Below are positions 1 to 64,000 of a stretch of DNA of 64,000 nt, one piece after another. The notes below the pieces were generated by a model that had not been told where the DNA came from, did no database searches, and was given only the letters and a program-made list of their open reading frames with translations. The position numbers and the translations under genes are program-made. Each line of letters begins with the position of its first letter. Position 1 is the first letter of the stretch. The DNA comes from Nannobrachium achirus (Eukaryota; Chordata; Actinopteri; Myctophiformes; Myctophidae), in contig OY997649.1 in the NCBI GenBank assembly GCA_963921795.1, forward strand, positions 34,150,757 to 34,214,756, in the 5' to 3' direction.

Positions 1-754
1 TAGGCATAACAGTAGTGATAGGTGGTCAGGACAAGCCTCAAGGATTTTTAATGCTACCTTCCAGGGCAGGAATTTCATGGAGGCCATGAAGGCCATGGCC
101 GCTGTTGCCTCTCAGTTTGGCCTTGTGCCCCTCAAACCAACAGCATGACCTGAGGCCACAGTGGCCTTAATGCCCCAGCTGACTGTACCAATTTCTCCTC
201 GGTCTCTGTCAATATGTAGACAGTAGGCTCTGGTGTCTCTTTCTTGTCATGTAGACATGATGAGATTATGTTGAGAATCTGAATTCTTAACTCCCCGAAA
301 GTCCCATCTTTAAAACAATCCAGTGACTTTGATTAGTGCAGGGCTGAGCATGGATCAGATTGTAAATACCGTAATGTATCTATTTCCCTGCAACACTTAA
401 ATTCAACAAATTCTTTCAATGGACTAAAATATTGTTTTATTTGATGGCCTTCCTGCCCTGGCATTTGGCCTTTGTGCTCTAAAAAAAATGTCAACTCCAA
501 AGGCCAAGTGGCCTTGCCCCTCAAATGACGAAATTCCACACCTGCTACCTTCCTACTTCTAAAAATGAAACATCAGTATTATATTTTGCCATGTAGCTAC
601 TCCATGTGTTTTCTTGCCTGAATACAATTAAATGTCTTGATAATATCCCAATTTAACAATAACAAAATATTATATATAATGAATTAACCACATTGACTGT
701 CCCTATTTTGGGCAAATTAAAAACAATAATATATATTTTTAAATAGTGATAATA

Positions 755-801
755 GCAGATCTACAGGCTCACTACACAACACTGTGAGGTTGTAGATTGG
801 C
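755..801. repeat. palindrome-centred hairpin element, copy 1
   Basis: GCAGATCTACAGGCTCAC at the left and its inverted partner ending ATTGGC at the right; TA on both sides (753-754, 802-803). The flanks outside TA are inverted to each other at 7 of 10 positions. Confidence 0.75.
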
Positions 802-854
802 TATTTACACTGTTTCTCGCGTACAGAGATGTAGGGCTTAGGGTTAGGGTTCAC

Positions 855-1140
855 CCAAAACATTACTTTTTTCTATTGATTTCTCATCCCATGGAGACTT
901 GAATTCATGGATATTTTACTTTTTTTGTCACATTATAATATATCATATCATATCATATCATATCATATCATTCCTAAGCCAATAATTTGATGATCAGCAG
1001 TGGTTCCCTATGGAGACACAAGAGTCTCCTAAAATGATTGGCTTAGGAATGCGACAAAAACGAAATAATATCCATGAATTCAAGTCTCCATTGGGTGAGT
1101 AATCGATAGAAAAAATGTCACTTTGGGGGTAAACTATCCC
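855..1140. mobile_element. foldback miniature element
   Basis: Arms of about 90 bp pair with each other: CATGGAGACTTGAATTCATG at about 893 mirrors CATGAATTCAAGTCTCCATT at about 1073, and CCTAAGCC near 972 mirrors GGCTTAGG near 1041. A short (ATATC)n run at 941-970 has expanded inside the left arm. Non-coding. Confidence 0.7.
941..970. repeat. (ATATC)n short tandem repeat
   Basis: About six units of ATATC inside the left arm of the foldback element at 855-1140. Confidence 0.85.
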
Positions 1141-1326
1141 TTTAAGTGGTTACGAAAACCCCCCCGCCCCCCTTCCTCCAACCTCTGCAGCCTCCTGCAA
1201 TGTAATGTATTCACACGAAACAGTCAGGAAATGAGGGTGCAGATTAAGTCCTACGGTACATCATGATAAGGGTCTGCAGTGTTTTTTGCTGCAAGACAAC
1301 CATGCAGGTGTCACGCACTGAAAATA

Positions 1327-1378
1327 GCTGATCTACAAGCTCACAACGCGGCGACACATTGTGAGCTTGTAGTTCTGT
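1327..1378. repeat. palindrome-centred hairpin element, copy 2
   Basis: GCTGATCTACAAGCTCACAA and TTGTGAGCTTGTAGTTCTGT arms; TA at 1325-1326 and 1379-1380. Flanks GCACTGAAAA and TTGTTGGTGC are inverted at 7 of 10 positions. Confidence 0.78.
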
Positions 1379-2250
1379 TATTGTTGGTGCAAGACATAGG
1401 CCAACCTACGATAGGCCTCAATAAATCACCCATAATACTCTCCCTCTGAAACAATAGGCTTTAGTCTATCACAAGAAGCAATTCTGCCCACAAGATTCAG
1501 TTTACCAGGTGTACAAGACTCTGAAGACTGCGATTAAGAATCTAAAAAGTTACACTGTCTAGTTTTATCTATTTTAATTCTCTTCCATGATAATTTTACC
1601 AAAGATAAGCTACATTTTATCTACCTCACTCACTGTCCTATCTTTTCCTACAGTATACATATTACCTGACAAGGAATCAAGAAATGTGTAGTTGTATCGT
1701 ATGTGTATCCTGTCCACCTTGCTGAATATATGACACATGCTTTCGAAAGGGAAGACTCAATGATATTGCTCTCCTTTTGGGACTTAAAAGCACAGCTTTG
1801 TCACAGTCACAGCCAAAAGGCTGTTGCTGGTAAGACTTGTTGCTGTGTGATCTAGGAAGCACATCTCTACACATAATAGCTGTCTGGCAGGCAGATGCAA
1901 AGAGAAGCTCTTATACTTTTACACCTTCTGATAACCTTTTGAAAGGGTTTGACTAGGAAGTGGTTGGATGGGCATGGAAGGAGTCAATCAATGTATTTTA
2001 CAGCGCAAGACACTCCAAGACGATGTCACTTGCCAAAAACGAAACATGAAAATCTGTTATTTTCCGCAAGTGACGTCGCCATTTGACGAAGTATAGCCTA
2101 AATTAGGCTTAACAAACCTCATTATGAATAATCAGCTCAGTAAAGCAGGAGGCCTCAGGGTATATATTTTTCCAGCCATTTAGATAGAAGTTCTTTTCTC
2201 CATCCCCACATCCCTAGTGTGGGGGAGGAGGAGGGAGTGTCTCTGCAGTG

Positions 2251-16393
<14,143 letters not shown>

Positions 16394-17169
16394 CCCTGGA
16401 GCACAAGTTCAGGACCATGGACAGCGACAACAGCTACAGTTATTGCGAGGACCGTCGAAAACAAATTGCCACTGCACTGACTGTTTTGAGATCAGATTTC
16501 GGGGGTAGTGCTGAAATTAAACGAATAAATCATCCATGGCTCCGAAAACTACACTTCCAAATACCTTTTCCCAGCTGAAATCCATAGCCTGCCCGGTCAA
16601 AAGAAAAAAAGAAAATTACTCCTTCAATCAAGAGCGTGCGGGGTTCCAGAGGTTCTTCGCAGTGCCTGCATTCCAGAAGGGAGAAACTCTGCTCATCTTC
16701 GGGGGACATCCCCCAGCGTCCCCGAGGAAGAGGAAGCGTAAAGTCTGTCCCTGTGGTCTCCACATGGACATAATCACAATCACTGTGGATGTTCACCTTG
16801 CCCATGCAACAGCAAATTAGCTGCCACTGCCTGGCATGCCTGTAACGGATCCTCAGTGTCTATATTGAGTGCCTCTGCACATTCCACTCAGTTTCAGCTG
16901 GTGATGCAGCACTGCCACTGACTATATAGCCCCCGGCTGACACCTCGATCACTGCACGGAGGAGGAGAGACCGACAGTCATCCTTAAAGATAATACGTCC
17001 CACGTGTTTTACTGTTGAATGCGATTCCATAAAATGATTTTTAAACGAAGCTGATGAATGATAATTAGGGTGAAAAAAACGGCTCTCCACAGACTGCAGA
17101 CGTTCGCTTTCTGTAAAGGCATGTAGCCTATAATGTGCCTTGTGTGTCTGTTGTTGGAGCCTGCATGCG

Positions 17170-17273
<104 letters not shown>

Positions 17274-18294
17274 TGTCAGCAAAAATGGCAAATCCCCTGC
17301 TCCCTCGTACATCCAATAGGATCATGTCTTGCAGGTGAAAGCGCACAAGCCGAAATTAATGCAAATAAAATGCAAAGGAAGGAGCAGGAATTCGGTTATA
17401 TTTCTGGGTGAAGGCTTTATTTAAGCAGCGCATTTCCATTCAAACATCTCTAAAATCACGACAGATCAACTCTTCTTGGATGGGGTAAATGTGTCCCATG
17501 TCAATGAACTGGAGACACAGATGGACCTCCCCCCCAAAGGTCTCGATTTCAAGGTCATGACAAAAAGAAAAAGAAACAAAAAAAGAAAAGGAAAACACGT
17601 TTTTACAAATGAGCTTCTTCTGAGCTCTGCAGCCAGAAAATGACAAAAACCTACTTTACATGACTATAATTTATATCTCCCTTATTCCAATTTGGTTCGT
17701 TATGTTTATAGAGATGCTCCGCGGTGCTTTATGAACTGACTGACTGACTCTGCAGTAGCGAGTGAATAGCCTACCATTCTGTAGGCTAAGTGCGATTCAC
17801 AAATAGCCTATATGCATAAACACACATGACATTTACACATTCAATATGCCTCAACAATTGGGTCAGATTGTTTAAACAATAGCATTTTATTAGATTAAAA
17901 TGTTCTCCTCCTGCTACTACAATGTAGTAGCACCCCCTATTGGAAAACAATCAGTTTATAATTATCAGCATTTCTTTGGAGAATAGCAGCAATGTGTGAT
18001 GGGACAATGCCTAAATAAGGACACATGGACTGTGGATCTTGACTATTCCTCTGACAAATGAAAGTCAGTGAAACAAACTGGATGAATGCAAGTTGTGCTC
18101 CAATTCAATTGTTCAGTAGCTTTGGTAAAGCAATCTTTTAACAGGAAGAACCCATGACCACTCAGACATTTTAGTGAGCAGATGTTTAGTGACTCTGATT
18201 AGTTCACGACTGAGCCTGTGTGTCACCGTCTCCTCCTGCCCAAATGTTTGTGTTTGTCCTTGTGTTTGTGAGTGGAAGTGTGTGTGGGCGTATT

Positions 18295-18442
18295 CATGGG
18301 TTGCATTTGTAGTCCTAAATGGCCATGTTGAGGACCAACACAGGTGATTCTATTTGTCTGATTGGCATAGAACAATAAGCCAATCAGGACACCTGTGTTG
18401 GTCCTCAACATGGCTGGTGTAGGACTACAAATGCAACCCATG
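18295..18442. repeat. 148-bp near-perfect foldback
   Basis: About 52-bp arms, CATGGGTTGCATTTGTAGTC at the left and GACTACAAATGCAACCCATG at the right, pair with only a few differences around a 42-bp loop that itself contains TGATTGGC / GCCAATCA. Intergenic between rasl10a and ap1b1. No target duplication found. Confidence 0.7.
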
Positions 18443-19043
18443 AATTGGCACCATATTCCAGAGTGGCACACCTGTTATGTTACCTTGTCTCCCTCACTTG
18501 CATGCCTGGCAGCCATCAAACTCAGTCCACACAGTAAAGCCAATTTAAACCCTGGTTACTTCCAGCAAGCTAGGCCCACTCTAGTGTATAGGGCCTATTT
18601 GTTCATAGAGAATTCTATAGTTTTTCAGTTCTCACTTCTCAGACTTTGTAACCTTAGTTTTTTGGTTCATTGTTTTGACTTGTATAGCCTATGGTTCTCC
18701 TGTGCCTCAGTTACCTCACTCTGCTGCTCTGCTGCCTGCCAGCCTATACCAGCCAGAGCCTATACCTCAGCCTGCTCCAACCACTCCACCTCCCACCTAC
18801 TTTGCTCACTTCTCCTGTTTTCCCAAAACACAGTTGGACTTGGTGTTTGTGTTCTACTTTTGGGTCCACCAGTCCCCTATAGCTGCCTTGGCATTTGTGC
18901 CCTCAAACATTTACTACATGCAGGACCCAAGGCCAGATGGCCTTGCTGCTAAAATGAAAATATGAAACTGGAGGTATACATTTCTTATAAATAAATAAAA
19001 AATCCTGCACGTGTTTGTTTGTTAATACAAAATGATTCATAGT

Positions 19044-19240
19044 GGGGTGCCTGCTGGACTTGCAGTCCAGGCGCATACCACATAGCCATGCAGGCTCTGA
19101 TGTGTCGCAGGGTCGAATCCAGATCCTGACGACCTTTGCTGTGTGTCACTCCCCATCTCTCTCCCCATTTCTTGTCAGTCTACTGTCCTATTGATAAAGG
19201 CATAACAACCCCAAAGAATAATCTTAAAAAAAATAAAAAT
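19044..19240 (+). mobile_element. tRNA-derived SINE
   Basis: Head GGGGTGCCTGCTGGACTTG, a B-box-like GGTCGAATCC, the fish SINE body GACGACCTTTGCTGTGTGTC and CTCCCCATTTCTTGTCAGTC, and an A-rich tail. The A box is poorly preserved. Intergenic. Confidence 0.8.
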
Positions 19241-19689
19241 ACATGGTGTAAATATACACTATTTGTATCTCAATCAGAATTTCTATTGTCCTGCTTTAGG
19301 AAATAGGCCTATAAAGTGGGACAGTACGAATAGAATACTACTTCAGTTAGTCAAACGTGTGGAGGGGCATCATGGACTGTGCAATAAACTACAGTATAGA
19401 GACAACATTTTCCACACTGACTGAGCAACGGTATTACAGTATGTTGACAGCGAAACCTGCGGTAGAATACATCTGTAATAAGTGTTAGCAGACACAACAC
19501 AAACACAGGTTAAGCCTCTCTTAGGAACTCTTGAATAACATTTCACCATTTGGAGCGCCTGTCAGCAGAATGCTTTCAGCAATGGATAAGGCTCAGACTT
19601 CACTTTTGGCTCAAAGTAGAAGAAAGCCAACTAAAGCCTGCTGAATTAGAATGCCAAGCTGTGTGAAGGATGCTCAAGTCACCACCAGT

Positions 19690-19915
19690 GCTGTAAAACC
19701 ACATTGAGAGTGTCACTAAATACAAGTACCTAGGTGTATGGCTGTAAGGAAAAATAAATAAAAAGTCCATATTGATAACCTTGCCTCCAAGCTGTGCCAG
19801 GAAATTGTCTTCCTGTATAACAGATCTGTTTCCCTTTAGGTTGTAGGAAAAGGGCAGTGGAGGCAGTGTTCTTATCAGTTTTGGATTATGGTGACACAGT
19901 GTCAATCCCAAAGCC
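19690..19915 (+). pseudogene. L2-like LINE reverse-transcriptase C-terminal fragment
   Basis: Broken frames read KYKYLGVWL, then IDNLASKLCQEIVFLYN, then a match to the LDYGD-type motif near 19875-19905. This is the region downstream of the RT active site in fish L2-like LINEs. At least one stop and two frameshifts; old and dead. Confidence 0.65.
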
Positions 19916-20598
19916 TCGGAATTCAGTCGACCACTCCGGTATGAAATATATGAAGGGAATTTAATATGACAGTCACCACTCAGTTGGCCATCTTATTCTT
20001 TTTTCTTCTTTCTCTTCAGAGTTAAAATCTATTATCAGCTAACCCCCTAACCCGCATTGTTTTGTAGTCTATTTACTATTTTACTGTAAGGCAGCATGAC
20101 AAGCAAGTGTGAGAGAATCATAGAATGCATTTAGTTACAAAAGTGCTTTACCTATACAGGCAATACAAATCATGAGATGGCACCACTGTAGCATTTTAAC
20201 TTTATATTCACTTTTACTTTATTAAAATATCTTAAGTGTTTATATAATGTGTAACTTCCGTTTGCTGGACCAGTTGATAAACGAGCTCTAGTAGAGCAAC
20301 CACACAAACTTAACCAATGGTGATTGTCTTCTCCTAATGCTCAAGAACTCATTTGGCAGCATTAATTTAGTTGACTAAGACTAAAATTGACATTATTCCC
20401 TAAGACTAAACAATTTCCAAAGACTAAGAACTAAATCAGAATTTGCCATCAAAATTAACATTTGCCGATGTGTGTCCCCATAAGCCTTCAGTTTAATTAA
20501 ATTACGGATGCAAAATAGTGTGAGAAAGAAAAAAAAGTTTGTCAGTAAGTGTTGTTTATCTGACATGGTTAATTATACAATCCAATGAATAAAATAGA

Positions 20599-20796
20599 TT
20601 GGGCTGGGACAGCAGCCTACATACAAAGAGCATTGCATTTCAACCAATGCAGGACCAAGTCATTTGGTCCTTTTCAGTAAAGGGGCAAAACTCTGGAACT
20701 CTGGCACCCACTGATCTAACACTAGAGGCTAACGTCAATGTTTTCAACCGAGGACTAAAAATATTGTTAAAATCAAAACAGTGCCGACATGGATAA
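20599..20796 (+). pseudogene. LINE C-terminal fragment
   Basis: Frame with WSFSVKGQNSGTLAPTDLTL, then FNRGLKILLKSKQCRHG-stop, the typical tail of fish L2-like LINE proteins (FSVKG-x-LWNSLP ... K-x-C-x-HG). May belong to the same insertion as 19690-19915, but the 680 bp between are not LINE-like. Confidence 0.65.
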
Positions 20797-21467
20797 TTTC
20801 GACTGGTTTATCGTTATGATCATGTTACCTTTGTTATATACGGTATGCGTTTGATTCTGATTAGTGATTTAATCACTGTAGTCTTTTTCATTTTTGAGCG
20901 GTGGTCACACCACTCCTATACGGATCTTTGTGTGTATGCGTGTATGTATGTACTGTATGTGTGTCTGTCTGTATGTAGCCTGTAAGTAGCCTGCAATACC
21001 TTTGCTGACCACACACACATTAAGGGGGGCGCTGTTGTGCAGGTCAGGCACACTGACACTCACACGCACGCACGCACACGCGCACAGCCGCAGCCTCCAC
21101 CGCTCAGTTCACAAGGGTGTGATTTTTTTTATTCGGCTTCGAAAAGCTGACCGTGGACAGGTGTTGTAAATTAGCACTTGTTCTAGAACACTCAAGCAAT
21201 TAATTTGTCTGTCTAATGTGATTGTGATGTCCATGTCAAATAAACATACATACTGTCCTTTCATATGAAAAAACCCAGACGTCTGTGAATATATCAGATC
21301 TTTTAATAGTTCTGTCTCAAATGAAATACACACATCAAACAAAATCAAGTCAATCAAATAATAGAATTTTTCCATCACCAGCATCATGAATCAACCACCA
21401 CCACCCACCTGACCTCCGGACAAACACACACACACCCGCACGCACGCACACTCACCCACATCCGCGC

Positions 21468-21627
<160 letters not shown>

Positions 21628-22864
21628 CTCTAAAAAGGCGTCTGTAAGTGCATACATCCTGCAGAACTGGTCAAAGAGATTTCAGTCTAATGACAAAACA
21701 ATTCATTTTTTAAAAGACAGAAAATAAAACTGAATGCTGTTGATTATTATATCCTTTCTATAAAGACAAACATAGTTCGGCTCTTTTACCTCCAAGCATT
21801 GTTCTCAGATGGCTGAGGTGCATGGGAGGCTACAGTGAAAGGACAGAGAAAAAACTAAATATTCAAGCTAGCAGAGAGAAGAGGCCCCAAGTGAGAAAGA
21901 GCACACAGCAGATATGACTTTAAATATCTGACACTCTCACCCCAACTGACAGATTTACACTAATTGCACTACAAACACAAACTAAACAAATGGAATGATT
22001 ACAAGACAGTCTCTGTCTAGTCTTCAGATTACACACACACACACACACCAAGGGAGAAATTCACACTTGAACCCATGCACACAGCACACAAGACATTCTG
22101 CTTCAGGAGACAGTAGGAGGACCTGCGACAAGGAAGGAACGAAGTCCAACAGAGAAGACAACATACGACCATATGTAGATTATGCTTTAGTGTCTCATCG
22201 TACCCAGACAGACACACTCCAATTTAAACAGGTGGTGATTTGAGAAGAGGGCTCGACTATTATAGGCTAGGCCTAAGTTAGGAGTTGAGGAAACAGGAGC
22301 CTGGTACGGTCCTATTTTAATTTGAAATCCCCCAAATAAATATGCCAGGTTTGGAGGGCGAGATAATCATAAACAGATAACCATGCAGCAAAGACATTCA
22401 TTGGAATACAAGTCTCATCTTACAGTCTGCTCCAAAACATTGGAAGAAATGTCCTTAAAAAAGGTCAAACTTGAATGGCTCAAGCTAGGAAAGCCGTAGA
22501 AACTGCTGGATCTGCAAATCATGCAGGTGTAGCACTAGCCGTTATGACAGAACAATTTGAGACTGAATTGTACATTGTGTTTAATATATAAACATCAAAA
22601 ACTCATACAATGTGAGAAGAATGGGATAAATCTAGACAAGTATAGATTTATCTCTGCAGTCTTAGAAATGTGGATGGGTAAAGTATTAGAATCCGGCAAG
22701 AAACTGTTAAAACGTCCCAATCAAGCAGCTGGATGGATGCCAAAGGAAGGTGCCAGAATTCATGTTGTTTTGAGAAAGGTCGCATAATGGTCTATGGGTC
22801 TGAAAAATCGGGTGAGGGGCTGAGGGCAGGACTTTTTCCAGGAATCTGGGAGTCTGTGAGTGAT

Positions 22865-25800
22865 TCAGTTCTTCAGCACTGCTTCATAGCTCTGGAACAC
22901 ACACTGGGATACCTCTGGAGCTCTGCATTTCAGAGACACCTGTGAACGGAGAGAAGAGACGGGAGGGTCATGCTGTGTATGGGAAGGTAGACATAATATA
23001 GAATTTTAATGAGCGAGTTATTGTAGATGTAGTTTAGTGGGGATGCCTGAGAAAGTAAAGTACAGTACACTTAAGGGACAGAAGATAGCACTTTTTTTTG
23101 CCTTGATTTCATGTTAATCTCTGATGGTGCATGAGAAGTGGAGCAGAATCGAATTTGTCATTGACAAGATCAAGGATACAGATTTCTTTTTAGCACAACC
23201 AAAGCATTATTTTTCTAATAAACCTCCCTAATATATATCCATTCCATCCTTTATTTCATTACACACAAACATTACATTTCAAGAAAAACAGGAATAAGGT
23301 TAAAAAATAACAGTGAAAATCCACCCAGTTATTGAATTCTACTAGCTACAGGCACCTTTTATGTTACTCTCAACTGGGAGCAGCTTCGGGATCTGATAAA
23401 TCCTCAAAAAGGATTTTCAAGTAGTGCTACTGAAGAAGCCACTATTTCTGAGTGCCTCTATTTTTACAAGAAATGCATAAGCCTTGCAATTACAGTATAT
23501 GGTAGCAGGATTAGACTCAAGCCATTCTCTAAATGCTTCACTCAACTAACTATGGCCTGGGGGGTCCATTATCCATCAGTCAGTCAGTCAGTCTGACTGC
23601 TGAGGAGTTGGACAAAATTAATTCAACATCACAGCAAGACCATGGCTATCCTCAAAAAGCACTGTTCAACAGATACAGTTGAACAATGCCACATTTGCCA
23701 CAAGGTTGAGGATCTTGTGCAGCTCCTTGCATGTTGACTCAATTAACTCAGGTCTCTTTACTAACGCATGCTAAGTGTTGATTTTGACCAGCACCTATAC
23801 CCAATTTTAGTTGATCTTAAATATTTAACAAATTAATAGGTCACTAGGTTAAAGTTATAGATTTGTCAAGCATGAAATGGGCACACCATAGGTAGGTTAG
23901 CAAAACAGGGCTTGCCCTACATTATTAAACCATCGCTTAAATGTGTTGCCTAAAAATCCAAAGTCTGCCATCTATAGACAGAGAGGTACGAATGGCAAAC
24001 GGCATGGCGACAAAGGGGTGTCCATATTGGTGTTGAAAATGCATCACTTAGGCACAAACACTTGCAATTATAAACTGGGGAGGTGGGATGGGGTAAATCA
24101 ACTAATACCATTGGTCACATTGTTGCCATAGGGACAGGGGATGAGAGATGAGGACACTCCGCTGTACTTGAAAATAGGTAGATACAAATAGTGAGGCATC
24201 ATGAGCTGAAGCCAAATTAAACTGTGTGATCTCAGAGAATTAGGCCAAGACATGCTTGAGCCTCAAAAAAGAAAAAAAGAAAAGAAAAAAGATAGGTCAG
24301 CGAAAAAGCAAACACCATACAAGTTAATATACTCCCCCAGCTCAAGATAAACTTGACAGTCTGTTCTAAACACAAAGACAAACTTTCACAGGTCAGAGAA
24401 AATCCAGGAATCATGAAATGGCAGGGTTTTACTTCTTCAGCCCTAAAGATAGCTTGTGTCAACGAGAGGCCATGGGCAGCTTGGTTTTCATGTGCTGTGC
24501 CAACAGACAGGAATGGGGCCATGCAGCAGACAGAAGCACAGGGCGGCGATAAGCAGACGAGTGCACGTTGCACATGCAAGTCTACAAATACAAGTTATGA
24601 TGGTATCCACTAGTTAATTAGGATGAGCTTCTCAGGTCCATTAAGGAAGACATTTTATTAAATAAGACCAGAGAAGAGAAAGTTAAAAGAAAGAAAAATA
24701 TTGAATTAAGGACTAAAAGATGTTGACAAAATAAAAACCAACCTCCATGTCCTGAATAAACGAAGAAACACCACAAATGGAGGCAGACGAAAAAATAAAT
24801 AAATAAATAAAAAAGATCAAGGACATGAAAATCAAAAGAACAAGAACAGAAAATCAAAGACAAACCACACTCACTAAATCTTAATTATATAAGCCAAATT
24901 CTGACTTACCTCCAGGGCAATAGACTAATCATCGATTTGTCATAATTATACTGTATTAGGACTAGTCACCTAATGATTCACAACTAAACTGAGAATGTCA
25001 ATTTATATTTATAAGCATGTTGACTAGGGACGACCAATTGACAAAATTAAGTAGCTGAGGATACTAAAATACATTAAATTCCACACTATATGAATACAAA
25101 CAAGCAGACTGAGTAACAAGCTGGGAGGAGAGTTACACCAAGGTCAACACTGTGGACCAGACGTTCAGAAATTCTAAGATACACAATCCATAATGGATGG
25201 AGAGTAGCCAGGCTTTTTCCTGGCTCAGAATGGGCCTTTGGGGGATGACAATGCAAAACAGTAACCATGAACATGGCCCATGTCGCCACTATACTAGGGA
25301 TGGGACAATAAGCGATATTATCGTATATCGTGATTAAAAAACACTCGGGAGAATCTAATTGTGGAGATTTAATTTATCGTTATATCGTCCTCCGTCATGC
25401 ACTGGGATCAATTCACCTTTTATTTACCGAGCTGCATAGCCGGTACCACTTAAACCCTTTAGAATTGGTCAAAATGACCTGTAAATAACATAATTGATAG
25501 AGCCTTTTTTTCACTCTCTATCAAATGTCTTTGTCAAAAAATAGCCGATCTACAAGCTCCCGGCGCGTCGCGAGCTTGTAGATCTGCGATTTACGATATC
25601 GTAAATCGTGATTTCTTTTGTCACAATCATCGTGATATGACATTTTCATATCGTCCCATTCCTACCTATACACAACAGTGTTGGCTTATTTGACAGAAAT
25701 CTATGCATTTTCCTGTTCTTACTCATCACCAGTAAGACTCCCTAATCGGGAGATAATCGACCTACGGTCGCTTATCTCCACAAATAGGGCAAAAATGGGT

Positions 25801-28800
25801 TTTTCCAAAATCTTCCTGATCCATGTTGATGACATGAGTGTAGACATGCTGTGTAGTGATTTCCGTGATTTTAGGGCAAAATCTGTAGGAGCAGTGTCCA
25901 AAAATGTGTTTTTAAAAATCAGCCTGAAGGTGGCGCTATATGGGACAGATTCATGTTGATGGGATGAGTGTAGACATACTGTGTAGCGATTTGCGTGATT
26001 TTAGGGCAAAAACTGTAGGAGCAGTGTCCAAAAATGTGTTTTAAAAATCGGCCTGCAGGTGGCGCTAGAAGAGGGCCATGTGAGAAATGAGGGGTGGGGT
26101 CTCCGCGTTGCCTTGGCGGACGAATAGGTACCGGCCCCGGCTCTCCCGGACGCTCCTAGCCCGAGTTACGGCATTTTATGTGAGCTGCAGTGGAGGGTGT
26201 CCTCCACTGGGGGCGCCACCACTTTTGCATCCGTTCTGGAGCACCAGGAGTGGGTGGTCCCCAGGAATTCCCCGTGAGCAGCCCCGTTGGGGTGGTCATT
26301 TGGTCATTTTTGCACATGTGGTCATTTTTTACACCTGGGGGTCCCCCAGGGACCTGGGGGTCCCTGGAGCTCCGGGGGTCCTTGGAGGTTGTAGTTTGCC
26401 AGGTAACCCCAGGGCTCCACTGGCTGCGTCGCGTTGCTCTGCGTCTTGACGGCGTCATTGACGCAGACACGTTGCCGTCCGACTGGCTCCACTGAACGTG
26501 AATGTGTTGATATTTCAATCAGGATATTCGCATTATCAACTGTAGTAAAGTGCCGGAAAAAATAGCAGATATACAAGCTCACAACATGTCGAGTTCATGA
26601 ATCTGTCATCATGCTGTTGTGACTGTGTCTGAGCTTGTAGATTGGCTATTTTCGGTACACCAGTCCAGCGCAGCCACGATAATGTATAGCCTAAAATCAG
26701 ACTCAGTCACTCACTGCTGGCCTGTTTTTAGGAGGAAGAATTGAGTAAGTTGTTGCCTGTTGTGAACTTGTGATTAGCCTATATCAAGTGGGAAGACCAC
26801 TGTAATTACATAAAAAAATATGCGAGGAATTTTGGGACATCTAGTCACCCTTGTGAATGACGTGAATGGATATCCAACAGCAGAAAGGCACGTACGGTAT
26901 ATACATTTAATATGCAATGCAATTACATTTAATCATAATTTATACATGACTGGACGTTGTGGACGCCGTCAAAAAATTGAACCGGGGCAATTTTTGAGTT
27001 TGGACGCCGGCACCGGAGCGTCCGACGTTGACATTACCGTCGGCAGTGGAGCTCCCTTCATTGATTAAAACGGGAGCGTTCCCAACGTTGACGTTGACGC
27101 GACGCTCGACGCGCTCGGTGGAGCCGGGGGGTAAGGAGTGTGTGTGCAAAATGTGGCATGGATGGGGGCAACGGTTGTGGAGATATGAGCAGGGCAAAAG
27201 TGTGACGTGTCACTGACGGAGGGACATTTTTTTACACCTGGGGGTCCCCCAGGGACCTGGGGGTCCCTGGAGCTCCGGGGGTCCTTGGAGGTTGTAGTTT
27301 GCCAGGTAAGGAGTGTGTGTGCAAAATATGGCATGGATGGGGGCAACGGTTGTGGAGATATGAGCAGGGCAAAAGTGTGACGTGTGACGTGTCACTGACG
27401 GAGGGACATTTTTTTACACCTGGGGGTCCCCCAGGGACCTGGGGGTCCCTGGAGCTCCGGGGGTCCTTGGAGGTTGTAGTTTGCCAGGTAAGGAGTGTGT
27501 GTGCAAAATGTGGCATGGATGGGGGCAACGGTTGTGGAGATATGAGCAGGGCAAAAGTGTGACGTGTGACGTGTCACTGACGGAGGGACATTTTTTTACA
27601 CCTGGGGGTCCCCCAGGGACCTGGGGGTCCCTGGAGCTCCGGGGGTCCTTGGAGGTTGTAGTTTGGCAGGTAAGGAGTATGTGTGCAAAATTTGGCATGG
27701 ATGGGGGCAACGGTTGTGGAGATATGAGCAGGGCAAAAGTGTGACTGACTCACAGACAGACACGGTGGAGGTTTTGGTAGTAAATGCGACCTACGGTCGC
27801 AATTAGATAAACAAAAATCTATATTATGCTTAAGCAATGAAACATTTCAATTACTCAAGCAAGCATAATATAATGTATTTGTTTTATTGCGACCGTCAGG
27901 TCGCAGTTACTATCACCAGTAAGACTCCCTAATCGGGAGATAAGCGACCGTAGGTCACTTATCTCCACAAATAGAGCAAAAATTTGTTTTTCCAAAATCT
28001 TCCTGAGCATGTTGATGACATGAGTGTAGACATACTGTGTAGTGATTTTCGTGATTTTAGGGCAAAATCTGAATCGGCCTCATGGTGGCGCTAGAGGGCC
28101 ATGTGAGAAATGAGGGGTGGGGTCTCCGCGCCGCCAAGGCGGACGAATAGGTACCGGCCCCGGCTCTCCCGGTCGCTCCTAGCCCGAGTTACGGCATTTT
28201 ATGTGAGCTGCAGTGGCAGGGGGTCCTCCACTGGGGGCGCCACCACTTTTGCATCCGTTCTGGAGCACCAGGAGTGGGTGGTCCCCGGGAATGCCCCGTG
28301 AGCAGCCCCGTTGGGGTGGTCATTTGGTAATTTTTGCACATGTGCTCATTTTTTACACTTGGGGGTCCCCGAGGGAGCTGGGGGTCCCTGGAGCTCCGGG
28401 GGTCCTTGGAGGTTGTAGTTTGGCAGGTAAGGAGTGTGTGTGCAAAATCTGGCATGGATCGGGGCAACGGTTGCGGAGATATGAGCAGGGCAAAAGTGTG
28501 ACGTGTGACGTGTGTGACGGACGGACGGACGGACGGACAGACGGACACCTCGAGCAGCTTTCTGTAGTAAGTGCGACCTACGGTCGCAAAAACCTCCACA
28601 AACTGTGAGTCCGTCCGTCAGTCAGTCCGTCCGTCCGTCCGTCAGTCTGTCTGTCACACGTCACACTTTTGCCCTGCTCATATCTCCGCAACCGTTGCCC
28701 CGATCCATGCCAGATTTTGCACACACACTCCTTGCCTGCCAAACTACACCGACTCCTGGTGCTCCAGAACGGATGCAAAGTGGTGGCGCCCCCAGTGGAG

Positions 28801-31800
28801 GACCCCCTGCCACTGCAGCGCACATAAAATGCCGTAACTCGGGCTAGGAGCGACCGGGAGAGCCGGGGCCGGTACCTATTTGTCCGCCTCGGCGGTGCGG
28901 AGACCCCACCCCTCATTTCTCACATGGCCCTCTTCTAGCGCCACCATGTGGCGGATTCTTGCTAAACACATTTTTGGACACTGCTCCTACAATTTTTGCC
29001 CTAAAATCACTCAAATCGGTACACAGTATGTCTACACTCATGTCATCAACATGGATCTGTCCCATATAGCGCCACCTTCAGGCCGATTTTTTATTTTTGG
29101 ACACTGCTCCTACAATTTTTGCCCTAAAATCACGCAAATCGGTACACAGTATGTCTACACTCATGTCATCAACATGGATCTGTCCCATATAGCGCCACCT
29201 TCAGGCCGATTTTTTCAAACACATTTTTGGACACTGCTCCTACAGATTTTGCCCTAAAATCACACAAATCGGTACACACTATGTCTACACTCAGCGCCAC
29301 CATCAGGCCGATTTTTTTCAACCACATTTTTGGACACTGCTCCTACACATTTTGCCCTAAAATCACGCTGCGACCTGACGGTCGCTTATCTCCCGATTAG
29401 GGAGTCTTACTGGTATTATGGAGAAAAAAAAAAGATTGTTTTCTAGATGATTCAATGGGGGGATTGGAGAGAATTTGATGATGGCTTAATAAAACCTCTT
29501 GGGACAACAAAAATGTCTCTAGGAAAAACCCTGAGTAGCATATTGGCACAACATACACTTCAAGGGACAAGAGACACAAAAATGTACACACGCACTTAAC
29601 ATGTCACAACTACTCAAACCACACAGTCCAATCACTAAGCAATCAACCAGTCCCTCCCCCATCACTACTCCATGCAGCCATGTCTGCACTGGTTTACATT
29701 GGTCATTCAATTGCCACAGGCAAGGTTCATTATGCTCACCGTGTAATTTGGGTTTCCTGCCTGCACCTTCAGCTCAGCCAACACCCAGATGCCATTGGAG
29801 AGCTTCATTGACTGGTACAGCATGTCCTGGCCGTCCACTGTACGTTTGGCGATAGTGAAGATGTTGCTGCCCTGCAGTTTGTTAGAGGCGGCATCTACGA
29901 GAAGGAGTGTTTAGAAACAATACCACTGTATCAGGGCTGTTAGAAGTGCACAGTTTTCCTGTCCATCTCCTTCTCACCCCCCAGAGAGGGGAAAAAAAGC
30001 TATTACTGTCCACTTTTCTCAGAATAAATATTATCATTCTTCAAGACACACACTGTCTGACTCGCTGACTTCTGTCATGGTCTGTGGCTCTGTGATGAAA
30101 CTGACATTGCCAAGGCTGTAGCTTGCCAGGTTGCTGTTCATAAATCATTCATTACATTCAGTGGTGGTGGTCACTTCATCCAGGCTGCCAGCATAGCAAA
30201 GCTATAGGCTCTAATTTGAAATCAACTACCCATCCTAAGCCTTTGTGTCACTACTGTGACAGAATGGGCTTCTAAATCCCTCTCTCTTGTGTTCGCTTGG
30301 AGGAATCAGATCTCTATTAAGCCATTATTAGTAATTCACCCCCAGTAATAGGTGGCACTCAGGCTTGTGTAAAACCAAATTATCACAGGTAAACACAGGT
30401 ATGGTAGACGACGAAGAGTTCTCATCAAATGCAAATTGTTTCATCAGTAAGGGTCAGAGCCTCTGTCAGATAGCCATCTATACAGTATATATAGGGCTGT
30501 CACGATATGACATTTTACATGACGATTAATTGTCACTCAAATAATTGGCGATTAACGATTTAATTGTGTTTTTGTCGTTGATAATTACATTTCTGTTTGG
30601 CTTTTAGGCTTTGAAGTTGTACATGGTAGATATGACACATAACCTAAATATACAAAGAAATTACTGACATATTTGACAACTTACTACTTAAAAAATAACT
30701 TTGATAGTGGAAATAGCCGATCTACAAGCTCACAACGTTGTGAGCTTGTAGATCTGCTATTTCCACTATTTCTGACATTTTTCAACATTCACGATTATGA
30801 CGTTTATGACAAAATAATTGTGATAATGTCAAATAATCACGATTAGACGATTATGTAATAATTGTGACAGCCCTAACTCCTGCACATTCCATATTTTCTG
30901 CATCCTCACCAGAGTTCAGATGACAGTCTTTGATGTGGAACTGGGACTCGTTATCATTAGGAATGTCTTTCCATGTGGCCAGGAACACCTGCCTCTCTGT
31001 GGAAGGGGAGGGACGGACAAAAAAGGTTGTTAGATGGATCAGAAAAATAGCACAAGTAAGATTATATGAGGTAGGGGGAACGGTTGTGTGTGAAGTAGAA
31101 GTAAATCTGGTGCTGAACGTTAGGCTTCCTTGCCACGGTTTTGGCACCGGGAGCATTAGTTTGCAGCCTCTGGCAGCCGTCCTGCTGCTGGCCACATCTG
31201 GAGAATCCATGGGGGGGATATCCACAGACATTTCCCCCAGATTGCATCAAACAGACCGAGGAAACTAGGGGTGGGCGATATGGTGATAAATATCGTTGAG
31301 ACGAGACAATGTCTCCATGATATATACGCCTTTTCAGATACAGTATATCGTATATATCGTGATACAATGGAGGAGCCATGTAAAAAATCCTGTTGAATTG
31401 TTAATAGAGATTCCCTGCAGAATTAATTAAAACCTGCATTTTGGTCTAAATGGTCCGTTACTCCTTTTTATTTGTAGTTTTTGTTACCTTGTAGGTGGTT
31501 GTACTGTTAAGTAACTTGGGAAAATAACCATAAATAAACCAACATTAAAAAATAATCGTGATAAGATAGTGTATCGTGATACAGCTTGGAAAATATTGTT
31601 ATATTTTTCCATATCGCCACCTCTAGAGGAAACCAAACAACAAGGGCACTGCCTTCTGAGCCGAGAGCAAGTGCGTGGTGATGACACGCAGGTGATCACT
31701 CAGAGCTGCAGACACCATAACGTCTGCATCGCACGCACGTGCTATCATAATAAAGTGCACAGGTGGAGGGCAACTCAATAGACTGACGTAAGTGTTGTGT

Positions 31801-34800
31801 GCTGACATCACAGGTTGTGACGCTTTTGAATGGAGAGAGAGAAAGAGAGGGTGGGGGTAAAGTACTCACCCATCTTCCCATCTTCCACAAACAACATGCT
31901 GATGGGGTACTGGGAGCTGAAGTAGAATACGTCAATGTTGTTCTTAACAGCCACCTGTGAGAGGGATACAGCAAAGTAAGAGAATAGAAAAGGAGATTAT
32001 GGAGATATGAGTAGTTCCCTCTCAAGTGCTCTGAAAACGATGGGTAATGCTGGTGTTATGCTCTGAAAACGATGGGTAGTGCTGGTGTTATGCTCTGAAA
32101 ACGATGGGTAGTGCTGGTGTTATGCTCTGAAAACGATGGGTAGTGCTGGTGTTGTGCTCTGAAAACGATGGGTAGTGCTGGTGTTGTGCTCTGAAAACGA
32201 TGGGTAGTGCTGGTGGAGTTTACCCTCCTGTGGTAATGAAATTCACACACCATTGCATCTCTGCATCATTCTTTAGCAGTCAGTCTCTATCCATACCTCT
32301 CAAGTCTGCATTGTATCTCTGCATGCGTATATCTGTCACTCTGTTCTATACCCATAGTCAAGTGTGAGGTTGTGGGGATCTGTCACTGAGGCCACCGTTG
32401 TTTTAAACTGTCACTCAACTCAACTGTGATGGCCCGTCCTCTTTTATGAATGGTTTCGGCATGAGTCAGTTGGTGTAGGAGGAGGTGTTGGTGAACACAG
32501 GCTGTGGCGGCTGCCGACAGTGACAGTGCTAGCGCGATTGTTTGTTTAGCATTAGCTCCCAGTAGTTATGTAAGGTTTCGATCGATACGGGCACGCACAG
32601 AGGAGAATTGCCTGCAAAACTCCAGAGATGTCTCCTTTTCCCCTCTTCACGATCGCCGGTTGGAAGAGGCTAACCGCTAACAGCGCTACCTTTACCGTGT
32701 GTGTGTGTGTGTGTGTCTGTGCGTGCTACAAGTGTGTTTCCCTGGAGCGGTGACACAGGTTAAAAGCACCGTCTACAGCTAAAGGGACAGGAGTCTGTGA
32801 GCAACTTAGACAGGTTGGTCAGAACCCACGAAGAGGAAGTAACCATGGAACTGAACTGAACTGAGCCTTATTTATTCCTCACCCCCTGAACTGTGAATAC
32901 AAACCCCTCAAAATTGAATTGTTGTGTGTGGTCTCATTTTTATTATTGTGCATGTGGTTCTCTTCTATATTTAAGGTTATGGTTTATGGTAAAACGTTTA
33001 TGGTATCAAAATGGGTTTACTTCCGAGTTTGAAAAAGGGTGCATACTTGTACTGTAGTCTGTATGTATGCACGCTTTGTGGCGCTTGTTTAACCTATTTT
33101 CATTATTGTCAGGCCACGCCTGACTGGTACCCCAACAATTACATTCCGAGGCCATTTAACAAAACGCTACAAGGTCAAGGCTCTCCGTTATTCGTATTTG
33201 TATATATGGGCTTATTTTACATAAGACAGCCCACCTCTAAAAATAGTGAGGCAATGAAATAGAAGAACAACCTTTATGGAAGCTCTGGGAGCAGTAACAA
33301 GCAGCAGGCCATTATGGACCAGGCTGCTCAACAGAGCAGCTTTGAGTGAAGGACAGTGAGTTCAGGCAGGGATGGCTCTTGAATAATTCATGGGGTCATG
33401 TCACATCTAAGTCGTGGATGGGGTGACAGGCTGCCTGAATTGTGGGAACTGGAAAAGGGGCTGAAGACTCTTTATTCTAACTTTCAGAACATGGGTGATT
33501 CGAGCTCTATGATAAAGGAGAGCAGAACTTGTTATAAGCTTCAGGGGTAAGGCCCAATATAGGGGTAAGGCCCATTCCTGCTTTGACAAACTGGATGTGA
33601 TCATGTTGGATAGCAAGGGCTAGCAAGGGTTGGCTCTTATCCCCTTTGGACCAAAGGAAATACTACCCTATGAATACTTCACCCATAAGAACTAAAGTGA
33701 GATGGATTTTTTGTTCTTTTCCTTTTTCTTTACGCCAGCTGTCACAACAACTATACAGAAGAAAGAGGCTCAACTATGACACAATGGAATAAGAGCAAAG
33801 ACAATGTGGGAACAGCACTTGACCTTTATGTCATTTTCATAATCATTGTGCTGCACCATTGGTGCATGTTAAGGTTACTTGCCAATTCTACCACATCAAT
33901 ATTTTGACTTGTCCTGCCTAGGGGGTATATGGACATATCAGTCAGATCGGCGGTGCAACGTAGATATGATGGCGGCCTAGCGGCCCAAACTCTAGATGCT
34001 ACAGTAGAACCAGTCAAAAGATGACGATACAAGATGGGTGGTGCCAAGCCTGCAGCTAAGGCAGCGCTACAGGGGCCAGCGGAACAAAGCACCAATGCGA
34101 TGCGTGTGACCACTAATGGTTTTCCCCACCTCTTATCTCCACTCTCCAGCTGCACAGGCCTCCTCGCCCAACCAGTCAACCCAGTCAACTGAATGGTCCT
34201 GATCAAAAAGGAGCCAATCACACATTCCAAAGGCTGTCCCTTCATTGCATTCTATCCTTTTTATTTGCAGGATTCAACAGCACAGCAGCAGAACTGCTTA
34301 GCAAGCATAGACGCACAATAAAGACAGACGCTCTACGCCGACGGCATTGCCCCAGACTCTGCTCATTACCCATCGCATAACAAAGACAAAACCTAATGTT
34401 CCATGAGACACAGCGAGCTTCCCAAATATGGTATTTGAGCAGCTACAAGCATTTTTTATTTTTGGCCTGTAACTTTGGGAATTCAACTTTAATTTGTGCC
34501 TGGTTGTGTCGTGTGTACGTGTAATGTTTTATTCATAGCAGAAAATCTATTTTCCAACATGCTCCTTTCAACCAGCTGGAAACTGTCAGAAGGGTGGTGA
34601 TATAGCAAACGTAAACAAGTTCCATGGCACTGAGGCACTCTAACCAATAATCTTCAAGATGATCTTGTTTGGGACCAAAACGTTGGACAGACAGACGGTC
34701 AGACAGATGGACAGACCAACCAGCATCGCCACACTTGAGCTCTGCGTTTAGCGGGCTAAAAATGATTTGGCATCTAAAGTGTACTGCTGTTCAAATATTC

Positions 34801-35277
34801 CAGTCTATTTTAACACATCAGTTGAGCTTGCATATTCACTGGGAAATAAAGCAAAAAAAAAAAAAAAGCGTGACACTGTAAGGAGGTTACCTGCAGATTA
34901 TTAAGGGGTTCCATCTTCATAACAGGCCCCACGGTGTTGAGGGGGAGAGAGACCTCAAGGGTTTGATTGGGGTTGAGGGGTGAGAGAACCTGGAGGGGAC
35001 CAGCTGGGGCCAAGCCAAAGCTACAGATGGAAAAAAGGGAGATATCATGCCAAGAATCTAAAAGATCTAACAACCGCACAATAATCACATTTTGAAACTC
35101 CATCTTGGTCTTCAAATGGCTCCTACTGTACCTGTTTCTGTTGAACTGAACGGCAAAGTCAGTCATGACGCTCATAGCCTTGTTAGTGAAGGTCATCTCC
35201 ATTTGAATGACCCCAGCGCGACGTGCAAAAGTACCAGAGATCTCTAGACCTTTGGCCTTCATGGCCGGCAGCCACAC
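22865..35277 (-). CDS. ap1b1: ap1b1 C-terminal appendage (ear) exons 17-22
   Basis: Exons 17-22 encode about residues 733-957, the bilobed ear that binds accessory proteins. Readable stretches: [19 protein letters not shown] (35132-35277), [17 protein letters not shown] (34891-35020), [14 protein letters not shown] (31870-31954), [19 protein letters not shown] (30910-30996), [19 protein letters not shown] (29740-29894) and [18 protein letters not shown], ending AVLKN-stop (22865-22939). The last coding exon is separated from the previous one by a 6.8-kb intron holding the inverted-repeat complex, which is why it is easily missed. The exon was chosen because its acceptor (ttcacag|GTG) is in phase with the donor TACACG|gtgagc at 29740 and the peptide is the conserved adaptin C-terminus. 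Confidence 0.95.
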
Positions 35278-38200
35278 CTGCACAATAATTTGTGTAATGA
35301 CGTGTTAGGCTTTGGCAGGTCTTTGCATCTGCAGACCTCTGTGTGTGCAATGGTTTTACATGGAGACTCACCGTTTTAGCAGGGACGTAGGCTCCCATTG
35401 GCATTCCAACGCCTCCTCCAAGGTCAAACAGGTCACCGAATCCCCCGGCAACTGGAGCGTTGAGAGAGGCTGGCATTACAGCTGGAGGTGCCCCAAACCC
35501 AGCCCCCAACTGTGGGACCATAGAGCAACTTTGTCACACTGCACAGTTTAAATGTGTAAACAAGCACTACAACTGCAAGATGAATGCCTGAAAATAAATA
35601 AACAGAAAAGAGATACTTACAGCAGGACTTCCTCCGATGTCACCACTAAGCTAAAGGGAAAAAAGAAAAGCAATTTAGGTTATTTATTACTGCAAGATAA
35701 AACAATATTTTGGGAAGTTTGGAGATTGATGGGAGGAAAGGATGGGTGTTTTCATGATTAATGCCAGCTACCAGGTGCAGACTGACGGGAGGGAAAGAAA
35801 TGGGTGTTTTAATGATTAATGACAGCTACCGGGTACAGACTCTGAAAGGATAACAGCTAGCGGAACTGATAGCCATACAGGTGTGTTACATTATAGTTTA
35901 TCTTCCATTTCATTTGATTTATTTTTCACTGTACTCTTCAAAGCTGCTTGTTCAATGTCAGAGATATCTCCTGAAATCCAGAAGGGTTTGTTCAAATGCT
36001 ACCCATCAAGAGCTAAGGGAATCACCACATGTGAGAAAAGCAATAGAAGTCTACAGCAGTGAGTTTATTACCAGAGAAAGAGATGGTAGAATATAGAACA
36101 GAAATAACTAATTACGGTAGTTTAGAATGGAAAAACTTGTAAAGATGGAAGCATCCATCGACAACAAAACAACGGGCACCTTTGTCTGCATATAATCAGG
36201 ACAATCTTGCCCATTATAGACCATAATATATATCATCACCTTATTGTGTCCTTTGGAGACAATTTTACCACTTCATGTTGTAAACAAAAACAATTCCCTA
36301 ATGTTCTTGATTGTAAATGGTAAAAGAAGTACTTTCATTTTGATTTGTAGATGATGACTTCCAATTCAGAGAGACCAGAGTCTTGCTTTGTTAGTCAGAA
36401 TTTACTGCACAGGGATTTCCAAAATGGTATCCCAGTGACACATGTGATAAAAGGTAAAGTATACAGTGAACTAATGTGCAAAAGCCCAATAACACTAAAT
36501 ACAAACAAAACTACATTATAAAAGCAAGTCTGGTGAACTACAACAGACAGGTTGACTGCTGGAAAGGATTACATTGCAACAGTACAGAGTGGGGCAAGGG
36601 GAAGGACTCCAGGACTACAGTTTGCCGCTGGCCTTTGCTGGTCTACCGTCCCCCTGAACCAACCTCAGTGGGGCTGTACTCTGGGGACGATGTGGGCTGA
36701 GGTGAGTTAGGAGTGTCCGTCCCCAGAGGACTGGGTGGCTGATGGAAAAGATGAAAAACACCAAGAGTCCAATGATAAGAAAATGAACAGGGACTCTGAT
36801 GTACAGGTGACATATCTGCGCAATAGATCAGGAGGATAAAGAGTGAAGAACGCCTAGGGATGCAACAGATATGTCCAAATGACTGACAGATGCATGAGAG
36901 AACGAGGGGACAGAGTTAATTGTAGAACAAGGATAGGAAAAATGATGAAAAAACAACACTAAGCTAGGGTAAGGGTCTATGCTCTGAGATGGCGTGACGT
37001 GACATGTAGTGTTAGTTCTCCCTCTGAGTAATTACCGCTTCAGTCTCGTCCCCCATCTGCAGGTGTAGCATTGAGCAAAGAGGAAAATACAACGTTGTCA
37101 AAAGAAACAAAAAGCAGGGGGCAAGACTGTAACCAACTTTCCTTGGCTTCATTGTTGCAGACCTCCAGCAATAACAGGCATAGACTATCTACAAATAATC
37201 CAACAACAAAAACTCATTGGTAATCCCGACACCAGATATTATGATGGGTCGAGGACATCCTGTTAGACCACAACATTCCCAGTGCAGGCATGGGGGCTGG
37301 TGACTGGCAGTGCAGAGTGTAACACTTACCAGACTGTCTAGCCCTCCTCCCAGAAGGTCCATGGACCCCAACTGCATGCCGGAGGCAGGAGGAGGCGGTC
37401 CAGTGGTGGAGGTGGCAGGAGGTGCCAAGTCCAGGTTGAGCAGGTCTCCCAAGAGGTCTCCCTGGGATGGGATGACAGCAGGAGGGGGCTCGGAGACACC
37501 AGCTGCAGAACCGGGGTCCGGGCTCTCTGCACTCTCCCCTCTAGAGGGCAGAGAAAGTAGGGGGGGGGATCATTTTCATTTCATTTTTGAATCACAATAA
37601 AATTCAAATGGAATTCCCAGTGGCATGCTTGATTGTGACTATTTCAAATCTACAGTCGACTCTACAGTCAACTTGATTTATTAGTCTGGTTGCCTTCAGA
37701 CTATAGTTCTTGTGCGACTTTATTTCCAGATAAACTTTATTTTTCTGCACTACTCCTCCTACAGTGTTGGTGGCACGCACTTGGCCCATATGTCAAACTG
37801 ACCGGCTTCATCGGGAGTCGCTTGCTTGCATTTTGCTAAGAGATAAGTTATTATTATAGTTTAATTTATATTACTTTATTCATGAATTAATTTGATCCAT
37901 TGACTTGAATGGGAAAATGCAAAAATTAAACTTTTCCCAAATATGGAGATGATTGACATCATAGATGTCTGATGTCATATGGGCATAAAAGGGACAAGGT
38001 CGGAATTCATTAGCAAGTGTGACTTGCATCACGGCAACCTCACTTGCAATTTCCCAGAATTGTATCTTTCTAGTCAGAATAATAGTAGTAGTTTATACAT
38101 TTATTCTGTTTGTTTATTTGACTTTGAGCCAACTCAACTGTCTCCAGAGAACTCCACAGACCTAAACAAATCTGTGAGCAATGTCAACAAGGGTCAGTGC

Positions 38201-41200
38201 ATTCTATTTGAAGTCAAGAAGGAAATCGGTTGCATCGATACACTCCTGTGATTGGGTATGACCCAACAGACCTCAGCGAAAACATAACACAAGTCAAGTA
38301 GCTAGGATTACTGGAGTAAATAATCTCTTGTGGCTTGATGGCTGTCTTATTGGGGGGAAAGGGATCATAATGTGCATGACTCACGATCCAGTACGGGCAG
38401 GGAGTCTCTTGTGCTGCACACCACGGCTGCCCTCCACAAAGGCACTGGGGGGCTTGTGGTACACAGAGGCCAGGGTACCAATGTGGCAGATGAGCTCCTC
38501 CAGCAGCGTGGGTTCGATCAGGTCAGTTTCCTCAGAGATCAGAGGCTTCTCGGCCAAAACCACCTCCTTGGCGGCTACAGGGTCCGTTGATAGCAAACGC
38601 CAGTAGATGTAGCCACGATCCCTCAGGTCTGGGTTGTCAGAGTCCTGGAGACATGATGACAAACTATGTAATGAAGTAGGTATAATACATGCTTAACTTT
38701 AGCCTATTTTCTTAGTCCTTGACAACTTGAACAGGATGTTAAGAGGTTTATATCTTTCACATTCTTCTACTGTAGGAGGTTTATCTGTAATATCTGCATA
38801 CAGACAACTGACATACTGTTGCCAAGCTTGTAAAACAGACACAACGGTTTAAGTAAATAGTTTTGTCTCCTTTTCCTGCCCACATTGCCATCATAAATTC
38901 TGTAACAGAGCATAACTCACAATCGCTCTGCCGTGCATCATTTCAGCTGTCTAGGTAATTGCCCAGAAAGTGTATTAGGAGAATTCTTTCGTAGTTGACA
39001 TTCAAATGAAACTTAATAGATCCCGTTTTGAAAGAATAATTCAACTTTCACGTTATCAGTCCAGCCACAAAAAAGAACAGAGAATATGTCACAAATAAGA
39101 GGGCATTGTTAGTCAGAATTGTTACAATATTAATTATTCCAGGTTGACTGACACAGTGTGCTTTGTCTGCATGCTCACAATCACCATCTAAGCCATTGCC
39201 AGGCAAAGTTGGTTACATGGCTGAAAACTGGTTGTACAATGTGCGGTGCAGTATGTTGAATTGATGGAAGGGCATGGAAGTATTTAAGAGGTAATTTGCA
39301 CAGTGCGAACCAGAAAACATATTTGGACAGCATGCACAGAGAGAAAGAGTGTGAGACAGAGAGCCAGAGAGGGAGAGAGAGAGCGCGACAATTGTTTTAT
39401 GGAATGCACTTATTTCTGACAAGAGATCATCACAACTGATATGATGAAAGATATCTTTTTATTTGTAATGGATGAATAACAAAGATTGTTTTGCGAGAGA
39501 GAAAGCGAAAGAGAGATCACTCATTAACGATCATAATTGTGTCACTTCACAGTAGCAATTATTTTTTGGAACGTGTTCACTTCTAACAAAAGAATGGCAT
39601 GTTTAATTTCAATGTCGCAGAACAAACAACACACAGCCTACTGTAGGGCTGTGTTCAACAACTCAAAGAGCTGCATTCATTAGTCAGTTGCCTTTTCTGA
39701 ATAATGTTATACACATTATTCATTAATATTTTCTCCCAATATGGTAGATGTATTTCCTCTCAAGCTGGCACAGAACTGTGCTGATTGTCAGCTGTAGTCT
39801 GTACAGAGTGTTTGGAATAACTTTTACTGGCAGACGTCACCCAATCTGATCTCCAGACGATGGCGATGTCGGAACAAGACAGCTTGAAGGGCAAATCTCA
39901 ATTTACTACTCCTGTGTCAAGGGTCTGGATGAAATAGGCTAGCCTTGTCTCATTTACAGTATATGTAGGTCTATATTTTCTACAAAACCTGATCTCTCAG
40001 CTATGCCTTGACGGCTGATGGAAGTTCCATTGATCATGGATAAGGGAATTAAATATTGGAAGTTTCAGTGTGCGGATTCTTTTTATCCTGCACCTGAATC
40101 CAATTGGGTTGTATTTACAAACCAGTTCACTTTTTTTTCTATCGCACTGTGATGAAAACATACAGATCCATCTAAAAAAAATATATATAGTGTAAAAAAG
40201 CATTGCAGATGCCATAAAACCCCAAATCATAACTGACTACGGAAACTTCCCACTGGACTTCAAGCTACTCCGACTTCAGTAGGTTGACATTTTTCTATTA
40301 TAAATCCTTGTTTTGAGTGGTCTCGTCTTGTGTAATATTGTAATATTTTGAAATATGGACTTTTGATATTCATGCTGTATGTCATAAAAACTTAACATTT
40401 TAACAAAAAAAGGTTTGGAATAATTCACTGAGTGTGCAATGTATCTAGAGTAGATAAAAGTTTCAAAAGAATATATGAAAGTTTCAAGAAGTTTTACTTT
40501 TACGCTTTTTTTTTGCTTTTTGCTTTTTTTTAGATGGATCTGTATTTGAACAGGATTGTCTTATCAGTTCAACAGCTGTAACAGTGCTAGAATGGCCCAA
40601 GTCCATTATGCTGGAACCAGATACAAGTGATAAAGTCATTGCATTTGATTTGTTGTGAGATGGCAAGGTGGTTGACACTTAGCTGCCAACAGGCCAGTGC
40701 TTTAAACAAAGAATGAAGGACATCAGAGTCAAAACTGACTCAGAAATGGCCAGCGAGAGGAAGTGCAATACATTAATCCAGCTTAATTCAAGGACAACTG
40801 CAGACCGGCATTGACAATCGAACGGTGAAAGCATTTATATTGCCTCTCCTCCAAACTGTGCCAGGCATATCTGAGTACCCACCGACTGACAATTATATGA
40901 CCTTATATGCTTCACATAAGGGCGGGGGGGGGGGGGGGGGGGGGGGGGGCACTACATGGCGAAGGTGCAGTTAAATGGCTCTATGAGTGCAATAGGAAAC
41001 ACTTTTTATTTATGTCTGAAAATACATGACTCTAAGATATTATTAGCAAAAAACGAATCTATGAAGCCATCAAAGCTGCACTTAAAAGAAGAAAGCAGTG
41101 GAACACTTCCAAGCTAGTGTCAAATGTTTTGAGACAAGCTTAGAAGTACGGTTTTCAAGTCTCTCAACAGTCAAACATTGAGGCAATCAGTTAAATGTGG

Positions 41201-44200
41201 TGAGTTAGCTTTGAAACCTTGCATAGAAGGCCTAAAAAACACCACAATATATGAAGTGGGGGTCCCTTCTTCCTCTCTGTCTTGTAGCTAAGGTGTTCTT
41301 TGCCTGAAAAACAGTGAAGGTCCCTGCTATAGTTTGTATGCTGACTAGCAAGGGTCTAACTGTCTCGCACTTTAGTAAACAGAAGATACATTTTCAGGTC
41401 AGGGTACAAATTTCATCCAATTATGATAATAAATGAATTAACTGTTGATTATTAATTTCAAAAAGCTCTCAAAACTGAGAGATGCTCTGGTTTTCTCCAC
41501 TCTTATTGCCAAGCAGTTATCCAGTTTGTGGATAGGTTCAGGGGTTAAGGATCTAGGAGGGCAGTTAGCCAAAGAGAAGTTGGATACTGGCACCGATTCT
41601 GGAGCCCTGACATTTTCTTTTTCTGTCCTTTTGACCCTTCCTGCCGCCTGGCTGCCAAATGAGCAGCATACATACATATTTAAATTGAGTCTTCCCATTG
41701 ATATTCCTTCAGGGTCAACTTCATAGTGTACAGGGGCGTGAGCATTTACACAGTGTGCCGCAAAACAAAATACACATTCACTTTCACTTACACTACACAA
41801 TAGTCTTCAGCATGAAATGCAGCCTCTGTAACACTGAGTTAAACAACTATTGGTGGTGTAATGAGATGTGTTCCCCCACTTACAGTATATGCTAAGCTCA
41901 CTGTCTGCAACCCATGTCTGTCTGCCAGACCCTGAAGGCAGAACAGGCAAGCAATGTTGAAACCAACGATGCCAGCTACGTGTGCTGTGTTCTTGATCTA
42001 AATTGTCAATGCTATAATACTATTTGAAAACCATACCAATATTGAAACCAACAGGCCAATATAGACAGACCAATACATCAGATTCTGTGACAATATTCCC
42101 TGACAGCCCCAAAAAAGGTAAAATCAATATTTAACAATAGTATGATTTGAAAGTTTTCTGTCATTTACTCGAAATGCACTCCTCTTGGGTTATCGCGCCT
42201 CCTAGCGTGCGATACAGAGCTACACATATGCTCCCGAATGACACAGTCGGAGGGTATGCCAGTCAAACGCCCCGCCCCACCCGTGGGCATAAGGCGCGAG
42301 ACTGGCATGTGTACTTCCTCTTCCGTTCCTCTGCACGCATGAGATACGGACGTCTACACATGTTACTCTACGACAATTAATTAATTCTTCAAGTTACTCA
42401 GTATAAGACCAGTTCGAATTCAACTTTAGCCTTAGCGGTGAGTAGGACCATCACCCACGGGTTTCGTTCAACTTGGTCTGTTCTTCTCTGTTTTGTTCTT
42501 CGCTGTTTGCTGCTAACGATAACAAGCGGCTAGCCTAGGTTAGCTTAGCTTACCTTCGTCATGTCTAGCGAGGGTCTGTTTTCACCACCCCTCCCTCGAC
42601 GCTGCGGGGATCCGGAGTGCAGCCGCTTTATCGCCGCTGAGGACCCGCATTCCATCTGCCTGGGCTGTCTGGAGCTACAACACGCTTGGCAAGGTTTCTA
42701 CTTCCCAAACAGCTGCGTGTTCTGCGCGACGATGGACGCGGCCGTTCTTCACCAGCGTCTGCTGGTGGTCATGAACATGGACGCTGCAAGGCCCAAACAA
42801 AGCCACGTCGCTCGGGGAGCTCAGATGGAACACGGCGCTCAGATCCCCGCCACGCCAGGACAAAGAAGCGGGCCTGTTTCCAGCACCGCAGCAAGGTTTG
42901 TCCAGGCGGCTCCTAGTGTTTGCGAACCTATCCGCAGTAGCTTCTCTCCGATGTACACTATTTCTACCACAGCGCACAGTGGTGGGACCGGCATGTTCGG
43001 CTCTACCCCGCGCTTCTCCTTCACGCCCGGTCCTGGTTTGTCCAGCACCGGGCCTCTCCAGGCCTCCGCCGCCCTGCAGGCTAGCCTCCAGGGACCACTC
43101 CAGGCGGGGCCATTGTCTCCGGTCGCCGCCGAGGCGGCCACCAGTGGGACTCCTCACCCCACCAACCCGTTCCTGATGACTCCAGCGGTCACCGCCCCCC
43201 CCTCTTTCCCCCCTCTCTTAACGTCCCAACAGAACGTGCCACGTAAAGTGCCTCGTGGCTCGGACGAGTTTGGCACCTCCGAGGAGGAGGAAGATGCCAT
43301 GGAAGGAGAAGAGGAGGAAGATGAAGAGGAGGAGGAGGAGGACGGTTTGGTTCAAGAGGAGACAAGTGAGGACATTGTGACAAGTGAGGACATTGTGATG
43401 CTAAGCCCCCGTCATGGCGGCACCCCGCGCACCTCACCCCAAGCCCCCCCCATCGCCCCTGCCAAGAAGGCAGCGGTGGATAAGGAGAAGGTGGGCGCCA
43501 CAGCAGAATCCACCCCACAAGAACTGGACCTGCTGGCAGTGGTTGAGCTGGCGGTGGCCAAGATGGGCCTCACTATGCCAGTGGAGCCTCGCCCTGCGAG
43601 CTCAACGGAGATCAAGTTTGCGGGCAAGAGAGAGGTACAGACACCAGTCCCTCGCTCTCAGAAGCTACCCGCTACCCCGGGGCTCAAAGAAGCTCTCCAT
43701 TCCACATGGAAAGAACACAGAGAGCCCGGGAAGATGGCTCTGTCAACCTCACTGGCGGATGAGGACAAGTTTGGCGTGGGCGGCCTTCCCCCTGTGGATG
43801 TCGCCACTAATCAGTTCTTCTGTGCCCAGTTTAAACCCACGGAATGCCCCTTCACTCAGGAGCCTGTGCCCAAGTTCAAGAACAAGGACGAGAACAAGGT
43901 CTCCAACATGGTAAAAAATGTTTATAAAGCTGCAGGGCTCTCTGTGAAAAGTTTAAACGTGGTGGGGCTGATGAATGGAGCCATGGCAGAGATGCTGCTC
44001 CAAAACAAGGACCGCCTCCCTCCTGAAGCCTATGCTGAATGGGATGCCATGCTACAGCTGGCAATAGTGAGCAACGTCCATGCCATCCAATGGGCTGGCA
44101 GAGGTATGGATGTCGCTGTCAGCATGGAGAGGTTCAGGTGGCTGCAGAAAGTCCCCTTCCAAGGCGACGAATCAAAGGCCAGCGAGAGGCGAGAGGAGCT

Positions 44201-47200
44201 GAGGGGCCTGGACACAGCCCCCAACAGTCTCTTCGAGGGAGCGTTACCCTTCCTCCGTGTCATCACCGACACCAATAAAGCCCAAAAAGAAGTGGTGGAT
44301 GCTGTTTTGGGTAAACCTGATAAAGGGAAAGAACAGTCAGGTTACTCAGGACGCTCTTCCCGTAATAGGGAGAGATATCAGGGACCCCCCCGACAGGGCG
44401 GGAAACCCCATCGTTCTCCTAGAGCTCCGTCTTCCTCCTCGGGCACGAGCAGAAACAGAAGTCAGAGCAACCAGGGCTCCCAGCACCAGGAGATGCGCCC
44501 ACCAGCTCGCCCTTCATACAGCGCAGCAGTGAGGGGGCGTGGGAGAGGGTCGAGAAAATGACACTTTGAGAAAGAGGGCCTTCTCACCCTCGGCGCACGG
44601 AGACAGGGTCATGGACGGCTCTCCAGCGCGCAAGCACAGTGCACTTTTGATCCTGCCACCCAGGGTGGAGGAATTCAATGTAAATGTGAGTTTTGTTACT
44701 GTGCCAAATGTTTTCTCCCCAGTAAAGATTGTGTCTGCGAAACAAGGTCTCTTCTTTCACAATGCACACACAATGGAGAATCCCCAGTGGGGACATCCAT
44801 ATATAAAATATGCATGCCCAGTACCACAATCACAAACACAAACAGCCTTCAAGGAAACCCCCTTAAGGGGCATTTCCAATATAAAAGGTTTAATTGTTCC
44901 ACAGCCTCAATCCTCCCTTCCGACACGAGAGGGCGCCAAAGCGCCAGTCAAGGTAAGAAGGTGGCAGAGAGGTCCTTCTTGTTTAGCTGTCCCAGCCAGA
45001 GCTGCGGCAGCAGTATTAAACAGGGTTTTAGACAGGACGTGTTTACAAGAATGCGTTCCTTTTTACACTCCTCCTCTGCCTCCTGTCCCACCGTGCAACA
45101 AAGTGTTGTCGCCGGTGATAAAGGCATTAAACGTAAGGCCCTCGCGTCACAGCAAGACGGTGTCACGCTCAGTAGTAAGTCACGTGACTCAGTCTCGAGT
45201 CCCTTTGACTTCCGCGTTACCGGTGACGTCAGAGTCGTGTCCGGGGATGCACATACCGTGCATTCCTGTCAATCACATTCCGTTAGGTCTGACGTCAGCT
45301 CCCATTCAGAATCCTTTGTCAAGGCATTTAACTCAATGGAAAGCATGCAAGCCGTGTCCCTGGGTGCTTCGCACCGTGAGGCAGGGATACAGGCTACAAT
45401 TCTCAACCCAGCCTCCCTTGTCAGACAGAGTGATATTCACGCATGCAAAGGGGCAGGCCGCTTTGATTCTGAGGGAGGAGATTCACTCTTTATTGGGGAA
45501 AGGAGCGATCAGGGAAATTTCCACAGATCAGCTCGGTCTGGGGTTTTATTCTCATTATTTCGTTGTGCCAAAGAAAGGGGGGGGGCTGAGGCCCATTCTG
45601 GACCTAAAAGCCCTCAACAATTTTCTGGTAAAGTACAGTTTCAAAATGTTGACGAACGTAGCGCTATTGCGCTCGATCAGAATCAACGATTATTGGACGT
45701 CCCTCGATTTGAAGGACGCGTACCAGCATGTGGGAATTTACCCCCCACACAGAAAATTCCTGAGGTTCGGTTTCGAGGGGAAAGTGTACGAATACACTGT
45801 TCTCCCGTTCGGCCTCTCTCTGTCTCCCCGCGTGTTTGTCAAAGTGACACAAGCGGCTATAGCTCCCCTGCGGCAGCAGGGAATCCGACTTGCGACGTAC
45901 CTGGACGATTGGTTAATAAGCGCAAGTTCAAGAGAGGAGGTGACACGTCTCACCAATGTGGTGATGTCGCAGTTAACCTCTCTGGGGTTCAACATAAACT
46001 TCAAAAAGAGTATGTTAACACCAGCTCAGCAGACCACCTTTTTGGGGATCTCGCTGGACTCAATAAATATGACGGCTCGACTCTCACAGGAGCGATTAGT
46101 CAAGATCGTGGCCTGCGCGAAGTCTTTTCGCGTGGGCAGAGTGGTCACGTACAAGCGCTGCATGATTATGTCAGGGCTGATGGCCTCAACTATCCATCTA
46201 CTCAGGCTGGGCAGGCTGTATATGAGGCCTTTTCAAAAGTGGATGTTGGCACTCAAAATCCACTCGACACAAGGTCGCCGCAAGGTCAAGGTGTCCCCAG
46301 GGTGTGTGTACACACTGAGACCGTGGGTGGACGTGACTCTTCTGTCCCAGGGGGTCAGTATGGGCGTGGTGGTGTCACGGAAAGTGATCACAACGGACGC
46401 CAGCCTCAGTGGTTGGGGCGCAACGCACGAGGGCCGTTCGGTGAGGGGAGTTTGGGACTCCGCTCTACAGAAGCGGCACATCAATTTCCTGGAATTAAAG
46501 GCAGTGTTTCTGGCGTTGAAACATTTTTTGCCTTTTGTGGAAGGGTGTCACGTGTTGATCAGGACGGACAACACGACGACCATGTGCTATATCAACAAGC
46601 AGGGGGGCCTCTCCTCCCCGGCTCTCAATCAGCTGGCGCGGGATCTGACGCTGTGGTGGGAACCACGTTTGGCGTCGATCAAGGCGTCGCACATTCCGGG
46701 GCTTCTGAACAGCGGAGCAGATCTGCTGTCCAGGGGGGAGCCCCTTTATGCAAATTGGTCCCTCCACCCGGGAGTGGTGAGACAGATTTGGAGCAGGTTC
46801 GGTCAGCCTCAAGTCGACTTGTTCGCGTCAGCAGAGAACGCGAAGTGTACACTTTTCTTCTCTGCGACGGGGCCAGCCCCACTGGGGCTGGATGCTCTGG
46901 CTCACGACTGGCCGAGGGAACTGCTGTACGCGTTTCCTCCGTTGGAACTGATCCCCCAGACTTTGGAGAGGGTCAGGCGGTTCGGCCTCAAACTATTGTT
47001 GGTGGCTCCGGGGTGGGGCGTGTGGAGGTCGGAGATATCTCCCCTCCTTTACGGCAACCCGTGGCCTCTGCCGCCAATCAGAGATCTGCTACGGCAGGCA
47101 GGGCAGGAGATCTTCCATCCCGACCCGGCGAAGCTAGACCTTCAGGTTTGGCCCGTGAAGGGGAGTCTTTGAGCGCTTTGGGTCTGACACCAGGGGCGGT

Positions 47201-50200
47201 TCAGACTATTCAAAGTGCTAGGGCTTCGTCCACGCGGTCGGCTTATGATAAGAGGTGGAGGATCTTTGAAGACTGGTGTGCGGAGCGTACGTCACCGGTG
47301 GTGGCGTTTGAGGCTCCGGTCCAGCTTGTTGTGAATTTCCTTCAAGAAAAGTTAGAAAGTGGTCTTGCCTTTTCTACCATTAAAGGTTACTTGGCGGCGC
47401 TGTCAGCGTGCCATGTGGGCTTTGAGGGTAAGACGGTGGGTAGGCACCGTCTGGTGGCTCGGTTTTTAGCGGGTGTGCACCAGCTTAAACCGGTTACTAG
47501 GTCCCTTTTCCCATCGTGGGATTTGGGTGTGGTGTTGGACGGGCTGTGCCGTCCACCGTTTGAGCCTCTGGAGGCGGCGAGCTTAAAGCTTTTGAGTTTT
47601 AAGACTAGTCTTTTGTTGGCTTTGTCTACAGCCAAAAGAGTCAGTGATCTACATGCGTTATCGGTGGACCCGGTGTGCATGAGATTCTGTGAGGATGGCA
47701 AGAAGGTTCTGCTAAAACCCCATTTGGCGTTTGTCCCAAAGAACCGTGTGATTATACATGAGCCAACTGAGTTGGTGGCTTTTCATCCTCCTCCGTTTTC
47801 TTCGGAGGAGGATAGGCGTCTACATTGTCTTTGTCCGGTAAGATCCTTGAGGATTTACTGTGAGAAGACGAGGGCTATTAGAGCGTCAAACCAACTGTTT
47901 GTCACTTTTAAAAGTGGTCCTAGACGGAAAGCGGTGGCTAAAGCTTCACTTTCAAGGTGGATTGTGCAGGCCATAAAGATGGCCTACACTTGTGCTAAAG
48001 TCCCGGTTCCTGAGGGCCTAAGGGCTCATGACACTAGGGGAATGTCGACCTCCTGGGCTCTAGCCAGGGGTGTCTCGATCCAAGAGATCTGTTCGGCGGC
48101 TAACTGGTCGACTCCGTCGACTTTTGTGGTTTTTTACCATTTGGACGTGGCTCCATCTTCATTGGCGCATTCGGTCCTGGGTGTTGCCGCCTCCTCTAGT
48201 TAAAGATTTTTTTTTCCCCCTTTTTTATAGCTGAGACCAAGTCCCTTTGCTCTCGGTAAAAGGGGGAGACCCTGTTTCCTTATAAAACGGCTGCTAGTGG
48301 GCCTATTAGTGAATAGGCGGGCTCCAGCCTGTCAGGGTTTTATGAGGCGGACCTGGTCGGCCTATTAGTTCATGAGGCGGATTTCGGTCTGTCAGGGTCT
48401 TTCTACTTTCTTCCGCTCTCGAGTCCGGTGGGCTCGGGGCTCCGTGGGGGAGGGGCCACGCCGGGGGTGTGGTCTCCTGTCAGGCGGAGCGGGCGGATTT
48501 TGAGGGTGTGCGCTTCCGGGGGTTTATGTGACCCAAGAGGAGTGCATTTCGAGTAAATGACAGAAAACGAAAGGTTTCGTACGAAACCATGGTTTTCTTA
48601 GTTTAGGAGAAATGCACTCCTCAAACGCCCCTTCGCGCGCATGTTGCGTGCAGAGGAACGGTGTTGTTAAGAGGAAGTACACATGCCAGTCTCGCGCCTT
48701 ATGCCCACGGGTGGGGCGGGGCGTTTGACTGGCATACCCTCCGACTGTGTCATTCGGGAGCATATGTGTAGCTCTGTATCGCACGCTAGGAGGCGCGATA
48801 ACCCAAGAGGAGTGCATTTCTCCTAAACTAAGAAAACCATGGTTTCGTACGAAACCTTTCGCTCTTCATGCTTATACATGATGTGTACAGGTAGGTAAAT
48901 CCAACATTTAATTATGTAGAAGGCATTGCTAAATTCGATAGATCACAGGCAACACTGGAAAACATCTCCATAATGGGAAATGGGGCGGATCTTTCCGAAC
49001 TAGTTCGGAAAGTCAGGACATCTGGCGGTTCAGGAGAGAATTTAGATAGACTGCCCAACAGAATTTCTGAATGATGTGAATTTGTAGTTATAACACCTCG
49101 CTTTCCAAAAACTTCAGAAGGAGCGTACAAAATGCCATGAACACCCCAGAGAATTTATAAAAACATGAGCTCATAAACACAAATAGTCTACAGTATATTG
49201 CTTTGACAGGCGATATTGGATGTCTATAAACACGATCTCCTACATTCTTTAACAGCGGTCTGGGCATCTTTTTCCATTAACAGTTAACAGGTGTCTGGGC
49301 ATCTTTTTCCATTTAAAGTTAAACATTTAAGTATTTAAAAACAGGAGGATAATTTTCATAACATTTTGATTTGTAACACCTCTACGTTCCAACAAGTGGT
49401 AAACAATGCAAAACCTATGCTTATAAATATTTGCACTGAAGGTAATTAATTGTAGATCACTTTAGTACTGGTGTGACGGCTTGACCTGCTGTATAATTTA
49501 TTATTTTGCTGGCTTAAGTTGTTTTTAGATCACAAGTGGGGTCCCCAGATGAATAGCTTAATGTAATTTATTTTTCTCACTCAACAGTAAACAAACCAAG
49601 ATACAGTATAAGTGTATACAGGGTATCTGCACATTTATAAAGTGACAATTTAAGGACTTTCAAGACCGTTTTAATACCGAACTGGCCAAACTGTCAAATA
49701 TTAAGTAAGCAAGAGGCGAACATTGTGAAAATAGCTGATCTACATGCTCACAACGCCTCGCACTGCGAGCGTGTAGTTCGGCTATTTTCACAATATTAAT
49801 GTGTGGAACCGAGTCACATTAAATGTAATACCTACAATTACAAATGCTTGTCAGGGTGGGGGTCCACAGTTCAAATGTGTTTATTTTGGGGGTCACGGCC
49901 TAAAAAAGGTTTGAGAACCCCTGTTTTAGATGATCCTTCACCAGGTCTAAAATCTCTTGGATTCTCCCTCCAGGTATTTTGTCAATACTTTGATGGTTAC
50001 ATTGGCCTTTGCTCTGGTAATTCTACAGCACTCCTCTACTCATATTTACATGCCTGAAATGTGAGTCACACTGGGAGTAATTTAGCCTGCCTTTTCATCT
50101 CCGTATACACACGCTGGATGGAGGTGGATCAGAATCAATTTCCTGGAATAGGTGTTACGTCTCAAAATAGCTTAAGTTTAATGGTTTATTCAAGGGATAT

Positions 50201-53200
50201 TATGGGGCTCAGGTCTGATGATCATAGCCATTTTAGCTCCTTATTAGATGGAGTGTAATATGTTTGAACAGCAACAGTGCCTGATGCATAATTTAGGTGT
50301 GTGTGCACATGCGTGTGTACTCACCTGTGTGGCAAGGCTGAGCACCTGCTGCACCAGTTCCTGGGTCTCAGTGGGTTTCTTCAGGAACAGTTTGACTATA
50401 GCAGTCAGCAGTTGCAACTGCACCTGGAGAACCCGACAGACAATACATCACACTTTTTAGGTTACAGGTATTTTTAACCTTCATGTGAAGTATATTATAG
50501 TGGCATGATTAATTCCTTCTTTTTTTGCCTTTATTGGTGGTATTTAGTGGAGACAGACAGGAAGACAGACAGGAAACAGGCAGTGACACGTAGCAAAGGT
50601 CATCGGTATCAGGATTTGAACTATCAACGCACTGACACTGACAGGCTGCATTAGAGCCTTTATGTGGTATGTCCCTGGACCGCTAAGCCAGCGGGCACCC
50701 CGTGAATTCCCATCTAACAATACTATACAACCTTAATGAATGTAATGTTCTCTAATGAAATGGCACTGTAGTAGCCCTTTGTCTCTCCTGGAAGAATGAA
50801 TGAAAATCACACAAATTTACCTCCAAGGCACAAATATATAACCTAGCTCAACTTGAGCACTACAGGACAGGATAGAATATGGCTTTACAAATGTTGTTAT
50901 TGTTTTATTTAGGGGTCAGTATATTCAACATTATAAGCTTGGGACTTTGCAGAGCATCTGTCTAGTACTGCAGTGCACTACTTCATTTCCCCCGGCATGG
51001 TGCACACTCTACCGATGACATTCGGCAGTTCTTTTTCTTCTTTTTACCAGATCCCAATAGTATCAATGTAGTTGGCCTGCTGCGATGGCCTTGGCCCATT
51101 AGTGCATGGGAAACAGAAGCCAGGTGGAAACTATCCCATTAGCTAGGTCAGCCATTTGAGCTCCAAAACTCTGTAGGGTGTTCTATTAAATGAACGGTGG
51201 GCACAGGCCAACTGCAGAGGCGTCAAATGCATGAAAAACAAAAAGCCTCCATAACTAGTTAAAAAGGACTAGATGGGGGACTGGACTATGTATATATGTA
51301 CAAGTTTCCCCCTATTGTCTTTCATTACAATTTCCTCAATTAAAAAAGGTTAGCACTCTACCCTGCATAAAAGAACAGTGCCAAGGGCAACAAAATATGA
51401 CACCGTTTACAAATCAAATCCTCCCAAGTACCAAGTATACAGACAATTATTTTAAGATGGTCCACTCTAGGGATGGGACACTCACGATAATCGTATCGTG
51501 GAGATTTAATTTATCGTGATATCGTCCTCCATCATGCACTGGGATCAATTCACCTTTTATTTGCCGAGCAGCATATCTGGTACCACTTAAACCCTCTATA
51601 ATTGGTAAAAGGTACTTATAATATACGTACTTGATAGTCTTTTTTTCACTCTCTATCAAATGTCTTTGCCAAAAAATTGCCGATCTACAAGCTCACAGCT
51701 TGTAGATCTGCTATTTTTTGGCAAATGTTTCGCCCGAGGATAATGGATTTTGATTATCGCGATAATATCGTAATTCGCCATTTCTTTTGTCACAATAATC
51801 GTGATATGAAATGTTCATATCGTCCCATCCCTAGTCCACTCTACCCCACCATGCAAACAGACCTGAGTGCTTTCATCATGGAACCCTTCCAGGAAGCTCT
51901 CCAGCAGCTCGTCAGCATTGTCGATACGCTCAGCATACTCCCCCACTATCCAGATCATGGCTGCCCGTGCCTCTGGCTCATCTAGGGAGTCCAGGTTCTC
52001 ACACAGTGTGGCGATCACACTCTCATACCTGTCAACAGTACACACACAGCAAGTTACACATACAGTACATAGTCAGGGTTAATCTAGTATGTCTTGTAAA
52101 ACCCACAGATAGACTTAAAGGATGACTTCACCCATTTTCAACCTCATATAATTGGTCCTCGCAATGCTCATTATAACCCATTTAGGACGGAGGCCAATTC
52201 TAAAAACGCCTTCTAAATCCTGACCTAAGTTTTCTGAAAATGGCATAATGTGTCAAAATTTTTGTCTACTCGGTCTGTGTCTCAGAGACCTTCGACCTGG
52301 TGGAGACATGTGCACCAGGGAGGCATGTGCACCTGGGAGATAAAAACAGTAAAGCGTATGCTGTAGTATAGTAATTTTATGTGAGTTATTTAGTCATATT
52401 TATTTATAATTTCCTGTTCACCTCCATGTGAGAGACCATTCATAGACCATAAAGATCTTACAGGAAAGAGAAGGGGAAGGACAGAATCAAATCATGACCC
52501 ATCATGTGGTCGTATTATCTGGTCAGCTACTGGTGTGCTTTTAATTAATGATTGTCTATGGCCCTCTATAGCAGAAAACACTTATTATTATAACACACTG
52601 ATTATTTACTGTGTCCCATCTCAAAACCAGTACAGTACATGATAATCAGTGAAACAGAAGTCAGTATAACCACATATCAGAACATGGGTCACTTCAAAAT
52701 CAAATGAAGCTCCACTTTATGTCAAACCCTTTACCAACGGAAAATTAAAAGATCTTGCATGCATTATAAATGACAAAGAGTAATGAAATGTAAATGCCCC
52801 AAAACAAACTGAATTGGTCTTCAATCTTGGATAAATTAATATCATCACCGTAGTGAAACTTTCTCCACACAGTCTATTTATTTATTAATTTCTGCATTTA
52901 GCTTAATAAAAAGAAGATCATTCGATCATGACCACTCACCCCCACCCTGTATATAATCAGTCAGCCATGCAGCAGAGGCATTGATAGACAACATACTTGT
53001 TGGGGTACTTGCGGAAGATGTCCTTGATCACCACAATGGCCTCCTGCACCACATAGTTGACCTTAGTCTGGATGAGGTCCAGCAGAGTGCTGACACAGCG
53101 CTCTGCTGATTGCTAATGGACAGAAACAGCAAATACAAACAAAACTGTCAAGATAAATGAGACACCTACACAGCACACAAGCATGATGCTTTTCTTGAAT

Positions 53201-56200
53201 CTGTGCCAGTAAACATGAATCATACTGATATGTTATACTGTGCTTATTATACTCATCTCTGTACACTGTTGGTGTAGTTTTCTCCCCTAAAATAGAGATC
53301 TAGTGAGAATTGGGTCATCTCCACCTACCTCTACTTTGATGGCACAGCGGCCAATGGCCCGAACGGCTTTACGCACAAAGTCCACGTCTACCTCAGTGGC
53401 ATACTCCTTTAACTCAGCCAACACCTACAGCAAAACATAATACCACTGTCAGTCACTTATGGTTTTGGTATACATAATTATATGTTTAAACTGTAAAAAC
53501 AAAAAGGGAGGGGATATCTGTTAAGATAAGTTCCTACCGTTTATTGTAATAAAATCAGACAACATTTTACATCTATTTTCCACAATCAAACAGTTTATGA
53601 ATGAACAGTGATCTGTGCATAATTACCTGTGCGATGTTGGCTTGAGAAGCCAGGCGAATCATGATGTCCAACTTCTCCAGCTTTACATAAATGGGGTCAT
53701 TGTACTTTACAAAGAAAACCTTCATCTCATGTTTCAGTATCTCTGGGCTTAAGACATGGACAAAATGTTTTTATTAGTAATTAAGTACATACATACATAC
53801 ATTATAGATATTATATAGATGGATAGATAGATAGATATTATAGATGGATGTGCAGAAGCATAGCATCCAAAAAGGTCCCATTAATGATCATGATGATGAA
53901 CAATGTAATGTTTTTACCGTTTCTGTACAATGAGGTTGATGTTCCTGAGTGCAACGTATTGCAGCTCAGGCTCTGCTGACAGCAGGGTGACCAGGGGCGG
54001 AGCCAGCTTCTTCAGCAAGGTTCCATAATAGTCTAGATCCTTAGGGAGCATCTCCATGAACTTCATCAGAACTTTGACAGCTGACAACACCACCGCAGAG
54101 TTAGCATGGGACAATCGAGGGGTCACTCGCTCACAGATGCTGGAGAAAGACAGCGATGGCGAGTGGAGGAGATAAGGGAGAAGACAAGAGATGCAAAGTA
54201 AAAATTAATAACCTGGGCATATATATTCTGATGTATGTGACACTGAAAGAGGCTCGTTTGTGAGATGTGCTCTCTAACCTTTGGGACTCGCGGTCGTCCC
54301 GTGGTGTGTAGTTGGCCAGGCAGTCCAGAATGAAGATCTGGCCCCATTCTGTGCACTCATTAAGAGCGGTCAGCAGCTTGTTGATGGACTGGGGGTTCAG
54401 GTCCAGAAGGTTACTGTTGGGGTGAGACTCTGCAATCTCAGACAGGGCTGCCACTGCATTTGCTACCACCTAATGAGAAAGATGAATGAGCAAAATGAGA
54501 CAGACTTACTTTGACAGGACGACTCTGATCTATGAAGCACTTTTCTAAGTACAAAGGGTAGGTAAAAGAATAAAATAAACGGTCTCTATAGAAACAATAA
54601 AAACAAGGGGTCTAGGGTTTGCCGGGGAGGCGGGGAGGGCAGAAAAAGAGGGGGCCAGGGGGAGGCAATATCCCTAAAAGGGGAAAAAAGCAGTTTTTGA
54701 GATCTGGTTTACGTGGGGAGGAATGCGTTAATTTTCTTAGCCAGTACACTTCAAAGTAAAAAATTAATAAACCACAAAAGACTACCTTATTTTGAGCGCA
54801 GGCAAAATGTGCACATTCTAGAGCCAGTATAAAGCACCTTTCAGATGGACAGCGGCTGACACGCCTTTGTAATTCATTTTCAATGAGAGACGGGGGATTA
54901 TTTGGGACGCACAGAGAAGTTGAGGGAGGGCCCGTGAAATTCAGCACACGTTCTTGTTTGTGCCCACGGGTGGCAAGAGCTGGATTGTGCTCAGCTTTTT
55001 TTCCCACGTTACGCGTCTGCACATGAGCACGGTACGATCCCTGCTGATCCAAGCGAGAAAGCCTGCATCAACCGCTGTCCGTCTGAAAGGCGCTTTAGCC
55101 TTGGCGAAAAGAAGCAGAGTTAGATTCTACATTTTAACCCTGCATCAGACAGCCTGAACAAACCATACCATGGGGTTGGAGTCAGAGATGAGGTCTTTGA
55201 GGGTATCCAAGAAGCCCTGGTCCTCCACCAGCTGAGCATTGATATCATGGAGCTTTGCCACGCACACAGCTGCCGTCTTCCTCACATAAGGGTCCTCGTC
55301 CTTCAAACATTTCCGCAAAGGCTCACAGAGGTACTCTGTGATCTTGTCCACACGGATACAGCCCATGGTACGTACAGCCAGAGCACGGATCAGAGGATTT
55401 GGATCCTCACAATCCTGATGGAGCCCAGATAATACACTCAAGTCAAGTGATGTACTGATTCATACTCAAAGCCACAACCTCATTATATCATCAACAATAA
55501 CCATGTTCACAAAGACAAGTCCATGAAAATAATTACTCCATAGCAGACTGCCAGAGGATGTCTGTCCAACTAGCTACCATAATTTAGACGCTTTGACCAT
55601 TCCACCCTTTTCTGTCATGCCAAACGCTGTGATATGCAAGGTAGTAAAAACTAAATTGGCACTTTTCTGTGCACAAACATATGCAAGGTAGTAAAAACTA
55701 AATTGGCACTTCTTCTGTGCACAAACTAGTAATAACATTTTCTCCGCAAATGTTAGTGACTGAGGCCCATTGTTAAAAGAGATTAGTACTTTACCTTAAC
55801 AAAGGTATTAACAGCCATGATGGCCATGTCAGGCTGGCTCTTAGCATAGTTCATCAGGTAAAGGTAGACCAGCTTCTTGAGTTCGAGATTGTCAGTCTGC
55901 ATGCAGTTCACCACATCTGGAAACAAAGCACTGCACAAGAAAGGTTTTTCTATGTGATACTGTACCCAAATTAAAGACATAGAAAGAGAATATCGTGTCA
56001 CTGCAGGGGGTTTATTATCACCTGACATCCTTTCCAACTGTCATAGATGCTATGACCTTCTTAACGGCCTCCTTCTTCTTCTCCTTCTTATCACTGTTAA
56101 GCTCCGCCTTCAGCTCAAATATCTCCCCTACACACATTGAAGAGAACCACAAAGGACAGCACATAAAGGCTACTTCAAATATGGCGTATGCCTTTGTCAC

Positions 56201-57484
56201 ACAATAAAAACAAAAACAGGGTATTTTCAATGTAAAATATTAAGTGATAATTTCATGATAAAATGTAATTTAAAAAGATGTCTGTAATATTATTCAAATG
56301 TCTGAGAGCATGTACTATACACATTCTATGATTATGTCTACAGTATAGTTTGTGGTTTAAATGTTAAGGTTGCATATCAACATGCAGAATTGTTACTTGA
56401 TATGCAAAAAAAACTATTTTCACAAGAATGTCTGTTTGAATTTAGTGAGCAGCTGTGAGGGCTGAGGACCCCTCACTGGTTTTGGTGACGTGAAAAAACG
56501 ATGTGCTCAGTGCTCAACCAAACGTGAAACACAGAGACAGCGGGGTCTCTAATGCTCAAGGTGTACAATCTGATTTAGGAAACAACCACAGCTGTTCCAA
56601 TTTCTGCTTTCACTAATCACACACAGAGGGGGAGTTATACATGGTATTTAGTGTTTTTTTCCCCCCTCTCTTTCCAACTTCAGAATATCTTTAAGTTATA
56701 ACGTTTTGGCAAAGACAGCCAGCATAGCGGTCCTAGCACCTAGGCTTAATGTAGCAATAGCCCATTTACAAGCATCTCTGTCTCAGGTAAGGGGTCCTTG
56801 GCCTGAAGAACATTGAACTTTATGACCACTGTAAAAGGACATTCATCATCATTTTTGTACACAATGGCAGAGGACCTATCAACAGGACACCAGTGGAGAG
56901 GTACAGAGGTTGAGCAGTTTCAAGTACTTTAGTGTGCACATCACTGAGGACTTGTCATGGACAATGCACACAGACACTGTTGCGAGGAAGGGTAATAAGC
57001 AGGGTCGGTACCACCTTATAGCTTTGGAAATTAAATGTGTCCTGAAAGTTCCTGAAATGCTTATACTCTGCTACCACTCAAAGAACGCAAATCACGTTAC
57101 ACATAAAACATTTCGACCCGCAGTTCCACAAAAGGTTGTAAAAATTGTAACAAGATAACTTTTTGGGTAAGGGTAAATGAAAGATTATTAGTGAAATGTT
57201 ATAGAAATTAGTTGTGCCGTGTGTTAATGCCCAACACTATTGAATGTTACATTCTTTATAAACATTGTATTTAGAGTTTCTTTGAAGAATAAATGCGCTA
57301 TACAGCTTACAGTTTAGGCATTTAGCAGACGCTTTTAATCCAAATCGACTTACAATAAGCAGGTAATACATCAATATAATAAGCAAGATAATGTCATTAC
57401 AACAACAACAATACAACAAATAGGAATATCAATTTAGAAATTCACACCTTTCTTGGTAGTTGTGAAATACTTGGAGTCCGTCAT
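22865..57484 (-). CDS. ap1b1: AP-1 complex subunit beta-1, complete, 22 coding exons
   Basis: Large beta-1 subunit of the AP-1 heterotetramer (with gamma, mu1, sigma1), which recruits clathrin and sorts dileucine cargo at the trans-Golgi network and endosomes. Coding exons, 5' to 3' on the minus strand: 57448-57484, 56022-56127, 55795-55930, 55169-55414, 54279-54469, 53918-54139, 53627-53747, 53329-53424, 52997-53112, 51863-52028, 50325-50423, 38385-38644, 37330-37540, 37036-37056, 35621-35650, 35372-35509, 35132-35277, 34891-35020, 31870-31954, 30910-30996, 29740-29894, 22865-22939. They sum to 2874 nt, 957 residues plus stop; human AP1B1 is about 949. All junctions are GT-AG and keep frame. 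AP-1 rather than AP-2 identity rests on diagnostic stretches such as [22 protein letters not shown] and [17 protein letters not shown]. The start [19 protein letters not shown] is the family N-terminus; the stop follows AVLKN. Confidence 0.97.
25295..25664. mobile_element. hAT-like MITE, family B, in ap1b1 intron 21
   Basis: Ends TAGGGATGGGACAATA and CATATCGTCCCATTCCTA, with internal ATATCG-rich subterminal repeats. Same family as 51468-51833, including a hairpin insertion at the same internal place. The flanks share CTATAC but the duplication is not cleanly in register. Confidence 0.7.
25544..25587. repeat. hairpin element, copy 5
   Basis: GCCGATCTACAAGCTC and GAGCTTGTAGATCTGC arms with a CGCGTCG loop, TA at the left and GA at the right. 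It sits at the same place in this family B element as copy 9 does in the other. Confidence 0.75.
26565..26646. repeat. hairpin element, copy 6, 82 bp
   Basis: Longest copy: GCAGATATACAAGCTCACAA at the left and TCTGAGCTTGTAGATTGGC at the right, with a 45-bp centre. TA on both sides (26563-26564, 26647-26648); flanks contain inverted CCGGAAAA and TTTTCGG. Confidence 0.75.
27131..27745. repeat. 182-bp tandem array, about 3.4 copies
   Basis: Units start GTAAGGAGTGTGTGTGC at 27131, 27306, 27488 and 27670: spacings 175, 182 and 182. The first unit lacks one GACGTGT heptamer. Units are nearly identical. Each contains GGGGGTCCCCCAGG and TGGAGCTCCGGGGGTCC, which are short palindromes. Confidence 0.85.
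27915..29414. repeat. right-hand foldback unit of the complex
   Basis: A 1.5-kb head-to-head inverted repeat whose symmetry centre lies near 28575-28600 (GTGCGACCTACGGTCGCA) and is bordered by (GGAC)n and (GTCC)n runs that are themselves inverted. Its right arm has 3-4 tandem copies of a block of 103-131 bp starting TTTTGGACACTGCTCCTAC (28970, 29095, 29226, 29329). Confidence 0.65.
30492..30875. mobile_element. MITE with TAGGGCTGTCACGAT ends
   Basis: Inverted ends TAGGGCTGTCACGATATGAC and TAATAATTGTGACAGCCCTA, with further inverted ACGATTA repeats inside. No target duplication seen. It carries the cleanest hairpin-family insertion (30716-30757) at its centre and ends 34 bp from ap1b1 exon 20. 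Confidence 0.7.
30716..30757. repeat. hairpin element, copy 7, perfect
   Basis: 42 bp and almost fully palindromic: GCCGATCTACAAGCTCACAA against its complement ending ATCTGC. TA on both sides; flanks ATAGTGGAAA and TTTCCACTAT are inverted at 10 of 10 positions. Confidence 0.85.
31266..31625. mobile_element. hAT-like MITE in ap1b1 intron 19
   Basis: Ends TAGGGGTGGGCGATATGG and CCATATCGCCACCTCTA, flanked by perfect 8-bp duplications GAGGAAAC (31258-31265 and 31626-31633). No coding potential and no hairpin insertion. Confidence 0.85.
31955..34890. other. ap1b1 intron 18
   Basis: Holds the 32-bp minisatellite. 32440-32760 is richer in CG dinucleotides than its surroundings (GCTAGCGCGATTG, CACGATCGCCGG) and resembles untranslated or promoter DNA, but I find no exon there. 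32900-34880 shows nothing I recognise. Confidence 0.5.
32027..32214. repeat. 32-bp minisatellite, six units
   Basis: Units start TGCTCTGAAAACGATGGGTA at 32027, 32059, 32091, 32123, 32155 and 32187, with one or two base changes between them. In ap1b1 intron 18, 73 bp from exon 19. Confidence 0.93.
35372..38644 (-). CDS. ap1b1: ap1b1 trunk end and hinge exons 12-16, with clathrin box and microexons
   Basis: Exon 12 (38385-38644) ends the trunk ([19 protein letters not shown]). Exons 13-16 encode the flexible hinge. Exon 13 carries the clathrin box LLNLD (about residues 632-636) within [15 protein letters not shown], then LLGGGLDSL. Exon 14 is a 21-nt microexon (37036-37056, MGDETEA) and exon 15 is only 30 nt (35621-35650, [10 protein letters not shown]); both are multiples of three with clean splice sites, so either could be skipped without a frame change. 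Exon 16 (35372-35509) runs from [11 protein letters not shown] to GAYVPAKT. The hinge is much less conserved than the trunk, as is normal for beta adaptins; microexon assignment rests on splice sites, phase and resemblance to human LMGDEPEGIGG. Confidence 0.88.
35727..35840. repeat. tandem duplication in ap1b1 intron 15
   Basis: Two copies of a block of about 60 bp sharing ATGGGTGTTTT, ATGATTAATG and CAGCTACC(A/G)GGT, with about 85 percent identity by eye. It lies upstream of the 30-nt exon 15 on the minus strand. Confidence 0.7.
36664..36738 (-). CDS. ap1b1: possible alternative 25-codon exon in the ap1b1 hinge
   Basis: Between exons 14 and 15 lies a 75-nt open segment bounded by a pyrimidine-rich tract and acceptor (ttttccatcag|CCA) and a weaker donor (CACTGAG|gttggt). 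It is in phase 0 at both ends, as its neighbours are, so inclusion would add [20 protein letters not shown] plus YSPTE after residue 676. The Ser/Pro/Thr-rich composition suits the hinge. I know of no such exon in other AP1B1 genes, so this is inference from splice signals and phase only. Confidence 0.4.
37925..37995. repeat. short member of the GCCCATA-TATGGAGATC family
   Basis: CCAAATATGGAGATGATTG and CATATGGGCATAAAAGGGAC around TGATGTC repeats; a small fragment in ap1b1 intron 12. Confidence 0.35.
40160..40545. mobile_element. Tc1/mariner-like MITE
   Basis: Inverted ends TACAGATCCATCTAAAAAAA and TTTTTTTAGATGGATCTGTA, about 386 bp apart, consistent with CAG...CTG ends and a TA duplication. 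AT-rich and non-coding, in ap1b1 intron 11. Confidence 0.7.
40924..40949. repeat. 26-base G homopolymer
   Basis: GGC then 26 G in a row, in ap1b1 intron 11. Poly-G this long is rare and unreliable in sequencing; its length may be an assembly estimate. Confidence 0.9.
42171..42322 (+). repeat. left inverted terminal repeat of the DIRS-type element
   Basis: This 152-bp stretch is the reverse complement of 48669-48820; I see no mismatch by eye. A further 18 bases outside it (42153-42170) are matched only in the internal complementary region, as expected for the outer tip of the left end. Confidence 0.88.
42561..44561 (+). CDS. gag-like frame of the DIRS-type element
   Basis: Open frame of 666 codons. 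The N-terminal part is rich in paired cysteines and histidines (C-x(3,4)-C spacing within residues 15-56), followed by a Ser/Pro/Ala-rich stretch, an acidic Glu/Asp run around residues 245-265, and a basic Arg/Gly/Ser-rich tail ending GRGRGSRK. This layout matches the first frame of DIRS elements, a presumed nucleic-acid-binding structural protein. It overlaps the next frame by 23 bases, an arrangement known in the family. Part of a fossil mobile element, not a host gene. Confidence 0.8.
   Translation: MSSEGLFSPPLPRRCGDPECSRFIAAEDPHSICLGCLELQHAWQGFYFPNSCVFCATMDAAVLHQRLLVVMNMDAARPKQSHVARGAQMEHGAQIPATPGQRSGPVSSTAARFVQAAPSVCEPIRSSFSPMYTISTTAHSGGTGMFGSTPRFSFTPGPGLSSTGPLQASAALQASLQGPLQAGPLSPVAAEAATSGTPHPTNPFLMTPAVTAPPSFPPLLTSQQNVPRKVPRGSDEFGTSEEEEDAMEGEEEEDEEEEEEDGLVQEETSEDIVTSEDIVMLSPRHGGTPRTSPQAPPIAPAKKAAVDKEKVGATAESTPQELDLLAVVELAVAKMGLTMPVEPRPASSTEIKFAGKREVQTPVPRSQKLPATPGLKEALHSTWKEHREPGKMALSTSLADEDKFGVGGLPPVDVATNQFFCAQFKPTECPFTQEPVPKFKNKDENKVSNMVKNVYKAAGLSVKSLNVVGLMNGAMAEMLLQNKDRLPPEAYAEWDAMLQLAIVSNVHAIQWAGRGMDVAVSMERFRWLQKVPFQGDESKASERREELRGLDTAPNSLFEGALPFLRVITDTNKAQKEVVDAVLGKPDKGKEQSGYSGRSSRNRERYQGPPRQGGKPHRSPRAPSSSSGTSRNRSQSNQGSQHQEMRPPARPSYSAAVRGRGRGSRK
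44539..47172 (+). CDS. reverse transcriptase / RNase H frame of the DIRS-type element
   Basis: Open frame of 877 codons. The reverse transcriptase core is recognised by [30 protein letters not shown] and the catalytic YLDD box near residue 454. An RNase H domain follows ([15 protein letters not shown] near 617, [26 protein letters not shown]). The last 120 residues ([13 protein letters not shown] onward, with [11 protein letters not shown] and YAFPPLELI) resemble the region downstream of RNase H in DIRS elements that has been compared with adenine methyltransferases; that last assignment is tentative. The RT is of the DIRS type. Confidence 0.88.
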   Translation: MGEGRENDTLRKRAFSPSAHGDRVMDGSPARKHSALLILPPRVEEFNVNVSFVTVPNVFSPVKIVSAKQGLFFHNAHTMENPQWGHPYIKYACPVPQSQTQTAFKETPLRGISNIKGLIVPQPQSSLPTREGAKAPVKVRRWQRGPSCLAVPARAAAAVLNRVLDRTCLQECVPFYTPPLPPVPPCNKVLSPVIKALNVRPSRHSKTVSRSVVSHVTQSRVPLTSALPVTSESCPGMHIPCIPVNHIPLGLTSAPIQNPLSRHLTQWKACKPCPWVLRTVRQGYRLQFSTQPPLSDRVIFTHAKGQAALILREEIHSLLGKGAIREISTDQLGLGFYSHYFVVPKKGGGLRPILDLKALNNFLVKYSFKMLTNVALLRSIRINDYWTSLDLKDAYQHVGIYPPHRKFLRFGFEGKVYEYTVLPFGLSLSPRVFVKVTQAAIAPLRQQGIRLATYLDDWLISASSREEVTRLTNVVMSQLTSLGFNINFKKSMLTPAQQTTFLGISLDSINMTARLSQERLVKIVACAKSFRVGRVVTYKRCMIMSGLMASTIHLLRLGRLYMRPFQKWMLALKIHSTQGRRKVKVSPGCVYTLRPWVDVTLLSQGVSMGVVVSRKVITTDASLSGWGATHEGRSVRGVWDSALQKRHINFLELKAVFLALKHFLPFVEGCHVLIRTDNTTTMCYINKQGGLSSPALNQLARDLTLWWEPRLASIKASHIPGLLNSGADLLSRGEPLYANWSLHPGVVRQIWSRFGQPQVDLFASAENAKCTLFFSATGPAPLGLDALAHDWPRELLYAFPPLELIPQTLERVRRFGLKLLLVAPGWGVWRSEISPLLYGNPWPLPPIRDLLRQAGQEIFHPDPAKLDLQVWPVKGSL
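47190..48203 (+). CDS. tyrosine recombinase region of the DIRS-type element
   Basis: The C-terminal third of an overlapping frame. Family motifs are visible: the arm-type core entry [20 protein letters not shown] near the start, [11 protein letters not shown] with the first catalytic Arg, [14 protein letters not shown] with the H-x-x-R pair, and [16 protein letters not shown] with the Trp and nucleophilic Tyr. DIRS elements use this enzyme in place of a DDE integrase to insert a circular intermediate. Part of a fossil mobile element. Confidence 0.88.
   Translation, partial: PGAVQTIQSARASSTRSAYDKRWRIFEDWCAERTSPVVAFEAPVQLVVNFLQEKLESGLAFSTIKGYLAALSACHVGFEGKTVGRHRLVARFLAGVHQLKPVTRSLFPSWDLGVVLDGLCRPPFEPLEAASLKLLSFKTSLLLALSTAKRVSDLHALSVDPVCMRFCEDGKKVLLKPHLAFVPKNRVIIHEPTELVAFHPPPFSSEEDRRLHCLCPVRSLRIYCEKTRAIRASNQLFVTFKSGPRRKAVAKASLSRWIVQAIKMAYTCAKVPVPEGLRAHDTRGMSTSWALARGVSIQEICSAANWSTPSTFVVFYHLDVAPSSLAHSVLGVAASSS
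48531..48622 (+). repeat. internal complementary region of the DIRS-type element
   Basis: The first 38 bases are the reverse complement of the outer left end (42153-42190); the remainder is the reverse complement of the outer right end (about 48807-48861). The two tips are therefore represented head to head, as in the family model in which this region templates joining of the ends into a circle. Confidence 0.85.
48669..48820 (-). repeat. right inverted terminal repeat of the DIRS-type element
   Basis: Reverse complement of 42171-42322 over 152 bp with no difference seen by eye. The element continues outside it for about 40 bases to 48861, where matching to the internal complementary region stops. 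Confidence 0.88.
49531..49923. mobile_element. hAT-like MITE, family A, filled by a hairpin
   Basis: Inverse-orientation relative of 7532-7899, with perfect 8-bp duplications TTTTAGAT (49523-49530 and 49924-49931). The internal palindrome that is uninterrupted at 7648-7669 is here split at its central TA by a 49-bp hairpin element. Confidence 0.85.
49734..49782. repeat. hairpin element, copy 8, in a proven target
   Basis: GCTGATCTACATGCTCACAA and GCGAGCGTGTAGTTCGGC arms, TA on both sides. Flanks ATTGTGAAAA and TTTTCACAAT are inverted at 10 of 10 positions and match the uninterrupted palindrome at 7648-7669. Confidence 0.88.
50325..57484 (-). CDS. ap1b1: ap1b1 trunk (HEAT-like solenoid) exons 1-11
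   Basis: Exons 1-11 encode residues 1-512, the alpha-solenoid trunk that packs against the gamma, mu and sigma subunits and helps bind dileucine signals and Arf1. The sequence is nearly invariant against human: [19 protein letters not shown] (from 55414), [18 protein letters not shown] (exon at 53918-54139) and [19 protein letters not shown] (exon at 51863-52028) can be read directly. These exons lie close together (about 7 kb), with introns of 0.2-1.4 kb, most with no recognisable gene content. A LINE tail sits in the intron 56128-57447, a hAT-like element in 50424-51862 and a 49-bp tandem duplication in 55415-55794. The first coding exon supplies only 12 codons plus one base. Exon 11 is followed by the 11.7-kb intron that carries the DIRS-like element. 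Confidence 0.95.
50517..50701 (-). mobile_element. tRNA-derived SINE in ap1b1 intron 10
   Basis: On the minus strand: GGGGTGCCCGCTGGCTTAGC with an A-box-like TGGCTTAGCGGT, a B-box-like AGTTCAAATCC, the body GATGACCTTTGCTACGTGTC and tail CCAATAAAGGCAAAAAAAG. Same family as 19044-19240, with the polymerase III boxes better kept. Confidence 0.82.
51468..51833. mobile_element. hAT-like MITE, family B, in ap1b1 intron 10
   Basis: Ends TAGGGATGGGAC and GTCCCATCCCTA with perfect 8-bp duplications GTCCACTC (51460-51467 and 51834-51841). It lies 29 bp from the donor side of ap1b1 exon 10. It carries a 33-bp hairpin copy at 51679-51711. Confidence 0.87.
51679..51711. repeat. hairpin element, copy 9, 33 bp
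   Basis: Shortest copy: GCCGATCTACAAGCTCACA then GCTTGTAGATCTGC. Left dinucleotide TT, right TA. Flanks TTTGCCAAAAAA and TTTTTTGGCAAA are inverted at 12 of 12 positions. Confidence 0.82.
55631..55729. repeat. 49-bp tandem duplication
   Basis: ATATGCAAGGTAGTAAAAAC with TAAATTGGCACTT and TCTGTGCACAAAC occurs twice in direct tandem, nearly identical, so recent. In ap1b1 intron 3. Confidence 0.85.
56860..57070 (+). pseudogene. LINE reverse-transcriptase fragment in ap1b1 intron 1
   Basis: Plus-strand frames give INRTPVERY, then [20 protein letters not shown] with DTVARKG, matching the SFKYLGVHI-(S/T)-EDL-x-W motif of L2-like elements. Frameshifts separate the pieces. Antisense to ap1b1. Confidence 0.65.
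57314..57365 (+). repeat. short fish repeat fragment
   Basis: GGCATTTAGCAGACGCTTTT and CGACTTACA form a segment very common in fish genomes as a retroposon remnant. Too short to classify further. Confidence 0.45.
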
Positions 57485-58822
57485 CTTGGATCCAAATTGT
57501 CCTTTTTCCTGTGAGAATGTGACAAAGAGAAATATCAGCTCATGATATCTCTTTTTCCTGAATGGAAACTCAGGGATCCACAAGCAAAACAGGAAATTCT
57601 AGAAAGTGCAAGTACTGGCAAAAAGGAAGGAATTGCCACTTCACTTGGACACTTTGCAGAGACATATTTTCTCAGAAAACAATGGGCTTTTACTAGTAAA
57701 AAAAAGAAAAGAAAAGAAGAAAAACAAAGATCAGCATTGAGCCATCAGACATAACCCCACATATAATTCTGCAGCCCTACAGCACACAAACATGACTTAT
57801 TATTAAATTCCATTCTTGTTGCAATACATTTATGGGAAAGGCATTTTCTTATTTTGACAAAACAGACTATATTCTGCAATTAAAGCTACCATAAACAATG
57901 TTAACAGAATTAAATGTCTCATTTTAAGATTAACCAAAGAGAACCAAACAAGAAATTATACTGTGAGAAAATGTTAAGAAAGACTTAAGAGAATGTATAA
58001 CAGTGTCTTTGTACTCAATATAATTTTGTATCGACTACAATCATTAGAGATATACATGTGTTGGTTACTTGAAGGTTATTACACTTCAGTATGGAAAGGA
58101 ATTATATTTCAAATGTATGGTGAAAAACGACGTGCCACGTTTATCCAACAGCAACCTCATAATAAACCTAATCACCACATGGTGAGGATTTTTAAGTGAT
58201 GTCCCATTGTGTATCACTGCATTATAATGTTCACTCACTTCACTGTCATCATTTTACAGAAGTCCCAGATAAGACACCATGCAACCCTTTGTCATGTTGC
58301 ACAAGACATCCTTTTACTGTCAAATAAAACTGAAACACACCGTTCTTAAAATGTCCAACTCATAGTCAACCGTATTTCCCACAGACAAACAAACCTGCTG
58401 TCTGGTGTAACATAATGTTTACATTAGGTTCCTGAACTTGTTTGTCAGGCATTTTGTTAATGCTGTGGAGCGGGGGCTAATGCTCTTCGAATAAAACTGA
58501 TAGGGCAATATTCTCACAACATGGAATACATAATAAAACAATATCAATCTGACAACTCAAATGAAACTACCAAAACAGCTGGCTGCAGGAATGCACTCAA
58601 TGCAGTGAGTGAATTTGAACCCATTTTGATTCCACCAGTTTTTGGCAGCTGTCAACATCAGATACTCTCATTTGGCCAACATAACGGTTAGATTAGTAGC
58701 TACATTAGATAAACGTTAGCTTTATTATTTATGTCCAACCTCCAATAATGTCGAGCTGTCAGCTAGAAAACTATAGAATATTAATGCTTACTTCTAGCAA
58801 ACTTCAAGCTAGCGTATAACTG

Positions 58823-59342
58823 CAGTGGTGTAAAGTAACTAAGTAGGCCTACATTTAATCAAGTAGTAAAGTACTGTACTAAAGTTAAGAAATTATTATT
58901 TTTTTACTTTAGTGGAGTATTTCCAAATGTCAGTACTTTTACTCCACTATACCTCAGAGGCAAATACTGTACTTTTACTCCACTACAATTATTTAAAAAC
59001 GTTAGTTACAATATGTTACTTTTTAGATTTTGAATGATTATTATTACAACATATACATTACCCACTTCAGCCCTATTCAGCCATTTGAAAATAGACAATC
59101 TACAAGCTCACAATGCGCACCGTGAGCTTGTAGATCTGCTATTTTCAAAAGATTTTTATACATTTGAAAACTTGAAATGGGACATTCTGCAGAATAAGTA
59201 CTTTTACTTTTGGTACTTTGAGTACATTTTGATGCCAATAGTTTTGTACTAAATATTGAATTCCTGACTTTTAACAGGGTGTAACATGGTGTTTCTACAT
59301 TGTAGTATTGTAGTAAAAATGCAGGTACTTTTCCCACTACTG
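58823..59342. mobile_element. hAT-like MITE in the 5' intron of ap1b1
   Basis: Ends CAGTGGTGTAAAGTAACT and AGGTACTTTTCCCACTACTG, with perfect 8-bp duplications TATAACTG (58815-58822 and 59343-59350). The interior repeats the motif TACTTTTACTCCACT. A hairpin-family copy lies at 59094-59139. Confidence 0.87.
59094..59139. repeat. hairpin element, copy 10
   Basis: GACAATCTACAAGCTCACAA and GTGAGCTTGTAGATCTGC arms, TA on both sides; flanks CATTTGAAAA and TTTTCAAAAG are inverted at 9 of 10 positions. Confidence 0.82.
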
Positions 59343-59743
59343 TATAACTGAATTGTAACTCGACTAGCTAACTGGCTATACAACAAAGCTAACGCTTCAG
59401 ACAGCCATCATCATCATCATAACGATAGGGCTTCGTTTATACGTGGTCTTACGACCGTTTGGCACAGTCGCTATTGTCATGCATTACTCACGCATAGCTG
59501 GTTTGCCCATTCCTGCATGTTTGCTGTAATGTCGGATGAATGAAACAGCTGCTAAACGCTAGTTGTGTTGTGGCTGTCTTTAACTGTCAGCTAACGCTGC
59601 CTGGGCTAATGTTGTAGTTAGCTAGCAAAACACCGCTATAAGACATGACCTTCTAAGTGGAGGCTTAAGGAAGCCTTTGCCGGGATAGTTAAGCTTTTAA
59701 TCTATCGGCCTATTTTAAGAGCAACTCGGCAGACTTCACGTAC

Positions 59744-59905
59744 CTGCTTGGAGTTGAAATCAGACTCGTAGCACAATGAAATGGAAATGAAAAACGTCAG
59801 ACAGGCAGATCTTACCGTGGCAGGCTTGCAAAGTGCTGTATGGCCTTATCGTCCCCTCCCACTCGATTTACTTTACTTCCGTCTCTTCCTTTCCAACGAA
59901 ATTAA
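59744..59905 (-). promoter_or_regulatory. ap1b1: ap1b1 non-coding first exon and promoter region
   Basis: A strong donor (CAAGCAG|gtacgt) ends at 59744 and a second usable one (CCACG|gtaaga) at 59816, so the 5' untranslated exon may have two forms. The matching acceptor for the ATG exon is tctcacag|GAAAAAGG at 57509-57510. Upstream on the minus strand are an ETS-type ACGGAAGT-like site (plus 59875-59881) and a GC-box-like GGGAGGGGAC (59851-59860), with no TATA box, as in housekeeping promoters. The transcription start was not located. Confidence 0.5.
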
Positions 59906-59949
59906 CCTCCTCTCTTCAATCATTCATTCATTCAGTAGATGTTGCTGTC

Positions 59950-59990
<41 letters not shown>

Positions 59991-59991
59991 G
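59950..59991. repeat. (TTG)n microsatellite
   Basis: About 14 TTG units just upstream of the putative ap1b1 promoter. Confidence 0.95.
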
Positions 59992-60068
59992 GTGTCTACA
60001 TATTAGGCCTACAATAAATAACTAATATGCTGTATGGTTGCAAATGATGATGCAAATGGCATTTACAG

Positions 60069-60489
60069 CATATAGGTTCAAACCTTTTCTTGTCAAGGAC
60101 CCCCAAATTGACACTGTAGCCCGCGGACCCCCAGAACCCCATTTGAAAAGATATAGGTAGCAATGACCCCCCATAGGAGAATATTTTTACGGCTCTATAG
60201 CAGTATGTCTAATTCCCAAACATTTCAAGGACCCCCCCAGTTTGAAATGCATTTACACTATGGACCCCCATTTAATGGTATTTCTATCTATGAGACGAGA
60301 CCCTAATTTATATTGTAAAATCAATGTTAATTTAACTCTGAGAGATGAGAGTGTACAAATTGAACCAAATGGACCTGGTTGCATTCTCTCTGAGTTAGCC
60401 TATACTACATACCATAAGGGTCCATTTGGTTCCATAGCTATCTATCATTTAGCTGGAACTCCCTCAAGGACCCCATTTTGAGAACCATG
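60069..60489. mobile_element. degenerate hAT-like MITE
   Basis: Left end CATATAGGTTCAAACC, right end TTTTGAGAACCATG; flanks ATTTACAG and CTTTACAG differ at one of eight positions. GGACCCCC runs recur inside. It lies upstream of the ap1b1 promoter. Confidence 0.6.
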
Positions 60490-60779
60490 CTTTACAGAAT
60501 CAATGCTGCATCATAAAAATAATAGTGGCTATATGGCTAACCAAAATGTTATTATGTGAATTCTTAGGGAGAGTATAACTTTAGGGCAATTCACACTGGG
60601 CACTATGCCTATCTATAAAAAGTATAGTTAAGTTCTAATGTCAAGTGGATGGCAGCGTTCACACTGACTAAAAGAACACAATGGTGAATGATTGCGACCG
60701 AAGATCGCAGTTTTGTATGAGAATTGAGAAACAGCACATCATGTGTCTGTCCATCTGGCCGGCCTTGCTATGGGTTTGC

Positions 60780-61045
60780 CACTCTGACATCATGCTCTGA
60801 CATCTCTGTGATGTCAGGGCCCAGGGGAACCACACTAACAGAATCTTTTTTATGCCCATAGATGGAGATCAAGATGTCATCAATATTAAGCCCATATCTA
60901 ACAGGACTTATATGGGAATGCCCAAAAATGGAGGTCACGTTGGCCACATACCACACTAACAGAATCCATATACCGGTATGGCCAAGACTGGTTCTACAGA
61001 CAGGGATATGGGCATAAAAGGGATTGTAGGCCTATGTATGATATC
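60780..61045. repeat. dispersed GCCCATA-TATGGAGATC repeat, inverted copy
   Basis: Contains TTTTATGCCCATAGATGGAG, then a stretch that is the reverse complement of the block near 6050-6110, and GGGCATAAAAGGGATTGTAG. A GATTGCGACCGAAGATCGCA palindrome lies just to its left, at about 60691. Confidence 0.5.
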
Positions 61046-62447
61046 AGATGTCAAAGGACTTTCACTATCTATCTATCAGCCATTCTAGTAAAGTAGTAAA
61101 CAGACAGTATCTCTTTAAAGCTGCAATTAGAGGTATGCTCAGTGAAGACTAGACAATAAAATGACTCCTACACCAAACCCATCCTGCACTTTTAGCTCAC
61201 TGACACTGATACTGCATCAGAGTAGGAAGTTCATGCCGAATTCAGCAGAGGCTGGAATCCAGATACTACAGTGATCTCCCGGATGTATGAGTGAGCAAAA
61301 CAAGATAAACAAGTACATAAAAGGATCATAACTGGGTCACGATCTCATTTTAAGAGTAAAATATTTATTACAAGAACCACTTGACAGCATTTCATTTTCA
61401 AAAAACAGTGAATTATTGGTATTGCAGTATTGCTATTCAATGCATACAAATCCCACAATATCAAGCACTCATATCAAGTAGCCTACATTTAACAGAAGTT
61501 TTACGGAGCAAATAAAGAAAACATTTTGGTCATGAACATTCAATTGTGGCTGACTCATAATGAGACAGAAATAATCAACATTTACAAAGCTGTGCTGGAC
61601 AAAGCAAATTTAGAGACGGTAATTATCCCTTACACAGTCAATTATCCGATTAAATGGTGCATGAAGTCACAATTATTAAAACTGGTAGAACTATTTTCAA
61701 CACCTCCTGCATGGTCATCGTCTACCGGGTGAATATAAATGCTCTCCTTTGGGTAAGCATGCCCCTGACAGTGCTCTATAATAGAACTATGGCAGTGACA
61801 AAGATAAATAATAATAATAATAATATCAATCAATCAAATTATGACATCTTTGAGCATTGCTAGGCAGTGCATACCTGTACCTGTTCAATTGTTAATGAGA
61901 CGTTCTTTCCCATCAAATTTTCCATTTACTGTACAGACAGCTGTCACGCAAGACTGAGTCTTCAATACATAATTAAAGGAATAACATCAACACCACTCCC
62001 TTCTTTATCTCCACCATGTACATATTATCCGTATTGGATTTGTATATTGAAAGTTACACATTCTATTCCAATCACTGTGAACTCGCTTTCATATTGTAAA
62101 CACCATAATCATCGCCAGGCTTTCTGTCCACACCCTCAAATAAAAAATGCCAGCAGGCATTTAGAAACGTAGAGCATCATTTTACAACCTTATTTCTTTT
62201 ACAGCATGACTCTGCAGTAGGCTGGCTCTCTATAAGAGGGACTGTCTGTCTGTATGTCTCTGTGTGTCCTGAGCTAATCTCATAATTTCACTGCCAGTAG
62301 GCCAGAGAACATGTTTTTGAAATATTTAACTTTAATTTCGGATCAGTCTAAAACCTCAACCTAAATGTATAGTTGTACGTCATATATGCAGGGTTCCCAC
62401 GGTCATGAAAGTCCTGGAAATATTTTGAAATTAGAAAAAAAAAATCC

Positions 62448-62608
62448 AGTACTGGAAGCAGAAATTGTGAAAATAGCCGATCTACATGCTCACAATAGAA
62501 CCGTGTTATACAAAATTCCTCAACTCTTAGTGCTCGTCAGGGTGCCGGGTCCCCAGTTAAAATATGATTATTTTGGGGGTCACAGCCTGAAAAGGTTGAG
62601 AACCACTG
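62448..62608. mobile_element. partial hAT-like family A copy, nested
   Basis: Matches one half of 7532-7899 in inverse orientation (CCTCAACTCTTAGTGCTCGT, then GGTTGAGAACCACTG). The other half is missing. It contains half of a hairpin element. Confidence 0.65.
62476..62495. repeat. hairpin element, half copy 11
   Basis: GCCGATCTACATGCTCACAA after ATTGTGAAAA-TA, then directly into host-repeat sequence (TAGAACC). The right arm and the right half of the target palindrome are gone, apparently deleted between two TCACAA stretches. Confidence 0.72.
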
Positions 62609-64000
62609 GCATACACTACCTGTCTTTGGGCATTGCGCATAGGAGTAAGCAAATTGTTATTGAGCTGAATTATTGTTATATAGTCCTGGAAATTGGGTTA
62701 AATATTCTGGAAAAGTTTTGGAAAAGTTTTGGAAATTAATTGGTAAACATGTGTAGGAACCCTGTATATGACATAGATGACTAACATCACAGGCTGGCCA
62801 CATCTGTGATCCACATGTGAGCCATATGCTGTTCAATGATAATCGAATAATGAAATGTACAGTATAAGCTCTCTGCAGGATACCAATACTATAGGCCTCT
62901 AATTCCAGGAAGACTTTACAGCGTACTCCTGTTAGATGTATGTGCCTACACAAGATCAGAGAATCCTCATAGTCTTACATGTCCCATAATCCGAGTGCTG
63001 TTTTGCATGCATTCGCTCAAGTCAAACCAATTCTTTCTTCATCTCCAAAAAATGTAATCATACAAACTCCATTTCAATCAGCATAGGAACATGACATTCC
63101 AGAAAACATAAGTAGATTTAAAGAGAAAATTGAATAATATAAAAAGAAAGGACATTATGTACCATCTGGCTCAGTTTGTATCAAAACACATGATTACTTT
63201 GTACAGTACACAATACAAGTCCACTAGATGTCACCATAGACCATGTCATGTAAGCGTGAATGACAGAATTCCTGTGCTTTATAAAGACTAATTTATAGTT
63301 TGCCATAAGATGTTGTTGCTTGCCAGAAATAACACATTTTTGACACAATGCATTTTCTTTTATTGAAAATGTTATTTATAGCAAGTGACACTATATCATT
63401 TTTTAAATTATATAGTATAGAATTATAAATTAGACTTAAGATGTGTGTCAATGTGATAGCCAAAGAGGGACTCAGAGGCAATAAATAATATGCATCTTTA
63501 TCATGTTTATGTACATCAAGTATTATCTAAAACCAAAAAATGAAATGTTCCCCACTTATGTCCACAATTTACTGCTCAAACTACCCATTTGTTATTTTCT
63601 GAAAGTCATGATGATTATGGCATTCTAGTTGCTCAATAGAGCACGCTGACAAAAACACATTCAAAAACAAGTCCACCAAAATATTTTAAGGCAAAGGGAA
63701 CTCTGAAGGCATCTCCAACAGCAATATTGCATAGCTAAGGCAGCATAAAACCTAATACAGTGAATATGTACATATATATATTCAATACCTGTTATGTACA
63801 CAATACCCACACATTTCTGTGAGTATTCATTCATTTATGCACATATGTATTTACATATTCGTATTCGATCCTTTTGAAAATGTGTCTTCTGCACATAAAT
63901 ACTAAATATTTTTGTTCCAGGGTACAGTATTGATGAAGGAAAAACTCAACGTTGCTCATTCAGTGACAATGACACACAGTAATAGCCTAATCGTCTTAAC

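Follow-up and report, generated by a model that had tools for sequence, protein, structure and literature searches.

Tc1/mariner-type MITEs (Stowaway-like) are short, non-autonomous elements with inverted repeats, a TA at both ends and very high copy numbers. The hairpin family described here, from Nannobrachium achirus, shares these features and differs in that its stem takes up nearly the whole length of the element and its flanks are mirrored beyond the TA. In Volvox organelle genomes, selfish palindromic repeats are reported to be inserted within one another (PMC2670323). These too are short and numerous hairpins, but they belong to organelle genomes and have differing loop sequences, whereas ours lie inside MITEs in a genome of nuclear size. 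Sponge mitochondria contain repetitive hairpin-forming elements that are thought to be mobile, with the mechanism of transposition left open by the authors (PMC2800124); they are alike as small, mobile-looking hairpins and differ by their mitochondrial intergenic location. Finally, template switching is reported to create and maintain hairpins (PMC8794818). There, as would apply here, a single mutation event gives paired changes in both arms; the description concerns RNA genes and not a mobile repeat family.

We analyzed a window of 64,000 nucleotides (assembly GCA_963921795.1, contig OY997649.1, positions 34,150,757 to 34,214,756 of the forward strand) in which an earlier note had named eleven copies of the hairpin. 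All 11 were located, and a probable twelfth lies at 4564, with 3 arm mismatches and a TATTTTC flank (Table 1). At ≤3 mismatches the window holds 21 matches to the hairpin arm against 0.82 expected, a number reached in 0 of 100 shuffles. As that note had reported, TA stands on both sides of six copies (755, 1327, 26565, 30716, 49734 and 59094), and the flank matches that it quoted outside the TA were reproduced at 755, 1327, 30716, 49734, 51679 and 59094. The left dinucleotide of copy 51679 is TT. Folded as DNA, copy 30716 with its flanks reaches -31.8 kcal/mol (z -13.1). Lengths were measured for seven copies and range from 33 to 82 bp; five do not exceed 49 bp. That range had been offered as the size of the element; it stands as the range seen in the window, but 33 bp is probably not a mobile size. 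Copies 25544 (44 bp) and 51679 (33 bp) are most simply one insertion, not two, copied within MITE family B, so the shorter length is probably wear.

Table 1. Hairpin copies, carrier MITEs and a hairpin-free site in the window.
Position	Strand	Feature
755..801		Hairpin copy, 47 bp, TA on both sides, arms 7/10
1327..1378		Hairpin copy, 52 bp, TA on both sides, arms 7/10
4564..4582		Probable right half of a hairpin copy, without left half
7532..7899	-	Complete family-A MITE without hairpin, 8-bp direct repeat CTTTAGAG on both sides
7648..7669		Perfect 22-bp palindrome ATTGTGAAAATATTTTCACAAT with a single TA, hairpin-free family-A site
11536..11594		Worn hairpin copy, left end unrecognisable
14651..14701		Hairpin copy, both ends disturbed, flanks AGTAGTGAAAATA / TTTTCACTAG
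25295..25664		Second family-B MITE, with the 44-bp copy; flanking 8-mers similar only
25544..25587		Hairpin copy within a family-B MITE, 44 bp; flanking arm on the right gone through a ~40 bp deletion
26565..26646		Longest window copy, 82 bp, TA on both sides, arms 4/10 (ungapped)
30492..30875		Family-C MITE with the 30716 copy, terminal repeats TAGGGCTGTCAC, flanking 8-mers unmatched
30716..30757		Hairpin copy, 42 bp, perfect arms (10/10) ATAGTGGAAA/TTTCCACTAT outside TA, in the family-C MITE
49734..49782		Hairpin copy within a family-A MITE, 49 bp, arms 10/10
51468..51833		Family-B MITE with the 33-bp copy, terminal repeats TAGGGATGGGAC, 8-bp duplication GTCCACTC
51679..51711		Hairpin copy within a family-B MITE, 33 bp, shortened at its centre, arms 12/12
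58823..59342		Family-D MITE with the 59094 copy, 8-bp duplication TATAACTG
59094..59139		Hairpin copy, 46 bp, arms 9/10, in the family-D MITE
62476..62495	+	Hairpin copy within a family-A MITE, left half only; remainder deleted, apparently at a shared TCACAA

The hairpin is very numerous throughout the genome. Searching the 1.66-Gb genome of the window (564 contigs) with the 16-base arm GATCTACAAGCTCACA at ≤1 mismatch returned 274,643 forward and 273,404 reverse matches, against 4 + 4 for the reversed-pattern control; these counts take in tandem arrays and solo arms, and so are not a count of intact hairpins. The earlier description of a very small palindromic repeat, present in great numbers and often flanked by TA, is supported. 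From each of contigs C1 to C10, two 10-kb regions were taken at preset coordinates, and the twenty together contained 51 hairpins with summed arm mismatches of ≤6 (60 found, minus 9 from eight loci that the search itself had brought in). Another 73 loci were cut from C1 at arrays or at listed exact arm matches, and 21 of these contained no hairpin pair by the pairing rule used. Preset regions, C1 loci and window together gave 123 hairpins, of which 121 had enough flank (2 were dropped). The commonest length was 59 bp (55 of 121 sampled copies), and the element has the form GCNGATCTACAAGCTCACAACGCGTCGC-nnn-mirror, an almost perfect palindrome of ~59 bp with the ends TAGCNGATCTACAAGCTCACA.

This element is short, lacks coding capacity, has inverted repeats and reaches a high copy number, as MITEs do, and the best reading is that it behaves as a non-autonomous, TA-flanked palindromic MITE. 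Elements so small fall under the size usually reported by repeat finders. The exact hairpin pattern and the one-arm pattern each had 0 matches in viral and prokaryote collections. Identity with an RNA family was set aside, as Rfam gave no match in the window at gathering score, and Helitron or other 3'-hairpin ends were set aside because both sides of the copies are TA-bounded. Literature searches of open-licence PMC papers found no paper on this hairpin element. Hairpin arms also occur in tandem on C1. The array in L076 (G000:C1:3707900-3708800) consists of about a dozen units of ~45 bp, each with one hairpin arm (GATCTACAAGCTCACATCATGTCAGTGTGTGCACATAATCTAGCA), and that in the overlapping loci L006 and L007 of ~31- and ~52-base units, with the arm GATATACAAGCTCACA in each and GCCCTGGTAACTTTA after many.

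Grouping the 121 copies by flank similarity (average linkage) yielded 41 contexts, after 30 in an earlier round; two still earlier clusterings (9 and 14 contexts) over-merged, and for positions -9 to -14 their permutation counts were 43 and 210 of 20,000. TA occurs on both sides of 77 of the 121 copies and is the commonest state in 17 of the 41 contexts. The TA would be the one sign of a putative Tc1/mariner membership; to our knowledge, the hairpin ends recall no known Tc1/mariner end, and neither a transposase nor an autonomous copy was seen among the sequences analyzed. The single TA at the hairpin-free family-A site would fit a TA duplication, but that site may be a secondary loss. Just outside the dinucleotide, AAA is present at 186 of 242 ends, an AAATA|TATTT neighbourhood that agrees with the AT-rich core claimed for the insertion sites. 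Five copies with alike flanks have CA on both arms where most have TA, which is a mirrored change. Among 85 copies with GC at both ends, base +3 is A/C in 32, A/A in 29 and C/C in 15, the distribution to be expected were an initially unequal pair occasionally converted into a symmetric one. A fixed mismatch at +3, which held in the eight window copies compared but not genome-wide, was withdrawn as proof against arm homogenisation.

Mirrored flanks are uncommon at other TA sites. Within the window, 5 of 3,982 single TA sites have at least 9 of 10 mirrored flanking bases, as do 6 of 14,596 TA pairs lying 30-82 bases apart, 3 of which are hairpin copies (51679 was missed in this count through its left TT). 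When right arms were permuted among the seven scorable window copies, the observed sum was reached in 6 of 5,040 permutations. With 14651 added, the eight copies match at 25 of 32 positions from -9 to -12 against a permuted mean of 11.9 (30 of 40,320 as high), an excess indicating that the mirrored flanks extend past the shared AAAATA core. The same comparison of left with right flanks against permuted partners, which had been proposed as a check, was run on copies from across the genome. Over the 41 contexts, agreement at -9 to -14 is 42.5% versus 27.1% permuted (0 of 20,000), and at -15 to -20 there is no excess (30.0 versus 27.5%; 2,411 of 20,000).

Not every context is mirrored to this depth. 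Keeping contexts with both junctions intact and core matches of at least 4/6 left 19 (70 copies), whose outer positions agree at 54% versus 34% permuted (0 of 20,000). Outer-position matches, scored ungapped, which may understate mirroring, are at least 4/6 in 6 of these contexts, 3 to under 4 in 7 and below 3 in 6. Some contexts look alike, so not all represent independent origins; merged by hand into 13 intact groups, they give 53% versus 32% (0 of 20,000), with 4 of the 13 below 3, and 29 versus 28% at -15 to -20. The claim that flanks are mirror images inside a context and differ between contexts is thus upheld, for the merged groups as well. The stronger claim that insertion requires a palindrome fails on the contexts with fewer than 3/6 outer matches, 6 of 19 before merging and 4 of 13 after. 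Mirrored flanks are real and frequent, yet no rule.

Of the 11 contexts that score best among 30, 9 have mirrored arms that stop after 7-13 bases, and 11 of 300 cross-context pairs score as high. AAATA is conserved as strongly as the element ends, and conservation decays outward from there. We considered a longer element that would have generated a duplication of its own beyond the mirrored arms, and dropped it, as direct repeats there show no clear excess in 11 contexts (shared 3-mers in 5 of 11 versus 23% across contexts; 4-mers in 1 of 11 versus 4.5%). Among 61 solo arms (many from one tandem array present in two overlapping loci), we found no common non-palindromic source of half-arms. At L055, ~168-352, two hairpins in inverted order and their spacer lie jointly within mirrored arms close to AACGTCCACACGAAAAATA, and by eye the pair forms a composite inside one palindrome.

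Paired change is not confined to the flanks: the two arms also alter together within the element. For 36 of an earlier set of 70 copies, the 53-base core was present and could be aligned without gaps and read as one 44-pair stem. Stem cells are paired in 82.6% of cases, versus 73.8% after shuffling and 30-43% in slid controls. Changes on both sides occur in some sequence at 30 of 44 pairs (shuffled mean 22) and in 177 cells (85 in shuffles); many of the 36 copies are relatives, so that cells are not events, and the shuffles, which ignore relatedness, give no probability. By eye, subfamilies marked by CATGC/GCATG, GCACAC/GTGTGC and GACCTCC/GGAGGTC are visible. The earlier note had argued that the flanking arms belong to the target because they differ between copies. 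Internal pairs also differ between subfamilies in a compensating way, so the difference does not prove that the arms are target.

Several MITE families with unlike terminal repeats carry the hairpin as a passenger. We take these carriers to be hAT-like from their 8-bp repeats and end motifs. An 8-bp duplication with short inverted ends is present in the family-A copy at 7532-7899, the family-B copy at 51468-51833, the family-D copy at 58823-59342, and in L015 and L016; it is absent from the family-C copy and is imperfect in the family-B copy at 25295-25664. Further carrier ends beyond the window are CAGGGGTCTTCAAC, CAGTGTTGTAAAAAGT and CAGGGGCGTCACAAGG, and the CAGGGGCGTCACAAGG carrier contains two hairpins. 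An automatic end search restricted to 8-bp repeats and ends beginning CA or TA placed carriers at 8 of 70 hairpins versus 6 of 140 random places, so that in most carriers the ends are worn, of another type or missing.

One site in family A is found both with and without the hairpin. The MITE at 7532-7899 reads ATTGTGAAAATATTTTCACAAT with one TA, and at the same site 49734 has the hairpin between two TAs. Palindromes of the ATTGTGAAAATATTTTCACAAT type number 111 genome-wide at ≤1 mismatch (control 0). All of twenty exact ones that we fetched align to the window family-A copy over at least 56 bases, and by reading they split 13 / 7 between two family-A subfamilies. A tree was built from flanks only for 29 family-A copies, of which 21 are empty and 8 occupied. 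It requires 6 changes between the two states, 4 of them forced by well-supported branches; occupied L002 joins empty L103 and L113 on short branches (100/98). Shuffled labels give a mean of 7.2 changes, with 81 to 90 of 500 as low, so that the empty/occupied label is hardly clustered on the tree. Under midpoint rooting, occupied 49734, L048 and L052 fall near the root, L048 and L052 on long branches whose place is unsure. The CATGC variant is present in 6 of the 8 occupied copies and CAAGC in L048 and L052.

The tree is compatible with either direction of change and the pattern search could detect precise products only; judged from these sequences, precise loss by deletion between the two TAs appears somewhat more likely than repeated insertion. 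Exact products of GATC-GATC deletion number 315 genome-wide (control 0), and twenty that were fetched belong to several families, 10 being family A by flank reading. No never-occupied site was found in the one empty-site class examined, that of family A, which is intermixed with occupied copies. The window site 7648-7669 had been taken as proof of a palindromic target and was withdrawn as such after the family-A alignment and tree. In L027, 6800-9720, two inverted family-A copies that are 97% alike lie ~2.5 kb apart, each adjoining an apparent second half hairpin.

We tentatively read the observed copy number, palindrome, TA ends, mirrored flanks, internal paired changes, passenger state and deletion products as those of a TA-inserted palindromic MITE that was amplified largely inside hAT-like MITEs and whose arms were made or kept symmetrical by hairpin-templated copying, a reading to which we give a little under an even chance. 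A non-autonomous element of ~59 bp would have entered TA, mostly at AAATATTT-like sites, many times in the past, and the chemistry behind this original spread would be that of a TA transposase. As the occupied sites lay within hAT-like MITEs, many or most copies could then have arisen as passengers, a share that we infer. When a strand folds, one arm may template the other during DNA copying and so introduce changes into both; the stem may lengthen in this way by about ten bases beyond the TA into family-specific flank, which would make templated copying the main source of the mirrored flanks. The same folding may give deletions between short self-complementary words (GATC, AGCT, TA), and some TA deletions, presumably including the one at the family-A empty site, would be precise losses that leave one TA. 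That outer arms are matched in only part of the intact contexts speaks for templated copying. Against it, the arm ends at 7-13 bases are more uniform than random copying suggests, and the conservation of AAATA followed by outward decay is as for a target preference. No family examined caught a flank in the change from non-mirrored to mirrored.

The leading rival reverses the order of events: sites were palindromic beforehand, and the element entered TA at the tip of an extruded palindrome, or cruciform. It explains flanks that are free yet pair most directly, and would account for mirrored arms that differ among 41 contexts without excess beyond -15 and for the AAATATTT core at the sites. The single-TA family-A palindromes, the fetched ones with flanks of two subfamilies, are what it would expect, and the tree is compatible with repeated insertion into empty sites. 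Contexts with weakly matched outer arms are nevertheless unexplained by it alone. In the window, moreover, 1 of 10 unoccupied AAATATTT octamers is palindromic past the core, so that on this account almost all suitable targets would already have to be taken, and the occupied copies near the midpoint root, two of unsure placement, indicate that the empty state may be derived. On balance we regard prior palindromes as rather unlikely, and slightly more doubtful still the specific proposal that integration machinery recognises cruciform or hairpin structure rather than sequence and enters TA at the tip.

The hairpin might instead never have been separately mobile but be an ancient structural component of hAT-like MITEs, passed on with them and maintained by selection; its tip alone would stay conserved while the stem base drifts in paired fashion. 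Changes along the stem are indeed paired, hairpin-bearing families yielded a single clean site lacking the hairpin in 288 kb, and the carriers whose ends are complete belong to one broad type, the type to which the end search was limited. We nonetheless think this improbable: near-identical tips are common to MITE families with unlike terminal repeats, the place of the hairpin within its MITE is variable (left 88-380, right 81-368), two hairpins occur together in one MITE, and about five window copies sit in no recognised MITE. It seems very improbable indeed that the mirrored flanks merely reflect AT-rich sequence together with the AAAATA core common to the copies. The core alone does yield a high cross-context identity (0.475 at -3 to -8), but permuting partners preserves both composition and core, and true partners still agree more often at -9 to -14, which contradicts an artefact, as do the window permutations at -9 to -12.

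What the family would record depends on which of these accounts is correct. If hairpin-templated copying is right, the family, having ~274,000 arms on each strand and numerous diverged subfamilies, would document template switching and palindrome deletion within a single genome, naturally and on a very large scale. Should insertion seek out cruciform tips, the arms would record structural target choice, and a nuclear DNA element would follow a structural target rule. On either reading, such small-element families may be widely missed.

Other features of the window are recorded here in their own right. A Pfam scan of five window ORFs matched one to reverse transcriptase and, below cut-off, to RNase H, and the other four to nothing. 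Positions 42561-48203 hold a retrotransposon with reverse transcriptase (Pfam RVT_1), followed by an inverted repeat at 48568-48861; a further ORF in 42561-48203 resembles a tyrosine recombinase, and we presume the retrotransposon to be DIRS-like. Other ORFs of the window we take to be AP-1 beta-adaptin and a RASL10-like gene. Between 25818 and 29415, tandem repeats of 182 bp and ~123 bp (27130-27745, 28970-29293) are accompanied by related stretches that are also inverted, and a long inverted repeat lies at 28414-28748.
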